From Nitrosospira sp. Nsp14 (GTDB taxonomy: Bacteria > Pseudomonadota > Gammaproteobacteria > Burkholderiales > Nitrosomonadaceae): a stretch of 64,000 nucleotides of DNA. Under the pieces are notes generated by a model. That model did not search any database, was not told the DNA's origin, and saw only the letters and a list, made by a program, of their open reading frames with translations. The stretch is from NCBI RefSeq assembly GCF_900113575.1, contig NZ_FOPV01000003.1, positions 62,001-126,000 of the forward strand. Direction: 5' to 3'. Below are positions 1 to 64,000 of the stretch, in pieces; the stretch's first letter is position 1, and every line of letters starts with the position of its first letter. The translations under genes and the position numbers were made by a program.

Positions 1-19
1 CACCGTTAAGATAAATCAT
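1..19 (-). CDS. probable D-amino-acid aminotransferase, first codons only
   Basis: Only the first six codons are inside the window; they read M-I-Y-L-N-G on the minus strand. That is the usual opening of D-alanine/branched-chain type PLP aminotransferases (DAT), which often follow dacC in betaproteobacteria. An AAGGT ribosome-binding site lies about 7 bases before the ATG. The gene would follow dacC on the same strand after about 50 bases. DAT makes D-glutamate/D-alanine for the wall, which would suit the neighbour. The call rests on a six-residue match plus context and is therefore tentative. Confidence 0.4.
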
Positions 20-69
20 GATGGACCTTGCAAATAAATTGGCAGTAGATGGCTTGCGTGTAATTCGTG

Positions 70-1218
70 CTAATTGAACATCAACCGCACGCTATCCCAG
101 GCGCGGCCAAAAAAATTCCCGGCGCTCACGGTCTCAAGCGCCACCAGCGGATGTTGGGCCATGAGTTTGCCGCCGAGCGTAAATTTCACCACGCCCACTT
201 TTTGGCCAGCGCTGATAGGCGCTAAAAGCGGCTGTTTATATTCCATTTTGGCTTCCAGCTTACCGGCCTGGTCTCTTGGGAGCGAAAAGTAAATATCTTG
301 GCCGAATCCGGTCTTCAGCTTATCCTGTGCGCCTTTCCACAGCTGGATCGCAATCACCTCATGTTCCTTCGGGTACAGACGAACCGTGTCGTAAAACTGA
401 AAACCATGGTTCAACAAGCGTTGGCTTTCCACTGTACGCGCGCTATCAGAAGCGGTACCGACCACGACCGAGATCAGGCGTCGCTCACCCCGTTTGGCTG
501 AAGTAATCAGGCAATAACCTGCAGCTTCGGTGTGCCCCGTCTTGATCCCATCCACGTTGGGGTCGAGCCACAGCAGGCGATTCCGGTTTGGCTGGGTGAT
601 CTTGTTGTACGTATACTCCCGCAACGAATAAAGCGGATAGTATTCCGGAAAATCCCGGATAACGGCCGTCGCAAGCAAGGCGAGATCATGCGCGGTACTA
701 TAATGCTCGGGATGCGGTAAACCGGTTGAATTGGCGAAACGGGTGTTCCTCATTCCCAGACGGGCGGCTTCCTTGTTCATGATCTGGGCAAACGCACCTT
801 CCGTACCCGCTATCGCCTCTGCCAGCGCGATAGATGCATCGTTACCCGACTGCACAATCATACCGCGTATCAATTCATCCACTGTGACTACTTTGCTCGG
901 CTCGATGAACATGCGCGATCCCTGCGTCCGCCAAGCACGGTCTGACACTGGAACAGCCTGAGTCAGGGAGATGCGCTTCTGATAAAGCGAAGAGAACGCG
1001 ATATAGGCAGTCATCAGCTTGGTAAGCGATGCGGGTTCCACCCGTTCGTGAACGTTCTGGCTGATTAGCGTCTGGCCGCTCTGGAAATCCCTAAGTACGT
1101 ACGACTTGGCGGCAAGGGACAGCGCTTCCGGCGGCCTTGACAAGCGGGATTCCTGGGCGGCTGTGGGCAAGGCGAATAAACACAGCCACAATGCAATTAG
1201 CGGAAATGAGCGTTTCAT
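70..1218 (-). CDS. dacC: D-alanyl-D-alanine carboxypeptidase (PBP5/6 family)
   Basis: Serine DD-carboxypeptidase that removes the terminal D-Ala from peptidoglycan stem peptides in the periplasm. An N-terminal signal peptide ends near A-x-A at about residues 19-21. All three active-site motifs are intact: SLTK (Ser64, Lys67), SGN (about 124) and KTG followed by HT (about 226). The last 100 or so residues match the PBP5 C-terminal beta domain and a terminal amphipathic anchor. I chose the ATG at 1218 (382 aa) over a TTG at 1239, because the TTG adds seven residues before a normal signal peptide. Length is typical of the family. It is probably in an operon with the aminotransferase that starts just downstream. 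Confidence 0.93.
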   Translation of the reverse strand: MKRSFPLIALWLCLFALPTAAQESRLSRPPEALSLAAKSYVLRDFQSGQTLISQNVHERVEPASLTKLMTAYIAFSSLYQKRISLTQAVPVSDRAWRTQGSRMFIEPSKVVTVDELIRGMIVQSGNDASIALAEAIAGTEGAFAQIMNKEAARLGMRNTRFANSTGLPHPEHYSTAHDLALLATAVIRDFPEYYPLYSLREYTYNKITQPNRNRLLWLDPNVDGIKTGHTEAAGYCLITSAKRGERRLISVVVGTASDSARTVESQRLLNHGFQFYDTVRLYPKEHEVIAIQLWKGAQDKLKTGFGQDIYFSLPRDQAGKLEAKMEYKQPLLAPISAGQKVGVVKFTLGGKLMAQHPLVALETVSAGNFFGRAWDSVRLMFN

Positions 1219-1520
1219 GGGGAGCGGTAAAAGAAGCAATTATATCGCAGCCCAGCGGAACAAATTGAGGAACCTCCGGATAGTCTCCCGACATGTGTCC
1301 GCAGAGTCCCAACACTGGGTAGAAAAGAATACGTATCGAGAACGGAACGAGACCTCATGCTGCCCTTCGCCTTTTAGTCTCGAGCCGCGCATCGCCGCAC
1401 ATTCCATGGCCGTGCCCATATACGCAGGACGCCGCAAACCTCCGCCATTGCCTCGTATTCAACGGCAGGCAGCGTTGGTATCGTCGTACCCTTTTGACAT
1501 TTTCCGGGCGAGCGCTGTTG
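1219..1520. other. 302-base intergenic region, nothing recognised
   Basis: Lies between the dacC start and the end of the next minus-strand lipoprotein gene, so it should carry the dacC promoter. Open frames crossing it on both strands have no family resemblance and no good ribosome-binding sites. No RNA gene or strong hairpin was seen. Confidence 0.5.
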
Positions 1521-1820
1521 CTACTTTCGACGACATAGGCTGAAGCCGTCATTCCACCCGAGGCGATATTGTGTATCGGCAGACATGCGGCGCGCGTCCT
1601 TGGCGCCGTAGGCAGATTTTTTTGCCGTCTCGCAACCATCAATATAGCCATCCTTGAAGGCGGGCGAATAACCGGTGAGGTTGTAGACCGGGCGCGCGCT
1701 TACAGGCGGCGGGCCCGCTGGACGCTGATTTGGCGCTGCTGACGGTCCTGTTGACGGTCCTGTTGACGCGCAGCCGCTCACCACCGCGATCAGCAAAATT
1801 GCTGGGATTGGACGTATCAC
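1521..1820 (-). CDS. small lipoprotein of unknown function
   Basis: A 99-residue protein with a lipoprotein signal peptide: a hydrophobic stretch at residues 5-14, then lipobox V-S-G-C with the lipidated Cys at 17. A Pro/Ala/Ser-rich linker follows, carrying the duplicated tetrapeptide TGPS. The C-terminal 50 residues are compact and rich in Tyr, Gly and Asp, with two Cys, resembling small outer-membrane-anchored lipoproteins. I do not recognise a specific family. It lies between dacC and a HerA-like ATPase on the same strand without tight coupling to either. Function unknown. Confidence 0.7.
   Translation of the reverse strand: MIRPIPAILLIAVVSGCASTGPSTGPSAAPNQRPAGPPPVSARPVYNLTGYSPAFKDGYIDGCETAKKSAYGAKDARRMSADTQYRLGWNDGFSLCRRK
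1741..1764. repeat. in-frame 12-base tandem duplication
   Basis: The unit GACGGTCCTGTT occurs twice in direct tandem. It encodes the repeated T-G-P-S just after the lipobox Cys of the small lipoprotein, so copy-number change would only alter the linker length. Confidence 0.85.
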
Positions 1821-1869
1821 GTTATCCTCTGGCGGATGCGGTATATTCTCAACTTGTTACCACTCACTT

Positions 1870-1904
1870 GTTACCGCTCTACTGTTACCGCTCTACTGTT
1901 ACCG
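1870..1904. repeat. 14-base tandem repeat, about 2.5 copies
   Basis: The unit GTTACCGCTCTACT occurs twice exactly and a third time partially, 50-85 bases upstream of the small lipoprotein start. It sits where a promoter for that gene would be. No function is evident beyond possible length variation. Confidence 0.85.
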
Positions 1905-2009
1905 ATATGACACGCGCGGCGTGAGAGAATTCCCGGGTTTTCAGCGCAGCCTTCCCACTTACAACCCCTCGGCGTTCCGTCGAAACAAAATGCCCTAATC
2001 GACCTGTAC

Positions 2010-3527
2010 TTACCGCCTGCGGCCGCCGAATATACTGCCCAAAACGCCGCGGGAAATCTCCCGGCCCACGTGGGAACCAATAGAACGCGCCGCATTTCTT
2101 GCCATCGATTCAAGCATGCCAGGACGGTGTCCGCCACGCGGACCGGTTTTGCTTAGCAGCATATCGCCCAGTATGTCCATCATGTCACCCCCCCGGTCTG
2201 CCTGCTGGCTCCTGCCTGGCTCGGCCACGTCCTCGCCCCCCGCATGTGCTTCAGCAGTACGGCGTTTAATTATTTCATAAGCCGATTCACGGTCCAATAT
2301 CTGTTCGTAATGTCCAAAAAGAACCGAAGACTTGATTATTGACTGTCTTTCCGCTTCAGTTGCAGGTCCAATCCTGGAAGCGGGCGGCAGGATAAAGGCG
2401 CGCTCAACCATGGCCGGCCGTCCATTCTCGTCCAGCAGGGATACCAGCGCTTCACCGACGGAAAGCTCCATGATCGCTTTTTCCGTATTGAAATCAGGGT
2501 TGGCACGCATGGTTTGGGCCGCGGCCCGGACCGCTTTCTGGTCGCGTGGCGTAAACGCGCGGAGCGCATGTTGCACGCGGTTACCGAGCTGACCCAGCAC
2601 ATTCTCCGGGATATCCAGCGGATTTTGGGTAACAAAATAAACACCAACGCCCTTGGAGCGTATCAACCTGACGACCTGTTCGATTTTCTCCAGCAGCGGC
2701 TTGGGCGCGTCGTTAAAAAGCAGATGGGCCTCATCAAAGAAGAATACCAGCTTTGGCTTTTCGGGATCGCCAATTTCAGGAAGATGCTCGAACAGTTCCG
2801 ACAGTATCCATAGCAGGAATGTCGAATACAGCTTGGGCGAGTTCATCAACTTGTCCGCCGCCAGGATATTAATCATGCCGTGGCCGCTGCTGTCACTCTG
2901 CATGAGATCCTCGATGTCGAGCATGGGCTCGCCAAAAAAATGCAGGCCACCCTGCTGTTCGGTCTCAAGCAAGGCGCGCTGGATTGCACCAATAGAGGCA
3001 GCGGAAACGTTGCCATATTGGACAGTGAAATTCTTGGCATTGTCGCCCACGAACTGCAGCATGGCACGCAGGTCCTTGGCATCAAGCAGTAACAGACCAT
3101 TGTCGTCCGCAATCTTGAATACAATCGATAACACGCCCTGCTGGATATCGTTGAGATTGAACAGTCGCCCGAGCAACAGCGGTCCCATGTCGGATACGGT
3201 TGCGCGGACCGGATGACCGGCGTTTCCGAGAATGTCCCAGAACGTAACCGGAGAGGCCGACCAGCGCGGTTCCTCAAGCCCAAACTGCGCGAGCCGCCCT
3301 GTCAATTTGGGTGCCGCCGTGCCAGCTATGGAAAGCCCGGACAAATCCCCCTTGATGTCGGCCATGAATACGGGCACCCCGACGGAGGAGAATCGCTCGG
3401 CCAGAACCTGTAGCGTGACCGTCTTGCCGGTACCGGTAGCACCGGTGATCAGACCATGACGGTTGCCAAAATTTGGTAACAGCCCTATTGCGTGGCTGGA
3501 GCGGGCAATCATTAAAGGATGCGGCAT
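2010..3527 (-). CDS. yjgR: HerA-like ATPase, YjgR/DUF853 family
   Basis: A 505-residue P-loop ATPase. Walker A is GATGTGKT at 29-36 and Walker B is VFFFDEAH with acidic residues at about 265-266. Size and motif spacing match the YjgR (DUF853, HerA helicase-like C-terminal) family, a cytoplasmic ATPase conserved in proteobacteria whose role is not settled. The N-terminus starts almost at the P-loop and lacks the HAS-barrel of true HerA. The C-terminal 90 residues are Arg/Gly rich. No NurA-like nuclease is adjacent, so a HerA-NurA end-processing role is not supported here. Confidence 0.88.
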
Positions 3528-3592
3528 AAAATCGGGGGCGAGAATTAAAAATAATGATAAGTTTATCAGCCGCTAGACAAAACCAACCAGTT

Positions 3593-4504
3593 TCATCCCG
3601 TCCAGCCAGCGATCTCCAACAGCAGAAGCAGCACGAGCCATAACACCAGCGCGCGCCAGAAAAGTCCGATTGCGCTTTGCAAAAAATCTACGTCCGCCTC
3701 ATCGCCAACACCTAATTCAGGACGATAGTGCCTGCCGCCGGTCTCCAGCAACGGGTCTCCCAGGCAAATCCCCAGTGCCCCGGCCCCGCTGGCAAGAATG
3801 ATCCCCTGGTTTCGGTCCATCCACGACGCCGCCTGCGCACGCCAGCAATATACGGCATCTTCGAAATTGCCTGCTATGGCAAAGCTGAGGGCCGTCGCCC
3901 GGGCCGGAAGCCAATCTATGACCTCGAAGGCTTTTAGCGCAAACTGGCCAAATGCATCGGGGCGGCTACCCCAGCGTTCGTTCAATAACTCGGAAAGCCG
4001 GTAAAGAACCGGGCCCAAGGGGCCCGGCAATAGGGCAAAGCAGATAATAATCGCAAAAACGTAACGGTGAGAATTGATTAGACCCAGTTCTATGGCAATC
4101 CGCGCAATTTCCTGACTGCTCAGATCTTCCGCAGGAACCCCATAAAACTCCCATAGTAATTGACGGGCAAGAGGCAGATCGTCACTCTTGAGCGCGGCCT
4201 CGATCTCGTTGAATGAATAGGTGAGCTGACGGGAACTCATGGTGAGATAAAGAATGACCACATTCCACACCCATGCCAGCAGTGGATGGAAACTGTAGAG
4301 TAAATAGTAGATCCAAAGCGTGAATACGATTATCGGCACCACAGCAACAATCCAGGCGGCAATGTCATGGCGCCGTACACCGGTGTTGAAATAGCGCTCC
4401 AGGGAATCAGCGTAGGAGAGAAACGCCAGAACCAGCCGATTCTGACCGCTAATGGGGCGCCAGTGCTCCAGCAGGAGGGCAAACAGCAACGAAAAGAAGA
4501 TCAT
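3593..4504 (-). CDS. CobD/CbiB-family membrane protein (AmpE-like)
   Basis: A 303-residue integral membrane protein. It opens with a hydrophobic segment followed by L-L-L-E-H-W-R-P, typical of CobD/CbiB and AmpE relatives. Hydrophobic segments are visible at about 2-12, 52-85, 150-168 and at the C-terminus, separated by amphipathic stretches. In betaproteobacteria this stand-alone form lies outside cobalamin operons, and no cob gene is nearby. A regulatory or signalling role like AmpE is therefore as likely as adenosylcobinamide-phosphate synthesis. It is transcribed in the same direction as yjgR and sits just downstream of sucD, about 50 bases away. Confidence 0.75.
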   Translation of the reverse strand: MIFFSLLFALLLEHWRPISGQNRLVLAFLSYADSLERYFNTGVRRHDIAAWIVAVVPIIVFTLWIYYLLYSFHPLLAWVWNVVILYLTMSSRQLTYSFNEIEAALKSDDLPLARQLLWEFYGVPAEDLSSQEIARIAIELGLINSHRYVFAIIICFALLPGPLGPVLYRLSELLNERWGSRPDAFGQFALKAFEVIDWLPARATALSFAIAGNFEDAVYCWRAQAASWMDRNQGIILASGAGALGICLGDPLLETGGRHYRPELGVGDEADVDFLQSAIGLFWRALVLWLVLLLLLEIAGWTG

Positions 4505-4555
4505 TCCGGAAAGACCCCGAAGTCTGAATTAACCCGCTTCAATAGTCGCGGCTAG

Positions 4556-5434
4556 TTAGCGCAATACCGATTTAAGCAGTTTGCCCATCTCGGCCGGGTT
4601 ACGGGTTACCTTGATTCCACACTCCTCCATCACTGCCAGCTTCTCCTGCGCCGTGCCCTTGCCGCCCGAAATGACCGCTCCCGCGTGCCCCATGCGCCTA
4701 CCCGGCGGAGCCGTAAGACCGGCGATGAACCCAACCACCGGCTTTCGCATATGATCCTTCACCCAATGCGCACAGTCTTCCTCGTCGGAACCACCGATTT
4801 CACCCACCATCAGTACTGCCTCGGTGTAAGCGTCGTCGTTGAACAACTTCATCACGTCGAGGTGCTTCAGTCCATTCACGGGGTCGCCGCCAATGCCGAT
4901 ACAGGTTGATTGCCCCAATCCCTGCTCCATCAATTGCGCCACCGCTTCGTATGTCAGGGTGCCCGAGCGGGATACGACGCCCACGCTACCCTTCTTGTGG
5001 ATGTAGCCCGGCATAATGCCAATCTTGATTTCGTCGGGCGTGATGATGCCGGGACAATTGGGGCCTATTAGCCGCGTTTTCCGACCTTCCATCTTGGCAC
5101 ACGTACGCACCATATCACGAACCGGGATCCCCTCGGTAATGCAGATGACCAAATCCAGTTCCGCTTCAACCGCCTCGTCGATTGCAGCCGCCGCAAACGG
5201 CGGCGGTACGTAAATCACCGAAACGGTTGCGCCGGTGACCTCTTTCGCCTCCCTGACAGTAGCAAAAATGGGCACGCCCTCAAAGTCCTCACCACCTTTC
5301 TTGGGGTTCACCCCGGCAACAAAGCAATTTTTTCCAAAGGCGTAATCACGGCACATGCGTGTGTGAAATTGTCCGGTCTTGCCCGTAATACCCTGCGTCA
5401 TGACGCGGCTATTCCTGTCGATAAGAATCGCCAT
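4556..5434 (-). CDS. sucD: succinyl-CoA ligase, alpha subunit
   Basis: Alpha subunit of the TCA-cycle enzyme that converts succinyl-CoA to succinate with substrate-level phosphorylation. It begins [11 protein letters not shown] with the CoA-binding Rossmann region. The active-site phospho-histidine is in G-H-A-G-A (His250), within the usual P-P-G-R-R-M-G-H context. I chose the ATG at 5434 (292 aa): an AGGAG sits just before it and it follows the sucC stop by one base. A longer frame upstream only adds an Arg-rich tail that overlaps sucC. Translationally coupled to sucC. Confidence 0.97.
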
Positions 5435-5435
5435 G

Positions 5436-6611
5436 CTATGCTCCTGCGGCCGTCGACGCCGACGCAACCGCCTTCTGCGCGGCCTCGGCCATATTTTCGG
5501 CTTGAATGATTGGCAATCCCGATTCCGTCAGGATTTTATTACCGAGCTCCACATTGGTACCCTCGAGGCGCACCACCAGCGGGACACTCAACCGCACCTC
5601 CCTGGCTGCAGCGACGACGCCATTGGCAATAACGTCGCACTTCATGATGCCCCCAAATATGTTGACCAGGATCGCTTTTAATTCCGGATTGCGCAGCATC
5701 AGCTTGAATGCCTCTGCCACCTTCTCGGCAGTTGCACCCCCGCCCACATCTAGAAAATTGGCGGGATTTCCACCGTAGAGCTTGATGATGTCCATCGTCG
5801 CCATGGCAAGTCCCGCGCCATTCACGAGACAACCGATATTTCCGTCCAGCGATACGTACGACAGGTCATACTTGGATGCCTCGATCTCCGCAGGGTCTTC
5901 TTCGTCCAGATCGCGCAAGGCAGCAATGTCGGGATGACGGAACAAGGCGTTGTCGTCAAAATTCATTTTCGCGTCGAGCGCGAAAACATGATCTTCAGCG
6001 GCAAGGATGAGGGGATTGATTTCGACCAGCGCCGCGTCGGTGCTGTCGTACGCCCGGTATAAACCTTGCAATAACGCCCCCGCCTCCACCACAGCCGATC
6101 CGCTCACCCCGATCCGGCGTGCCATGTCTTCAGCATCCTCGACGGTCAAACCTGCCACGGGGTCGATCAGCAGTCTGTGGATCCTCTCCGGTGACTTGGC
6201 GGCGACGTCTTCGATATTCATGCCGCCTTCCCCGCTCGCGATCAAACAGACGCGACGGCTGCCGCGGTCGACAACCAGGCCGGCGTAAAACTCGGTTTTG
6301 ATATCGACACCCTGCTCAATCAGCAGCCGTCGCACGACTTGGCCTTTGGGACCAGTCTGAGGCGTAACCAGCGTCATACCCAGTATGTTGGCCGCGAATT
6401 GTTTCACTTCGTCGAGCGACCGCGCCACTTTCACGCCGCCGCCCTTGCCGCGGCCTCCGGCGTGGATTTGGGCTTTCACCACCCACGCGCTGCCGCCCAG
6501 GCTTTTGGCGGCCTCAACCGCTTCGCTAACGCTGAAACAAGGCTTTCCTGTAGGTGTGGGAACGCCAAACTTGCGCAGAATTTCTTTCGCCTGATACTCG
6601 TGAATTTTCAT
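5436..6611 (-). CDS. sucC: succinyl-CoA ligase [ADP-forming], beta subunit
   Basis: A 391-residue beta subunit with the ATP-grasp fold. The opening [17 protein letters not shown] is characteristic. The C-terminal half holds the Gly-rich G-G-G-A-T-A-E-K-V and the conserved [10 protein letters not shown] of the CoA-ligase domain. It provides nucleotide binding and succinate specificity to the SucCD complex. It is first in the sucCD pair, with its stop one base from the sucD start. The 130-base region upstream, shared with the end of the phosphatase gene, must hold the promoter. Confidence 0.97.
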
Positions 6612-6741
6612 GATGGCCCCGGCCGGAGAAAGCAGAGTATAGCGTAATAATTTTTACTGGCGGCAGGTGAAAAAAGCACCCTTCCATGCGCTTATTCATG
6701 AATTCATCACCTGCTGTGCCGTGGCGGCCGCTGGAAGCTAA

Positions 6742-7482
6742 CTAGTGATTGCTCATCTCTACCTGACAGAGAACGACTGTGACATTATCACTTCCGCCGG
6801 CAGCCAAGGCCGTCTCGATCAAACCGTCGGCCTTCTGTTGCAAGGGCGCGGCTGAACTGAGGATACGCTGAATCAGGGAATCCTCCACCGTGTCCGTTAA
6901 CCCATCTGAGCAAAGCAGGAAAATATCATCGTCGAAGGCCTCACCTTCGAGAATATCCGGAAACACTGATGCGTCGGTCCCGACAGCTCTCAGGATGATG
7001 TTTTTCCGGGGATGAGTCCTAGCCTCCGCGGGTGTCAACACGCCCTGATCCACCTGCAACTGCACCAGGGAGTGATCCCGGGTCAGCTGCGATAAGCACT
7101 GGCGCCTCAGCAGATAGACCCTGCTATCCCCCACATGGCCGATAATGTAGCGCCTGTCGGCAAAAGCCAGGAGATCCGCGGTACAGCCCATGCCCCAGTC
7201 ATCCGGATTGTTCGCAGCGTGCTCAAGTATGCGCCTATTCGAATCGATGAATACTTCTTCCACTTGTCCACACTTCTCCGCCGCCGACACCGGAGCGCCA
7301 TTTGCCAAAATGGCTTGAACTGTTTCTGTAAAACATCGGCTCGCGATTTCACCAGCCGCTGCTCCACCCATGCCATCGGACAGCGCAAAAACTCCCACGT
7401 CAGGCATGGCAAGGTAGGCGTCTTCATTATTGGTGCGCACTAGCCCCACGTGGGTTGCGGCGGTTGAGTTTAACCTGCTCAT
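6742..7482 (-). CDS. PP2C-type serine/threonine phosphatase
   Basis: A 246-residue protein phosphatase of the PPM/PP2C (Stp/PrpC) family. It shows the metal-binding motifs in order: R-T-N-N-E-D-A near the N-terminus, S-D-G-M-G-G (about 35-40), G-H-V-G-D-S-R-V-Y (about 116) and L-C-S-D-G-L-T-D toward the end. The acidic residues needed for the dimetal centre are all present. Proteins of this kind reverse Hanks-type kinase phosphorylation, often in type VI secretion or stress control. No kinase or FHA gene is beside it, so its partner is unknown. Confidence 0.9.
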   Translation of the reverse strand: MSRLNSTAATHVGLVRTNNEDAYLAMPDVGVFALSDGMGGAAAGEIASRCFTETVQAILANGAPVSAAEKCGQVEEVFIDSNRRILEHAANNPDDWGMGCTADLLAFADRRYIIGHVGDSRVYLLRRQCLSQLTRDHSLVQLQVDQGVLTPAEARTHPRKNIILRAVGTDASVFPDILEGEAFDDDIFLLCSDGLTDTVEDSLIQRILSSAAPLQQKADGLIETALAAGGSDNVTVVLCQVEMSNH

Positions 7483-7723
7483 GGCCTCGTCTTCCTCTAC
7501 CGCTGTACCTTAACGATGCTGATCACCAACGCTCGCGAAGGTGTCACCAGTGACTTACCATACCATTCCCTCTGGGAGTCATCAGCAATAACAGGAGGGG
7601 AGAAAATGCGGTGCTTCTGCCGCCCTATCCGTAGTACGCCCGCAAACAGTGAGCTGACGAACGGAGCAAAGATATTGTGAATGGCGAATATACCGCTAGA
7701 GGGTTTTTGTCTGGCGAAAATGA

Positions 7724-7757
7724 AATGGCCCGGTCTCATGGAGCGTTCCGGGCCATT
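7724..7757 (-). terminator. intrinsic terminator after the 27-residue peptide gene
   Basis: A perfect 10-base stem, AATGGCCCGG at 7724-7733 with CCGGGCCATT at 7748-7757, and a 14-base loop. Read on the minus strand it is followed by a T-rich stretch (TTCATTTTCG). It begins 18 bases after the stop of the small membrane peptide gene, supporting a short dedicated transcript. Confidence 0.65.
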
Positions 7758-7775
7758 GAATTTAAATAACTGAGG

Positions 7776-7859
7776 TTAGCCCCAGCTTACACCCAGCAGG
7801 CCCAAGCCTGCGACGAGTACAAGAATATACGTACCCCAAAACGCTAAAACACTGTTCAT
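7776..7859 (-). CDS. 27-residue single-span membrane peptide
   Basis: A minus-strand ATG at 7859 opens a 27-codon frame ending in TAA. It starts M-N-S-V-L-A-F-W-G-T and continues with an unbroken hydrophobic, Gly-rich segment (V-L-V-A-G-L-G-L-L-G-V) ending S-W-G. It has no charged residue after the initiator, so it should sit in the inner membrane as one helix. The start is preceded by a full AGGAGG 6 bases upstream, one of the best ribosome-binding sites in the window, and the stop is followed by a hairpin terminator. Size and shape recall CydX-, KdpF- or AcrZ-like small subunits, but sequence gives no family match and no oxidase or transporter gene is adjacent. Function unknown. Confidence 0.7.
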   Translation of the reverse strand: MNSVLAFWGTYILVLVAGLGLLGVSWG

Positions 7860-8042
7860 GGCGCACCTCCTCTTGTAACGATTGATACGCCCTCATTATT
7901 TTCTTTTCCACCCGTAAAATCTGTGCGCTAAGCCGCATAGATAGGCGCCGCCAGCGTTATTGGCCTCAAGGAAACAGTACCAGCCCACTGCCGTCAAAGA
8001 AGCTTTGGTTCACCTCCAAACACAGCATAGAGAAAGAAGGTG

Positions 8043-8303
8043 TCATTTTTTTTGGACCAACTCGAATCCCTTTTCCTTCATGCAGGTCAATGTATATTCT
8101 TCAACATAGCTCCACCAGACGGCAGTCAAAGGATCTGCGTAATTATCCTTATCGGCCTTATTTTTCGCCATGACGCGACACTCGCTAAGCACCGCCCTAT
8201 AATCTGCCACTTCTCCTCCTCGGGTATATTCTCCGTAATAAGCAGAGGGAGGCGTGGCACATCCAGCCAGCCCAATCGCCAGCAGTCCGGCAATTATTCT
8301 CAT
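8043..8303 (-). CDS. small lipoprotein of unknown function
   Basis: An 86-residue protein with a short lipoprotein signal peptide and lipobox L-A-G-C (Cys15), followed by A-T-P-P. The mature part is charged, with two further Cys and a W-W-S-Y-V-E-E-Y stretch near the end. No family is recognised. The gene stands alone: about 180 bases separate it from the membrane peptide gene on the same strand, and an IS relic lies upstream. Confidence 0.7.
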   Translation of the reverse strand: MRIIAGLLAIGLAGCATPPSAYYGEYTRGGEVADYRAVLSECRVMAKNKADKDNYADPLTAVWWSYVEEYTLTCMKEKGFELVQKK

Positions 8304-8846
8304 TTTTTATCCCTTTTGAAAACCCCTCTTGAATAAGAAATTGCGACGTGGGAGCACCCTGTTCTTTTGTAGCATACTCCTGACCTACTCCCAGTAATTA
8401 GCAGCAAATTGCATTGTGTCGAAGCAGTGGAGCTTGGTACACCGGTTGAAGGGGTCTGCAGGAAGATGGGCATCGGCGATGCTACGTTCTACACAGCTGG
8501 AATAATATACCCCTGGTAGCAGAGCCAAAGGCGTTCTAGCAGAGTTCATTAAAAAAATAAGTTCTGTCTCTCTTGCTGCCTTTGATTGCATGCGGCAGGC
8601 AAGCTGCAAATTCTCCTAGGTTTGATAATTTATCGCGCTGTGGCAGTGGATGCTCTTTTAGTATGTCTCCGTGCAAATATATAAATTTGTGCCTGGATGA
8701 AGCTGCGTAAGCAGTGATATTTCAATGGCTTATCGCGGAATTTTTCCCTCCAATGCATGAGGCGCGGCGTACCATGGCGCCAGCAGACGCTCGTTAGTTC
8801 TGCCAATATAAATAGTAACTAGAAATACCTCAGTTCAGGTCAGCCG
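8304..8846. other. 543-base intergenic region with an IS relic
   Basis: No intact gene. The middle (8402-8535) holds a decayed IS3-type transposase fragment, described separately. The last 200 bases are AT-rich and should carry the promoter of the EAL-domain gene. A 74-codon minus-strand frame across the relic is antisense to it and is not believed. Confidence 0.6.
8402..8535 (+). pseudogene. IS3-family OrfA (helix-turn-helix) relic
   Basis: Translated across frames, the segment reads Q-Q-I-A-L, then E-L-G-T-P-V-E-G-V-C-R-K-M-G-I, then G-D-A-T-F-Y. After one more shift it reads W-N-N-I-P. This is the helix-turn-helix of IS3-group OrfA transposases, in which a G-T-P-V-x-E-V-C-R-K-x-G-I-S-x-A-T-F-Y-x-W pattern is usual. 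At least two single-base shifts break it, and neither OrfB nor terminal repeats are seen. It is a short dead remnant of an old insertion. Confidence 0.6.
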
Positions 8847-10454
8847 ATGAGCAAACCCGCAATGCTGTTCATTACACTAATAATAACGCTCATGGCAATT
8901 GCAACGCCGATTGTATTGGCGGTTCACTTCGCGGACCAAGAGGGGACGAACACTGAAAAAGACCGTGCGCTCGGCTACGCACGCGATGTGCTGGGCCGCT
9001 CAGAGAGCGCTGCGGATCAGATCGATGCCGGCATCGAAGCTTTGGTCGCTGCCGATGGCGACGATCCTTGCTCCCAGGCGAGTATCGCCCTCATGAGAAA
9101 AATCGACTTGGTCTCCAGCTACATCCAGGCAATTGGCTACGTCAGGGATAATCAATTCCAATGTTCGTCGCTCGGGACGGCGACCGCCGGCATGCCGCTC
9201 GGGACGGCGACCGCGGGCATGCCGCTCGGTCCGGTCGATTGGGTTCAGCCAAGTGGCGTCAGGCTGCGTATTAACGTCGAGTTTCCGTTTGCCAGGGGAA
9301 CGACCTTCGTGGTGATCGAGCGCGACGGTTACGCGGCGATCCTCCACAAGGATTTGCCCATCGATACAACGACCGAAACGAAGGACATATCGCTCGCCAC
9401 GCTGGCTAAACCTGACGCCTTCAAAATTCTTACGGCGCGCGGGTTCGTCAAGCCGTCATGGATCACACATCTTGACGGCCACAACGAAGCAACATTCGTG
9501 GACGGGGACTATGTGGTTGCGGTGGTTGCATCCAGGCGTTACTTCATCGGGGCCCTTTCAGCCCTTCCCATTTCACAACTTAAGGAGCGGATAAAGACTG
9601 CGACGATGGCCATAGTACCGGTGGGTGTTTTGGCCGGATTGATCCTTGCGCTCGCTGTTATTTATTTGGCCAGGCTGCAATTGGCGATGCCTGCTGTGAT
9701 CAAAACCGCCCTAAGACGCAACGAATTTTTTCTCGCTTATCAGCCCATCGTTGACTTGGGTACGGGAAAATGGGTAGGAGCAGAGGCATTGATAAGATGG
9801 CAACGTCATAGCGGCGAGCTAGTGCGCCCGGCCGTGTTTATCCCGATCGCCGAAGACAGCGGTCTGATCCAGCGCATTACCGAGCGTGTTGTGTTGCTCG
9901 TCTCTCGTGACGTGATAAATCTCTTTGATCGGCACCCTGAGTTTCATGTGGGAATCAATCTCTCCCCTATGGACTTGCACGACACAAGCACGGTTGAGAT
10001 GCTGAGCCGGCTCGCCACCGAAATAAAAGCAAGGCCGGGTAATCTGATGGTCGAAGTGACCGAGCGTGGATTTACCGATCCCAAGATTGCAGCGAAGATC
10101 GTGCGTGAGTTTCGCGTGAGCGGAATAATCGTCGCGATCGACGATTTCGGCACTGGTTATTCCAGCCTTTCCAATTTGGAAAGATTTGAGCTGGACTTGC
10201 TGAAGATCGACAAGTCATTTGTCGACACCATCGGCACCGATGCCGCTACCAATCAGGTTGTGCTGCACATCATCGAAATGGCGAAAGCGTTGAAGCTCCA
10301 AATAATCGCCGAGGGTGTTGAGACCGAAGCACAGGCCCAGTTCTTACGCGAACGCGGGGTTCAATACGCTCAGGGCTGGCTGTTCGCAAAGGCAATGCCG
10401 ATTGAAGAGCTTCGAGCGAAGCTGGCACGTTCGGGCGGTGCCAGCCATTCCTAG
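8847..10454 (+). CDS. CSS-motif EAL-domain cyclic-di-GMP phosphodiesterase
   Basis: A 535-residue inner-membrane enzyme predicted to hydrolyse c-di-GMP. It has a TM segment at about 6-27, a periplasmic CSS domain with Cys-Ser-Ser at 106-108, a second TM at about 252-272, then a cytoplasmic EAL domain. Catalytic motifs are intact: E-A-L at 313-315, [15 protein letters not shown] and Q-G-W-L-F. This is the PdeC/YjcC architecture, in which the periplasmic Cys residues sense redox state. The CSS domain carries a 9-residue tandem duplication (L-G-T-A-T-A-G-M-P twice) right after the CSS motif. The gene stands alone; the signal and target are unknown. Confidence 0.92.
9171..9224. repeat. 27-base in-frame tandem duplication in the CSS domain
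   Basis: Two 27-base units (9171-9197 and 9198-9224) differ at one base and encode L-G-T-A-T-A-G-M-P twice. They lie directly after the CSS motif of the phosphodiesterase. Near identity points to a recent slippage event. Confidence 0.9.
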
Positions 10455-10670
10455 ACTGCTCGTCGACGCTGCTATCGCATTATTGCCCCATCAGTGCCCC
10501 ACATAAGAAAAGGCTCACGCTATTACTTGTAAGCCTTGTCGTTCTTGCTGACGTAATTCTCAGCCAATTGGCGGGCGAAAACGTTTTTGGTCAGGTACCA
10601 ATATTTGGAACCTTGTACCGAGCCTGTAGGGTTACATTACCAAATGGGATCGCCTCCCGGCTTATCTGTT

Positions 10671-11681
10671 CTATAGACTAGGTTGAAACGTGATCGCGAA
10701 GCGCTCCTCGAATACCGATTCACCCTCTCTGATTACGCTATAGTCCACTTCGTATCGGCCTTGGGCCCAACCTGTGGCGGGGCGCTTTCTCCCGATCTGC
10801 GTCAAAAATTGTGCCTTAGCACGGTCTAGCGGTTTCAGATTGCTTTGGACAAGGATGGCGCCATCTGGATCTCGTAGAACCAATTTAAGTATGTCACCGC
10901 CCTCAAGACCGATCATTCGGACATGCGCCACCAACGCCGGGCTGTCCGCGGTAAGCGCAAAATTCTCCAGACCACCATTCTCGACATCATCCATCGAGAG
11001 GATTCGGTCGGCAAAGCCTAGATTAAGGAGAATGCGTGTCCGATACGCTAGTACTTTCGCCGTGACGTCATCCCACAGGGATTGTTTAGAACCGCATTGT
11101 CCGGACTGCGCTTTAGGAGAAAATGGATCGACGATGTTCCCGTTATGCCGGACGGTTAGATGCAGGTGTGGAAACTCGGTGGCACCCGAAAGCCCAACTT
11201 TTCCGAGCACCTGTCCGCGTTTAACATGCTGGCCTTTGGAGACGGAGACACTGCCGCTGGCCAAATGGCAATACTGCGTGTCCCATCCATGGGGATGTCT
11301 TAGAAAAACGCCGTTTCCGCATTCCCTGCCAGCAATCGCCGCCTTGCCGATCACTCGGATTGATATGTCTTTCTCGCCGTCTCTGACTCCTGTGACCTTG
11401 CCATCGGCGACTGCGAGGACAGCCACCCCTGCTCGCATCGCGGATATGGAAGGTAAGCGGAAGTCAGTACCATCATGCCCGTCATAGGTGCGAGCACCGC
11501 AAGAAAAATCACGATAGCTGGAGGATGGGTCGTGATCCACATAGTTCTGGACAAAGCAGTTTCTGCTAACCTCGCAACCGATGGGTAGCGAAAGGGTTAA
11601 TGACTCATCAGCCCAAGCTACAGAGCAATTAAGAAGGAAAATTAAAAAAATTAGGATTGGCGGATTCAAGTCGACGTGCAA
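10671..11681 (-). CDS. secreted M23 family metallopeptidase
   Basis: A 336-residue exported protein with a signal peptide at about 1-24 (cleavage after A-W-A). The LytM/M23 zinc site is present: H-D-G-T-D (His69, Asp73) and H-L-H-L (His172, His174), with an extra H-P-H-G-W-D and several Cys likely to form disulfides. Such enzymes cut peptide cross-bridges of peptidoglycan or other Gly-rich peptides. The C-terminal third (about 225-336) is a beta-rich region of unknown family and may bind substrate. It is a single gene, on the opposite strand to the EAL gene upstream of it and to the antiporter. Confidence 0.85.
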   Translation of the reverse strand: MHVDLNPPILIFLIFLLNCSVAWADESLTLSLPIGCEVSRNCFVQNYVDHDPSSSYRDFSCGARTYDGHDGTDFRLPSISAMRAGVAVLAVADGKVTGVRDGEKDISIRVIGKAAIAGRECGNGVFLRHPHGWDTQYCHLASGSVSVSKGQHVKRGQVLGKVGLSGATEFPHLHLTVRHNGNIVDPFSPKAQSGQCGSKQSLWDDVTAKVLAYRTRILLNLGFADRILSMDDVENGGLENFALTADSPALVAHVRMIGLEGGDILKLVLRDPDGAILVQSNLKPLDRAKAQFLTQIGRKRPATGWAQGRYEVDYSVIREGESVFEERFAITFQPSL

Positions 11682-12204
11682 CCACTAGTGGAGGTTTGGC
11701 GTAGCGCACCATCTTTCGAAGGAATAGTTCGAACGGTGCTCTGAAGCGTAGCACTTTTCTGGGGAAGTGGTTGAGAGATCCGCGACGCATATTGCACCTG
11801 GCGATCCCAGGCCGGAGCGGGTCGGGCGTTACTCACTTAATTGATCCTAAAACAGAGGCTGATCTGTAAGCGCCGCCATGGTGGTACCGCGCGGATTCAC
11901 GCGCCATTTGAGCGCCCAGCGGAACCAGCTTGCCATGAGGTGGTGGCGCCCACTGTGGCTATAATTAAAAATCGCGCGTATCCACATTCGATCGCCTTGG
12001 CCCTTGGTGACTCTCGTCGCGCATGCGCGGGATGAGGATGGCGGATAGATTATTAAGAACGTGCCCTTTATTGCCGAGAAATAGATCGAGCGTGATGTGC
12101 CTCCGCCAACGATTTCATCCAGCGACGGCGAAGCATTGGTTAGCGATACCGGGTTCTTCAAATAGTCGTGCTGGCGCTTACTTGACGCTTCGTCCAAACA
12201 GATA
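11682..12204. other. 523-base intergenic region, no gene recognised
   Basis: Divergent spacer between the M23 peptidase (minus) and the Na+/H+ antiporter (plus), so it should carry both promoters. Around 11705-11740 an imperfect dyad (GCACC ... TTCGAA ... TTCGAAC GGTGC) is visible. A 147-codon minus-strand frame runs through the right half and into the antiporter gene. It has no recognisable motif or ribosome-binding site and I do not call it. Confidence 0.5.
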
Positions 12205-13836
12205 ATGAGCAGTCTCCAACAACTTGAGACGGTCATTCTACTGCTGATGGCCGTGCTTGCCCTGACAACAATCGCGCGCAAGCTTGTCATTCCCTATCCC
12301 ATATTGCTGGTGATCGGGGGCTTGGCGCTGGTCTTTATCCCCGGCCTACCGGTGATCCATCTTGATCCGGACCTGGTATTCCTGGTCTTTCTCCCGCCCA
12401 TCTTATCAGCCGCCGCCTACGTCACTTCCTGGCGGGATTTTCGCGCAAACCTTCGCCCGATCACCCTACACGCAGTCGGTCTGGTGCTGGTCACGACTGC
12501 TGCGGTCGCGGTTGCCGCCCATGCTGCACTGCCAGGACTCGGGTGGGCCGGTGCAATTGCGCTGGGCGCCATTGTTTCTCCTCCAGATGCCGTCTCCACA
12601 ACCGCGATAGGAAAACAGCTACACCTTCCTCACCGCGTCCTCACCATCCTGGAGGGCGAGAGTCTCGTGAATGATGCGACCGCGCTGGTGCTCTACCGAG
12701 CCGCGATTGCAGCAACAGTCAGCGGCGCCTTCGTGTTAAGCGACACACTGCTGGCCTTCGTTCTGGCAGGGGCCGTGGGGATCGCCATCGGGCTTATAGT
12801 GAGCTTCGTAACTCGGTGGATTTTAATTTTGACCAAGGACAGCTTCAGCGAGATCGCCATCACGCTCCTGGCTCCATATATTGCCTGGGTCTTGGCCGAG
12901 CAGGCACACGGCTCAGCCGTGTTGGCCTGCGTGGCAGGAGGTTTCTATCTCCGTCGGCATTTAAGCACGGCCGTTGCACCGTCTACTCGAATCCAGGCGC
13001 GAGCGGTTTGGGAGTTTCTCGTGTTCTTGCTCAACGGTCTCATTTTCATTCTTATCGGCCTGCAACTCGGCACTCTGCGTGACGCTGTCCCATCCGGCGA
13101 GCTTGACGTCCTCATTCTGGTAGGCGCCCTGGTGAGTGTGACAGCTATCGTGGTGCGCCTGCTGTGGGTGGCGGCGGCCGCATGGGTGCCCCGACTGGTG
13201 AGTCCGCGCTTGCAGGCGCACGATCAGATGCCGCCTTGGTCTAATTTGTTCATCATCGGCTGGGCCGGCATGCGCGGGATCGTCTCGCTCGCTGCGGCGA
13301 TGGCCCTGCCCCTGACAACTGCGGCCGGAACTCCATTTCCGTTTCGTGCGGAAATCATCCTTATCGCCTTCATGGTAATTTTGGTGACGCTGGTACTGCA
13401 AGGTCTGTCGCTTCCTCTGTTGATCCGCGCGTTGAAAATAAGGGAAGATCGAGGTCATACGGATGAAGAGAGGCAGGCGCGGGAACAGGCGGCATCGGCC
13501 GCTCTTGCTCGGCTGGAGGAAATGGCAAGCGAAAACTGGCCCGTACCGGAACAAATCGAACGGATGCGGGACCATTATCGCAGCCGCCTGAGGCGCTCCG
13601 CTGTAAGCGAAACTATTGACCCCGAATGGTCGCCGGAGGCCGCGGAGGCATACCGGCGATTGCGGCATGAGACCCTTACGGCAGAGCGGCTCGCCGCAAT
13701 AAGGTTTCGGAATGACGGCGTAATCAGCGATGAGGTGCTCCATCGTCTCGAACATGAGCTCGACGTTGAGGCACTTCGGGCCGGCGTCGGTGAGCTACGT
13801 GTCTCGCCAGAAAAAAGACCCCGGAAGAATCACTAA
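12205..13836 (+). CDS. Na+/H+ antiporter, CPA1 (NhaP/NHE) family
   Basis: A 543-residue polytopic membrane protein that exchanges Na+ (or K+) for protons. Eleven or twelve hydrophobic segments fill residues 10-410. The CPA1 ion-site motifs are clear: G-A-I-V-S-P-P-D-A-V (PPD at 126-128) and E-G-E-S-L-V-N-D-A-T-A-L (Asn156-Asp157). A cytoplasmic tail of about 130 residues is charged and helical. It matches the bacterial Na+/H+ exchanger group that carries a long C-terminal tail. The gene ends where the integrase relic and accessory island begin, and no partner gene is evident. Confidence 0.92.
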   Translation: MSSLQQLETVILLLMAVLALTTIARKLVIPYPILLVIGGLALVFIPGLPVIHLDPDLVFLVFLPPILSAAAYVTSWRDFRANLRPITLHAVGLVLVTTAAVAVAAHAALPGLGWAGAIALGAIVSPPDAVSTTAIGKQLHLPHRVLTILEGESLVNDATALVLYRAAIAATVSGAFVLSDTLLAFVLAGAVGIAIGLIVSFVTRWILILTKDSFSEIAITLLAPYIAWVLAEQAHGSAVLACVAGGFYLRRHLSTAVAPSTRIQARAVWEFLVFLLNGLIFILIGLQLGTLRDAVPSGELDVLILVGALVSVTAIVVRLLWVAAAAWVPRLVSPRLQAHDQMPPWSNLFIIGWAGMRGIVSLAAAMALPLTTAAGTPFPFRAEIILIAFMVILVTLVLQGLSLPLLIRALKIREDRGHTDEERQAREQAASAALARLEEMASENWPVPEQIERMRDHYRSRLRRSAVSETIDPEWSPEAAEAYRRLRHETLTAERLAAIRFRNDGVISDEVLHRLEHELDVEALRAGVGELRVSPEKRPRKNH

Positions 13837-13924
13837 TGGTGCGCGACAAGCGTCAAGAACTGATCGTTATGCCGGACGACAGATGGGAAATCGTGGTAAG
13901 TGCCAGCGAAGGCTCGAAATTGAT

Positions 13925-14082
13925 CTACACATAGCGGACAGAGGACTCGGTGTCCTGCGCCATTTCCTGGCATCGGTCAAACGCTTGAATGTGGCGGACT
14001 GAACGGGAAAACCCATTAACTCCACCTTTACCCGGTACGAGGTCTTGCCATTCCCGGAGGTGCGTTTCTCAATGTTTGTCCA
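13925..14082 (-). pseudogene. tyrosine integrase N-terminal relic
   Basis: The minus strand encodes I-E-K-R-T-S-G-N-G-K-T-S-Y-R-V and then T-F-K-R-L-T-D-A-R-K-W. This is the N-terminal arm-DNA-binding domain opening typical of tyrosine recombinases of genomic islands. Near 13960 one base is missing; restoring it continues the family sequence as A-Q-D-T-E-S, after which TAG at 13925-13927 ends it. The catalytic domain is absent. The relic lies at the edge of the reverse transcriptase island, with arm-like repeats about 140 bases upstream of its start. Confidence 0.7.
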
Positions 14083-14143
14083 CTGCTGCCCCGTCAAGAA
14101 GTAGCACAAACACAATACGATAAGGGACAACAAACAGCAACAA

Positions 14144-14186
14144 GGGATATATAGTCTGTTTGGTTATACTTATAACCATATATCCC
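14144..14186. repeat. 43-base nested inverted repeat, AT-rich
   Basis: The outer arms GGGATATAT (14144-14152) and ATATATCCC (14178-14186) are exact complements. The inner arms TGGTTATA (14161-14168) and TATAACCA (14171-14178) form a tight hairpin with a 2-base loop. An asymmetric 8-base bulge separates the two stems. It sits between the integrase relic and the arm-like repeats, where an att or excisionase/recombinase binding region would be expected. Confidence 0.75.
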
Positions 14187-14217
14187 AGATATAGTTTTTA
14201 CTTATCACATGCGTAAA

Positions 14218-14235
14218 TGGCACACGTTTGGCACA
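14218..14235 (-). repeat. paired TGTGCCA repeats, left end of island
   Basis: On the minus strand TGTGCCA occurs twice with an 11-base period (TGTGCCA-AACG-TGTGCCA). The same pair occurs in the opposite orientation at 17866-17883. One helical turn between copies fits side-by-side binding by an integrase arm domain. Confidence 0.75.
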
Positions 14236-14296
14236 TCGCACGTCAATGGGAGCGAAAAAAAAGAGTAGATGACGTTGATTTGATGATGCTGAACAA

Positions 14297-14557
14297 TCAA
14301 CTGGCTTGCTCGATGGTCAACCCGTATGGCCTGTCTGACTTCACCATGAACGCCAGGCTGACGTTGCTGTGATCGAAATGGTGGCTGGTGAGACACATGA
14401 CTGCTTGTCCTACCCTCTTCACGGCACGGTAGGCACCAGGCAAAAGTGGTCCCGCTCCGCAATCAACTCGTCCTGGGGTGGGGTGGCATAAAATTCGGCG
14501 GGGACCGCTACCGAATAATAGTTGTAACGGCATGAATTAAAGCTGGAAATGTTTATT
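14297..14557 (-). other. coding-like fragments, unassigned
   Basis: Downstream of the reverse transcriptase gene, two minus-strand frames look protein-like in succession. One, about 14430-14557, reads ...C-R-Y-N-Y-Y-S-V-A-V-P-A-E-F-Y and D-E-L-I-A-E-R-D-H-F-C-L-V-P. A second (14297-14533) ends S-N-V-S-L-A-F-M-V-K-S-D-R-P-Y-G-L-T. They could be pieces of one gene broken by a frameshift. I recognise no family. It may equally be non-coding. Confidence 0.3.
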
Positions 14558-14559
14558 TA

Positions 14560-14658
14560 TCAGCGTTTGTTACCTGACAAGTCACCCCCTGCCGGGGACC
14601 CGCTGCTCATATCATTCTCTCCGCTTTCGGATTCGATCGCTGTGACCTTAAATCTCAT
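14560..14658 (-). CDS. possible 32-residue peptide following the RT-nitrilase gene
   Basis: A minus-strand ATG lies one base after the TAG of the reverse transcriptase gene, preceded by GAGGG. It opens a 32-codon frame ending in TGA: M-R-F-K-V-T-A-I-E-S-E-S, then a Gly/Ser-rich tail. Stop-start spacing suggests translational coupling. It is soluble and low in complexity. It has no recognised family and might be chance, or the remains of a longer partner gene. Confidence 0.35.
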   Translation of the reverse strand: MRFKVTAIESESGENDMSSGSPAGGDLSGNKR

Positions 14659-14659
14659 G

Positions 14660-17626
14660 CTACCCTCGAGCAGGCAGAACTCTTCTCGAGTGTTCAGAAT
14701 GCAGGTCAAACCCATCTGGGACGGGTTTGAATGGTCCACTGGGTGATCGATGACAAGACTGAAATTGGCGCAATGCCAGAACGTCGATGTCGCCGATCAC
14801 ACAGTAGTCCGTGACGCCACCCTTGACGCGTAACACATCACGTTGCCAGCTATCTTTCGCGGGCGCGCGAATACGGCTGTCGCCGTACTGTCGGTCATTG
14901 CACTGAATGATGTAGGCGTGGATGTCTAACGCAGCGGATTCGACCAAGGCATTGAATGTCTCGGTGTCCTGGTTCCACTCCGGCACGAACAAGGCATCCA
15001 CCTGGCCGCGCAAGGAAGCACGGTAGCTTATATTGGTTAGCTCACTGCATACCAACAGGGCGAAATGAAAATCGCCGTGCCGGATGATTAGCGGCTTATT
15101 CTCTTTCCAAAGTGCGGCCGGTTTCATTTCTAATCCCGCCAGACGCCGCAATTCCTGCTCTTCCGGCAGGGCGGGGCGCTGTTTGTCCTGCCGGTAGATC
15201 ATCATTGAAGGAAAGCCGAGCCCATCGTGCGACAGTGCGGCCCATACCTGATTGCGTACACGGCTTTTACTCCCGTGCAAGTACTCAATACCGGTAATCA
15301 GCGAAATACCACGCCCTTGCAACTTAAGTGCAATGCGCATGAACCAGCGCGCCGGCAAGGCCAGTTCGGGCAGGATGAAGTAGCGTGCTCTCTTGGGCTG
15401 GGAAATCACGCTGTTCACCAACCGGTTCAAACGGGCATATCGGTGGGCATCTGGGTCCGTCGTACGCACGACAGAAGCTACCCAGCTGTTGTATTCGGTT
15501 TTCCAGCTCGACACAGCAATGGCGAACTTCCGTTGTTCTTTGCCATCAGGAATTTGCAGCACGCCCTGCTTGTCGAGATATGGCGTTTTTTCGTCCAGAG
15601 TGAAGCCGCGCAGGGCTAGTACCACCGCTCTTAAGCCGGAATGACTTTTGCTGTCGAATGGATCTTTAGCTAGTACGAACAGTTCCGCCAGATTGAACGG
15701 GCGCGTAGCAAAGAGGAGTCCTTGGGGCAAGCCTCTGACGACTTTGATCCACCCAGTGAGCGTAGTAATACCATCGATAATTTCAGGACTCAGCAGCGAC
15801 GCGGCGTCACTGAGTATAGTAATTTTCTTTTTCGTTGGAATGCCACGTTGGGCGACCATTTCTTTGGGAAGACCGATAAAGCGGAATGGTTGGTGGCCCA
15901 GGTCGAACGAGAACAGCTCTGCTTGCTTAGCCTGAATCTCCTTTTCGGAGAGTCCCTTAGTTTCAAGAACGGATTTGTGTGTTTGCCACGCTACTCGGCC
16001 GGCTTTTGAGAGGCGCGGTGGAAAGGCAGCGATGATGTTTTCTTGAATAGTGTTAAGCAGCTGATCTTGCCACCGGTTTAGGATTTCCACTTGATTCGGG
16101 ACCGTACTCTCGGGCAAAGCCTTAATCGTGAGGTTACAGTTTTGTTCGAGCCTCTTGTAAATTGCCTTCAGCTGCTCGATGATCTCGCACAACGAATCAA
16201 AGTCTTCACAAGCTATGGCCAGTTTCACTACGCGCGGCAAGTAAATGGCCAGTTCGAAGAAATGTGGCAAAACCAACACATGCTGACAGAAGGCACGGAA
16301 AAATGCCTGACGGTGGTTCTTCCATGTTTCCGGTAATAGGTCACGCTCATAGGCTTCGAAATCGCGGAGCTTGATGGAAAAGCCAGCACGGCGCATGGTT
16401 AGGGCGCTGGTCTTGCGCAGGTTGTCGGCCACCTCCCCATCATGTTGCGTGGCGGCGATGAGGTCAGTTGCAACATGGCTCGCAGACATCGGCAAATTGG
16501 GTAACGCTCGCCATTCGCTAGCTCGTTCCTGAATCTGGTGGGCGATAGCGTCCACTAGGGTTTGCCCAGTTTCTCCTTCCAGCAGGAAAACTTTATTTTT
16601 CTTATTGGCGAAATAAATCTTGCTGTTGCTCAGGTAATCTGGCTTAAACTGAATTTCTTCCTGCTTACTTTCGGGTATCCAGTCTAGCTTGCCGCCAGAG
16701 CGATCAAGTAGCCACTGCCACAATGCTGCGGGCGACCGAGATTTTGCCCCGTTTTCCATCACCAACAAAATGTCGTCCATGTAACGGCCGTAATACAGCG
16801 GGGCAACTTGCTGCTCGATTAGTTGGTCAAGTTCAAACAGCGCCACGTTAGCGACAACGGCAGAAGCCGGCAGGCCAACAGGTAAGCCTTTTTCCAGAGG
16901 TGTTCGCTTCGCCCATTCTTTAAGTGCTGCAATAAAGAGACGATTGAGCTTCTCTTCCTCTGGTTTTAGCTCTAATTCAAGCAATTGCTTGAATTTTTCA
17001 TTGAGCATAAAACTCGGATTGAGCTCATGATAAAAACTGCTGACGTCTGCAGTGAGAGAGATAACCTTTTTCTTTGCTGCCAGCGCGGTTCGCATGGCGT
17101 CGATGCCGCCGTCTCGCCACTCACGAAAAGGTTTTAGATAAGGTTTGAATGACCCCAACGACAATAGATTGATTTCTCCTTTCTTTCCACGACGTAATCG
17201 GCTTCCGTAAGCGCAGTCGTGGAGCTTTTTGTCATATTGGTGCCCTACCTTGATGATCCAAAGAGTGGATAGAACATGAAACGCAAGGCTGCACTGAGCC
17301 ATCAGGCGGAATTCGGCTGTGTGTTTTCCCCCCTCGCAACGATGTTCCCATTCCTCTGCTGGCGATGAAAAGATCAACCCATCGGGCGCCTTATTCTTCT
17401 CCGATAGCGATATGGCTTTGGGTGCCAAGGTCCAGTCGCCAAGAAAAAGAGGATCTTCGATCCACTCTTCGTCAGCACCGTTGAGTTTGTCGAGCAAGGC
17501 TTGGAGATTATTTGTAAGCTCGCTTTCGTACTCAGCAATAGCCAGCAACGAGGCATGGGACGAGTAATACAAATCCACTTTTGCCTTGCGATAGGCTAGC
17601 CCTAGGTCTTTGAGGGTGAAACTCAT
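14660..17626 (-). CDS. defence-type reverse transcriptase fused to a nitrilase domain (DRT class, UG1/UG5-like)
   Basis: A 988-residue fusion. The N-terminal half is a reverse transcriptase: motif A-like T-A-D-V-S-S-F-Y (Asp194), the G-L-P-V-G-L-P-A-S-A-V-V-A-N block (247-260) and the catalytic Y-M-D-D (282-285). The C-terminal third (about 735-960) is a carbon-nitrogen hydrolase: P-E-L (Glu754), D-K-Q-R-P (Lys815) and V-C-S-E-L (Cys860) form a complete nitrilase triad. RT-nitrilase fusions are the hallmark of one class of defence-associated reverse transcriptases (UG1 and relatives) that protect against phage. Both active sites look intact, so the protein is probably functional. It sits alone in a small island beside a tRNA gene. 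The ATG at 17626 has only a weak ribosome-binding site. The exact DRT subtype and the nitrilase substrate cannot be told from sequence. Confidence 0.88.
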   Translation of the reverse strand: MSFTLKDLGLAYRKAKVDLYYSSHASLLAIAEYESELTNNLQALLDKLNGADEEWIEDPLFLGDWTLAPKAISLSEKNKAPDGLIFSSPAEEWEHRCEGGKHTAEFRLMAQCSLAFHVLSTLWIIKVGHQYDKKLHDCAYGSRLRRGKKGEINLLSLGSFKPYLKPFREWRDGGIDAMRTALAAKKKVISLTADVSSFYHELNPSFMLNEKFKQLLELELKPEEEKLNRLFIAALKEWAKRTPLEKGLPVGLPASAVVANVALFELDQLIEQQVAPLYYGRYMDDILLVMENGAKSRSPAALWQWLLDRSGGKLDWIPESKQEEIQFKPDYLSNSKIYFANKKNKVFLLEGETGQTLVDAIAHQIQERASEWRALPNLPMSASHVATDLIAATQHDGEVADNLRKTSALTMRRAGFSIKLRDFEAYERDLLPETWKNHRQAFFRAFCQHVLVLPHFFELAIYLPRVVKLAIACEDFDSLCEIIEQLKAIYKRLEQNCNLTIKALPESTVPNQVEILNRWQDQLLNTIQENIIAAFPPRLSKAGRVAWQTHKSVLETKGLSEKEIQAKQAELFSFDLGHQPFRFIGLPKEMVAQRGIPTKKKITILSDAASLLSPEIIDGITTLTGWIKVVRGLPQGLLFATRPFNLAELFVLAKDPFDSKSHSGLRAVVLALRGFTLDEKTPYLDKQGVLQIPDGKEQRKFAIAVSSWKTEYNSWVASVVRTTDPDAHRYARLNRLVNSVISQPKRARYFILPELALPARWFMRIALKLQGRGISLITGIEYLHGSKSRVRNQVWAALSHDGLGFPSMMIYRQDKQRPALPEEQELRRLAGLEMKPAALWKENKPLIIRHGDFHFALLVCSELTNISYRASLRGQVDALFVPEWNQDTETFNALVESAALDIHAYIIQCNDRQYGDSRIRAPAKDSWQRDVLRVKGGVTDYCVIGDIDVLALRQFQSCHRSPSGPFKPVPDGFDLHSEHSRRVLPARG

Positions 17627-17865
17627 TGAATGGCCTGCTTGACGGGGAAGCTTACGATTTTATGGAAATCAACAATATTTGCTACTGTACAGAGGTACAC
17701 CAGAAAATGAGTGTGGCTATTCCGGATTTTGGAGGAAGGAAGATCGCTCGGGCGAGCTGATGCTAAAGGCTGAGTAACGCGTAAGACGGACGTGGAAATC
17801 GCTGTGCCCAATGCCATCTTGACTCGCGGCAACAGGTCAAAGCCTAGGAGACTTTTTCTCAACAG

Positions 17866-17883
17866 TGTGCCAAAAATGTGCCA
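17866..17883 (+). repeat. paired TGTGCCA repeats, right end of island
   Basis: TGTGCCA-AAAA-TGTGCCA with an 11-base period lies 49 bases from the 3-prime end of the tRNA gene. It mirrors the pair at 14218-14235. Its position fits an integrase arm site beside a tRNA attachment site. Confidence 0.75.
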
Positions 17884-17889
17884 CAGCCC

Positions 17890-17922
17890 CACAAATAAAA
17901 CGGCCTTCATCGCTGAAGGCCG
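17890..17922 (-). terminator. intrinsic terminator of the tRNA transcript
   Basis: A perfect 9-base stem (CGGCCTTCA / TGAAGGCCG) with a 4-base loop is followed on the minus strand by TTTTATTTGT. It begins 10 bases after the tRNA CCA end. Confidence 0.85.
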
Positions 17923-17931
17923 CATATTTAT

Positions 17932-18008
<77 letters not shown>

Positions 18009-18029
18009 TGCCGACAATAACTGGGAAGC

Positions 18030-18059
18030 GATACCGAAGGCCGATCAGCCTTCGGTATC
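18030..18059 (-). other. 12-base-pair hairpin at the rpoD 3-prime end
   Basis: GATACCGAAGGC and GCCTTCGGTATC are perfect complements separated by 6 bases, overlapping the last codons and stop of rpoD. No T-run follows on the minus strand, so it is not a normal intrinsic terminator. It may stabilise the mRNA end or direct processing between rpoD and the tRNA. Confidence 0.6.
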
Positions 18060-20282
18060 CAGGAAACTGCGCAAGCGTTCCGAACGCGAAGGGTGACGCA
18101 GCTTGCGCAACGCTTTCGCTTCGATCTGGCGAATGCGCTCACGCGTAACATCGAATTGCTTGCCGACCTCCTCCAGCGTATGGTCGGTATTCATTTCGAT
18201 GCCAAAACGCATGCGCAGCACTTTGGCTTCGCGCGGCGTGAGTGAATCGAGTATCTCTTTCGTTACATCGCGCAAGCTGGCGTACACCGCGGCATCAGCC
18301 GGCGCCATGGTGGCGGAATCCTCGATGAAATCACCAAGATGGGAATCTTCATCATCGCCAATAGGCGTCTCCATGGAGATTGGCTCTTTCGAAATCTTCA
18401 GGATCTTGCGAATCTTCTCTTCGGGCATTTCCATTTTCTGAGCCAGCAACGCCGGTTCCGGCTCCTGCCCGGTTTCCTGCAGAATCTGGCGCGAAATGCG
18501 ATTCATCTTGTTGATCGTCTCGATCATGTGCACCGGAATGCGGATGGTGCGCGCCTGATCAGCGATGGAACGGGTGATGGCCTGCCGAATCCACCAGGTC
18601 GCGTACGTGGAAAATTTGTATCCACGCCGGTATTCGAACTTATCCACCGCTTTCATGAGCCCGATATTGCCTTCCTGAATAAGATCAAGGAACTGCAAGC
18701 CGCGGTTGGTGTATTTCTTGGCGATGGAAATTACCAGCCGCAAGTTGGCTTCGGTCATTTCACGCTTTGCCCGGCGGGCCTTCGCCTCGCCGGTTGACAT
18801 CCGGCGATTGATTTCCTTGAGATCTTTCAAGGGTATGCCAACTTCCTTTTGCAGCGTCAGCAGGTTTTGCTGCTGCTCCAGGATGGCGGGCTGGTACCGC
18901 TCCAGCGCTTGGCTATAAGGCTTGGCAAGCGCGGCTTCCTGCATTACCCAATCAAGATTGCTCTCGTTTCCTGGAAAGGCCTTGATAAAGTGATTACGCG
19001 GCATTCCCGCCTTGGTCACGCACAGCTCCATGATCTTGCGCTCGTAGCCGCGCATTTCGTCCACCAAGCCACGCTGGGTATCGCAGAGCCGCTCCACCAT
19101 CTTCGCTGAGAAGCGGATGGCCATAAGTTCGGCTGAAATCTGCTCCTGAATGTCCTTGTATGCCTTGTTGCCGGGTCCTTTCTCCAGCGCCTTCTGCATA
19201 TCGTTGTAGGCCTGCTGGATCACCGTAAAGCGTTCCAGCGCATCGTTTTTCAATTTAAGCAGATTGGCATTGGCAATTGCGGCGATGTCGTCATCTTCGC
19301 CGTTTTCCGCGATCAACTCCTGCTCCAGCGACTCATCAGTAATATCTTCGCTGATCAATTCCTCGGTATTGGGATCCAGCAACCCATCTACCAACTCATC
19401 GATCCGCATCTCATCTTTCGAGACCTTGTTGGCAAGATCGAGAATTCCGGCTATGGTGGTCGGACAGGCGGAAATTGCCTGAATCATATGTTTCAGTCCG
19501 TCCTCGATGCGCTTGGCGATCTCTATTTCGCTCTCGCGCGTGAGCAATTCCACCGAACCCATTTCCCGCATATACATCCGCACGGGGTCAGTGGTACGAC
19601 CAAACTCCGAATCCACGGTCGATAGGGCGGCTTCAGCTTCCTCCACCACATCCTCATCGGCCACCGTTGGCGCGGTTTCCGACATCAGCAACGTTTCGGC
19701 ATCAGGCGCCTCATCGTAAACCGAAATGCCAACGTCGTTGATCATACTGATGATATTTTCGATCTGCTCTGCATCCAGCATGTCATCTGGAAGATGATCG
19801 TTAATTTCAGCATAAGTCAGGTAGCCGCGCTCCTTTCCCTGGACGATCAAATTCTTGAGACGCATACGCCGCGCCTCAAGGTCCTGGGGCGCAAGGGGAG
19901 ATTTCTCCGAATCCTTCGCCTGGGCAGGCTTGCCTTCCTTTGCCACCTTTGCCTTCACTATTTTTGCTGTCAGTGAGCCGGAATCCTTTACGGCCATGAC
20001 GGCCTTCGCTATTTCTGTAACGCGTACTTGAGTCTTAGCTGTCGATTTTGCAACAGTCATAATGTCATCCTCCAGAGGTCCCACGGCTGCGTTTGCCGGC
20101 GTTTTTGCAGCTACGTCTTTTGCCGATCCAGATCCCGATCCTGATCCTTTTGGCGACTTTCTCATATCGTCCATTTCCTTTCTGGCTAATACGTTGTCAT
20201 TGCTGCTGAGCTGCTCCGCAGCCTTGGGCGCAGCTTTTGCCTTCGCTTTTACCGTCGCTTGGACTGTTTTTGGCTTTACCAT
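18045..20282 (-). CDS. rpoD: RNA polymerase primary sigma factor (sigma-70)
   Basis: The 745-residue housekeeping sigma factor. An Ala/Lys-rich low-complexity N-terminal extension of about 135 residues, including a Gly-Ser repeat at 46-53, precedes region 1.1. Then come region 1.2 ([11 protein letters not shown]), the large non-conserved region, regions 2.1-2.4 ([12 protein letters not shown]), region 3, and 4.2 with [20 protein letters not shown]. Everything needed for -35 and -10 recognition is present. It is last in the rpsU-yqeY-dnaG-rpoD block and is followed by a tRNA gene. Confidence 0.98.
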
Positions 20283-20358
20283 GTTTTTCCCAAGAATATG
20301 GGGTGTGTGACGTAACCTTTCATTATATCACTATACAACCTTGATTGTCTGTTCGCCG

Positions 20359-22155
20359 TCAATACGCCGTTCGCTGCAGTTCCTGTTTTTCCTCTGGCGT
20401 AAGGGCGCTGAGAGCCTTGCCATGCAACATCGACATCCGTTGCTTGCGTCGTATTTCGCTCAGCCGCGCCATAGCTCCGGTAAATTCTGCTTCAAGGTCT
20501 ATGTCGCTATCCCATCCCAGTGTCTTGCTTCCGGCATTTTCCAGCAGAACCCGATGCGAACTGCTGCGAAAATACGCGATAACGGACGGCATGGCAGAGT
20601 TTTTCCCAACATGGGGATTGGAATCGATAAATTCAACCAACGCCCTCAGTGCCGCAACTTCTTCTGCCGATTCATGGTCGTGCGCAAGCAGTTCCCGGTT
20701 CAATTTCTCGATATACTTTGGCTCATATAACAACACCTGCATCAGCCACTGGTACGGGGACGCCGGCTGCGGCCGCGTTGCCCGCCCGCGGGATGGAGAG
20801 GCCGAAACACGCCTGATCTTTAATAAACCTTCCACTTCATTCTGGCTCAGGCCACTCAATTCCGCCAACCTTTTTAACAGCATGAGGGCAAGCCCAGGGG
20901 CAGCTACCTGTGCGAGCAACGGCCTCGCGTCCTGCACCAGCTTGGCGCGCCCTTCGCTGGTTTTGAGGTCTACCCGGGCCGACAGTTCCCGGAACAAGAA
21001 GACAGACAGAGGCAATGTTTGTTCGAGCAATTCTTCAAACGCTTCCCTGCCAAACTTTCCAACGTAACTGTCCGGATCCTCGCCTTCTGGCAGAAAGAGA
21101 AAGCTGATGTTCTTGCCATCCTTAAGCTGTGCAACGCTCGCTTCCAATGCGCGCCATGCCGCTTTTTTTCCGGCCGCGTCGCCATCGAAACAAAACACGA
21201 CATTATCGGTTTGGCGCACGAGTTTTTGGATATGATAAGGCGTAGTGGCAGTTCCGAGCGCAGCCACCGCGTATTCGATACCATGCTGATAAAGAGCCAC
21301 CACGTCCATGTAACCTTCCACGACGAGAACTCGTCCCGCCTGTCGAATTGCCCTCCGTGCGGCACACAGGTTGTAGAGTTCACGACCCTTCTGAAAAAGG
21401 GGCGTCTCGGGTGAGTTGAGATATTTGGGCTCGCCGTGCTCCAGCACCCGCCCGCCAAAACCCACAATTACGCCTTTAAGATTAACAATGGGGAACATGA
21501 TCCGGTCACGAAAACGGTCGTAGTATTTGCCGTCAGCATTCTCAATCACCAGCCCTGCCTTTGCCAGCAACGCTTGCCGCGCTTTTCCTGCCTGAGCGCC
21601 AAAAGCGCCTTCCAGATTGTGCCAACCAGTCGGTGCGTAACCAATGGCGAAATGACCGGCGGTAGCGCCCGTTATTCCCCGCATTTTGAGATAGGCAATG
21701 GCGCTGTCCGAGTGCCGCAGCTGCTGCCGATAAAATCGCGCGGCATCGTGCGTTACTTCAATCAGCTGTTTGGAAACGCTTTCGCTATCGTTGCGGTGGG
21801 GTTCTCCACCCGCTTCACCCAAGCCAGGCTCTGATTCTACTGTGGTGGAATGTGATCCCGATTGTTGCGGAGGGACCTGCATCCCGACGCGAGCCGCGAG
21901 ATCGGCCACCGCCTCCAAAAAAGTCAAACCGTTATATTCGATCAGGAAACCAATGGCGTTGCCATGTGCACTGCACCCAAAGCAGTGATAAAACTGCTTG
22001 GTCGGGCTTACGGTGAAAGAAGGAGTCTTCTCACTGTGAAAGGGGCAGCACGCCGTGTAATTTGCTCCGGCTTTCTTGAGCGGTATGTGACGGTCAATGA
22101 CATCAACGATATCGACCCGGTCAAGCAGCTCCTGAATGAATGATTGTGAAATCAT
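20359..22155 (-). CDS. dnaG: DNA primase
   Basis: A 598-residue primase that makes RNA primers at the replication fork. The N-terminal CHC2 zinc finger is C37-P-F-H40 with C58-F-G-C61. The Toprim catalytic core shows V-V-E-G-Y-M-D-V-V-A-L and F-C-F-D-G-D-A-A-G. The C-terminal helicase-binding domain follows a short linker rich in Arg/Ser (about 432-445). Length is normal. It lies between yqeY and rpoD in the classical macromolecular synthesis cluster. Confidence 0.97.
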   Translation of the reverse strand: MISQSFIQELLDRVDIVDVIDRHIPLKKAGANYTACCPFHSEKTPSFTVSPTKQFYHCFGCSAHGNAIGFLIEYNGLTFLEAVADLAARVGMQVPPQQSGSHSTTVESEPGLGEAGGEPHRNDSESVSKQLIEVTHDAARFYRQQLRHSDSAIAYLKMRGITGATAGHFAIGYAPTGWHNLEGAFGAQAGKARQALLAKAGLVIENADGKYYDRFRDRIMFPIVNLKGVIVGFGGRVLEHGEPKYLNSPETPLFQKGRELYNLCAARRAIRQAGRVLVVEGYMDVVALYQHGIEYAVAALGTATTPYHIQKLVRQTDNVVFCFDGDAAGKKAAWRALEASVAQLKDGKNISFLFLPEGEDPDSYVGKFGREAFEELLEQTLPLSVFLFRELSARVDLKTSEGRAKLVQDARPLLAQVAAPGLALMLLKRLAELSGLSQNEVEGLLKIRRVSASPSRGRATRPQPASPYQWLMQVLLYEPKYIEKLNRELLAHDHESAEEVAALRALVEFIDSNPHVGKNSAMPSVIAYFRSSSHRVLLENAGSKTLGWDSDIDLEAEFTGAMARLSEIRRKQRMSMLHGKALSALTPEEKQELQRTAY

Positions 22156-22306
22156 TATCGGTGTGACTCAGAATTTTTCAGGAGGATTGCTAACAGGATT
22201 ACAGCGATGAAACCCTATTTTCGTACAGCAGTTTTGCTGCTTGTGACCGTACCTGACATAGATGTGGTCCGTTGCCAATCATGGGATGGGCTTGTAACGG
22301 ATCCTT

Positions 22307-22753
22307 TCAGCCCAGAAGCTTGGTTCTAACTAACGAAGATACCTTACCCATATCGGCGCGCCCGGAGAGTCTGGGCTTGAGCTGCGCCATTACCCGGCCC
22401 ATGTCTTGCTGGCCTTTCGCTCCGGCAAGAGAGATCGCTTCGCTTACCGCTTCTTCGACCTCTGCATCACTCAGTGCCTGAGGCATATAAGCCTGCAGTA
22501 CGCTCACTTCATATTTTTCGGCGTCGGCCAAATCGTGCCGTTGGGCTGCTTCGAATTGGACAATGGAGTCTCGGCGTTGTTTAAGCATTTTCTCGATGAC
22601 GCCAATTACGGCTGCATCATCCAGCTGTATCCGCTCATCCACTTCACGCTGCTTGATTGCCGCCTGGAGCAGGCGGATGGCGTCGCGCCGCCTGGTATCA
22701 GCAGCGCGCATCGCGGCCTTCATGTCTTCGGAGATTTGTTGTTTGAGGTTCAA
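22307..22753 (-). CDS. yqeY: GatB/YqeY domain protein
   Basis: A 148-residue protein. The opening M-N-L-K-Q-Q-I-S-E-D-M-K-A-A-M-R and the helical body with L-x-x-A-I-K-Q-R-E-V-D-E-R identify the YqeY family. It resembles the tail domain of GatB, which contacts tRNA in the amidotransferase. Its own role is unknown. It is habitually encoded between rpsU and dnaG, as here, on the same strand. Length is standard. Confidence 0.93.
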   Translation of the reverse strand: MNLKQQISEDMKAAMRAADTRRRDAIRLLQAAIKQREVDERIQLDDAAVIGVIEKMLKQRRDSIVQFEAAQRHDLADAEKYEVSVLQAYMPQALSDAEVEEAVSEAISLAGAKGQQDMGRVMAQLKPRLSGRADMGKVSSLVRTKLLG

Positions 22754-22802
22754 GTGAAAAACAGGTCAGACACTTGTCTTGTTGCTGTTGGACTAACTGG
22801 AG

Positions 22803-23015
22803 CTAATAAAGTTTCGGGGGGAGCAATTGGCTGCGCAGACGTTTGTACGTACGCTTTACAGCTGCCGCGAGCTTGCGCTTGCGTTCAGCCGTCGGTTTTT
22901 CATAAAATTCCCGGGCGCGCAACTCTGTAAGCAGCCCGGTTTTTTCTATGGTGCGCTTAAAGCGCCGCATGGCAACCTCAAATGGCTCGTTTTCCTTTAC
23001 TTTAATAGTCGTCAT
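22803..23015 (-). CDS. rpsU: 30S ribosomal protein S21
   Basis: A 70-residue basic protein. The opening [20 protein letters not shown] and the basic tail match S21, which helps mRNA anti-Shine-Dalgarno pairing on the small subunit. It is the first gene of the macromolecular synthesis cluster and is divergent from tsaD. About 130 AT-rich bases between them hold both promoters. Confidence 0.97.
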
Positions 23016-23143
23016 GAAAATGAAGTTCCTCTCGAAAAGTTAAATGGCTCGACAAATTGTCGCGTATATGTGTAACCTGCAATCCACCATTATATAACAA
23101 GTACCAAATACTGTTGTAAAGAGTCATTCCTTTCCCTACACCA

Positions 23144-24199
23144 TTGCTAGTACTCGGCATTGAAACCTCCTGCGATGAAACCGGGGTGGCGATTTATGAC
23201 ACCTGCCACGGACTGCTGGGTCACGCGCTTTACTCGCAAACTGAAATGCATGGGGAGTATGGCGGTGTTGTGCCTGAACTTGCCTCCCGAGACCACATCC
23301 GACGCGTCTTGCCCCTGATCAGGCAGACGCTGGCCGCAGCCAGGCTCGAGCTCCATGATCTCGACGCTATCGCCTACACTCAGGGGCCGGGGCTGGCGGG
23401 AGCACTGCTGGTTGGCGCAAGCATCGCGGTCTCGCTTGGCTTCGCGCTGGAAATTCCGGCACTGGGGGTTCATCACCTCGAAGGGCATCTTCTTTCCCCC
23501 CTGCTGTCCGACCCTGCTCCTGACTTCCCGTTCGTTGCACTGCTGGTATCCGGCGGACATACACAACTGATGCAAGTCGATGGGCTTGGGTCGTACACGT
23601 TACTCGGCGAGACTGTGGATGATGCGGCTGGAGAAGCTTTTGACAAGACGGCAAAACTGCTTGGGTTGGGCTATCCAGGCGGCCCCGCGCTGTCAAAACT
23701 CGCGGATCAATTTGCGCAATCCGGCTGGCCGCGGCGCTTCGACCTTCCGCGTCCCATGCTCCACAGTGGCGACTTGAATTTCAGCTTCAGCGGGCTGAAA
23801 ACGGCAGTGTTGACGCTCGTCAAAAAACAGGAAATGACACCTCAAACTCAAGCAGCGCTCGCTTTTGCTTTTCAGGAAGCCGTAACAGATGTCCTGTCAG
23901 AAAAGGCAGTGGCAGCGCTCAGCAGAACCGGTCTCACCCGACTCGTGGTTGCAGGAGGGGTGGGCGCAAACCGTTCTCTGCGTACTGCCCTGCTTCAAAA
24001 AGCGACGAAGATGGGCGCGCGCGTTTTTTTTCCTGAGCTGCAATTTTGTACCGATAATGGCGCCATGATCGCTTTCGCCGGGGCGATGCGGTTGCAGTCC
24101 CTCGATTTTGCTAGACAAAAGCTAAACAATGGATTCACGGTCCACTCGCGTTGGGACTTGGAAATGCAGGGAGTACCGTCAGCAATACCGAAAATCTAG
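23144..24199 (+). CDS. tsaD: tRNA N6-adenosine threonylcarbamoyltransferase
   Basis: A 351-residue ASKHA-fold enzyme that transfers threonylcarbamoyl to A37 of tRNAs reading ANN codons, working with TsaB/TsaE. It begins [13 protein letters not shown], and the iron ligands H-H-L-E-G-H (His111, His115) are present, with S-G-G-H-T-Q-L and the C-terminal D-N-G-A-M-I. The only sensible start is TTG at 23144, because the family consensus begins immediately. No clear ribosome-binding site precedes it. Its stop overlaps that of the convergent plsY. Confidence 0.96.
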
Positions 24200-24804
24200 G
24201 ATGCACTTTGCTTGCCAATCCGCGGCTCGGTTCCCGCAAGCAGACTTGCAATATTTGACTTATGCCGCCAAATGAGCAGCAAGGACATGACGGTAACCAC
24301 CAGGGTCCGTGCATCGAGCCCAAGAAAAAATACGGCGTAAATGGGTGCAAGACCGGCAGCCGCCAACGCCGCCAACGACGAAATACGCCACACGGCCGCG
24401 ACCGTGATCCAGATTGCGGCGGAAAGCAGTCCCATCCATGGGTTGAAGCCCAGCAATACGCCGAGCGCGGTTGCCACTCCTTTTCCACCTTTGAAACCCA
24501 AGAATACCGGAAACAGATGGCCGAGAAACACCGCCAGCGCCACCGGAGCGGTTGCGTCCATGTCGCCGCCCGTGATAGGTCCCGTATATCGGGCCAGCAC
24601 CACTGCCACCCAGCCCTTACCTGCGTCACCAAGGAGGGTGAATGCGGCCGCCGTTTTTTTACCGCTGCGCAGTACGTTGGTCGCGCCAGGGTTTTTCGAG
24701 CCGTAGGAGCGAGGATCGGGCAGGTGAAATATGCGGCTCGCCAACACGCCGAAGGAAACGGAACCCAGCAAATAAGCCAGCAGGACCAAAGCGATCAGAG
24801 TCAT
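24196..24804 (-). CDS. plsY: glycerol-3-phosphate acyltransferase PlsY
   Basis: Inner-membrane enzyme that moves acyl groups from acyl-phosphate to glycerol-3-phosphate, the first step of phospholipid synthesis. I chose the ATG at 24804 (202 aa), which begins directly with the first TM segment; a frame from 24837 adds eleven unrelated residues. The family motifs are present: G-S-x-x-x-G-V-L, the [17 protein letters not shown] loop, and [18 protein letters not shown]. It converges on tsaD with overlapping TAG stops. Confidence 0.95.
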
Positions 24805-25182
24805 CTTATAAGCGGCACATCGCGGCGCGACCCACATTTAAAAATCACGGGAGTGATTTTACGTAAAAAACCATAAGTCCGCCTCATAGTCTGCCTTGCG
24901 CCTCATCCGAGTCGCTCTGTCTGATGAGCCTGAAACCATCCGGCGAGGGACAGCAGCTGATAAAATCGCGGTCTTGCCGGGCGGCGAGAAGCACGGCGTT
25001 CGAGTCTATACCGCTTGAGAAATGACTATTTCGCTCAGATAACCGCGGATCGCGTACACCCCAGGAAGTCGCATTCCCTGAGTAGCGCGCCTATGCCCAT
25101 TCAGTCGCGTCTGGTTTTGCTCAGGGCATCCTATACCCAAGCCAACACTTTTGCCCCGTAAAGTTTATTCAGAGGTTTCTCA
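24805..25182. other. 378-base spacer between plsY and folB
   Basis: Divergent spacer that should contain the plsY and folB promoters. No RNA gene, repeat or believable small frame was found. Confidence 0.5.
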
Positions 25183-25542
25183 ATGGACATCATCTTCCTG
25201 CAAGAGCTCAAGGTTAAAACACTCATTGGAATCTATCCGTGGGAACTCAAGGTCGCCCAGACCATTCAGCTCGATCTGGAGGTAGCCTTACCGTCAAGCA
25301 GGGCTTGTTATACGGATCATTTTGAGGATGCGTTGGACTACGCGCTTATCGTCCAACGCATCCACGAAATGCTGGCCGAGAGACATTTCTCACTGCTTGA
25401 AGCCCTGGCCGAGCATATCGCGCAAATCATCTTGACGGAATTCAAATCGCCCTGGGTCAGAATCAGTGTCGCCAAGCTCAGCGCTATACGGGGCGTAAAA
25501 AAAGTAGGGATATGCATCGAACGTCGGCAGGAGGAAGCATAA
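25183..25542 (+). CDS. folB: dihydroneopterin aldolase
   Basis: A 119-residue enzyme of folate synthesis that converts dihydroneopterin to 6-hydroxymethyl-dihydropterin plus glycolaldehyde. The family pattern is clear: I-G-I-Y-P-W-E near residue 17 (with the usual Glu), the L-D-Y-A-L-I-V segment, L-L-E-A-L-A-E-H-I-A and the C-terminal V-x-K-L-S-A-I-R-G-V-K-K-V. A normal-length single-domain protein. The folB beside plsY/tsaD arrangement is common in proteobacteria. Confidence 0.94.
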   Translation: MDIIFLQELKVKTLIGIYPWELKVAQTIQLDLEVALPSSRACYTDHFEDALDYALIVQRIHEMLAERHFSLLEALAEHIAQIILTEFKSPWVRISVAKLSAIRGVKKVGICIERRQEEA

Positions 25543-25779
25543 CGAGAATCATTGGGCCCCACGACTCGAGTTGACGAAGTTTCCCGGAAGATAGCTCAGC
25601 CAAGCAGCCCGGCCGGAAGGCGGCTCCCGCTGAGCCTCTCGAGGGTTCGCGGAAAAGCGAACAGAGTCGCATTAGAAACGGGAAGATTAGACCCCCATTT
25701 TATCTCTCTCGCACCTGGATAAACGGGGGACTAATAATATAGTTGGGAAAGAAAAAGCCAATAACCCCCGTCGCGCGGA

Positions 25780-26370
25780 TTACACCCTCGCGACCAAGGT
25801 TGCTTCGATTTCTGTAAACGTTCGCGCGATTTCAGTGGAGGGGATTACGACCCCCAGTTGCTTCTCGATTTGGGTCAGCGAAAATATACCGCACACCACG
25901 GGATTCCCCTGGTCATTCTTTTCTATTACCAGGGTATGTTGACGGCCGGTATCAAGCAAGCTGGCAACGATATCCCCAACCCGGGCGCTTCGCACCTCCT
26001 CGGCTGGAATGGCTTCAAGCCGGTCAAGCGGGGTCATGATGTCAGATACCAGTATCTCGCTATGCTTGACGCCACGCTCCTGGATGAATCGCAACGGCTT
26101 TTCCCCAAGGACATCCGTGGCGGTAATAATGCCAGACAGGATCTCATCCTGGTTGAGGACAAGCAACGAACGGACTCCACGCTGCTTCATGTACTCATTT
26201 GCCACTTCCATCGACATGTGCAAATCGATTACGGCCGCGTGGGCATGCCGGAGATCTGTCATTACATCAGCAGCGGGGGATTGCAGCGTGACGGGCTTAG
26301 CCGGGGCTGGGCTAACTACCCGAACGGCGCCGGCCAGGCGCTGCGCAGGAAGAACGTGAAAGTCGGGCAT
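25780..26370 (-). CDS. CBS-domain pair protein
   Basis: A 196-residue cytoplasmic protein made essentially of two CBS modules (about 40-100 and 105-170). These read A-x-x-x-M-x-x-x-x-V-R-S-L-L-V-L and later H-T-L-V-I-E-K-N-D. Such pairs bind adenine nucleotides and act as energy or ligand sensors. No catalytic domain is fused. I chose the ATG at 26370, preceded by GGAGG; a TTG five codons earlier is less likely. No partner is evident from neighbours. Confidence 0.8.
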   Translation of the reverse strand: MPDFHVLPAQRLAGAVRVVSPAPAKPVTLQSPAADVMTDLRHAHAAVIDLHMSMEVANEYMKQRGVRSLLVLNQDEILSGIITATDVLGEKPLRFIQERGVKHSEILVSDIMTPLDRLEAIPAEEVRSARVGDIVASLLDTGRQHTLVIEKNDQGNPVVCGIFSLTQIEKQLGVVIPSTEIARTFTEIEATLVARV

Positions 26371-26630
26371 GGCGTCGTCCTCCAACGTTGGTGAGGGGAT
26401 ACACTTGAAATCAAAAAACCAATTTCAAACACCCCGTGAATTCAACCTTACCCCTAATGAGAGTAGGGGTCAACATCATATTCACCATCGGCGAGGCACT
26501 GCGGCAGGCTACAGCAAGCTAGAAAACCGGGCACGGAAAAACCGCGTTTGGGTAAAAACACAGTGCGGGATATATAGCGCGCGAAACAATCGCCGGTCGG
26601 CCTGTAGTTGGAGTACGACTATTGCCGGCT

Positions 26631-27335
26631 TTAGCTGCTTTGGGCGAGCCCGCTTATTTCATCATTCAGTCGCAACAACATGGATATGGGATCTTCCGCT
26701 TGCGTGATCGGCCTACCAATGACAAGGTAATCCGCACCGTTCTCAATTGCCTGACGTGGAGTCGAAACCCGTTTTTGTTCATCCATGGCGGCATTGGCCG
26801 GTCGTATTCCAGGCGTAACCAGGCAAAACGAATCGCCCATGGTCTTCCTGAGACCGAGAGCCTCGAGCGCGGAACATACCACCCCATCCAATCCGCAATC
26901 CCGTGCCAATCCCGCCAGCCGTGTTACCACCTCTTGTGGTTCCCGTTCCAGTCCGATGTCGCTCAGATCACTGCGTTCCATGCTGGTGAGGAGGGTAACC
27001 GCGATGAGCTTGCTCGAACCCACCGGCACCGCATCGCGGGCAGCCGAGAGCATGCGCCGCCCACCGAGCGCATGAATATTCATCATCCATACGCCCATTC
27101 CCGCCGCCACCTTGCATGCATTGGCGACCGTGCTTGGAATATCGTGAAACTTTAAATCGAGGAAGACCTCGAACCCTGAAGCCATGAGCTTGGCGACCAG
27201 CTGCGGTCCGGCAGCGGTGAAAAGCTCCTTGCCCACTTTTACCCGGCACAACGCCGGGTCAAGCTTGGCTGCAAGGTCCAGCGCTTGCTGTGCGCTGGAA
27301 AAATCCAGCGCAACGATAATCCGCGAATCATTCAT
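26631..27335 (-). CDS. pyrF: orotidine 5-phosphate decarboxylase
   Basis: A 234-residue TIM-barrel enzyme producing UMP in the last step of pyrimidine synthesis. It begins R-I-I-V-A-L-D-F and contains the catalytic D-L-K-F-H-D-I-P (Asp60, Lys62, Asp65). The phosphate-binding L-V-T-P-G-I-R-P and the late V-I-G-R-P-I-T-Q are also present. Length is typical of the bacterial short form. It lies 52 bases after lapA on the same strand and probably belongs to the rpsA-ihfB-lapA transcript. Confidence 0.96.
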
Positions 27336-27386
27336 CCTATCTCACTTTCAGGCTGAAAAGAGGCGACCTGAAGATTGAACCCGAAT

Positions 27387-27644
27387 TCATCCCCCTTCCT
27401 CCGGCAACTGATACTTTTTTCTGCCTATCGCGATTTCGCGCTTCTGCCGGAGTATTTTGCCAAGGCACGACATTACCCCGATGGCCAGACCGATGGCAAA
27501 CGACAGCAGGATAATCAGTATTAACGGTCCCTGCCATTCGTATCCAAAATAATAATGCACCGTTACCGTTTCCGCGTTCTTTACTGTAAACCCCAGCAGC
27601 ACGAGGAACAGCGCGATGCGCAGGAACCACATCAGATAGCGCAT
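27387..27644 (-). CDS. lapA: LapA-domain (DUF1049) inner-membrane protein
   Basis: An 85-residue protein with two TM segments (about 4-22 and 41-63) and a basic C-terminus. This is the pattern of LapA/YciS, which with LapB modulates lipopolysaccharide synthesis through LpxC. The ATG at 27644 starts directly at the first TM; a longer frame adds 18 unrelated residues. In many proteobacteria lapB follows lapA before pyrF, but here pyrF follows directly. Confidence 0.82.
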   Translation of the reverse strand: MRYLMWFLRIALFLVLLGFTVKNAETVTVHYYFGYEWQGPLILIILLSFAIGLAIGVMSCLGKILRQKREIAIGRKKYQLPEEGG

Positions 27645-27792
27645 GATTCGTTTTTCATGAGGGTATCCCGCTGGCGTAATTCGAGTATGGGCATCCACCG
27701 AATCTCGTTGGACTCACCAAGGAGGTAAAATAAAAAGCGGCGCGATCTCGCGATCCCGCCGCCATTATACTCATCCCACCTCACGCATTATT

Positions 27793-28077
27793 TCAGTTTT
27801 TTTGGTCGACCCGCTCCCGCATTTCCTTCCCGGCCTTGAAATGAGGCACATACTTTTCTGGTACTCGAACTTTTTCTCCTGATTTAGGGTTGCGCCCCAC
27901 GCGCGGAGGCCGGTAATTCAGGTCAAAACTACCGAATCCCCGGATCTCGATGCGTTGTCCCTGTGCCAGACTCTTCGCCATGGCATCAAGGATGACCTTG
28001 ACTGCCAGCTCGGCATCCTTTGCTCCCAACTGCGGATAGCGAGCCGCAAGCCTGGCAATGAGTTCAGACTTTGTCAT
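27793..28077 (-). CDS. ihfB: integration host factor, beta subunit
   Basis: A 94-residue DNA-bending protein of the HU/IHF fold. It begins [10 protein letters not shown] and has the beta-arm signature [18 protein letters not shown] with the Pro that intercalates DNA. It acts with IhfA in nucleoid architecture, recombination and promoter activation. An AGGA precedes the ATG, and the gene starts 9 bases after rpsA, the conserved rpsA-ihfB arrangement. Confidence 0.97.
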
Positions 28078-28086
28078 GGATGTCCT

Positions 28087-29805
28087 TTATTGTTCAGTAT
28101 TTTTAACATCCATCTTGGCTTTAAGCAGCGCTCCCAGGCTGGTCGTTCCCGCACTCGCGGAACTATCCACTGCAACTTTCTGCATGGCGTCGGATTCCTC
28201 CGCCATATCTTTCGCCTTAATCGAAAGATTAATACTTCGGTTCTTGCGATCCACGTTAATGACCATTACCTCAACTGGATCCCCTTCCTTAAGGCGCGTG
28301 CGGATGTCCTCGACCCTGTCGCGCGATACTTCGGATGCGCGCAAGTAACCTTCGACATCATTTTCCAGTGCAATCACGGCGCCCTTGGCGTCGATAGACT
28401 TTACCGTGCCTTTAACGATGCTATTTTTATCATTTACCGAAACAAAACTGTTGAACGGGTCGCCTTCCAGTTGTTTTATCCCAAGCGAGATACGCTCGCG
28501 CTCCACATCGATGGACAATACGACCGCCTCGACTTCGTCGCCTTTTTTATAGTTGCGAACCGCTTCTTCACCCGGCTGGTTCCATGAGAGATCAGAAAGA
28601 TGCACCAGCCCATCTATCCCACCCTGCAGACCGATGAAAACCCCGAAATCGGTGATGGACTTGATTTGCCCGCGCACCTTGTCGCCTTTCTGGTGGTTCA
28701 TCGCAAAGTCTTCCCACGGGTTAACTTTGCATTGCTTCATGCCGAGCGAAATGCGTCGCCGTTCCTCATCGATTTCGAGAATCATCACTTCCACTTCGTC
28801 GCCCAATTGCACGACTTTGGAGGGATATACGTTTTTATTGGTCCAATCCATTTCGGAGACATGAACCAAGCCCTCGATGCCCTGCTCGATTTCGACAAAT
28901 GCGCCATAGTCGGTCAGGTTGCTCACCTTGCCGAACAGTCGCGTATGCGGCGGATACCGCCGGGAGAGTCCCACCCACGGGTCTTCGCTCAATTGCTTCA
29001 TGCCCAGCGAGACACGGTTTTTCTCCTGATCGAATTTAAGGACCTTCGCCGTCACCTCGTCGCCCACGCTGATGACTTCTGAGGGATGCTTCACGCGCCG
29101 CCACGCCAAATCAGTAATGTGCAGGAGACCGTCGATGCCGCCCAAGTCGACAAACGCGCCATAATCGGTAATGTTCTTGACAATGCCCTTTACAACGGCG
29201 CCTTCCGTCAAATTTGCCAGCAAGGATTGGCGGTCCGCACCCTGGCTTTCTTCCAGCACCGCACGCCTCGACACCACGACGTTGTTCCGCTTGCGGTCAA
29301 GCTTGATTACTTTGAACTCCATCTCTTTGTTTTCGTATGGACTCGTGTCCTTAACCGGACGGATATCGACGAGCGAACCCGGCAGGAAGGCGCGGATGCC
29401 GTTAATCATGGCCGTGAGCCCACCCTTGACCTTGCCGCTGACCACTCCTTTCACAATCGCGCCGCTTTCCATGGCGGCTTCCAGATCATGCCAGGCCGTC
29501 AGGCGTTTGGCCTTGTCCCGCGATAAACGGGTTTCGCCATAGCCGTCTTCAAGCGCTTCGATGGCGACGCTGACGAAATCGCCGGGCTTGACTTCGATTT
29601 CGCCTTTGTCATTCTTGAATTCCTCGACGGGAATGAAACTTTCCGATTTCAGTCCGGCGTTTACGACCACGATGTTGTAGTCAACACGGGCAACCTGAGC
29701 GGTGATGACTTCACCGATGCGCATTTCCTGGCGGGAAAGACTTTCTTCAAATAGCGCGGCGAAACTTTCGGAGGAGTCGGTTGCGGGGGAAGCAGCAATG
29801 TTCAT
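28087..29805 (-). CDS. rpsA: 30S ribosomal protein S1
   Basis: Six S1/OB-fold repeats, spaced about 85 residues apart, make up this 572-residue protein that brings mRNA to the small subunit. Repeats 3-6 show the regular G-x-V-x-x-I/L-T-D-Y/F-G-A/V-F-V/I and H-x-S-E/D-x-x-W signatures. The ATG at 29805 is chosen because the conserved [10 protein letters not shown] follows at once; a frame 11 codons longer looks spurious. The 240-base leader before it would be the place for S1 autoregulation. Confidence 0.97.
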
Positions 29806-30048
29806 TGTAAAAAATACCTGGTTGGGAAATCCCGTCAATACTGCCCTGACGGGGCTAATAGATTAATAAAAACGCGCCGAATCGCTCCTCTTCCTGTTTG
29901 AAGAGAGAGGGTCGGCAGCACCGGAATCAAACTGATAATAATCGTTTACCTTTGACACTACATCTACCTGATTCTTGCCAGATCTGTTTCGTTCAGAAGC
30001 GCAACTGAAACTTACACGCAACGCAAAAACAGCCGCCTTAGATTGAAC

Positions 30049-30726
30049 TTAGGCGCGCCCTTTTGCCCCGATATCGGCGTGCCGCAATACGCTTTCCACC
30101 GCTTGTTCAATATTGAGCGAAGTCGTATCCAGCAAAAAAGTGCCTGCACCTACCTGCAAAGGGGCCACGGCGCGATTACTGTCACGCCTGTCGCGTTCGC
30201 GTATATCCTCTAGAAGGGTGGCAATATTAGCATCAACCCCTTTTTCCATCAACTGTTTATGTCTTCGCTCGGCGCGCATCTCGGCACTTGCGGTAAGGAA
30301 TATCTTGGCAACGGCGTCGGGAAAAACGACCGAGCCCATATCGCGGCCATCAGCAACCAGACCCGGACACCGGCGGAACGCCCGCTGCCGCGCGAGAAGC
30401 GCCTGTCGCACCTGAGGATACGCCGCGATTCTGGAAGCAGCGTTGCTGCATGCCTCTGCGCGAATCGCATCGCTGACATCTTCGTTTCCCAAACGGATTT
30501 CTGAATCTTCAAAAACCACATCAAGATGGGCGGTCACCTCGCTTAACGCGGTCTCGTCGCCCAAATCGACGCCGGAGCGGGTTGCGGCCAGCGCGACCAG
30601 ACGATAGAGGGCGCCGCTGTCGAGATAATGAAAGCCCAGCTTGCCGGCTACGCGTTGGGCCACGGTGCCCTTGCCCGAAGCCGACGGGCCGTCTATGGCA
30701 ATGACAGGAACAGGGTGTATAGTCAT
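30049..30726 (-). CDS. cmk: cytidylate kinase
   Basis: A 225-residue P-loop kinase that phosphorylates CMP and dCMP. It has the G-P-S-A-S-G-K-G-T Walker A at the N-terminus, followed by L-D-S-G-A-L-Y-R and the [12 protein letters not shown] block typical of Cmk. The ATG at 30726 is preferred over a TTG two codons earlier. It is located between aroA (48 bases upstream) and rpsA, a gene order widely conserved in proteobacteria. Confidence 0.96.
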
Positions 30727-30774
30727 GAACAAATCTCAATTAAACCGTATGTTAAACACATGAATCATCCCGGA

Positions 30775-32088
30775 TCAGGCTTGCACTATGGCGGAGAACT
30801 GACCGAAATAATCGGGAAAAGTCTTCGCTACGCAATTCGGATCGTTAATACGCACCGGGGTACCAAAGGAGGCCAGTGAGAAGCACATCGCCATCCGGTG
30901 ATCTTCATATGTATCGATCACGGCATGCGTGGCAAGGGGACCCGCAGGCGGCGTGATGCGCAGAAAATCCGCCCCTTCATCGACGGCGGCGCCCAGCTTA
31001 CGCAATTCTGTCGCCATTGCCGCGAGACGATCCGTTTCTTTCACGCGCCAACTCGCGATATTCCTGAGCACTGTCGTGCCCTTGGCAAACAACGCCGTCA
31101 CGGCAAGCGTCATCGCCGCATCGGGGATATGATTGCAGTCCAGATCGATTGCCTGGAGATAACCGGAAGCGGGTGCACGTGCTTCCACCCAGTTGGCCCC
31201 TGGGGTGATTCGCGCGCCCATCTTAATTAACGCGTCCGCAAAGTGTACATCCCCCTGTAGACTGTCGCGCCCAATTCCTTCCACCCGGACCGGACCGGCC
31301 CCGATAGCGCCCGCGGCGAGAAAATATGACGCAGAGGAGGCGTCGCCCTCGACGAAGATTTCACCTGGACTGCGATAACGCTTGCCGGCACAAACGGTAA
31401 AACGCCGCCAGTTTTCATGCTCCACGTGCATGCCGAACCGGGCCATCAGCGCTATCGTCAACTCAATATAAGGTCGCGAAATCAGTTCGCCGGCTACGGT
31501 TATCACTTGCTCCTGGTTGCTGTCGGGTGCGCAAAAGGGCATTGCCATAAGCAGCCCAGTCAAGAACTGGCTTGAGACATCACCCCTTACGGCGATATTG
31601 CTCGCGCGAATATGGGCGGGTTTTATTTCCAGCGGCGGGAAACCGACATTGCCGAGGTAGGTAATATCCGCACCCAGCTGTCGGAGCGCATCCACCAAAT
31701 CGCCGATCGGCCGTTCATGCATCCGCGGAGTACCAGATAACCGGTAGCTTCCCACAGCCAGGGCCAGCACGGCAGTCAAGGGTCGGAAAGCAGTCCCTGC
31801 ATTGCCTAGAAACAAGCTGGCCTCCCCGACCGGAAACTTTAGGGGAAAATGACCGCTTATACCCTGAATGCGATAAACCTTGTCATTCGCCTTTACAATG
31901 GACACGCCCAGGGTTTGCAGTGCATCCAGCATGCGTGCGGTGTCGTCGGAAACAAGCACATCGCGGATCTCTGTTGCGCCATCCGCTAGCGCGGCCAGCA
32001 GTAGCACACGATTGGAAATACTCTTCGAGCCCGGCAAGTGCACAGTTCCACGTGCGGTTTTCACTGCCGGCAGGTCAAGAAAATCCAT
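30775..32088 (-). CDS. aroA: 3-phosphoshikimate 1-carboxyvinyltransferase (EPSP synthase)
   Basis: A 437-residue enzyme of aromatic amino acid synthesis joining shikimate-3-phosphate and PEP. The signature [10 protein letters not shown] is at the N-terminus. [12 protein letters not shown] and R-M-x-E-R-P-I-G-D-L follow, and [11 protein letters not shown] is in the C-terminal half. With the L-G-N-A-G-T-A form it is a class I type sequence. It heads the aroA-cmk-rpsA-ihfB run on the minus strand. Confidence 0.97.
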
Positions 32089-32153
32089 GATATATCCCGC
32101 GGCTCCAGTCCGCTATCAGATCGTCTCTCACTTTGAGGCGCGCTGGACGATTC

Positions 32154-33530
32154 TCAGCGGTTCCCCCGGGAGATCCGGTGGAGCGTAATCGGCGCGGCAC
32201 CCTTGGTTTCCACTATTGCTGTTGCTCCATCCGCCGCCAGCTTGAAGGAAGTGGCTTCGTTTGCGGAAAAGCCGGCGCACCCGTTGGAATCGTAGGTAAA
32301 ACCTTTCACCTTTAGCGTACTGCTTCCGGCATCGTAGGAATAAGAGGCAAATTCGACACCCGGATCGCCACAGCTGGTATAGCCGGGACGCTCAGGATCC
32401 CCGATGGGGTCAACCATCAGAAATTTGCCGTTCGGAAAGAACAGGTAAGTTTGCGTCTTAATGGTAGAGATATCCACCACCCAGGCGCCCACGATTCCCT
32501 TGGGATCGTTCTCCATGCGGGGATAACGGCTTTCCTTGACCATCGTCTTGGTGGGTTCCTCGGCGGTGGTCTTGATCAGCGCTCCGGGGTTGAATGCCGA
32601 CGTGGCGGGTTTCAGTTCCGAGGGAGCCGCAACGATATCTGTAGCGACCAGTCCCGCACCGTCGATGCGGATGCGCCAATTAGGGCGCAAGTGAGACAGA
32701 CCGGCCTGAAGATTCGTGTCGATCACCGGTTCCCCAGCGAATTTAAACCCCCTGGTATCAAACTCGGACATGCGGGCCGCGCCATATTCCACGCCGGCTT
32801 TACTGACCAGCTTACTGCCACATACCCGATTGGCGTCGCAGGAATCATCCGGGGTTGCTTCCCCTTGCAAATACTCACCGGTTCCGACGGTCGAGGCGCG
32901 AATGACAACCGCCGTGGTATCGTCGTAACTTACCCAGACATCCGTACTCAGTAAGGTCACGCCTTGCGAGAGAAAATGAGCGCCCGCCTGCTCCAAAGTC
33001 CTGACAGGTCCGGCAATGCCGCCCGCCTCCCTCGCCTTCTGCAATTCGGCTGAGGCCGCGAACGCGGCTACGTCGCCCTCCAGATTGAGGGAACTAACGG
33101 CGGCTGCGGCATCCGCCGGAATTGAAATACCATTCTCCGGATTACCATCCATATCCAGGGATTGCAGGAGCACAAGAATATTTTGCAACCTGTTGCCGTT
33201 ATCCGCAGCCAATTCGATAGGCGTAACAATAGGCGCGCCTTTTACCTTTCCCAGAATCATGCTGCCCAGCTTGAACTCAACCGTGTCCCCGTGATTGTAC
33301 TTGTAGCTCCCCCTTTCATCCGTGGTGCCCGCGGCGCCGGAAGCCGCAACATAAGCAATTCCGGCAACTGCCGCATCGGTGAAGATTCCAGTTGTAGGCC
33401 CTGTTTCCGACTTTACGGCGCCGCTCCCGCCGCCTTTCTCACCCCCATCGCACGCGGCAAGCGCCAATAAAAGCACGGCCGGAATCAACGACACCCAGCG
33501 TTCTCTCCCATCCCTCGGCTTGAGCTTCAT
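32154..33530 (-). CDS. large lipoprotein of unknown function
   Basis: A 458-residue protein with a lipoprotein signal peptide (lipobox L-A-A-C near residue 28) followed by a Gly/Ser linker. Residues about 48-110 form a small module, G-I-F-T-D-A-A-V-A-G-I-A-Y with D-E-R-G-S-Y-K-Y. This resembles carboxypeptidase-regulatory-like/adhesin-stalk modules seen repeatedly in surface lipoproteins. The C-terminal 130 residues are beta-rich with paired Cys and a G-x-W-V-V lipocalin-like start. No enzyme motif is visible. It lies 65 bases upstream of aroA on the same strand but is unlikely to be related to it. Confidence 0.7.
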   Translation of the reverse strand: MKLKPRDGRERWVSLIPAVLLLALAACDGGEKGGGSGAVKSETGPTTGIFTDAAVAGIAYVAASGAAGTTDERGSYKYNHGDTVEFKLGSMILGKVKGAPIVTPIELAADNGNRLQNILVLLQSLDMDGNPENGISIPADAAAAVSSLNLEGDVAAFAASAELQKAREAGGIAGPVRTLEQAGAHFLSQGVTLLSTDVWVSYDDTTAVVIRASTVGTGEYLQGEATPDDSCDANRVCGSKLVSKAGVEYGAARMSEFDTRGFKFAGEPVIDTNLQAGLSHLRPNWRIRIDGAGLVATDIVAAPSELKPATSAFNPGALIKTTAEEPTKTMVKESRYPRMENDPKGIVGAWVVDISTIKTQTYLFFPNGKFLMVDPIGDPERPGYTSCGDPGVEFASYSYDAGSSTLKVKGFTYDSNGCAGFSANEATSFKLAADGATAIVETKGAAPITLHRISRGNR

Positions 33531-33804
33531 TTCGATCTTCCCTCTAAATGGTTTAAATTTTTTTACTTGTGATAAAATAATCCCGTAATTTCATGGGGAT
33601 AGTCCTTTTGCGGATGGAGGAACCAGTGATAAATCCCACTATTATAATCAAACTGCCAGTCTGGAATAAAATTAACAGCGCGTGAAACAACTCGTGGCAT
33701 AGCAAGAGCGATGCAAGCGGACGGGCATCACGAGCGCAGAATAAGGTTTCAGCTCGCTAAAACCAATGATGAGCCCCAGCACGAACCAGATAGGGAAGCC
33801 CTAA

Positions 33805-34767
33805 ATGTCGCAGTGGTTTCAAGATAACTCGCAGTCCATCGGCCATACGCCCCTGGTTCGGCTCAATCGCGTCACCGGTGGCGCGCCTGCGACCGTGCTG
33901 GCTAAGATTGAAGCTCGCAATCCATCCTATTCAGTAAAATGCCGCATTGGCACCGCGATGATCGAGGATGCGGAGCGTCGCGGGCTGCTCCTTCCTGGAA
34001 AAGAACTTGTCGAAGCAACCAGCGGCAATACGGGCATCGCATTGGCGTTCGTGGCGTCTGCGCGAGGCATACCGTTGACTTTGACCATGCCCGAAACCAT
34101 GAGCGTTGAACGACGCAAGCTCCTAAGCGCTTATGGCGCCAAACTGATTTTGACCGAGGGCGGAGGAGGCATGAAAGGCGCAATAGCACGGGCAGAGGAA
34201 CTCGCTGCCTCAGACCCCGGCCGCTATGTCCTGCTCCAGCAGTTCACAAACCCGGCCAATCCTGCTATTCATGAGCGCACGACCGGACCGGAGATCTGGA
34301 ATGATACCGCCGGGGCGATTGATATTTTCGTGTCCGGCGTGGGCACAGGCGGCACGATCACAGGCGTTTCGCGTTTTATCAAGAAAACCAGGGGGAAAGC
34401 TATTATTTCGGTGGCCGTGGAGCCCGCCGCCAGCCCGGTGCTCACTCAACAGCGTTCGGGTGAACCACTGAATCCGGGACCGCACAAAATCCCCGGTATT
34501 GGAGCAGGTTTTGTCCCGGAAAACCTGGACTTGTCGCTAGTGGACCACATCCAGCAGGCCAGCAATGAGGAATCGATACGCTATGCGCGGCGGCTCGCGC
34601 GCGAGGAAGGGATCATTTCCGGAATTTCATGCGGCGCTGCTGTGGCCGTGGCGGTACGCTATGCCCAGGATCCAAAGTACGCCGGCAAAACAATCGTCGT
34701 TATTCTGCCGGATTCCGGGGAGCGTTATCTAAGTTCCATCCTCTTCGATGACGCGTTTGACGCTTGA
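33805..34767 (+). CDS. cysK: cysteine synthase A (O-acetylserine sulfhydrylase)
   Basis: A 320-residue PLP enzyme making cysteine from O-acetylserine and sulfide. [11 protein letters not shown] carries the PLP lysine (Lys45), and T-S-G-N-T-G at 72-77 binds the cofactor carboxylate. Later the G-V-G-T-G-G-T phosphate cup and [10 protein letters not shown] appear, which favour CysK over CysM. It is followed 101 bases later by a serine acetyltransferase on the same strand; the two enzymes form the cysteine synthase complex. Confidence 0.95.
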
Positions 34768-34868
34768 ATGCACAGGTTCCACGGCAAACCCATAGGAAGC
34801 GAGTCGATCCGATCCATATTGCCAAACGAAATTACTGCTAAATTACCGCCAAGTCATCGGGATATTTG

Positions 34869-35792
34869 ATGTCGCCAAAAGGAACAAACGTTGAGATCGG
34901 CACGGTTGTGGCCGAATTGCGCACCTTGCGTTTGCGATCGCTGGAAACGCGACAGAGACGCGACCGGCCACCGAAACTGCCGTCCCGGAAGGTATTGGTG
35001 GGCATCGCCGATGGATTAAGAGCGGTCCTATTCCCCAACCGCCTAGGCTTACCGGATCTCACTGACGAGAGCATTGATTATTATGTAGGCCACATGCTGG
35101 ATATAACGCTGCGGGAACTGATGGTACAAGTTCGCCGGGAACTGCGCTTTACATCCGGCTCTGAACTTTCAGACAACTCTGACCGGGAACAGGCAGCGGT
35201 CATTACCCAGGCGTTCGCCCGGCGGTTACCCTGCGTACGCAGCTTGCTCGAAAGCGATGTCCAGGCTGCTTATGAGGGAGATCCCGCCGCGCGCAGCGTC
35301 GACGAGGTACTTGTCTGCTACCCAGGTATCACCGCCATCACGCATTACCGACTTGCGCATGAATTGCACTGCCTGGGCGCGCCCTTGATTGCCCGCATGA
35401 TATCGGAGATCGCTCACGCTTCCACCGGTATCGAAATCCACCCCGGCGCGAAAATCGGAGGCAGTTTTTTTATTGACCACGGCACCGGCGTCGTCATCGG
35501 TGAAACCGCTATTATCGGCGAGCATGTGCGGCTGTATCAGGCCGTGACGCTGGGCGCCAAGCGTTTCCCGGTGGATGAGCATGGCGCGCTGGTAAAAGGC
35601 AACCTGCGCCATCCTATCGTCGAGGACGACGTGGTCATCTATGCCGGGGCCACCATCCTTGGCCGCATTACAATCGGACGTGGTTCGACCATCGGTGGCA
35701 ATGTCTGGCTGACCCGCAGCGTTCCGCCTGGCAGCACCATTTCCCAGGCACAGACGCGTAGCGAGGTGTTTGAAGGCGGTGCTGGAATCTAG
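34869..35792 (+). CDS. serine O-acetyltransferase (EpsC/CysE type)
   Basis: A 307-residue acetyltransferase activating serine for cysteine synthesis. The N-terminal 170 residues are helical. The C-terminal part is a left-handed beta-helix of hexapeptide repeats: I-H-P-G-A-K-I-G, I-D-H-G-T-G-V-V-I-G-E-T and I-G-R-G-S-T-I-G-G-N-V-W-L. The catalytic D-H pair is visible. It is longer than E. coli CysE (273 aa), as in the EpsC-like group. The ATG at 34869 is used rather than a TTG one codon earlier. It ends in G-G-A-G-I; a C-terminal Ile is what CysK binding requires. Confidence 0.92.
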   Translation: MSPKGTNVEIGTVVAELRTLRLRSLETRQRRDRPPKLPSRKVLVGIADGLRAVLFPNRLGLPDLTDESIDYYVGHMLDITLRELMVQVRRELRFTSGSELSDNSDREQAAVITQAFARRLPCVRSLLESDVQAAYEGDPAARSVDEVLVCYPGITAITHYRLAHELHCLGAPLIARMISEIAHASTGIEIHPGAKIGGSFFIDHGTGVVIGETAIIGEHVRLYQAVTLGAKRFPVDEHGALVKGNLRHPIVEDDVVIYAGATILGRITIGRGSTIGGNVWLTRSVPPGSTISQAQTRSEVFEGGAGI

Positions 35793-36016
35793 GAAAATCG
35801 TGAGTGACATTGGCGGAGTTAAAACTTGTCAGCAGGTCTTTGGTAACCAGTAAAACGTCATGCCCATCAAGTCCGCGCTGGAGCTCAAGAACTCTTCAGT
35901 CTTTAATCCTCCGAAGCGATGTGCTGGAAATAACGACGCTGTTGGCTAATCCCTGCCGCATCGCGCCCTCCGTTGAGTTGACGCTCGATCACCCAGTACT
36001 TAGACTGTGCGGAAAA

Positions 36017-36036
36017 GCCGCTCCCTCCTGAGCGGC
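36017..36036. other. 7-base-pair hairpin before the zinc-ribbon gene
   Basis: GCCGCTC and GAGCGGC flank a CCTCCT loop, ending 24 bases before the ATG at 36060. The loop is complementary to a Shine-Dalgarno sequence, while the gene itself has no clear one. Significance unknown. Confidence 0.4.
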
Positions 36037-36059
36037 ACAATAAAACGAAACGGTACACT

Positions 36060-36911
36060 ATGTACGCCAAATGCATTAAGTGCGGCAGTCAGAAAACGCA
36101 CGGTTCCCGCGTGAGGCCTGGCGAGCGCACTGCGGCGATGCTCTTCCTCAAGCCGGTGCGCTGCCGCGAATGCAGGGAGCGCTTCTGGGTGCAAAATCCT
36201 ACAGCCTATATCGCGGCAGGGGCGGTGCTCTCATTTATTGCGCTGTTGATTGCCACCGCTTGGCTGATTGTCGAACAAAATTCGGTGGACCAGTACATTG
36301 TGCCAGCGAGCGACGCCCAGCGGAAAGGTGAAGCTCAGCCAAAGCAAGATTCTACAGGCGCGAGTAAACCCGCTTCCACACAGCAAACATATCCGACCGC
36401 GACTGAGGCCGGGGTGATCCCACCGAAAGATCGGCAGGTGGATCGCCCTAAAAAGCAATCTGCGCTGCAAAGGTCCAATCCCACGGACGATCATTACTTT
36501 ACCGTGCGGCTCTATCAGGAAAGCGCGGAAAACGGAAACAGCGATGCGCAATACAAACTCGGTTTGCTTTATCTGACCGGGAATGGCGCCCTGCAGGATT
36601 TCGCCGAGGCGGCAAAATGGCTAAAATTGGCCGCTGACCAAGGCTATCCCCTCGCGCAGTATGAGTTAGGGCTCATTTATCGAACGGGGCACGGCGTGAC
36701 GATCGACCAGGTACAAAGTTATGTTTGGCTGAACCTCGCCGCCGCCGCTGGCATCCAGCAGGCCGTAGCCGCGAGGGAGGAAGTCATGCGTTCTCTCAAC
36801 GGGAAGCAGCTTGCGCAGGCGCAAAAAACGTCGCGTGACTGGCTCGTTTCGAAATCCAAGACTAAAACGACCGATAATGGCGCCAGCAAACCCAGCGGCG
36901 ATGTACCTTAA
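36060..36911 (+). CDS. zinc-ribbon membrane protein with Sel1-like repeats
   Basis: A 283-residue protein with an unusual layout. An N-terminal zinc ribbon (Cys5, Cys8, Cys35, Cys38) is followed by one TM segment at about 49-71. A Pro/Gln/Ser-rich linker (about 85-140) comes next, then two Sel1-like repeats (about 155-225; A-Q-Y-K-L-G-L-L-Y and A-Q-Y-E-L-G-L-I-Y). The ribbon would be cytoplasmic and the repeats periplasmic, suggesting a scaffold or sensor that bridges the membrane. Sel1 repeats bind proteins. No specific family name is known to me. Confidence 0.75.
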   Translation: MYAKCIKCGSQKTHGSRVRPGERTAAMLFLKPVRCRECRERFWVQNPTAYIAAGAVLSFIALLIATAWLIVEQNSVDQYIVPASDAQRKGEAQPKQDSTGASKPASTQQTYPTATEAGVIPPKDRQVDRPKKQSALQRSNPTDDHYFTVRLYQESAENGNSDAQYKLGLLYLTGNGALQDFAEAAKWLKLAADQGYPLAQYELGLIYRTGHGVTIDQVQSYVWLNLAAAAGIQQAVAAREEVMRSLNGKQLAQAQKTSRDWLVSKSKTKTTDNGASKPSGDVP

Positions 36912-37109
36912 GTGCGACGACGATTGTGGATGGTGATTTGCGCTATGCGCTATCGCTGGTCTCCGCTCGTTGCTTGAAGCTTGGCTCAGCTATTCCTGAG
37001 CACCTGTTATCTGCCAACAGCTTTAAACATTGGGCCGCGCAACTAACCGTCACCTGATCTGGAATAAAGCTGGGCTCAATTGAATAGAAATTAAGCCAGG
37101 GAACCCGCC

Positions 37110-38531
37110 GTGAATGAGATATTTGACGTCGTTATTATAGGCGCCGGCACCGCCGGGCTGGCCGCGTTGCGCGAAGTGAAGAAACGCACCGGCAATTTTA
37201 TTCTGATCAACGATGGAGCATGGGGCACAGTCTGCGCACGGGTAGGCTGCATGCCGTCCAAGACACTCATTGAAGCAGCGAACGCCTTTCATCGCCGCGG
37301 CGCCTTCGAGGAATTCGGTATCCGGGGAGCGGAATCACTTACGGTCGACATTCCGGCTGTGCTGCAGCGCGTGCGCCGGCTCCGCGACGATTTCGTCGCC
37401 AGTACGCTTAAAACGACAGATGCGCTTGGGGAGCGAGCAATCAGCGGCCGCGCCCGTTTGCTTGGGGTAGGAAGACTAGCGGTAAACGATCGCGAATTTC
37501 GAGCCAGAAATATCATTATCGCGACCGGGTCCCACCCGGTCGTTCCCGACGCGTGGCGTCCTTTCGCAAAACAACTGCTCACCACCGACACGCTATTCGA
37601 GCAGGAAACGCTGCCGCCCCGCATGGCAGTGATAGGTCTAGGTCCGATCGGTATCGAGATGGCGCAATCCCTATCGCGGCTTGGTATCGACGTCGTCGCG
37701 TTTGGGGCGGGAACGAATATTGCGGGGTTAAGCGACCCGCGCGTGAACACAACCGCGATAGATCTTCTAAGACGGGAATTCGCAGTGCACCTGGGAGAAG
37801 AGGCAGATCTGGAGGCTATTAAAGGTGGAGGCGGCGTGCGGGTGCGCGTCAATGAGAGCGAAGCCGCGGTTGACAGTGTTCTGATCGGCCTGGGCAGACG
37901 GCCTAATATTTCACATCTCGGACTCGAAACCTTGGGCGTGAAGCTCGATGAGCACGGTTTGCCTCCCGTCAATCCCCACACGATGCAAATTGGCGATCTA
38001 CCCGTTTTCCTTGCAGGCGATGCCAATGGTAATACGCTCTTGTTGCATGAGGCAGCGGATGAGGGTCACATAGCAGGGATTAATGCCACCCGCGCTGGGT
38101 CAGCTTTTTTTGCGCGCCGCACCCCGCTTTCGATCGTTTTTTCCGACCCGGGTATTGCGATGGTAGGCAGAGGCTTTGAATCCAAGGGCGACAGCAACAT
38201 CCTGGCAGGGGAAGTAGACTTTCGACATCAGAGCCGTGCCCGGGCCGGGCAGCGCAACAGGGGTATTCTACGCATTTACGGAGAACCGGGAAGCGGCAGA
38301 CTGCTGGGTGCGGAGATGTGCTCGCCAGCCGCGGAGCACATGGCGCATTTGCTGGCGCTGGCGGTCGACCGTTCGCTCACGGTGCACGACATGCTACGCC
38401 TTCCGTTCTATCATCCAGTCCTGGAAGAAGGCCTCCGCACTGCGCTACGCGAGTTGGCAGCGCAACTGCCAGCCTGTGGCGAATCTGATCTGGCCGGCTG
38501 TGAACCACTTAATGTCCAGTCGCTGGAATAA
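37110..38531 (+). CDS. dihydrolipoamide dehydrogenase-like flavoprotein
   Basis: A 473-residue class I pyridine nucleotide-disulfide oxidoreductase. The FAD motif is I-I-G-A-G-T-A-G-L, the redox pair C42-A-R-V-G-C47-M-P-S-K is intact, and the NAD(P) motif is V-I-G-L-G-P-I-G-I-E. The dimerisation domain ends with H-P-V-L-E-E-G-L, whose His is in the catalytic place. It starts at GTG 37110. The redox loop (one residue pattern different from canonical C-L-N-V-G-C) and the absence of 2-oxoacid dehydrogenase genes nearby suggest an alternative dehydrogenase or disulfide reductase rather than the PDH E3. Confidence 0.85.
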   Translation: MNEIFDVVIIGAGTAGLAALREVKKRTGNFILINDGAWGTVCARVGCMPSKTLIEAANAFHRRGAFEEFGIRGAESLTVDIPAVLQRVRRLRDDFVASTLKTTDALGERAISGRARLLGVGRLAVNDREFRARNIIIATGSHPVVPDAWRPFAKQLLTTDTLFEQETLPPRMAVIGLGPIGIEMAQSLSRLGIDVVAFGAGTNIAGLSDPRVNTTAIDLLRREFAVHLGEEADLEAIKGGGGVRVRVNESEAAVDSVLIGLGRRPNISHLGLETLGVKLDEHGLPPVNPHTMQIGDLPVFLAGDANGNTLLLHEAADEGHIAGINATRAGSAFFARRTPLSIVFSDPGIAMVGRGFESKGDSNILAGEVDFRHQSRARAGQRNRGILRIYGEPGSGRLLGAEMCSPAAEHMAHLLALAVDRSLTVHDMLRLPFYHPVLEEGLRTALRELAAQLPACGESDLAGCEPLNVQSLE

Positions 38532-38877
38532 CCACGCCGTTTTATTCACGATATTTCCTTCCCGTCTTTACAACGACTTTACGGTAGAAAGTACGCTTGC
38601 AACAGCCTATAATCGCCCCCATGCGATCGTCCATATGTCTATTCCAGCGGCGAAGTTGTCGTATCCGGCCCGCCCCGCACAATCACAATCGTTTATTTGC
38701 CTTAAACCCCTTGCTTGCCTTAGTCTGATTCGATTTGCCTACCGCGTTTTTTGCAGAGACCAAATTTTGGTGAGTCGTTTTGACGCGTGATGCGGTTCCC
38801 TTGCATGTGCCGCCGCTATGCAAAGGATTGGTTCCTGTAGTTTTATGCAGCCCTGGACTAAATGAGGAGACTGTTTT
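38532..38877. other. 346-base spacer, no gene recognised
   Basis: Separates the flavoprotein from the CopD-like gene. Open frames here are extensions of shadow frames. The end contains GAGGAGA, a good ribosome-binding site for the next gene. Confidence 0.5.
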
Positions 38878-39360
38878 ATGAACGAATTTGCGTTGGCCAG
38901 AGTACTCCATGTCTTGGGCGTTGTGTTCTGGATTGGCGGCGTAGCGATGGTCACCACCGTGCTGATTCCCGCAATGGCGCAGATGAGATCCCCATCCGAG
39001 CGAATGGAATTTTTTGGCCGTATTGAAAGCCGTTTCGCTCCTCAGGCACGCCTCACGACATTGCTCGTGGGGTTAAGCGGCTTTTACATGGTGCATATAC
39101 TCCAGGCGTGGAGCCGATTTGCAGAACTTCGTTACTGGTGGATGCATGCCATGGTGCTGGTATGGGCGATCTTTACCTTGATGCTATTTGTGGTGGAACC
39201 CTTTGTGCCGCGCCGGCAAGTCAAGCAAACCGATAACAGGGACGCTCATAAGAAGTTCAGGCTGATGTGGCGTATGCACCATATATTGTTGAGTATGAGC
39301 CTGATTGCTGTGGCAGGGGCTGTGGCAGGGAGTCACGGCTGGATGCCTCCAGGAAACTAG
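38878..39360 (+). CDS. CopD-family (DUF2269-like) membrane protein
   Basis: A 160-residue protein with four TM segments (about 10-30, 58-78, 85-108 and 136-154). Conserved His residues fall near membrane edges (His11 in the first span, H-H-I-L in the last), giving possible heme or metal ligands as in CopD-like proteins. A strong GAGGAGA precedes the ATG. The next gene starts 1 base after its stop, so the two are translationally coupled and may form one membrane complex. Confidence 0.75.
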   Translation: MNEFALARVLHVLGVVFWIGGVAMVTTVLIPAMAQMRSPSERMEFFGRIESRFAPQARLTTLLVGLSGFYMVHILQAWSRFAELRYWWMHAMVLVWAIFTLMLFVVEPFVPRRQVKQTDNRDAHKKFRLMWRMHHILLSMSLIAVAGAVAGSHGWMPPGN

Positions 39361-39361
39361 C

Positions 39362-39754
39362 GTGAGCTACGCAGCCTTGAAGATGATTCACGTCACCAGC
39401 GTAATCATCAGCTACCTGCTGTTTTCATTGCGAGGCATATGGATGATGCAGGGCTCGGCCGCGCTGAGACAGCGTTGGGCTAAAATTGCCCCTCATATAG
39501 TCGATACGATGTTGCTGACGAGCGCGATCGCCCTGGCAGTCAAGATTGATCAGGACCCGATACATGATGCGTGGCTCAGCGCCAAGGTCTTGGGGCTCCT
39601 TTTGTATATCGGGCTCGGCATGATGGCATTGAGATTCGGCAAGACCCGCCGCGCAAGGGTTTCCGCATGGATAGCGGCTCAGCTTGTTTTTCTCTACATC
39701 GTTCTGGTCGCAGTGACTAAAAATCCGATGTTATTTTTTGTTGCCGCTTCATAA
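39362..39754 (+). CDS. SirB2-family membrane protein
   Basis: A 130-residue protein with four TM segments. The opening K-M-I-H-V-T-S-V-I-I-S-Y-L-L-F-S-L-R-G and the P-H-I-V-D-T-M-L-L motif match SirB2 (invasion-gene-expression upregulator family; molecular role unknown). The start is GTG at 39362, one base after the CopD-like stop, with AGGA correctly spaced. A longer frame overlapping the upstream gene is rejected. Its His residues suggest heme or metal contact. Confidence 0.82.
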   Translation: MSYAALKMIHVTSVIISYLLFSLRGIWMMQGSAALRQRWAKIAPHIVDTMLLTSAIALAVKIDQDPIHDAWLSAKVLGLLLYIGLGMMALRFGKTRRARVSAWIAAQLVFLYIVLVAVTKNPMLFFVAAS

Positions 39755-40010
39755 TACTTACACGTAAGAGCTCATGTTTGGTCTCCCTTCATCGAAAATC
39801 AACGCCGGACATTGGAATTTTCAGGGGAGATTCGTGGTCATAGCGCTCAATGCAATATTGCTTTAAGCTCTGCCTCTCCGCACGAATGACGTGATATAGG
39901 GACCTGGTTTTTGACTTCATATTTCGCGTCATCTCATTCTCCGCATCCGATTACGGGCGGTTCTTTTCACTCGACATGCTGATTTCACCGCTTTTCACTG
40001 ATTGCCTGAC

Positions 40011-42353
40011 ATGCTAGCGCGTTGGTGGGTTTACCTTCTCGCTGCCGTTTCCGCGCTGGGTCTTCTCGCCGTTTTGCTGGCCGGTTTCGCTGCTCTGGTT
40101 ACAATTCCGACGCTTCCGTCGCTGGAAGCACTGACCGATTATCGTCCCAAAATTCCTCTGCGCGTATACAGCGCGGAAGGCATCCTCATTGGAGAGTTCG
40201 GTGAAGAACGTCGCGAAGTGGTAAAGATCGGCGCCGCGCCGCAACGCCTCAAGCAGGCTATTCTCGCCGCCGAGGATGACCGCTTCTACCAGCATGGTGG
40301 GGTGGATTACGTTGGCATCCTGCGTGCGGCCTACTCTAATTTTACTTCGGGCGGGGTACGCCAGGGCGCGAGCACGATCACGATGCAGGTCGCGCGCAAT
40401 TTTTTCCTGACTAAGGAAAAAACCATGACCCGAAAATTCAGCGAGGCATTGCTTGCCTTCAAGATTGAACACAGCTTGAGCAAGGACGAAATTCTTGAAC
40501 TTTACTTCAACCAGATTTATCTCGGGCAGCGCGCCTACGGCTTTGCCGCTGCCGCACAAGTTTATTTTGGAAAATCGCTCCATAATATCAATCTCGCGGA
40601 AGCTGCAATGCTTGCGGGCCTGCCGAAAGCGCCCTCGCGCTTCAACCCCGTGGTCAATCCCAAGCGCGCGAAGACACGCCAACTCTACGTGCTCAGGCGC
40701 ATGCACGACCTCGGCTATATCTCCGGTAATGAGTTCAAGGGAGCGGAAAAACAACTCGTACATGTAAAGCGTGAGTCACAGGAATTCGGCATGCATGCGG
40801 ACTATGTGGCGGAAATGGCACGGCAGGCGATGTATGAACGCCATCAGGAAGACACCTATACCAAAGGCTTTAAAGTCTATACCACGGTTCGGCGCGCGGA
40901 TCAGGAAGCGGCCTATAAAGCAGTGCGGCAGGGTGTGCTGGATTATGACAGGCGCCATGGGTATCGCGGTCCGGAAGGAATAATAGATTTATCCAAAAAC
41001 GGAGCCGATCGGGAGGAAATGCTCGATGATGCGCTTCAGGAAGTACCCGACAGCGATGATATCCACGCAGCTGTCGCCCTTGCCGTCGATCCAAAGCTGG
41101 TGCGGGCATATCGCAAGGGCGGGGAAGTTGTTGAGGTCAGTGGCGATGGCCTTAAATTCGCACAAAAATTTCTTGTCGCTAAACCCGCGACCAACCAGGG
41201 GCATATTCGCCCGGGCTCATTAATCCGGGTTCGTAAAAACGATAAAGGAGCGTGGCAAATTGTTCAGCTGCCTCAGGTCGAAGCCTCCCTGGTCGCTGTC
41301 AACCCCCGGGATGGCGCGATTCGTGCAGTAGTGGGCGGGTTTGATTTCAACCGGAGCCAATTCAACCACGTGACGCAGGCTTGGCGGCAGCCCGGCTCGA
41401 GCTTCAAGCCATTCATTTATTCCGCGGCTCTGGAGAAGGGTTTCACGCCCGCGACGGTCATCAATGATGCACCGCTTTCATTTACCGCGGAAGAAACAGG
41501 AAGCGATCAGTGGGACCCACGGAACTATGACGGCAATTATGAAGGTCCATTACGCATGCGCGAGGCTCTCGCCAAATCGAAGAATCTGGTCTCGATCCGT
41601 ATCTTGCAGTCGATAGACGTTCAATATGCGCAGGATTACGTTGCCCGCTTTGGTTTTGATCCCAAGCAGCACCCTCCCTATCTTACCATCGCGCTAGGCG
41701 CGGGCTCTGTGACACCGCTGCAAATGGCAATCGGTTATGCGGCGTTTGCCAACGGCGGTTTTCGGATATCACCCTACTTTATTCAGCGCATCGAAGACGA
41801 AAGAGGCAAAGTTCTGGAACAGGCTAAACCCGTGCTAGCGGGAGAGGGTGCGAAGCAAATCATCGATCCGCGTAACGCATTCCTCATGACCAGCATGATG
41901 CAGGATGTCGTGCAGCGCGGTACCGCGACAAAAGCACGACAGCTCGGCCGTGCCGATCTCGCCGGCAAGACCGGCACCACCAGCAATTATGTGGACGCAT
42001 GGTTTTGCGGTTATCAGGCAGATTTAGTCGCAATTGCCTGGATCGGCTTTGACAATCCCAAATCCCTGGGAAATAACGAAACGGGCAGCCACGCGGCCTT
42101 GCCGATGTGGATAAGCTATATGGGACATGCATTAAAAGGTGTGCCCGTCTCAGCTTATACGCCGCCCCCCGGAGTAACAACCGCAAAAATCAACCCCGAG
42201 ACCGGCTTGCGGGAGCCTGCGGGTAAGATGGCGGAATTCTTTTTGGAGGAGCAGCTTCCTCCGGAGGCGAGCGATCAGGTCGAAATTGTGGACAAGGTGG
42301 ACGCCCAACTGAAGTCGGTAGAAGACGTCATAAAGGAATTTTTGTCACCCTGA
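40011..42353 (+). CDS. mrcA: penicillin-binding protein 1A (transglycosylase/transpeptidase)
   Basis: A 780-residue class A PBP that polymerises and cross-links peptidoglycan. An N-terminal TM anchor is at about 8-30. The GT51 domain has E-D-D-R-F-Y (Glu88) and T-I-T-M-Q-V-A-R-N. The transpeptidase domain has G-S-S-F-K (Ser463), S-K-N and K-T-G-T-T. An OB-like insert lies between the two. The ATG at 40011 is preferred over TTG three codons upstream. In many betaproteobacteria mrcA is divergent from pilMNOPQ; those genes are not here. Confidence 0.95.
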   Translation: MLARWWVYLLAAVSALGLLAVLLAGFAALVTIPTLPSLEALTDYRPKIPLRVYSAEGILIGEFGEERREVVKIGAAPQRLKQAILAAEDDRFYQHGGVDYVGILRAAYSNFTSGGVRQGASTITMQVARNFFLTKEKTMTRKFSEALLAFKIEHSLSKDEILELYFNQIYLGQRAYGFAAAAQVYFGKSLHNINLAEAAMLAGLPKAPSRFNPVVNPKRAKTRQLYVLRRMHDLGYISGNEFKGAEKQLVHVKRESQEFGMHADYVAEMARQAMYERHQEDTYTKGFKVYTTVRRADQEAAYKAVRQGVLDYDRRHGYRGPEGIIDLSKNGADREEMLDDALQEVPDSDDIHAAVALAVDPKLVRAYRKGGEVVEVSGDGLKFAQKFLVAKPATNQGHIRPGSLIRVRKNDKGAWQIVQLPQVEASLVAVNPRDGAIRAVVGGFDFNRSQFNHVTQAWRQPGSSFKPFIYSAALEKGFTPATVINDAPLSFTAEETGSDQWDPRNYDGNYEGPLRMREALAKSKNLVSIRILQSIDVQYAQDYVARFGFDPKQHPPYLTIALGAGSVTPLQMAIGYAAFANGGFRISPYFIQRIEDERGKVLEQAKPVLAGEGAKQIIDPRNAFLMTSMMQDVVQRGTATKARQLGRADLAGKTGTTSNYVDAWFCGYQADLVAIAWIGFDNPKSLGNNETGSHAALPMWISYMGHALKGVPVSAYTPPPGVTTAKINPETGLREPAGKMAEFFLEEQLPPEASDQVEIVDKVDAQLKSVEDVIKEFLSP

Positions 42354-42383
42354 GATCATGGCGGAAAAATATTCGGGGCCTGG

Positions 42384-43577
<1,194 letters not shown>

Positions 43578-43583
43578 CCACGG

Positions 43584-44201
43584 TCAGCATTGTGTGTGCA
43601 CCGGACTTGTTTTTTTCTCCAGCCACGTTCCAAGCAAGGTTGCGGCTTCTTCCACCCCTTCCCTCGTTAAACTGGAAAATAATTGTACGCTGCATTGCGC
43701 GTAAGCGTCCTGCAACAACGCACGCACATGGCTGAGCGTTTTTTGAGCCTGCTGCCTGGAAAGCTTATCCGATTTTGTTAGCAGTATATGTACAGGCTTC
43801 CCCGTTGGAGAAAACCAGTCGAGCATCTGACGGTCAAGCGGGGTTAACGGGTGGCGCACATCCATGATAAGCACCATTCCATAGAGGGATTCCCGCGTTT
43901 GCAGATAAGTACTGAGCAGCCATTCCCAGTGCTGACGAACTTCAGGTGGCACCTTGGCGTAGCCATAACCAGGGAGGTCCACCAAAAAACCGCCGTTTAA
44001 GTGAAAAAAATTCAGGTTTTGAGTACGTCCAGGCGTCTTGCTGACGAACGCGAGGCGGCTGCGGTTAGTAAGTGAGTTAATCGCGCTAGACTTACCTGCA
44101 TTGGAGCGCCCGGCAAAGGCGATCTCCACGCTGTCAGGCGCCGGCAACTGCCGCAACTGGGCAACTGTCGTATAGAAGGATGCATGTTGAAAAACTGACA
44201 T
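43584..44201 (-). CDS. engB: ribosome biogenesis GTP-binding protein EngB/YsxC
   Basis: A 205-residue TRAFAC GTPase needed for 50S subunit assembly. The G motifs are G-R-S-N-A-G-K-S (31-38), [10 protein letters not shown] and T-K-S-D-K. The P-G-R-T-Q-x-L-N-F-F switch region is characteristic of EngB. Length is usual. It is downstream of coaX on the same strand, about 70 bases away. Confidence 0.96.
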
Positions 44202-44269
44202 TTTCTATCCAGGAAAGTCGACCCCGGTGAGGTTTGAATTGGATGTGGGTCGACTTTTACAATCCATCT

Positions 44270-45013
44270 CTACTGCGGTGTTTCCGCATTCTCCTTAGCA
44301 ATTGCAAATAAGCCTTCCAAGACGAGATTATCTATCACCTTGACCGTCACGTTAAGCTGGAATTGCAGCCGCTGAGCCCCGCCGCCGCTTAGAATGCAAA
44401 TAGGCAGATGGCCTAATGTCTTGGCGAGCAGGATCGCCATGCGCTCGACAGCACCTGCCAAGGCATGAGTGGCGCCGCTATACGCGGCATCCGCGGTGCT
44501 GTCGGGATAATCGCAAAATTCCCCTTCATCTTCGTTTGGGACTGCCGTATTACCGGCAAGGCTCCTTCGCATAAGATCAAAACCCGGGGTAATGATGCCA
44601 CCCAGAAATTCTCCCGTATCGGAAAGCGCATCCACCGTCATAGCGGTTCCGACGTCCACCACCAAGCACCCCTGCCGTTCCATCTGCCATGCCGCAATCA
44701 GCGCTGTCCAGCGATCACTCCCTAGCTGAGCCGGATTCGCATAATAATTGCGGACGCCGCACTGGTACGCAACGGCGCTAACCCAACTCGGCTCCAGGGC
44801 CCATTGAGAGAACAGGCCCGCCAGTTCAGCTCTGGCCTGTGTACCCGCAACGTCCGAAACCAGGATGCGCGAGGGTTTCCGCAGCGTCTGCCACTCCTGC
44901 GCCAGCAGCGGCGTTTGCCCTTGCGCCACCACGCCACGATTGAGCCAGTTGAGTCCGTCATGCAGACCCCATTTGATGTTTGTGTTGCCGGAATCAACCA
45001 GTAGAAAAAGCAA
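44270..45013 (-). CDS. coaX: type III pantothenate kinase
   Basis: A 247-residue ASKHA-fold kinase for the first step of CoA synthesis. It has D-S-G-N-T-N-I-K-W-G at the N-terminus, G-S-D-R-W-T-A-L-I-A, V-D-V-G-T-A-M-T-V-D and G-G-I-I-T-P-G. These are the three core motifs of CoaX. It begins 6 bases after the birA stop, the common birA-coaX pair in betaproteobacteria. Confidence 0.95.
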   Translation of the reverse strand: MLFLLVDSGNTNIKWGLHDGLNWLNRGVVAQGQTPLLAQEWQTLRKPSRILVSDVAGTQARAELAGLFSQWALEPSWVSAVAYQCGVRNYYANPAQLGSDRWTALIAAWQMERQGCLVVDVGTAMTVDALSDTGEFLGGIITPGFDLMRRSLAGNTAVPNEDEGEFCDYPDSTADAAYSGATHALAGAVERMAILLAKTLGHLPICILSGGGAQRLQFQLNVTVKVIDNLVLEGLFAIAKENAETPQ

Positions 45014-45019
45014 TTCCCG

Positions 45020-46009
45020 TCACTCCATCTTGTATAACGTAATCTCACCACTGTTATAACTCTGCACACCAGCAGAAGTTCTTACCAGCAACGATCCATC
45101 ATCTGCCACGCCGTGTATCACGCCGTCAAGGCTCGAGCCATCGGGGAAACCAAGTCTGACAAGCTTATTTTCGCAACAATGATGAGCCACCCACTCTTGC
45201 TTGAACCGGCTAAAGCCTTCTCGCTCAAACTCCCTCAATGCCCCGGTCAGGGAAATCAGGAGCGCAGCCAGGAACCTGTTGCGGTCGGGTTTCTCCCCAC
45301 TGATGGAGTACACGTCAGTGACACCCTGGTCTATGCGAGCATGTGTGATGTTGGACAGTTTAAGGTTGATTCCCACGCCAATCACAGCCATGGTTGGACC
45401 GAGCATATCCCCATGCAGCTCGATCAGGACACCAGCCACCTTGCACATGTTATACAGTACGTCGTTGGGCCACTTCAACACGCCACCTTTCACGCCTGTA
45501 GACTCAAGCGCGCGTATGATAGCTAAGCCAACTACCAGACTTAAACCCGACAGCAGGCTCGCCCCATGCTGAAACCGCCACAGCAGCGAAAAGGCAAGAC
45601 CGTCCCCCAACCCCGAGTGCCAATGTCGCCCGCGCCGCCCACGTCCACTCGTCTGCAATTCCGCTGCCACCACATGAATACGTTCGTCACCCGCACCGCT
45701 CCCTCGGGCTGCCCTCTGCAGTAAATAAGTGCTAGTGGAATCGACGATATCCAGCACCTCAAGATTGAAGTTGTTCGTCTCGCGACCGAGATATCTAAGA
45801 ATGGCGTCCCGCTCCAGCCATTGCATCGGATCGAGCAGGCGGTAGCCACGACCATGAACTCTCTGCAACGTAAGACCAGTCTCACTGAGGTCATGCAGGG
45901 CAAGCGACACGCTGGCGCGCGAGACCCCCATCGCCCTGGCAACTAACTCACCCGAATGGAATTCGTTATCGCTCAGCAGGCGCAAAATGGAAAAAGTAAG
46001 GGGCTTCAC
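45020..46009 (-). CDS. birA: biotin-protein ligase and biotin repressor BirA
   Basis: A 329-residue bifunctional protein. The N-terminal winged helix (about 1-65; G-V-S-R-A-S-V-S-L-A-L-H-D-L) can bind DNA. The ligase core has the biotinyl-AMP loop S-G-R-G-R-R-G-R and K-W-P-N-D-V, and the C-terminal SH3-like domain is present. It biotinylates acetyl-CoA carboxylase BCCP. It is divergent from glnS, and an inverted repeat lies in the shared spacer. Confidence 0.95.
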   Translation of the reverse strand: MKPLTFSILRLLSDNEFHSGELVARAMGVSRASVSLALHDLSETGLTLQRVHGRGYRLLDPMQWLERDAILRYLGRETNNFNLEVLDIVDSTSTYLLQRAARGSGAGDERIHVVAAELQTSGRGRRGRHWHSGLGDGLAFSLLWRFQHGASLLSGLSLVVGLAIIRALESTGVKGGVLKWPNDVLYNMCKVAGVLIELHGDMLGPTMAVIGVGINLKLSNITHARIDQGVTDVYSISGEKPDRNRFLAALLISLTGALREFEREGFSRFKQEWVAHHCCENKLVRLGFPDGSSLDGVIHGVADDGSLLVRTSAGVQSYNSGEITLYKME

Positions 46010-46032
46010 TCTAGCGAGTGTAGTTAAATATC

Positions 46033-46054
46033 GGAGCTTGCGCTAGCAAGCTCC
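46033..46054. repeat. 9-base inverted repeat in the birA-glnS spacer
   Basis: GGAGCTTGC and GCAAGCTCC with a 4-base loop lie 24 bases before the birA start. It could be an operator (for example for BirA itself) or an mRNA leader hairpin. It does not resemble the known BirA box closely enough to assign. Confidence 0.5.
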
Positions 46055-46100
46055 TCAGAGTCCCATTGCCGGACTAGCGTAAATAACACGTCATTCGCAC

Positions 46101-46106
46101 TATAAT
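46101..46106 (+). promoter_or_regulatory. possible -10 box of glnS
   Basis: A perfect TATAAT lies 28 bases upstream of the TTG start of glnS. No good -35 hexamer is found at 16-18 bases, so assignment is tentative. Confidence 0.4.
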
Positions 46107-46134
46107 GACGGGATTGCAAATTTGAGAGGCTCAC

Positions 46135-47832
46135 TTGACAGATAACGTTGATACCCACTCTTCTCCCACCGCCGCTTCCAACTTCATCCGCAATATCATT
46201 GAAGAGGATAACCGGAGCAGTAAATGGGGAGGACGCGTCGAAACCCGTTTCCCCCCCGAGCCTAATGGCCACCTGCATATCGGTCATGCGAAAAGCATCT
46301 GTCTCAACTTTGGTCTGGCGCGAGATTATAACGGCATCTGCCATCTGCGCCTGGACGACACCAATCCGGAAAAAGAAGAGCAGGAATACGTTGATTCGAT
46401 ATGTGATTCGGTCAGATGGCTGGGCTTCGACTGGGGCGAACATCTTCATTACGCTTCCGACTATTTTGACAAACTATACGAGTTTGCCGAATTCCTCATC
46501 GGGCAGGGCAAGGCATATGTGGATAGCCTAACGGCGGATGAAATACGCGCGTTGCGTGGCACCCTGACCGAGGCAGGACAGAACAGCCCCTACCGCGAAC
46601 GCTCCATCGACGAAAACCTTGCTATGTTCCGTCGAATGAGGGCGGGTGAATTTCCCGATGGCGCGCATGTTTTACGCGTCAAGATCGATATGGCGTCACC
46701 CAACATCAATTTGCGTGACCCGGTCATTTATCGCATTCGCCATGCGCATCATCACCGTACGGCCGGGAAATGGTGTATCTACCCCATGTATGACTACACG
46801 CACTGCATTTCCGACGCGCTGGAGAAAATCACGCACTCTCTCTGCACGCTTGAGTTCGAGGATCATCGTCCGCTTTACGATTGGGTGCTCGATCAACTGA
46901 CTGATGTGGTGCAATGTCATCCGCAGCAAATCGAATTCGCGCGGCTGAATCTCACCTATTGTGTCATGAGCAAGCGCAGGCTGATCGAGTTGGTGGAAGG
47001 CGGTTTCGTCGACGGCTGGGATGACCCGCGCATGAATACCCTGGTAGGTGTGCGGCGACGCGGTTACACCCCGGAATCGATTCGCCTGTTCGCGGAACGT
47101 ATTGGTGTCAGCAAGGCTGACTCCTGGATTGATATGAGCGTACTGGAGGATTGCCTGCGCCAGGACCTGAATGAGCGCGCGCCTCGACGCATTGCTATCC
47201 TGGACCCATTAAAGGTCGTGATCGACAATTACCCCGAAAACCAGGAGGAAGAATGCCTGGCGCCCAACCACCCACAAAAACCGGAGTGGGGGACCCGTTC
47301 CGTACCCTTCTCGAAAATCATCTATATCGAACGCGGCGACTTCATGGAAACACCGTCCAAAGGGTATTTCAGGCTGTCCCCGGGCGCAGAAGTGCGGTTG
47401 CGCTATGCTTATGTTGTGAAGTGCACAGATGCCGTAAAGAATAGCAGCGGAGAAGTGGTGGAAATACACTGCACTTATGACCCCGACAGTAAAAGCGGTA
47501 CAGCAGGGGCGGACAAGCGCAAAATCAAGGGAAATATCCACTGGCTCTCTGCAAGGCATGCGCAACAGGCCGAAGTAAGGCTTTATGACCGCTTGTTCGC
47601 TCATGCTCATCCCGACGCCGGGGGTCAAGATTACAAATCCTTCCTTAATCCTCATTCCAAGCGTGCCACGACAGCCTACGTGGAACCGTCGCTCATCCAG
47701 GCGGGGCCGGAGGATCGTTTCCAGTTTGAGCGTAATGGTTACTTTATAGCCGACCGGGTAGATACTAAACCGGAAAAACCGGTCTTTAACCGCGCTGTAA
47801 CGCTGCGAGATTCCTGGGGTAAGAACGCCTGA
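46135..47832 (+). CDS. glnS: glutaminyl-tRNA synthetase
   Basis: A 565-residue class I synthetase charging tRNA-Gln. P-E-P-N-G-H-L-H-I-G-H carries HIGH (48-51), and V-M-S-K-R-R is the KMSKS equivalent. The C-terminal half is the double beta-barrel anticodon-binding region. Translation starts at TTG 46135 with GAGAGG correctly spaced; there is no better ATG before the conserved N-F-I-R-N-I-I-E. Presence of glnS means Gln-tRNA is made directly. Confidence 0.96.
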   Translation: MTDNVDTHSSPTAASNFIRNIIEEDNRSSKWGGRVETRFPPEPNGHLHIGHAKSICLNFGLARDYNGICHLRLDDTNPEKEEQEYVDSICDSVRWLGFDWGEHLHYASDYFDKLYEFAEFLIGQGKAYVDSLTADEIRALRGTLTEAGQNSPYRERSIDENLAMFRRMRAGEFPDGAHVLRVKIDMASPNINLRDPVIYRIRHAHHHRTAGKWCIYPMYDYTHCISDALEKITHSLCTLEFEDHRPLYDWVLDQLTDVVQCHPQQIEFARLNLTYCVMSKRRLIELVEGGFVDGWDDPRMNTLVGVRRRGYTPESIRLFAERIGVSKADSWIDMSVLEDCLRQDLNERAPRRIAILDPLKVVIDNYPENQEEECLAPNHPQKPEWGTRSVPFSKIIYIERGDFMETPSKGYFRLSPGAEVRLRYAYVVKCTDAVKNSSGEVVEIHCTYDPDSKSGTAGADKRKIKGNIHWLSARHAQQAEVRLYDRLFAHAHPDAGGQDYKSFLNPHSKRATTAYVEPSLIQAGPEDRFQFERNGYFIADRVDTKPEKPVFNRAVTLRDSWGKNA

Positions 47833-48232
47833 TTTTCCTAGGCGAGGGGGTGTCTGCTCCACCGTCGCCGCTAACCGGTCAGCGCCTATGACAGTCGCGA
47901 TCCACCCCCCCGGTGGAGGCGCTGCGAGAAGCTTGCAGGGGCTCCCGGACAGAATTGGGGGAACTCCGCAATATGAGTTACAACCGACGGTTATAAAGTA
48001 GCTCTTCCCTTCGGCGACTTTTTTCGCTAGCATATCGAAATAAGAACGCGAGACAAGAGCGAAAAGCGAAAAATTATGCAAGCGATGTATGTCAACGGAT
48101 GAGCGGGCTAGCCGCCATTTCCTGCGTTTCTGCCTGGACTACCCGAGCTTCCTTATCCGGCTTCAACTATTTTCGCCGCAGCCGCAACTGTTGACCCAAA
48201 ACATAAAACATTAATCTTTCGCGAGAATCTCT
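47833..48232. other. 400-base spacer between glnS and trxA
   Basis: No gene seen; a 290-codon minus-strand frame running through it mostly shadows glnS. Just before trxA, TTGACC (48191) and TAATCT (48212) form a loose promoter with a 15-base spacer. An imperfect dyad GTTACAACCG/CGGTTATAA sits near 47980-48000. Confidence 0.45.
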
Positions 48233-48559
48233 ATGAGCCAGCATATTCATTATGTCGCCGATGGAACATTTGAAACAGAAGTATTGCAATCCCCGGTCCC
48301 CGTTCTGGTAGACTTTTGGGCAGAATGGTGCGGGCCCTGCAAAATGATCGCGCCTATTCTGGATGAAGTCGCGAGGGAATACGGGGATCGACTAAAGGTG
48401 ACAAAACTCAATATCGACGAGAATCAGGCTACGCCGCCAAAGTACGGGATTCGTGGCATCCCTACGCTCATGCTGTTCAAGAATGGCAACATCGAAGCCA
48501 CCAAGGTTGGCGCCCTCTCCAAATCCCAGCTCACCGCCTTTATTGACAGTCACATCTAA
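48233..48559 (+). CDS. trxA: thioredoxin 1
   Basis: A 108-residue cytosolic disulfide reductase. The active site is W-C-G-P-C (Cys33, Cys36) after V-D-F-W-A-E, and the conserved cis-proline loop G-I-P-T-L follows near residue 75. It reduces ribonucleotide reductase, PAPS reductase and others. It is upstream of rho, a very common trxA-rho arrangement, with 146 bases between that can hold the rho leader. Confidence 0.98.
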
Positions 48560-48705
48560 ACACGATAAGCTTACGGCCAACCGCCTCCCTAAGCGGAATC
48601 TGATTCGATTCACCGCTTCTTTCTGATTCTAGTTCTACCCCATCAGCGCTTCTCTACCTCCTTGACGCTTTACGTCCCTGCTTTCTGACCCTCGGGCTTC
48701 CGCTC

Positions 48706-49965
48706 ATGCATTTATCCGACCTCAAGAATTTTCACGTCACCGAACTGGTAGAGATGGCCATCGCCAATGAAATCGACGGCGCTAATCGTCTGCGGAAACA
48801 GGATCTGATTTTCGCACTGCTGAAAAACCAGGCCCGGAAAGGTGAGAGCATTTACGGTGAGGGCACGCTGGAAGTGCTGCAGGATGGTTTTGGTTTTCTA
48901 CGCTCCCCCGACACCTCCTATCTGGCCGGACCTGATGACATTTACGTCTCCCCCAGCCAGATAAGGCGATTCAATCTGCACACCGGGGACTCGATAGAGG
49001 GAGAGATTCGCACCCCTAAGGATGGAGAACGTTACTTCGCGTTGGTTAAGGTGGATAAGGTCAACAATGAGCCACCCGAAAACTCCAAGCACAAGATACT
49101 GTTTGAAAATCTCACCCCCCTGTTTCCTACAGAGCGATTGCAGCTCGAGCGCGAGATAAAAGCCGAGGAAAACATCACCAGCCGCATTATCGACCTCATC
49201 GCACCCATCGGGAAGGGGCAGCGCGGTTTGCTGGTTGCGAGCCCGAAATCGGGAAAAACAGTCATGCTGCAACACATCGCCCACGCGATAGCAGCCAATT
49301 GTCCTGATGTCATACTAATGGTGCTGCTGATAGATGAGCGCCCGGAAGAAGTTACCGAGATGATCCGCTCCGTTAGAGGCGAGGTGATTTCTTCCACGTT
49401 TGACGAGCCCGCAGTACGTCATGTGCAGGTGGCGGACATGGTGATCGAGAAAGCCAAGCGACTGGTAGAGCATAAGAAGGACGTAGTGATACTGCTGGAT
49501 TCGATCACACGCCTTGCGCGCGCTTACAACACGGTCGTGCCGGCATCCGGTAAAGTTCTTACGGGCGGCGTCGACGCCAACGCCTTGCAACGCCCCAAAC
49601 GTTTTTTTGGGGCCGCCCGAAATATCGAGGAAGGTGGCTCGCTTACCATCATCGCCACGGCGCTGGTTGATACCGGCTCTCGTATGGATGATGTAATCTA
49701 TGAAGAATTCAAGGGTACCGGGAACATGGAAATACACCTTGACCGGCGCATGGCGGAAAAACGCATCTATCCTGCCATCAATGTCAACCGTTCCGGCACG
49801 CGCAAGGAAGAATTGTTGATCAAACCTGACGTCTTGCAGAAGATCTGGGTGTTGCGCAAGCTTCTCTATCCAATGGACGAATTGGAAGCAATGGAATTTC
49901 TGCTGGACAAGATCAAGGCTACGAAAAACAATGCAGATTTCTTTGATTCCATGCGGCGGGTTTGA
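48706..49965 (+). CDS. rho: transcription termination factor Rho
   Basis: A 419-residue hexameric RNA helicase. The N-terminal Rho-N and cold-shock RNA-binding domains contain G-F-G-F-L-R-S-P and [10 protein letters not shown]. The ATPase core has Walker A (S-P-K-S-G-K-T) and Walker [16 protein letters not shown]. The Q-loop G-G-V-D-A-N-A-L and the R-loop are intact. Length matches E. coli Rho. It lies between trxA and rpmE. Confidence 0.98.
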
Positions 49966-50100
49966 GTAAAGATAAATGCCGGCCCACGCTGGACCGAATT
50001 TTGTTGCACCCCGGCATGGGTTAAAGGATAATATACGTTTTGCTTTATAGCCTCGGCCTACAGTTTCCGCTGTAGCGGGCCACAGTTCAAGGATCTACCC

Positions 50101-50325
50101 ATGAAACCGAATATTCATCCAAACTACCAGGAAATCACTGTCACCTGTAGTTGCGGCAGTACCTTCCAGACCCGATCCACCATGGGCCGGCCTTTGCATA
50201 TCGAAGTGTGCTCGGTCTGCCATCCTTTCTATACCGGCAAGCAGAAAATTGTTGATACCGCTGGGCGTGTGGAGAAATTTCGTCAGAAATATGGCAAAAA
50301 GGGTGAGAAGCAGGCCGCTGCCTAA
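50101..50325 (+). CDS. rpmE: 50S ribosomal protein L31, zinc-binding form
   Basis: A 74-residue protein. The two pairs C-S-C-G and [13 protein letters not shown] provide the zinc site of the C+ form of L31. A basic tail ends the protein. The zinc-binding form is usually replaced by a C- paralogue under zinc starvation; no paralogue is in this window. It follows rho and ends at a clear terminator. Confidence 0.97.
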
Positions 50326-50351
50326 AGTCCGGATAAGTCTGTTTGAAAAAC

Positions 50352-50385
50352 AAGGGCAGCTTGAAGCTGCCCTTTGTCATTTTTG
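50352..50385 (+). terminator. intrinsic terminator after rpmE
   Basis: AAGGGCAGC/GCTGCCCTT forms a 9-base stem with a 5-base loop, followed by TTGTCATTTTT. It closes the rho-rpmE stretch. Confidence 0.8.
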
Positions 50386-50415
50386 GCCGCTTTAATTTTA
50401 TTTGCGGTAGCTAAA

Positions 50416-51909
50416 ATGACTACTATGAGCAGCGTAAGCAGACTCAAATTCATCATCTTTCTCGGCTGCCTCTTTCTGCTGGCCGGCTGTGCGGTCAATC
50501 CGGTTACCGGGAAGCAGAACTTCACCCTCATGACCGAAGCCGAGGAGATCCGCAAGGGGGAAAAGGCCGCTGCCGAGGTGCCGGCGACCTATGGCATTTA
50601 CGACGAATTGCCGGCCTTGCAAGATTACGTCAACGAGATCGGACAGAAACTCGCGAAAAACAGCCACCGACCACAACTCAATTATCACTTCACTGTGGTT
50701 GATAGTCCCCAGGTAAATGCCTTTGCCTTGCCTGGCGGTTATATCTATGTAACGCGCGGTATTCTGGCGTACCTTAACTCGGAAGCCGAGCTTGCCGCCG
50801 TGCTAGCGCATGAGCTGGGCCATGTGACGGCCCGCCATAGCGTGCGGCAATACAGTGCCGCCACCGCCGCCAATGTTGCGGCTACAGTCGGCGGCATTGT
50901 AGCTGGAATATTTGTACCGCAGCTGGGCGGAACGGCTGCGCAAGGTGTTCAAAGCCTCCTGGGCCTCACCGGCAATGTACTGCTTTCCGGCTATGGCCGT
51001 AGCCATGAGCTGGAAGCCGATCGCCTGGGAGCGGAATATCTGGCCCGCAGCGGATATGATCCGCAGGCGATGATCAAAGTCATCCGCGTACTCAAAAATC
51101 AGGAGTTGTTCGATATTGCCGCCGCCCAGGATGAAGGACGGGAGCCGCGGCGTTACCATGGGCTTTTTTCCACGCACCCGGACAACGATACGCGCCTGCA
51201 GGAGGTAGTCGGAGAGGCACAGCAATATGCCCAACCGCTCCCGGTCGATGATCTCCGTACCGAATTTCTGCGCCAAACGACTGGTATGGCGTTTGGTGAC
51301 GGCGTCAACCAGGGCATTGTGCGGCAAAATATGTTCCGCCACAAGGAGATGGGCTTCACGATGTCGTTTCCACACGACTGGCGTATACGGAACAAGCCGA
51401 ATGAGGTAGTCGCCATCAGTCCGGACGGAGATGCAGTGATGGTGTTAAGCCGCTTCGAGAACCCCCGCGGCTCCCCGGCCGATCTTGCGCGCGAACGACT
51501 CGGCCTTGGATCGTCCACCGAAATTCTATCGATGGTGAATAATGCGCTCCCGATGGCCGTGGTGACCTCGAAGACCCAAAACGGGCAGCCATTCAAAGCA
51601 GGCGTGATTTATCTCGGCGAGAATGCCTATCTCGTGGCAGGACGGGGCGATTCGCACATCGCGTTCGAGCGCCATCAGCCCGCCATCTCCAGCGCGATCG
51701 GAAGCTTTCGCGCGCTCACTGTTGCGGAGAAAGAAGCGATCAAGCCGCTCGAGATCAGAACCATTACGGCAGCCAAAGGCATGACGTATGCCGAACTGGC
51801 CAGAGAATCTCCTCTGGGGATCCAGGCCGAAGGCTATTTACGCTTGCTTAACGGCCAGTATCCCGAGGGCGAACCCGTTCCGGGGCAACTCATCAAAGTT
51901 GTGAAGTAA
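50416..51909 (+). CDS. M48 family periplasmic metalloprotease, lipoprotein (BepA-like)
   Basis: A 497-residue lipoprotein (lipobox L-A-G-C, Cys at about 25). The zinc motif H-E-L-G-H is at 132-136 and the third ligand is in S-H-E-L-E-A-D. This matches BepA/LoiP-like quality-control proteases of the outer membrane. Instead of TPR repeats the C-terminal 200 residues carry a different beta-rich region with an end that resembles the conserved tail of this subgroup. The ATG at 50416 is used; a longer frame starts inside the rpmE terminator. Confidence 0.88.
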   Translation: MTTMSSVSRLKFIIFLGCLFLLAGCAVNPVTGKQNFTLMTEAEEIRKGEKAAAEVPATYGIYDELPALQDYVNEIGQKLAKNSHRPQLNYHFTVVDSPQVNAFALPGGYIYVTRGILAYLNSEAELAAVLAHELGHVTARHSVRQYSAATAANVAATVGGIVAGIFVPQLGGTAAQGVQSLLGLTGNVLLSGYGRSHELEADRLGAEYLARSGYDPQAMIKVIRVLKNQELFDIAAAQDEGREPRRYHGLFSTHPDNDTRLQEVVGEAQQYAQPLPVDDLRTEFLRQTTGMAFGDGVNQGIVRQNMFRHKEMGFTMSFPHDWRIRNKPNEVVAISPDGDAVMVLSRFENPRGSPADLARERLGLGSSTEILSMVNNALPMAVVTSKTQNGQPFKAGVIYLGENAYLVAGRGDSHIAFERHQPAISSAIGSFRALTVAEKEAIKPLEIRTITAAKGMTYAELARESPLGIQAEGYLRLLNGQYPEGEPVPGQLIKVVK

Positions 51910-52011
51910 TACACTCTTAAGGCATCTGCATGTCCGCATCAGGAATCCAGTGAAGTATTGCAAGTGCTTACACTGAAGATGCATCTGGAATGCCCACGCC
52001 ACCCGGAGCAG

Positions 52012-52674
52012 CTATGCATCCTGTACTAGAAGCGGGTAGTCCGTGATAATGCCGTCCACACCCAGTTCCCGACAATTGTCGTGCTCCGCCCGGGTGACAG
52101 CGCCATAAACAAAATTGCGATACCCATCGCTCGCTGCCTGTTTCAAAAGAATATCGTCCAGAACCTCGTAATTCCAGACGACATGATTAATCCTCGGGTT
52201 CCCGTTACAGTTGAAGTCTGCAAGCAACGAATTCAGCGTTAGCGGACGATGTGCGAGCAACAGCCCGCAATTAACCTTAAGCGATGACGCGCATAACGCT
52301 ACGAGATCGTGGCGGAAAGATGTCACGATAATGCGGTGGCCCGCCTGATGCTTTTCGAGAACCTTTATCACGGTTGATAGAGCCTGGATGGTCTTGATCT
52401 CTACATTCCACAGGACGCCTGGAAAACACTCCAGCGCTTCATCCAGGGTTGGTATCTCATGGCCTACCGCCTGCTCGATCTCCGTTCGGGTAAGATCGGC
52501 CACCGTCTCGCCAGATGCGATAACGCGATCATGGATCAGTACCGGAACGCCATCCCGGCTGATACGAACATCGGTCTCGATTCCGCTCGCGCCGACCATT
52601 ATCGCCGCTTCGAAAGCAGCGAGCGTATTTTCGGGCGCTGCCGCATGGTAACCACGATGCGCTATAAGCAACAT
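52012..52674 (-). CDS. ugpQ: glycerophosphodiester phosphodiesterase
   Basis: A 220-residue TIM-barrel enzyme hydrolysing glycerophosphodiesters to sn-glycerol-3-phosphate. The signature I-A-H-R-G at the N-terminus, P-E-N-T-L-A-A-F, E-T-D-V-R-I-S-R-D-G and L-I-H-D include the catalytic His residues and metal acids. There is no signal peptide, so it acts in the cytoplasm like UgpQ. The symbol follows the E. coli cytoplasmic homologue; no ugp transporter is nearby. Confidence 0.9.
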   Translation of the reverse strand: MLLIAHRGYHAAAPENTLAAFEAAIMVGASGIETDVRISRDGVPVLIHDRVIASGETVADLTRTEIEQAVGHEIPTLDEALECFPGVLWNVEIKTIQALSTVIKVLEKHQAGHRIIVTSFRHDLVALCASSLKVNCGLLLAHRPLTLNSLLADFNCNGNPRINHVVWNYEVLDDILLKQAASDGYRNFVYGAVTRAEHDNCRELGVDGIITDYPLLVQDA

Positions 52675-52744
52675 AATATTATTCGGACCAGTTAATCAAA
52701 CTGCAGTGACGCGCTTGCTAGGGTCTAACTGCGCGTTTCTTAAA

Positions 52745-53557
52745 TTACAAGTTCCTGCGCATGAAGTCGCCCAACGCGCTTACCCACTCCTCCCGCATAT
52801 ATATGAATCCGTTGTTGTGGCCACCCTGCAACTCCAGGAACTGTTTCGGCTCGGGGGCCGTCGCATACAGTGCCTGCCCCTGGGCAAAAGGCACAATTTC
52901 ATCCTGCGGACTGTGCGCAACGAATACCGGGCACGTTACGCCCCGCAAATACTCCTGGGTGTTGTATTCGAAACGGGTCAGCAAGTGCGTCGGCAGAAAA
53001 GGGTAAATCGCGGCACCCATATCGGCTATCGAGGTGAAGGCGGAAGCCAACAACAATAACGCAGGTTTTTCGCGTGCCGCGAGCCAGGTTGCTACCGCTC
53101 CACCGAGCGATTCGCCCAGCAGCACAATACGCGTCGATGGAATATTTCTTTCCTCGGTAAGGTACCGCCACGCGGCCTGGGCATCACGATAAGTGCCCTG
53201 CTCGGAGGGCGTCCCGCTGCTTTCTCCGTAGCCGCGATAGTCAATGATGAACGTGTTATAGCCGAGACGGTAAAACATCAATAAATATCCCATCCGGGTG
53301 GAGATATTGCCCGCGTTGCCATGGAAAAACAATACCGTCGCAGGTGCATTCGGGGCTGGGACATACCAGCCTTGCAGAATTTCTCCATCCTGGGTTTCGA
53401 TTTCTACCGACTCATAGTCGAGGTCGTGATCTTTTGGGGTGCCGATGATGTTGCGCCCGGTATCCGGGTAATATACAAAGCGAGGCTGGAACACGAAGAG
53501 GACCGCGGCGAGAACAGCATAACCAAGAGCAGCCATAATGCCCAACTTAAACAGCAT
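52745..53557 (-). CDS. alpha/beta hydrolase with N-terminal membrane anchor (BEM46/YfhR-like)
   Basis: A 270-residue hydrolase with one TM segment (about 6-24). The oxyanion motif is F-F-H-G-N-A-G-N, the nucleophile elbow G-E-S-L-G-G (Ser150), the acid Asp219 in H-S-P-Q-D-E and the base His247 in G-G-H-N-N-G-F. This is the pattern of BEM46/YfhR-type serine hydrolases. The catalytic domain probably faces the periplasm; substrate is unknown. It is divergent from ppa. Confidence 0.85.
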   Translation of the reverse strand: MLFKLGIMAALGYAVLAAVLFVFQPRFVYYPDTGRNIIGTPKDHDLDYESVEIETQDGEILQGWYVPAPNAPATVLFFHGNAGNISTRMGYLLMFYRLGYNTFIIDYRGYGESSGTPSEQGTYRDAQAAWRYLTEERNIPSTRIVLLGESLGGAVATWLAAREKPALLLLASAFTSIADMGAAIYPFLPTHLLTRFEYNTQEYLRGVTCPVFVAHSPQDEIVPFAQGQALYATAPEPKQFLELQGGHNNGFIYMREEWVSALGDFMRRNL

Positions 53558-53646
53558 ATCAACGCAACCAAGTGGAATTTGAATTTTTCTTGCAACTCGC
53601 GCGGTTATAATAAACAGTTTTCAGTCATGAGGAATAGGAATATCAA

Positions 53647-54195
53647 ATGAATCTCGATCGGGTAAATTCCGGACGCGACGTGCCCAGTGATTTTAACGTC
53701 ATCATAGAAATACCCATGAACGCCGACCCTATCAAATACGAGGTGGACAAGGAAACCGGCGCAATGTTCGTGGACCGTTTCATGTCAACGTCAATGCACT
53801 ACCCATGCAATTATGGCTATATTCCGCATACCCTGTCGGATGACGGAGACCCGGTGGATGTACTCGTGATCTCTCCGGTACCTCTCATTTCCGGCGTGGT
53901 CGTCCGTTGCAGGCCCCTGGGTATGTTAAAAATGACCGATGAAGCCGGTGGTGACGCCAAAGTATTAGCCGTGCCTATCGACAAGCTATGCAGCCTCTAC
54001 CGCAAAAAAAAATCCCATGAGGATTTACCTGAACTGGTTCTTTCGCAAATCGCCCACTTCTTCGCGCACTACAAAGATCTGGAACCTGGTAAGTGGGTCA
54101 AAATAAATGGCTGGGTTGGAGTCAAAGAGGCGAAAGCTGAAATTGTAAGCGGGGTGAAACGCTATAATTCAGCGAAGAAAAAGCCGATGTTCTAG
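53647..54195 (+). CDS. ppa: inorganic pyrophosphatase (family I)
   Basis: A 182-residue soluble pyrophosphatase hydrolysing PPi to drive biosynthesis. The signature [10 protein letters not shown] (Asp65, Asp66, Asp68, Asp71) and [10 protein letters not shown] are intact. GAGGAATAG precedes the ATG and a TATAAT (53606-53611) is 36 bases upstream. Length is normal. Confidence 0.97.
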
Positions 54196-54322
54196 AACTT
54201 GAATCATTCCGGCAGCAGTGAGATTTCGGCATGCACTCGGTATGAGTGCCAGCCTCCCGGACTATGCCGGTGTTATGTATTTCCGGGCCTCACACCCCGC
54301 GCGAGGATGAAGACCAAAAAGG

Positions 54323-54925
54323 ATGAGCTGGCTTGAACCTGTACAGTTGACTGGCGCAGCGGTGACGCTTATTCCCCTGGAGATCGATCACATTGAACCT
54401 CTGCAGGCAGCTGTCATGGATGGCGAGTTGTGGAAGCTCTGGTATGCAAACGTCCCCGCGTGCGAGCAGATGGAAAACTACGTGGCTCGCGCAGTTGAAA
54501 GCGCGGCACAGGGAAATGTCGCGTTTGCTGTCAGACTGAATGGCACGGACAGGATCGTGGGAACGACGCGTTTCTATAACGTGGATGAAATCAACCGGCG
54601 GCCGATGCTTGGCTATACCTGGTACGCAAAATCGGTATGCAAGACCGGGGTGAATACCGAATGCAAGCTATTGCTGCTGCAACATGTGTTTGAGGAAAAG
54701 CACGCCATCGCGGTCGAGTTCCGGACGCATTATTTCAACCGGGTTTCCAGAGCCGCAATTGAACGGCTGGGCGCCAAGCAGGACGGAATTTTGCGCAGCC
54801 ACCAGATCATGCGTGACGGCTCCATTCGCGATACTGTTGTCTATTCTATCCTGCAACACGAATGGCCGGCGGTAAAAAACAACCTGACGAGTAAGCTCCT
54901 ATCTTACAACCGTGGAGGCGATTAG
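54323..54925 (+). CDS. GNAT family N-acetyltransferase (RimJ/RimL-like)
   Basis: A 200-residue protein with the RimJ/RimL (Acetyltransf_3) pattern. It shows an N-terminal L-I-P-L-E, the central I-V-G-T-T-R-F-Y-N and the G-Y-T-W-Y strand. The late E-F-R-T-H-Y-F-N-x-x-S-R-A-A-I-E-R-L-G-A motif binds acetyl-CoA. It may acetylate a protein N-terminus or a small amine; the substrate is not deducible. It stands alone between ppa and the dioxygenase gene. Confidence 0.85.
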   Translation: MSWLEPVQLTGAAVTLIPLEIDHIEPLQAAVMDGELWKLWYANVPACEQMENYVARAVESAAQGNVAFAVRLNGTDRIVGTTRFYNVDEINRRPMLGYTWYAKSVCKTGVNTECKLLLLQHVFEEKHAIAVEFRTHYFNRVSRAAIERLGAKQDGILRSHQIMRDGSIRDTVVYSILQHEWPAVKNNLTSKLLSYNRGGD

Positions 54926-55062
54926 GCGCGGGTTGCAATTCTTCCGCCCAGGTTAGCGGCGCCAGTGGATATTGACAGCGGGAACTTAATGCGCCGGCTA
55001 GGCACAAATGTATGATCGAGACAGGAAAATGCAGCTGACGCGAGGAATCGACAGGAGGTATA

Positions 55063-55818
55063 TTGCAAGCGGACGAACGCCATGACTGGCTTATAAATCG
55101 AAGGAAAATGCTTGCCCTCCTCGGAGTGACAGGGGTGAACATGGTTTCGGGATACTCATCGGCGAGTGCCGGCGCTACCGGTGGCGGCGAAATAGGGCGG
55201 GAAACCCTGGCCTGCATCGTCACGCCCGCCCAAACCGAAGGTCCTTATTTTGTTGATGAGCGCTTGCATCGTTCGGACGTCCGTTCTGATCCTTCCGATG
55301 GGTCGTTAAAAGAAGGACTTCCGCTCGCGCTTGAGATTCGCGTGTTCGCGGTCGGCTCAGCAGGCTGTGTACCGTTGCCTGAGGCCATTGTGGATATTTG
55401 GCAGTGCGACGCCCACGGCGTTTATTCTGATGTCATGGACCCTGCATTTCAGACTCGCGGAAAAAAATTCTTGCGTGGCTATCAAGTGACGGATGGAAAC
55501 GGCGTGGTGCGATTCCTCACTATTTATCCGGGATCGTATCCCGGCAGAACCGTTCATATCCACTTCAAGATCCGCACTAAGGGGAAATACCGCTGGGCTC
55601 ATGAGTTCACTTCGCAGTTCTACTTCGACGACACCATAACCGATCACGTACACGCACAGCCTCCGTATGCGCCAGGCAAGTCGCGTCTGCCTCGAACAAG
55701 AAACGAACAGGATGGGATATTCCGTGCAGGAGGCGATCAGTTAGTGCTTACTCTCGCGGAGACGAAACAAGGATATCTCGCGACGTTTGACGTTGGTCTT
55801 GAAGGAGTATCCACATAA
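55063..55818 (+). CDS. Tat-exported intradiol ring-cleavage dioxygenase
   Basis: A 251-residue non-heme Fe(III) dioxygenase of the protocatechuate 3,4-/catechol 1,2-dioxygenase fold. Predicted iron ligands are Tyr121 (W-Q-C-D-A-H-G-V-Y), Tyr159 (P-G-S-Y-P-G-R), His165 and His167 (H-I-H). The N-terminus carries N-R-R-K-M-L and a hydrophobic stretch, a twin-arginine signal, so the enzyme should act outside the cytoplasm. The start is TTG 55063 with an excellent AGGAGGT. A single-subunit form without a partner gene or ring-cleavage pathway nearby; the natural catechol substrate is unknown. Confidence 0.87.
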   Translation: MQADERHDWLINRRKMLALLGVTGVNMVSGYSSASAGATGGGEIGRETLACIVTPAQTEGPYFVDERLHRSDVRSDPSDGSLKEGLPLALEIRVFAVGSAGCVPLPEAIVDIWQCDAHGVYSDVMDPAFQTRGKKFLRGYQVTDGNGVVRFLTIYPGSYPGRTVHIHFKIRTKGKYRWAHEFTSQFYFDDTITDHVHAQPPYAPGKSRLPRTRNEQDGIFRAGGDQLVLTLAETKQGYLATFDVGLEGVST

Positions 55819-55830
55819 ATTGTTTACGGA

Positions 55831-55846
55831 CCGCGCGCAAGCGCGG
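55831..55846. terminator. hairpin between the convergent dioxygenase and lon genes
   Basis: CCGCGC/GCGCGG with a GCAA tetraloop lies between the two stops. No long T-run follows on either strand, so it may be a weak bidirectional terminator or just a 3-prime end stabiliser. Confidence 0.4.
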
Positions 55847-55847
55847 G

Positions 55848-58223
55848 CTAGACAAGCTTGAACTCTGATGTGCCGTGGCGTCTTTCCCGCTGACCCAGCG
55901 CTGCCAGAATCGCGTCATCCACCGTTTCCAATGTGACAAATTGCAACGCAGCACGCGCGGTTTCCGGGACCTCGCGCAAATCCTTCTCGTTCCGGGCCGG
56001 CAGCAGCACGACCCGCAAACCGGCCCGTTGAGCCGCGAGCACTTTCTCCTTGATGCCACCCACCGGAAGCACCAGCCCGCGCAAACTGATTTCGCCTGTC
56101 ATTGCCACATCGTGATTTACCGGACGATCAGTAAAAAGTGAAGCAAGCGCGATAAACATCGCTACGCCAGCGCTGGGTCCGTCCTTGGGAATGGCACCGG
56201 CAGGCACGTGTACGTGCACGTCAATACCGTCGAACATACCAGAGGGGATGTTGAGGCTGTCTGCCCTCGCCTTCACCAGCGTGAGCGCTGCCTGCGCGCT
56301 TTCCTTCATCACATCGCCGAGTTGCCCGGTTAAAATCAGCTGGCCGCGACCGCTGATCCGTGTCGCTTCGATAAACAGGATATCACCGCCCACCGGTGTC
56401 CAAGCAAGGCCGGTCGCCACGCCGGGTAAACCGACGCGCAGCCCGGTCTCGTGCTCGAATTTCGCCGCACCAAGGATGGCATCGAGGTCGGGCGCGTCAA
56501 CCCGAACCTTGAGTTGGGCATTTTCGGCGATGCGCATCGCTGCATGCCGCATCACACGGCCGATCTCCCGTTCCAGTTGCCGTACCCCGGCCTCACGCGT
56601 GTAATTCGCAATAATGTTCTCGATCGCCGCGACCGTTATCTCACACTGCTCTTCGCTCAGACCATTCGCTTCCCGTTGCCGTCCGACCAGGTAACGCTGC
56701 GCGATCTGAAGTTTTTCTTCGCGCGTATAACCCGGGAGATCGATAATCTCCATACGGTCTCGAACCGGGGGAGGGACATTGTCGATCACATTAGCGGTAG
56801 CGATGAAAACGACCCGGCTGAGGTCAAAGGGCAAGCCGAGATAGTTGTCCCTAAAGGTCGAGTTTTGCTCGGGGTCGAGCACTTCCAGCAGCGCGGCCGA
56901 CGGATCCCCGTGGAGGCTGGCCGACATTTTGTCGACCTCGTCGAGCATCATGACGCAGTTCCGCGCAGCAGCCTTGCGCAGTCCCTGCAAAATATTTCCC
57001 GGCATGGCGCCGATATAGGTGCGGCGATGGCCGCGCATTTCGGCTTCATCATGCACTCCACCCAGCGATACGCGCACGAATGGCCGCTGCAGTGCACGCG
57101 CGATGCTCTGGCCGAGGGATGTCTTGCCTACTCCTGGCGGGCCCACAAAACATAGTATCGGTGCGCGCCCTTGGGGTTTCAGCTTTTGCACCGCAAGGAA
57201 CTCCAGAATGCGCTGTTTGACCCGCTCGAGCCCAAAATGATCGTTTTCGAGAATTTGACGTGCAGCTTCCAGATCGATCGGCACGTCCTCAGGGAGTCGC
57301 CAGGGTAGTTCGGTCATCCACTCGAGGTAAGTGTGGAGCATTGAATATTCGCTCGAAGCGGGCGGCATTCGCTTCAATCGCTGCAACTCCTTGCGCGCCT
57401 GCGCCTCCACATCTTCCGTCATCCCGGCATTGGCAATGGCCTCTTCCAGCTGCGCGATCTCCTGATCATCACTATCTGTTTCGCCAAGCTCCTTCTGAAT
57501 CGTCTTTAATTGTTCTTGCAGCAAAAATTTGCGTTCCCGGTCGTCGAGGTGTTCTTTCGTTCGTTCGCCGATCTCTTGAGACAACCTGAGCACTTCAATT
57601 CGGCGCGACAATATCTGGAGCACCTTCTGCAAACGCTCCTCGGTATCGACCGTTTCTAGCAGCATCTGCTTCTCCGCCACCTCGGTGTCGAGCAGGCTCG
57701 CCGTAATGTCGGCCAGATGAGATGGTGCGCGTGTCGACTGTAGCGCATGCGCGAGCTCCGCAGGCGCGCCTGGCAGCAGGGAAAGGATTTCGACGGTGCG
57801 CTCACGCAGTTGCATGGCGAGCGCCTCGGCCTGCGTAGACACCTCAGCGGCTTCGTCAATATGCTTTATGCGAGCCGCCAAAAACGGGTAGCCCTCGACC
57901 ATTTCTTCAATGCAGAATCGTTCCAAACCTTGGCATACCGCATGCCGCAGCCCATCGGTCGAACTGAGATGGCGTACGATATTGACCATGGTGCCCATCT
58001 TGAACAGCGCCTCCAATCCCGGGTCGTCTACACTGGGATCTTTTTGCAGAACAATGCCTACCTGGACGTTCGAACCCAGCGCATGCTCCACCGCGGCGAT
58101 CGACTTGGCCCGGCCTACAGTAATTGCCAACAACACATGCGGAAACATGACCACATTCCGCATCGGCACCAACGCGACCACGTCCTTGGGTAATTCGGGT
58201 TTTGCAAGGATAAGCTGTCCCAT
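55848..58223 (-). CDS. lon: ATP-dependent protease Lon
   Basis: A 791-residue AAA+ serine protease that degrades misfolded and regulatory proteins. It has an N-terminal LAN substrate-binding domain, Walker A (G-P-P-G-V-G-K-T), and a C-terminal protease domain with the Ser-Lys dyad Ser684 (K-D-G-P-S-A-G) and Lys727 (K-E-K-V-L-A). Length is normal for LonA. No sigma-32 type promoter was evident upstream, but an inverted repeat is present. It converges with the dioxygenase gene. Confidence 0.96.
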   Translation of the reverse strand: MGQLILAKPELPKDVVALVPMRNVVMFPHVLLAITVGRAKSIAAVEHALGSNVQVGIVLQKDPSVDDPGLEALFKMGTMVNIVRHLSSTDGLRHAVCQGLERFCIEEMVEGYPFLAARIKHIDEAAEVSTQAEALAMQLRERTVEILSLLPGAPAELAHALQSTRAPSHLADITASLLDTEVAEKQMLLETVDTEERLQKVLQILSRRIEVLRLSQEIGERTKEHLDDRERKFLLQEQLKTIQKELGETDSDDQEIAQLEEAIANAGMTEDVEAQARKELQRLKRMPPASSEYSMLHTYLEWMTELPWRLPEDVPIDLEAARQILENDHFGLERVKQRILEFLAVQKLKPQGRAPILCFVGPPGVGKTSLGQSIARALQRPFVRVSLGGVHDEAEMRGHRRTYIGAMPGNILQGLRKAAARNCVMMLDEVDKMSASLHGDPSAALLEVLDPEQNSTFRDNYLGLPFDLSRVVFIATANVIDNVPPPVRDRMEIIDLPGYTREEKLQIAQRYLVGRQREANGLSEEQCEITVAAIENIIANYTREAGVRQLEREIGRVMRHAAMRIAENAQLKVRVDAPDLDAILGAAKFEHETGLRVGLPGVATGLAWTPVGGDILFIEATRISGRGQLILTGQLGDVMKESAQAALTLVKARADSLNIPSGMFDGIDVHVHVPAGAIPKDGPSAGVAMFIALASLFTDRPVNHDVAMTGEISLRGLVLPVGGIKEKVLAAQRAGLRVVLLPARNEKDLREVPETARAALQFVTLETVDDAILAALGQRERRHGTSEFKLV

Positions 58224-58821
58224 GTGAGTCTCGTTTATGCAGAAACAGTTTTCGGGGGCGCGGCACAGATGTGCCGCAATCTATTATTCATCCGTGGGCT
58301 TGCGCGGGCCGAATCTTAGAAAACCGAAGGCAGGCACAACACGCATATTTCACCCGCTGGGCGCTTCCGTGACTTTTGGCCGCGCGCAACAGCCCTTCAA
58401 GAATCCGGCTCGCCGGCTGACGGAGGCTCACGTCCGGCTGTTGTTGTTCAAGCGCCAAGCCTGGCGCCATTATCAGCGCTGCTGGAGTGGATGACGGTTC
58501 AGATGAAACCACGTCAGCTTAATCCTCAGCTTCGCGGGCTTCAGTACGGGAACGCACACATAACCTAGTCGAGCCGCTATTATTCCTCAATCTTCAGCCT
58601 AGATCGGGTACGCAGTCTATTCTCTATTCTCACTGCGTTTTACAAAGCCTCAACTGGAATCGGCTCCTGCATACTCAAACAGGCCCATCGCGACACTGGG
58701 AAAAAAATAGGCGCGCCGCAAAATGCACGAGTAAAATAATTTTGCTGCAAATGGATAGCGTTCGCGTAACCAGCGAACCTTAGGGCAATTCCTCGCCTTG
58801 CCACGCGTTCAGGACCTTGCA
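58224..58821. other. 598-base spacer between lon and the cupin gene
   Basis: Divergent spacer. It contains the 18-base palindrome at 58260-58277 near lon and otherwise nothing recognised. An 85-codon plus-strand frame (58237-58494) has no family features and is not called. Confidence 0.5.
58260..58277. repeat. 8-base inverted repeat upstream of lon
   Basis: GCGGCACA and TGTGCCGC separated by 2 bases lie 37 bases before the lon start on the minus strand. It is a possible operator or leader hairpin. Confidence 0.55.
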
Positions 58822-59163
58822 ATGAAAGTCAAAACAACGTTTGAAGAAGTATTTTCCCGCATCCCCGGTCCCGTCACAGCAGAGTGGCCAATGGGAGAGC
58901 GATTCGCGGTTGCGCTTGCTCATGGCACCATGTCCGTCGAGTATTACGCGCCTTTGGGTAAAGATCCCCAAACTCCGCATGAGCAGGACGAAGTTTATTT
59001 TATCCATCGTGGAGCGGGTGAACTCGTCATTGGCTCCGACCGCCATGCGTTCAAGGCAGGAGACTGCCTTTTTGTAGGAGCGAACGTAGAACATCGGTTC
59101 GAGAATTTTTCCAGCGATTTTGGGACCTGGGTCGTGTTCTGGGGACCCAGGGGCGGCGAATAA
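58822..59163 (+). CDS. cupin-domain protein
   Basis: A 113-residue single-cupin protein. The metal-site motif appears as H-E-Q-D-E-V-Y-F-I-H-R-G with a later V-E-H-R-F-E-N. It may bind a metal and a small sugar or acid, or act as a dimeric regulator. The ATG at 58822 follows AGGA; the eight codons upstream are not conserved-looking. It precedes the GH13 gene by 100 bases on the same strand, so a link to sugar metabolism is possible. Confidence 0.8.
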   Translation: MKVKTTFEEVFSRIPGPVTAEWPMGERFAVALAHGTMSVEYYAPLGKDPQTPHEQDEVYFIHRGAGELVIGSDRHAFKAGDCLFVGANVEHRFENFSSDFGTWVVFWGPRGGE

Positions 59164-59263
59164 AATACCCAAACCCATGTAAAGGGAATGCCAGCGCCCC
59201 GTAGTGCCGTCAACCGAATTATCGAACTGATCGCATTCATTCATTATTGCAGAGGTATCCAGC

Positions 59264-61111
59264 ATGAAACAGCTTCCTCTGAATCAACTGGGTCCACGGG
59301 AATTTCAACCCGGCATCGTGGATTTCGGCATATTGCTGCCATGGATCTCAGCCAACGACGGTAACAGGCTGTTTGTTAAGATCATTCATGAACAGGACCA
59401 GTTTATCCAGCGCATTCAGCCGCTCGCCTTCGAGATGCAGCATGGAACCAATGCTGATTACGGGGATTTCTGGGCGGCCCAGGTTGATCTCAACACTATA
59501 CGCGATTTTCAAGGGAACTCTCATTTCGGCTTACCCGGCCGTCATGTTTACCGCTTCGAACTGCACAATCCCAACGCGGGCATATTGGACTGGATAATTG
59601 ACCCTTTTGCCCGCGAATATGCTATCGGCAAACTGTCGGCCTTTACCCTCGGTTATACCCCTTATGCCTGGAGCGCAGCGGAGCAGAACTGGAAAACCCC
59701 CGCGCTACATGACCTGATCCTGTACGAACTGAATCTTGCCGAATTCAGCGACAGTCTCGAGGGAGGCATAGACCGCCTGGGCTATCTGGCCGACCTAGGC
59801 GTTAATACCCTGTCCCTCATGCCCGTCAACAATGTATCGCTGGAGGTGGATTGGGGCTACTTGCCGCTAGGTTTTTTTGGTGTCGATGAACGTTTTGGGC
59901 GGCGGGACGATTTTCAGCGTTTCGTGGATGCAGCTCACCAGCATGGGCTGGCTGTGATTGTCGATGCGGTATATGGGCATACCGGGGGGGATTTTCCTTA
60001 TGCGGATCTCTATCGCCGGCTCGGTTATAACGAAAACCCGTTCATGGGACCGTTTGCCAAAGACTATTTCAGCGATTTCGGCGTCAGCACCGATTTCAAC
60101 CGTGCTTTGACCCGCGATTTTTTCTATAGCGTCAACCTTCACTGGTTGAACACCTATCACATCGACGGCTTTCGCTATGACTGCGTGCCGAACTACTGGG
60201 ACGGCGCGCTCGGCGCAGGGTACGCTAACCTCGTCTTTAATACGCACGAATATGTCAAAAGCTCGATCGCCAGCCTTCCCCGTTTTGATGCACCGGAAGG
60301 GTCGCGGTTGATCCAGATTGCAGAGCAACTGGAGGCTCCCGAACAAATCCTCGAACAGAGCTACAGCAACGCGACCTGGCAGAACGCAAGTTTTGGCGCT
60401 GCCAGCGCCTGCGCGCGCGGTATCCCAGGCGCGCTCGAGAATTTGGGCCACCGGTTGGGGGCCCTTGGTTATATCGAACAGACGACCCAGAATGGCGAAA
60501 CATTCGCCAAACTTCCGCTGCAGTATATCGAGAACCACGACCACAGTCGTTTCGTATGCGAATTTGGTCTTCGGTATCGCGATTGGAATCCGCTGTTCGC
60601 GGAGGGCGATCGCAGTCAGTGGTATCGGCTTCAACCTTACCTGATCGCGTTGCTCGCCGCAAAAGGCATCCCCATGCTATGGCAGGGTCAGGAATTCGGC
60701 GAGAACTACTTTGTGCCCGATTCGGGCCTTGGCCGGGTATTGCTGCTGCGCCCGCTGCGCTGGGATTATTTCTATGATGCCGCGGGCAAAAGCCTGGTTA
60801 GGCTGACCCGCAGCTTGCTGAGCCTGCGTAAGAATTGCCCCGAATTGCGCCGCGGCGGCCATTATTTTCATAACGATTATGAGCATTATCTTTCGCGCGG
60901 CATCCTGCTTTTTCAACGCGACAGTGACGGTGCAATAAGCCTCATCGCCGTGAATTTTACCAACAACGAGCAACACGTGCCGTTCGTGTTCTCTCGTGCC
61001 GGGAACTATACCGAGCAGTTGCATAACGAGGATAACTTCATTGTTAGTGAAGGTGAGACGCGTCGGCTACTCATTCCATCCAACTACGGCCGGGTTTGGC
61101 GAAGCGCGTAA
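59264..61111 (+). CDS. alpha-amylase family (GH13) glycoside hydrolase with CBM48-like domain
   Basis: A 615-residue enzyme with an N-terminal CBM48-like beta domain (about 10-140) and a GH13 barrel. The catalytic residues are present: nucleophile Asp306 (G-F-R-Y-D), acid/base Glu354 (I-A-E-Q) and Asp426 (E-N-H-D). The conserved D-A-V-Y-G-H has Gly where Asn is usual. The CBM48-barrel layout is shared by branching enzyme, GlgX and TreZ; the sequence does not decide which. No glg or tre gene is adjacent. No signal peptide, so probably cytoplasmic glycogen or trehalose metabolism. Confidence 0.85.
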   Translation: MKQLPLNQLGPREFQPGIVDFGILLPWISANDGNRLFVKIIHEQDQFIQRIQPLAFEMQHGTNADYGDFWAAQVDLNTIRDFQGNSHFGLPGRHVYRFELHNPNAGILDWIIDPFAREYAIGKLSAFTLGYTPYAWSAAEQNWKTPALHDLILYELNLAEFSDSLEGGIDRLGYLADLGVNTLSLMPVNNVSLEVDWGYLPLGFFGVDERFGRRDDFQRFVDAAHQHGLAVIVDAVYGHTGGDFPYADLYRRLGYNENPFMGPFAKDYFSDFGVSTDFNRALTRDFFYSVNLHWLNTYHIDGFRYDCVPNYWDGALGAGYANLVFNTHEYVKSSIASLPRFDAPEGSRLIQIAEQLEAPEQILEQSYSNATWQNASFGAASACARGIPGALENLGHRLGALGYIEQTTQNGETFAKLPLQYIENHDHSRFVCEFGLRYRDWNPLFAEGDRSQWYRLQPYLIALLAAKGIPMLWQGQEFGENYFVPDSGLGRVLLLRPLRWDYFYDAAGKSLVRLTRSLLSLRKNCPELRRGGHYFHNDYEHYLSRGILLFQRDSDGAISLIAVNFTNNEQHVPFVFSRAGNYTEQLHNEDNFIVSEGETRRLLIPSNYGRVWRSA

Positions 61112-61240
61112 TGCAGAGGTCCCCAACTCTCGCATGGGTCAGTGTGCTGATACAAAACACCTGACGCCGACGGTTGCGAGCGGCTGAAGAAAAAACACTT
61201 ATTGGCAGCCCTCCTTCCAGGGTATAGAATCTCCGAAGCC

Positions 61241-61618
61241 ATGAACAAGCGCCGCCATATTTATTCTGTCATGCTGATATTGTTCGTTACGATGCTGACG
61301 AACGCATTCAGCTGGGCATTTAACGGTGAAGTTTTTGCGCACGAACTCGATCATGAGCATCATGCACTCTCTCTTGATCCGTCAGCTCATATTGAGGCGC
61401 ACCAACATGCCGCTATCAATGACGATGGTCATTTGGATTCTGCCACGCACCTGTGCCTACACGCCGCCGGGCAATATCAGCCGTTTTTCTTCACCCCTCC
61501 ATTGATCGTCCCTGCTTCCATTGGCATGGAAGCATTAGCGGTATTTGTTTCCTCTGTTATCCCGGATTCCGTGCTGGATTCCCCTCTTCACCCTCCCCGA
61601 AGCGCTTTCCCCATCTAG
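61241..61618 (+). CDS. exported His-rich protein before czcC (CzcI-like)
   Basis: A 125-residue protein with a signal peptide (about 1-32, ending V-F-A) and a His/Asp-rich mature N-terminus (H-E-L-D-H-E-H-H, H-Q-H). A C-terminal hydrophobic segment precedes P-L-H-P-P-R-S. Small periplasmic His-rich proteins such as CzcI precede czcCBA in heavy-metal resistance operons and are thought to bind or sense the metal. The ATG at 61241 is chosen because it starts the signal peptide. About 190 bases to czcC. Confidence 0.7.
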   Translation: MNKRRHIYSVMLILFVTMLTNAFSWAFNGEVFAHELDHEHHALSLDPSAHIEAHQHAAINDDGHLDSATHLCLHAAGQYQPFFFTPPLIVPASIGMEALAVFVSSVIPDSVLDSPLHPPRSAFPI

Positions 61619-61804
61619 AAATCTCCCACGTGCGATAGTCGGTCGACCACATCGTCGCCGCGATAATCCGCCGAAGATTCCGCAATCCCGCAGGTTTACG
61701 GCTAGCTGATCATTATGCCAAGACCGGACGCTATGGCGAATCGGGTTTGTAATAACTGACGGCTGCGCTGCGTGTTTCGCATGGTGCCTACCCGAGGGTT
61801 TTTC

Positions 61805-63229
61805 ATGAACGTTTATTTATTGCTCGCCGCCCGTCGATACATGTTGTTGGCAGGATGGTTTGTTCTCGCATTCGGTTGCGTCTCTCCAACGATTGCGGAC
61901 AGCACTTTCGCTGGAGTTCCGGTCGATGGAAGGACAAGCGTTCCCGCCGAACCCCGCACCACAGAAAAAAAAGACCTTACCTTGCAGGACGCAATACGCC
62001 TCGCACTACGGCACAACCCGGAGCTGGCTGCCTTCGATAAGGAAATCCGCGCATTGGAAGGGGCGACGGTGCAAGCCGGGTTGCTTCGGAATCCAGAACT
62101 TGCCGTCAATATCGAGAATGCCGGGAATATGGGCGGCGTGCCAAGAAGCAGCACAACCGCAGGCGCAACACTGAAGGAAACCGTCGAGCAGCAGGACCTG
62201 ATTATCCGCCTCAACCAACTGGTCGAGCTTGGCGGCAAAAGGGCTGCGCGGGTTAATGCGGCGTTGCTCGGTCAGGAAGTCGCGGGCAAGGAGTTCGAAG
62301 CGAGACGCCTGGAGCTCATCGCTCGGGTAGCGAATGTATTTACCGAAGTGCTTGCCGGCCAGGAACAGTTACGGCTGGCGGAGGAAAGCCAGCAACTGGC
62401 GCAGCGGGTAGTTGATACGGTTGCAAGACGCGTGCAGGCAGGCAAAGTACCCCCTATCGAGGAAACGAAGGTTGGGGTGGCGTTTTCCGCCACACGGATT
62501 GCCCTGGGGCAGGCGCAGCGGGAACTCTCGGCGGCCCGTCAGCGCTTGGCGCTGCTGTGGGGTGAATCATCGCCTGACTTCGGTCAGGTGCTTGGCGACC
62601 TGGAATCATCGATGACCCTGCCTAATCTGGCAACGCTCTCGGAGCGCGCCCTGTCCAGCCCTATGGCGGATCGCGCAAGAAAAGGGATAGAACATCGCAA
62701 AGCGCTGCTCGAGGTGGAGCAGACACGACGAGTTCCAAATATCACCGTTGGCGGCGGCATGATCAAGCACTGGGAATCCGGCGGAACAACCGCGACGGTC
62801 GGGATTTCGATGCCGCTACAGTTGTTCGACCGAAACCAGGGAAACCTCCTCGAAGCGCATCAACGGGTGGATAAGGCACTCGATGAGCAGGCCGCCACCG
62901 ACCTGCAGCTTAAGACAGAACTAGTGCAAGCTTATGAGGCCCTGGCTGCGGCACAGAACGAAATCGCGATATTGCGCGGCGAAATATTGCCAGCCGCGAA
63001 GAGCGCATTCGAAGTAACAAATAAAGGCTACGAGCTGGGTAAATTCAGCTTCCTGGAAGTGCTGGATGCGCAGCGTACCTTGTTTCAAAACCAGATCATG
63101 TACGTGCGCGCAGTCGCCAATCACCGCCGCCTCGTCAACGAGCTCGAGCGTTTAACCGCGGCGCCGATCAACACCCTCTCTAACCGGCTGCCGGTTAAAA
63201 ATGGAGTGGTGGACGACTATGAGGAATAA
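61805..63229 (+). CDS. czcC: outer-membrane efflux protein CzcC (TolC family)
   Basis: A 474-residue outer-membrane factor with a signal peptide and two repeats of the OEP coiled-coil/beta fold. Ala/Glu/Leu-rich helices read R-H-N-P-E-L-A-A-F and G-K-F-S-F-L-E-V-L-D-A-Q-R-T-L. The CzcC/CusC subgroup is indicated by the adjacent CzcB gene and by E-L-G-G-K-R at the repeat boundary. It forms the outer channel of a CzcCBA RND metal pump (Co/Zn/Cd or Cu/Ag). The ATG at 61805 starts the signal peptide. Confidence 0.88.
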   Translation: MNVYLLLAARRYMLLAGWFVLAFGCVSPTIADSTFAGVPVDGRTSVPAEPRTTEKKDLTLQDAIRLALRHNPELAAFDKEIRALEGATVQAGLLRNPELAVNIENAGNMGGVPRSSTTAGATLKETVEQQDLIIRLNQLVELGGKRAARVNAALLGQEVAGKEFEARRLELIARVANVFTEVLAGQEQLRLAEESQQLAQRVVDTVARRVQAGKVPPIEETKVGVAFSATRIALGQAQRELSAARQRLALLWGESSPDFGQVLGDLESSMTLPNLATLSERALSSPMADRARKGIEHRKALLEVEQTRRVPNITVGGGMIKHWESGGTTATVGISMPLQLFDRNQGNLLEAHQRVDKALDEQAATDLQLKTELVQAYEALAAAQNEIAILRGEILPAAKSAFEVTNKGYELGKFSFLEVLDAQRTLFQNQIMYVRAVANHRRLVNELERLTAAPINTLSNRLPVKNGVVDDYEE

Positions 63230-63232
63230 ACT

Positions 63233-64000
63233 GTGAGACTCAAAAATCGGCTCTTTCCCATCATCGCCGTGGTTGCCATCGGCGTCGCCCTCGGCGGTCT
63301 GATCCTCCGGTCAGACAAGACCGCGCCGCCGATCTCGACTGATTCCGCCAATGCCCGGTCGGAAACGGGTGGCGAAACAGATCGACCAGGCGACGAAGGC
63401 AGTTCTCCATATCATATCGGACCCCGGGGGGGAAAGCTGTTCACGGCGGATGGTTTCGGGGTGGAAATGACGATCTTTGAAAAAGGCGTGCCGCCCCAAT
63501 TCCGACTCTATCTGTACGAAAACGACGAACCGCTTCCACCGTCCGCCGCGAAGGTCGCCCTGACGCTGGCTCGGCTCGGCGCCCCTGCAGAGATACACCA
63601 TTTCAAGCCCGAAGCGGACTACCTGCTCGGCGATCAGATCGTTGTGGAACCTCATTCGTTCGACATCATTATCGCTGCGGAAAGGAACGGCAAAACCTTT
63701 AACTGGAAATATAGCCAAGTCGAATTCAGAGTGGAAATGCCTGATGAAATGCTGAAAAGCACCGGCGTCGAGATACTTACCGCCGGGCCCGCAACCATCA
63801 AGCCCATCCTGAAGCTCCCCGGAGAAGTCGTTTTTAATGAGCATACCATTGTCCAGGTAGTGCCGCGCCTGCCCGGCATCGTGACCGCCGTTTATGGCCA
63901 TCACGGCATGCAGATGAAAAAGGGAGAGGTTATGGCCGTTATCGAAAGCCAAATGTTGGCGGAATTACGCAGCCAGCACCTGGTTGCGCAGAAACGGTTG
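63233..64000 (+). CDS. czcB: CzcB-type membrane fusion protein (cut by window end)
   Basis: Only the first 256 codons are present. A GTG at 63233, three bases after the czcC stop, starts a membrane-anchoring segment (I-I-A-V-V-A-I-G-V-A-L-G-G-L-I-L). An acidic linker and an N-terminal extra domain beginning G-P-R-G-G-K-L-F follow, as in CzcB/CusB-like fusion proteins with a metal-binding leader. The HlyD-type lipoyl/hairpin begins near L-P-G-E-V-V and P-G-I-V-T-A-V-Y-G. The pump gene czcA should follow. Confidence 0.88.
   Translation, partial: MRLKNRLFPIIAVVAIGVALGGLILRSDKTAPPISTDSANARSETGGETDRPGDEGSSPYHIGPRGGKLFTADGFGVEMTIFEKGVPPQFRLYLYENDEPLPPSAAKVALTLARLGAPAEIHHFKPEADYLLGDQIVVEPHSFDIIIAAERNGKTFNWKYSQVEFRVEMPDEMLKSTGVEILTAGPATIKPILKLPGEVVFNEHTIVQVVPRLPGIVTAVYGHHGMQMKKGEVMAVIESQMLAELRSQHLVAQKRL

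Follow-up and report, generated by a model that had tools for sequence, protein, structure and literature searches.

According to the DRT1 study (Neville et al., PMC13275509), DRT1, from a sister family of the UG5 reverse transcriptase (RT)-nitrilases, builds untemplated DNA on itself and thereby controls a nitrilase that is closed by a C-terminal lid. In that work DRT1 carries covalent DNA adducts made without a template and forms filaments; the nitrilase is essential, and the lid keeps it closed in filaments dependent on the DNA adduct. The study also identifies C1116 as a nitrilase residue required for defence, reports that the substitutions K1219A and A1223F abolish defence and that DRT1 defends without drt1b, and describes covalent DNA made without a template by purified DRT5S and DRT5L. 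The UG5 system that has been tested against phage consists of an RT-nitrilase and a one-transmembrane (1TM) gene from P4-like satellites (PMC9122126). This system, assayed at room temperature, defends against phage, in line with an earlier note on the locus analysed here, which had treated RT-nitrilases as established phage-defence proteins. The same note called the role of the nitrilase unsettled; for DRT1 this is now partly superseded, the nitrilase being essential and lid-closed (PMC13275509). The locus lies in the window, by which we mean the whole 64,000-nt stretch of Nitrosospira sp. Nsp14 DNA that was analysed.

The UG5-type RT-nitrilase gene

The gene occupies 14660..17626 on the minus strand and encodes, from an ATG start and with zero internal stops, a UG5-type reverse transcriptase-nitrilase fusion of 988 aa, as assigned by PADLOC, Pfam RVT_1, a structural model and a 73-row alignment. 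The match to the PADLOC model RT_UG5-nitrilase (PDLC03780) scores 1047.9 bits (E=0) and spans residues 2-986; the profile search that the earlier note had suggested thus returns a full-length UG5-nitrilase match by a very wide margin. Among the best 25 of 69 families listed, the second-best score is 153.9, for another UG5-nitrilase model, and the models RT_I-B, RT_II-A and RT_I-A, which we take from their names to be retron RTs, reach 29.8-31.6 bits. The Drt1a profile scores 69.4 bits, so that by best match the protein is not DRT1 (UG1). Pfam places RVT_1 at residues 181-292 (E=2e-11) beside one sub-threshold DUF match, and PHROGs match the RT and nitrilase parts (best 3.9e-18). Judged by these profiles, the window gene is a full-length member of the UG5-nitrilase family, which was already known.

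For comparison with relatives we used the best 80 of at least 429 matches. We examined 85 loci, 76 of which have an ORF longer than 850 aa; nine broken, truncated or split ones (L005, L017, L033, L062, L068, L069, L079, L081 and L082) were left out, L082 having a two-ORF form with a 4-nt overlap. The 73-row alignment also excludes L001 (the window itself), L004 (a near copy of L002), and L056 and L067 (cut by contig end), and a 69-row profile additionally excludes L002, L003, L057 and L063. The tree was built with FastTree from UG5 proteins only, with long branches flagged. Among the matches listed, the nearest relative of the window protein is L006 (73%).

The catalytic residues of both enzymes are intact. 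The RT motif YMDD corresponds to Y282-M283-D284-D285; both aspartates are present in 73/73 aligned UG5 proteins, and position 283, methionine here, is usually valine (71 of the 73 rows). The nitrilase residues E754, K815, E822 and C860 are each found in all 73. An intact frame that combines YMDD with a Glu-Lys-Cys nitrilase triad is what the earlier note had read from the sequence. The AlphaFold2 model (mean pLDDT 91.6, pTM 0.92) matches nitrilase-superfamily amidases and several RT-type polymerases in a structure search, and in our reading of it the protein comprises a predicted RT domain (about 100-330), a helical region (about 408-585), a nitrilase domain (about 690-956) and a conserved C-terminal tail (957-988). 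Differences from L006 by codon position are 0.20, 0.14 and 0.54, falling mostly at third positions, and dN is 0.19 against a dS of 2.7, a rough estimate because dS is saturated; on this rough measure the gene appears to be under purifying selection.

An island at tRNA-Met

The tRNA-Met (cat) at 17932..18008 on the minus strand (ARAGORN and Rfam) turns its 3' end towards the RT gene and forms the island boundary. Extra copies of this 3' end, 46-48 bp long and 96-100% identical, occur in 7 sister genomes; by this sequence evidence it is an attachment site used in the genus. On the opposite side, DNA alignment reveals what is left of the N-terminal part of a tyrosine integrase (13870..14133, minus strand), truncated and with a broken frame. 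It reads from about 14100 down to about 13900 and over 39 aa shares 87% identity with the 359-aa tyrosine integrase of sister genome G013 (Pfam Phage_integrase, 1e-36); beyond these residues the frame is lost. The flanks proposed earlier, an integrase relic on one side and a tRNA 3' end on the other, are therefore as described. The left edge lies at 13882..13916 (no strand assigned), where DNA homology of the antiporter flank with other genomes stops (G012 and G013, 13882; G016, 13916). Around the tRNA in sister genomes, 10 large proteins from 7 genomes were family-searched, some of them several kb off the tRNA. Judged from these alignments, the tRNA-linked island is genuine, and its integrase is of a family using tRNA-Met. 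An inverted repeat (I3, 89% over 18 nt, unstranded) has one copy at the integrase end (14218..14235) and another, in inverted orientation, at the tRNA end (17866..17883). The two may be integrase arm-type sites, and sequence like the first occurs upstream of sister integrases; the pairing could also have arisen by chance.

The element carrying the gene is decayed: its integrase is broken, and a search of the window allowing up to 3 mismatches in 17 nt found the attachment sequence at the tRNA only. Neither 17627-17931 nor about 14134-14659 contains an ORF with a family match above cut-off or an Rfam match, so that the island is nearly empty between gene, tRNA and relic, as had been noted. Two ORFs were rejected as genes because they have weak sub-threshold matches only, one at 17623-17958, which overlaps the tRNA, and one at 14205-14462. 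The segment 13925-17931 has a GC content of 50.8%, against 54.5% for the window. A terminator-like hairpin directly after the tRNA (17900..17923, minus strand, by pattern match only) suggests that the RT gene is probably transcribed from a promoter of its own; a search of the coding strand at 14000-18020 gave no sigma-70-like promoter.

Among 22 other genomes of the genus, a single one has a homologue, which is 35% identical, carries an internal stop and lies at a different site, between genes that we take to be ssb and one for an HhH protein. Across the taxonomic family, 9/125 genomes have a homologue. Because the gene occurs in only one other genome of the genus, and elsewhere in it, we regard it as mobile cargo; the comparison of relatives called for by the earlier note thus identifies an accessory rather than a core gene. 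In viral contigs, 10 stretches fitted a pattern, and none proved to be a relative.

The C-terminal tail, S370 and a proposed mechanism

By sequence, the best solved-structure match of the 69-row profile is DRT1 (9YFD, E=5.4e-25), above retron and other RTs. In this alignment C860 lies opposite DRT1 C1116, the RYVDD motifs coincide, and the UG5 tail motif KPxPxGF falls on DRT1 residues 1219-1225. The tail is highly conserved, with K967, P970 and R981 in 73/73 rows, P968 in 72 and G972 in 71, and it appears to match the C-terminal lid residues needed for DRT1 defence, although the pairing of K967 with K1219 comes from one alignment and hhalign pairs PxGF without that lysine. 9YFD is not in the best 50 of 651 Foldseek matches in the PDB (copy to 2026-04-08; the DRT1 paper is from June 2026), and the comparison with DRT1 thus rests on sequence.

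A possible DNA-priming residue can also be named. S370 lies 27 residues after the invariant K343 in 73/73 rows, and in 5/5 fetched DRT1 proteins a serine lies 27 residues after the matching lysine; this common spacing makes S370 the leading candidate. Several observations temper the assignment. The priming serine of 9YFD, S402, is at +29 from the lysine rather than +27, and according to PMC13275509 the other class 3 DRTs do not conserve it. With phmmer, G400 of 9YFD stands opposite the serine of L134, and hhalign sets this DRT1 serine against E350 of UG5 instead of S370. S370 is also located within a predicted helix (351-373) in a stretch where E371, R373 and P376 are conserved, and its conservation may therefore be structural. 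A TSR motif was rejected as the DRT1 priming serine, since at that place 9YFD reads TNR, with T401-S402-S403 later in the sequence, and TAR occurs in one of the five DRT1 proteins. On balance, we put the chance that S370 is the DNA-priming residue of the UG5 protein slightly below even.

Based on these comparisons, we think it probable that the window gene is a stand-alone UG5-nitrilase phage-defence gene, most likely working as DRT1 does and by the full mechanism proposed below. Support in the sequence comes from the intact catalytic residues, the alignment of tail and lid, the spacing of S370, the lack of a detected partner or flanking RNA, and the mobile-cargo setting. Protein priming, oligomerisation, the trigger, the substrate and the abortive outcome are steps that we infer. 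In this scheme the RT domain would extend a hydroxyl of its own protein, probably that of S370, with a short stretch of untemplated DNA. Proteins bearing such DNA would then oligomerise, which would assemble the nitrilase and also keep it shut, the conserved C-terminal tail of one subunit covering the active site of its neighbour. On phage infection the tail would be released, and the freed nitrilase would attack an essential small molecule or make a toxic one, so that both cell and phage are stopped.

Partner genes, BREX loci and known systems

We considered whether the RT-nitrilase is incomplete by itself and requires a small transmembrane effector as in the UG5 + 1TM system, so that the window gene was orphaned when its partner was lost. 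The RT-nitrilase was tested together with the 1TM gene (PMC9122126), and proteins with a hydrophobic segment and no Pfam match lie directly downstream in L058 (165 aa) and L038 (215 aa). Beside the window gene, however, no 1TM partner was found; the one hydrophobic frame there, of 36 aa, lies in the region of the integrase relic. Across the family, small hydrophobic ORFs adjoin the gene at 8/73 loci in sense (the 36-aa frame included) and at 11/73 in the antisense control, which is no excess. DRT1 defence needs no drt1b (PMC13275509), and both dN/dS and the spread of differences over codon positions are consistent with a gene under selection. The loss of a required partner therefore seems unlikely. 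The earlier suggestion of a single-gene system fits the window, where no partner was detected, but not all relatives, some of which occur in BREX operons or with a 1TM gene (PMC9122126).

Our searches also failed to detect an RNA component. At the gathering threshold, Rfam finds only tRNA and anti-hemB in the window, the window flanks have zero matches at E 1e-4 against 72 relatives, and in five relatives (L010, L019, L021, L022 and L032) the gene shares 1-4 nt with the neighbour on either side, so that a flanking RNA would not fit in. A retron or ncRNA-templated DRT was rejected because there is no Rfam match near the gene at that threshold and no window flank shared with any of the 72 relatives, and a group II intron because Pfam finds RVT_1 and one sub-threshold DUF only and Rfam no intron RNA at the same threshold.

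BREX genes occur at at least 13 of 76 UG5 loci (L001 and L004 included; many contigs are short), and at 9 of them the RT-nitrilase gene is located between two split halves of pglX. A single clade of 37 rows contains all 13 together with the window gene. A cluster of neighbours at 11 loci includes proteins that we read as type I specificity subunits. The RT-nitrilase could on these grounds be a BREX or type I restriction module, with the solitary window copy displaced and acting with host restriction systems. Against this, PglZ is absent from the window's own genome (0/1), so that the window gene is not BREX-embedded; L006, nearest among the matches listed, is outside BREX; and on the UG5 tree the BREX label switches 8 times, in keeping with an autonomous gene that was inserted repeatedly. 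We consider the restriction-module explanation rather improbable. In the literature searched, which covers a minority of subscription papers, we found no report of a UG5-BREX link. It is very improbable that the window gene has lost its defence role and survives as an inactive or domesticated remnant: the element has decayed and the homologues in G006 and G344 contain stops, but the frame is intact, all invariant catalytic and tail residues are kept, and most differences from L006 are at third codon positions.

The stand-alone, DRT1-like gene thus remains our preferred reading. A broader proposal, which we offer tentatively and with some doubt, is that UG5 RT-nitrilases are single-gene suicide switches with both DRT1 controls (lid and S370), that an adduct-locked lid is common to RT-nitrilases, and that these genes were repeatedly inserted as cargo in other defences, notably split pglX in BREX, possibly as a back-up for when BREX is breached. 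If functional, the BREX placement would tie an abortive-infection enzyme and a restriction-like system together in one operon. What is new here, at the level of sequence, is the tail-lid alignment, the S370 spacing and the placement in BREX and split pglX. This is no new kind of system, but two questions become testable with ordinary mutants: whether the DRT1 lid mechanism is general to RT-nitrilases (K967 and the tail), and which residue primes DNA in UG5, with S370 as first candidate.

Among known systems, AbiA, AbiK, AbiP2, DRT4/UG15, DRT6 and DRT9 match the model by Foldseek over about 500-710 columns, longer than the RT domain alone, with low TM-scores (0.18-0.30 of query); these polymerases are not known to carry a nitrilase. 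The same search also hits DGR RTs and an RT of group II intron-like type (G2L4), so Foldseek alone does not place the window RT. One half of the window protein matches RT_UG5_small (97 bits) and the other RTasNitrilase (140 bits); the protein unites in one polypeptide what is separate in the UG5-small plus nitrilase arrangement; from their names, we take DRT5S and DRT5L to be UG5 small and large. With the UG5 + 1TM system (PMC9122126) the window protein has in common an RT with a C-terminal nitrilase and carriage on an integrase-bearing element, whereas the window gene has no 1TM partner in view, lies beside tRNA-Met in a decayed element, and has YMDD instead of the usual YVDD. DRT1 (UG1, class 3; 9YFD) belongs to another RT group and is 241 residues longer than the window protein, but each is encoded by a single gene with the order RT, helical repeats, nitrilase, and their catalytic residues align.

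An accessory UG5-type gene beside tRNA-Met

The protein of 988 residues described in the earlier note is intact and is encoded on the minus strand at 14660-17626. Searched against UG and DRT profiles with PADLOC, a check which that note had proposed, it scores 1047.9 bits against RT_UG5-nitrilase (residues 2-986), compared with 153.9 bits for another UG5-nitrilase model, 140.0 for RTasNitrilase, 97.1 for RT_UG5_small and 69.4 for Drt1a. Pfam places RVT_1 above cut-off and finds no nitrilase model in the protein; the nitrilase domain is identified by its fold and by the PADLOC profiles. An AlphaFold2 prediction built on a 69-row alignment (mean pLDDT 91.6, pTM 0.92) matches nitrilase-superfamily amidases and the RT-type polymerases UG15/DRT4, AbiP2, AbiA, AbiK, DRT6 and DRT9, with G2L4 and DGR RTs likewise among the matches. 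D284, D285, E754, K815, E822 and C860 are each present in 73/73 aligned UG5 proteins.

The gene is accessory, not core. When its presence was compared among relatives, as had also been proposed, 2 of 23 genus genomes matched, the window's own and G006, where the copy occupies another site, between genes we take to be ssb and an HhH protein, is 35% identical and contains one internal TAG. At the family level, 9 of 125 genomes carry a match. Homologues with one internal stop codon each, from decay or sequencing error, occur at L005/L148 (G006) and L141 (G344). A two-ORF form (L082, 8001-10966) encodes an RT part of 534 aa and a nitrilase part of 454 aa in separate frames that overlap by 4 nt. 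An E. coli UG5-nitrilase of 1069 aa (L140), 31% identical to the window protein, neighbors AbiE genes, an integrase fragment and tRNA-Thr; matches at ≥99% identity occur in 253 of the 5426 complete E. coli genomes searched, and 252 of them span at least 80% of its length.

The proposed island bounds, an integrase relic and a tRNA 3' end, were both located. Upstream of the RT start, at a distance of 305 bases, is the 3' end of tRNA-Met (17932-18008, minus strand), directly followed by a terminator-like hairpin (a pattern match). What is left of a tyrosine integrase, a broken N-terminal fragment, lies at ~13900-14100, on the far side of the RT gene. Near both island ends is an inverted 18-nt repeat (14218-14235 and 17866-17883) similar in sequence to the region upstream of sister integrases; we infer that the pair are putative integrase arm sites. 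GC content is 50.8% in the island versus 54.5% in the window, and on the antiporter flank homology to other genomes stops at 13882 or 13916.

In the genus, this tRNA-Met gene (17932-18008) is heavily used for integration, and the downstream content varies by genome (sister loci L086-L107 and L117-L128). Nearly the whole tRNA/rpoD query was matched in 22 of 23 genomes, and the tRNA part only in G004. When the 1400 bases after the tRNA (1274 in one genome) were compared across 22 genomes, the only match of the window at E 1e-5 was 66 bases in G005, and a single pair, G018/G021, had more than 220 in common. Seven genomes (G001, G003, G005, G006, G013, G018 and G021) have extra copies of the tRNA end (46-48 bp, 96-100% identity) on the same contig, at distances of 7 to 58 kb. 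The layout is complete in G013 (L117): the tRNA is followed by a cargo gene of 334 aa, an integrase of 359 aa (Phage_integrase in Pfam) and more genes, one of them for a DUF3987/Toprim protein, and the tRNA end recurs ~13.2 kb off. The window island is this plan minus its far end; no second tRNA-end copy was found within the window. In G013 the slot that the RT-nitrilase occupies in the window is taken by the cargo gene, whose product hits a model for TIR-like defence effectors (2e-12). In G011, the gene adjoining the tRNA gives sub-threshold hits to STAND NTPases. PADLOC matched two of 10 large proteins searched near the tRNA in seven genomes, the first being the TIR-like one and the second a weak RTasDnaG-like match to the DUF3987/Toprim protein (9.6e-07). 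The remaining large proteins resemble efflux, phage tail, kinase, TPR or integrase genes; the site is therefore not restricted to defence genes. Taken together, the UG5-nitrilase profile, the accessory distribution, and the integrase relic with tRNA-Met support the reading of an RT-nitrilase defence gene in a tRNA-linked island.

Relatives in BREX operons and the question of a partner

Among the best matches listed, BREX homologues occur at at least 13 of 76 UG5 loci (sampled from the best 80 of 429 relatives), with PglZ at 12 of the 13. At nine loci (L007, L010, L012, L019, L022, L026, L030, L031 and L032) the RT-nitrilase lies between pglX halves, ~600 aa upstream and ~590 aa downstream. Those of L010 cover positions 1-621 and 621-1173 of a single PglX model that is 1174 positions long, and the other eight loci were assigned by similarity to L010. 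The gap sometimes contains further cargo, for example SduA of the Shedu type in L010 and a TIR-like protein in L026; at L035, pglX is whole and the RT-nitrilase gene follows pglZ. All 13 BREX-bearing loci fall in the 37-row clade containing the window gene, and the BREX label changes eight times on the tree. PglZ is absent from the window's genome (0/1). Interrupted pglX genes are known (PMC9716671). In the literature searched, which took in a minority of subscription papers, we found no publication joining BREX genes with UG5 RT-nitrilases.

The earlier note suggested that the island is nearly empty and that the system may work as a single gene plus host factors. Neither the stretch between the tRNA and the RT gene nor that between the RT gene and the integrase relic contains an ORF that matches a family above cut-off. 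The window flanks match none of 72 relatives; some relatives have flanks in common with one another. Neighboring small hydrophobic ORFs show no enrichment (sense, 8/73 loci; antisense, 11/73). At L010, L019, L021, L022 and L032 the RT-nitrilase gene overlaps both neighbors by 1-4 nt, an arrangement in which a dedicated flanking RNA would not fit. However, the phage-tested UG5 system included a 1TM gene (PMC9122126), so that action of the window RT-nitrilase alone, without a partner, is likely but unproven. Elsewhere in the window, Rfam identifies an anti-hemB small RNA (Burkholderia RNA 7) at 43485-43575 (80 bits).

Comparison with DRT1

Among solved structures, DRT1 of the sister family UG1 (9YFD) is the best sequence match (E=5.4e-25 with the 69-row profile). 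In that alignment the RYVDD motifs coincide and C860 lies opposite DRT1 C1116. According to PMC13275509, DRT1 defence requires D324/D325 and C1116, untemplated DNA is built on S402, assembly into tetramers and filaments is driven by the adducts, the nitrilase site is covered by a domain-swapped lid (residues 1211-1229) from a neighbor, and K1219A and A1223F abolish defence.

S370 is a plausible, still tentative, candidate for the DNA-priming residue of UG5. It is the sole invariant hydroxyl between residues 286 and 461 and lies exactly 27 positions after the invariant K343, with a hydrophobic residue at +22, in 73/73 rows. All five fetched DRT1 proteins likewise have a serine at +27 from the matching lysine of a K(T/S)E motif (the S of LSGP in four) and I or V at +22; offsets +16 and +39 are also S or T in all five, so that +27 is not unique. 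The corresponding lysine of 9YFD is K373, and S402 stands at +29, within G400-T401-S402-S403, two residues later. Against S370, PMC13275509 describes S402 as not conserved in other class 3 DRTs. Moreover, hhalign places the DRT1 serine opposite E350, not S370. Because S370 lies inside a predicted helix (351-373) and E371, R373 and P376 are conserved too, its conservation may be structural.

A C-terminal lid looks common to UG5 and DRT1, judging from the alignment of the tail and its near-invariant residues. The UG5 tail F-K967-P-x-P970-x-G972-F falls opposite DRT1 K1219-T-Q-P-A-G-F1225 with the 69-row profile, and K967, P970 and R981 are present in 73/73 rows, P968 in 72/73 and G972 in 71/73. 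A second alignment, with the five fetched DRT1 proteins, paired PxGF with PAGF and left the lysine unpaired. We take DRT5S and DRT5L to be the small and large UG5 types. Covalent DNA synthesis by both is reported in PMC13275509. The window system is a further member of an already known RT-nitrilase defence family, and its value to specialists lies in the apparently common lid of UG5 and DRT1, their common serine spacing, and the BREX placement of relatives.
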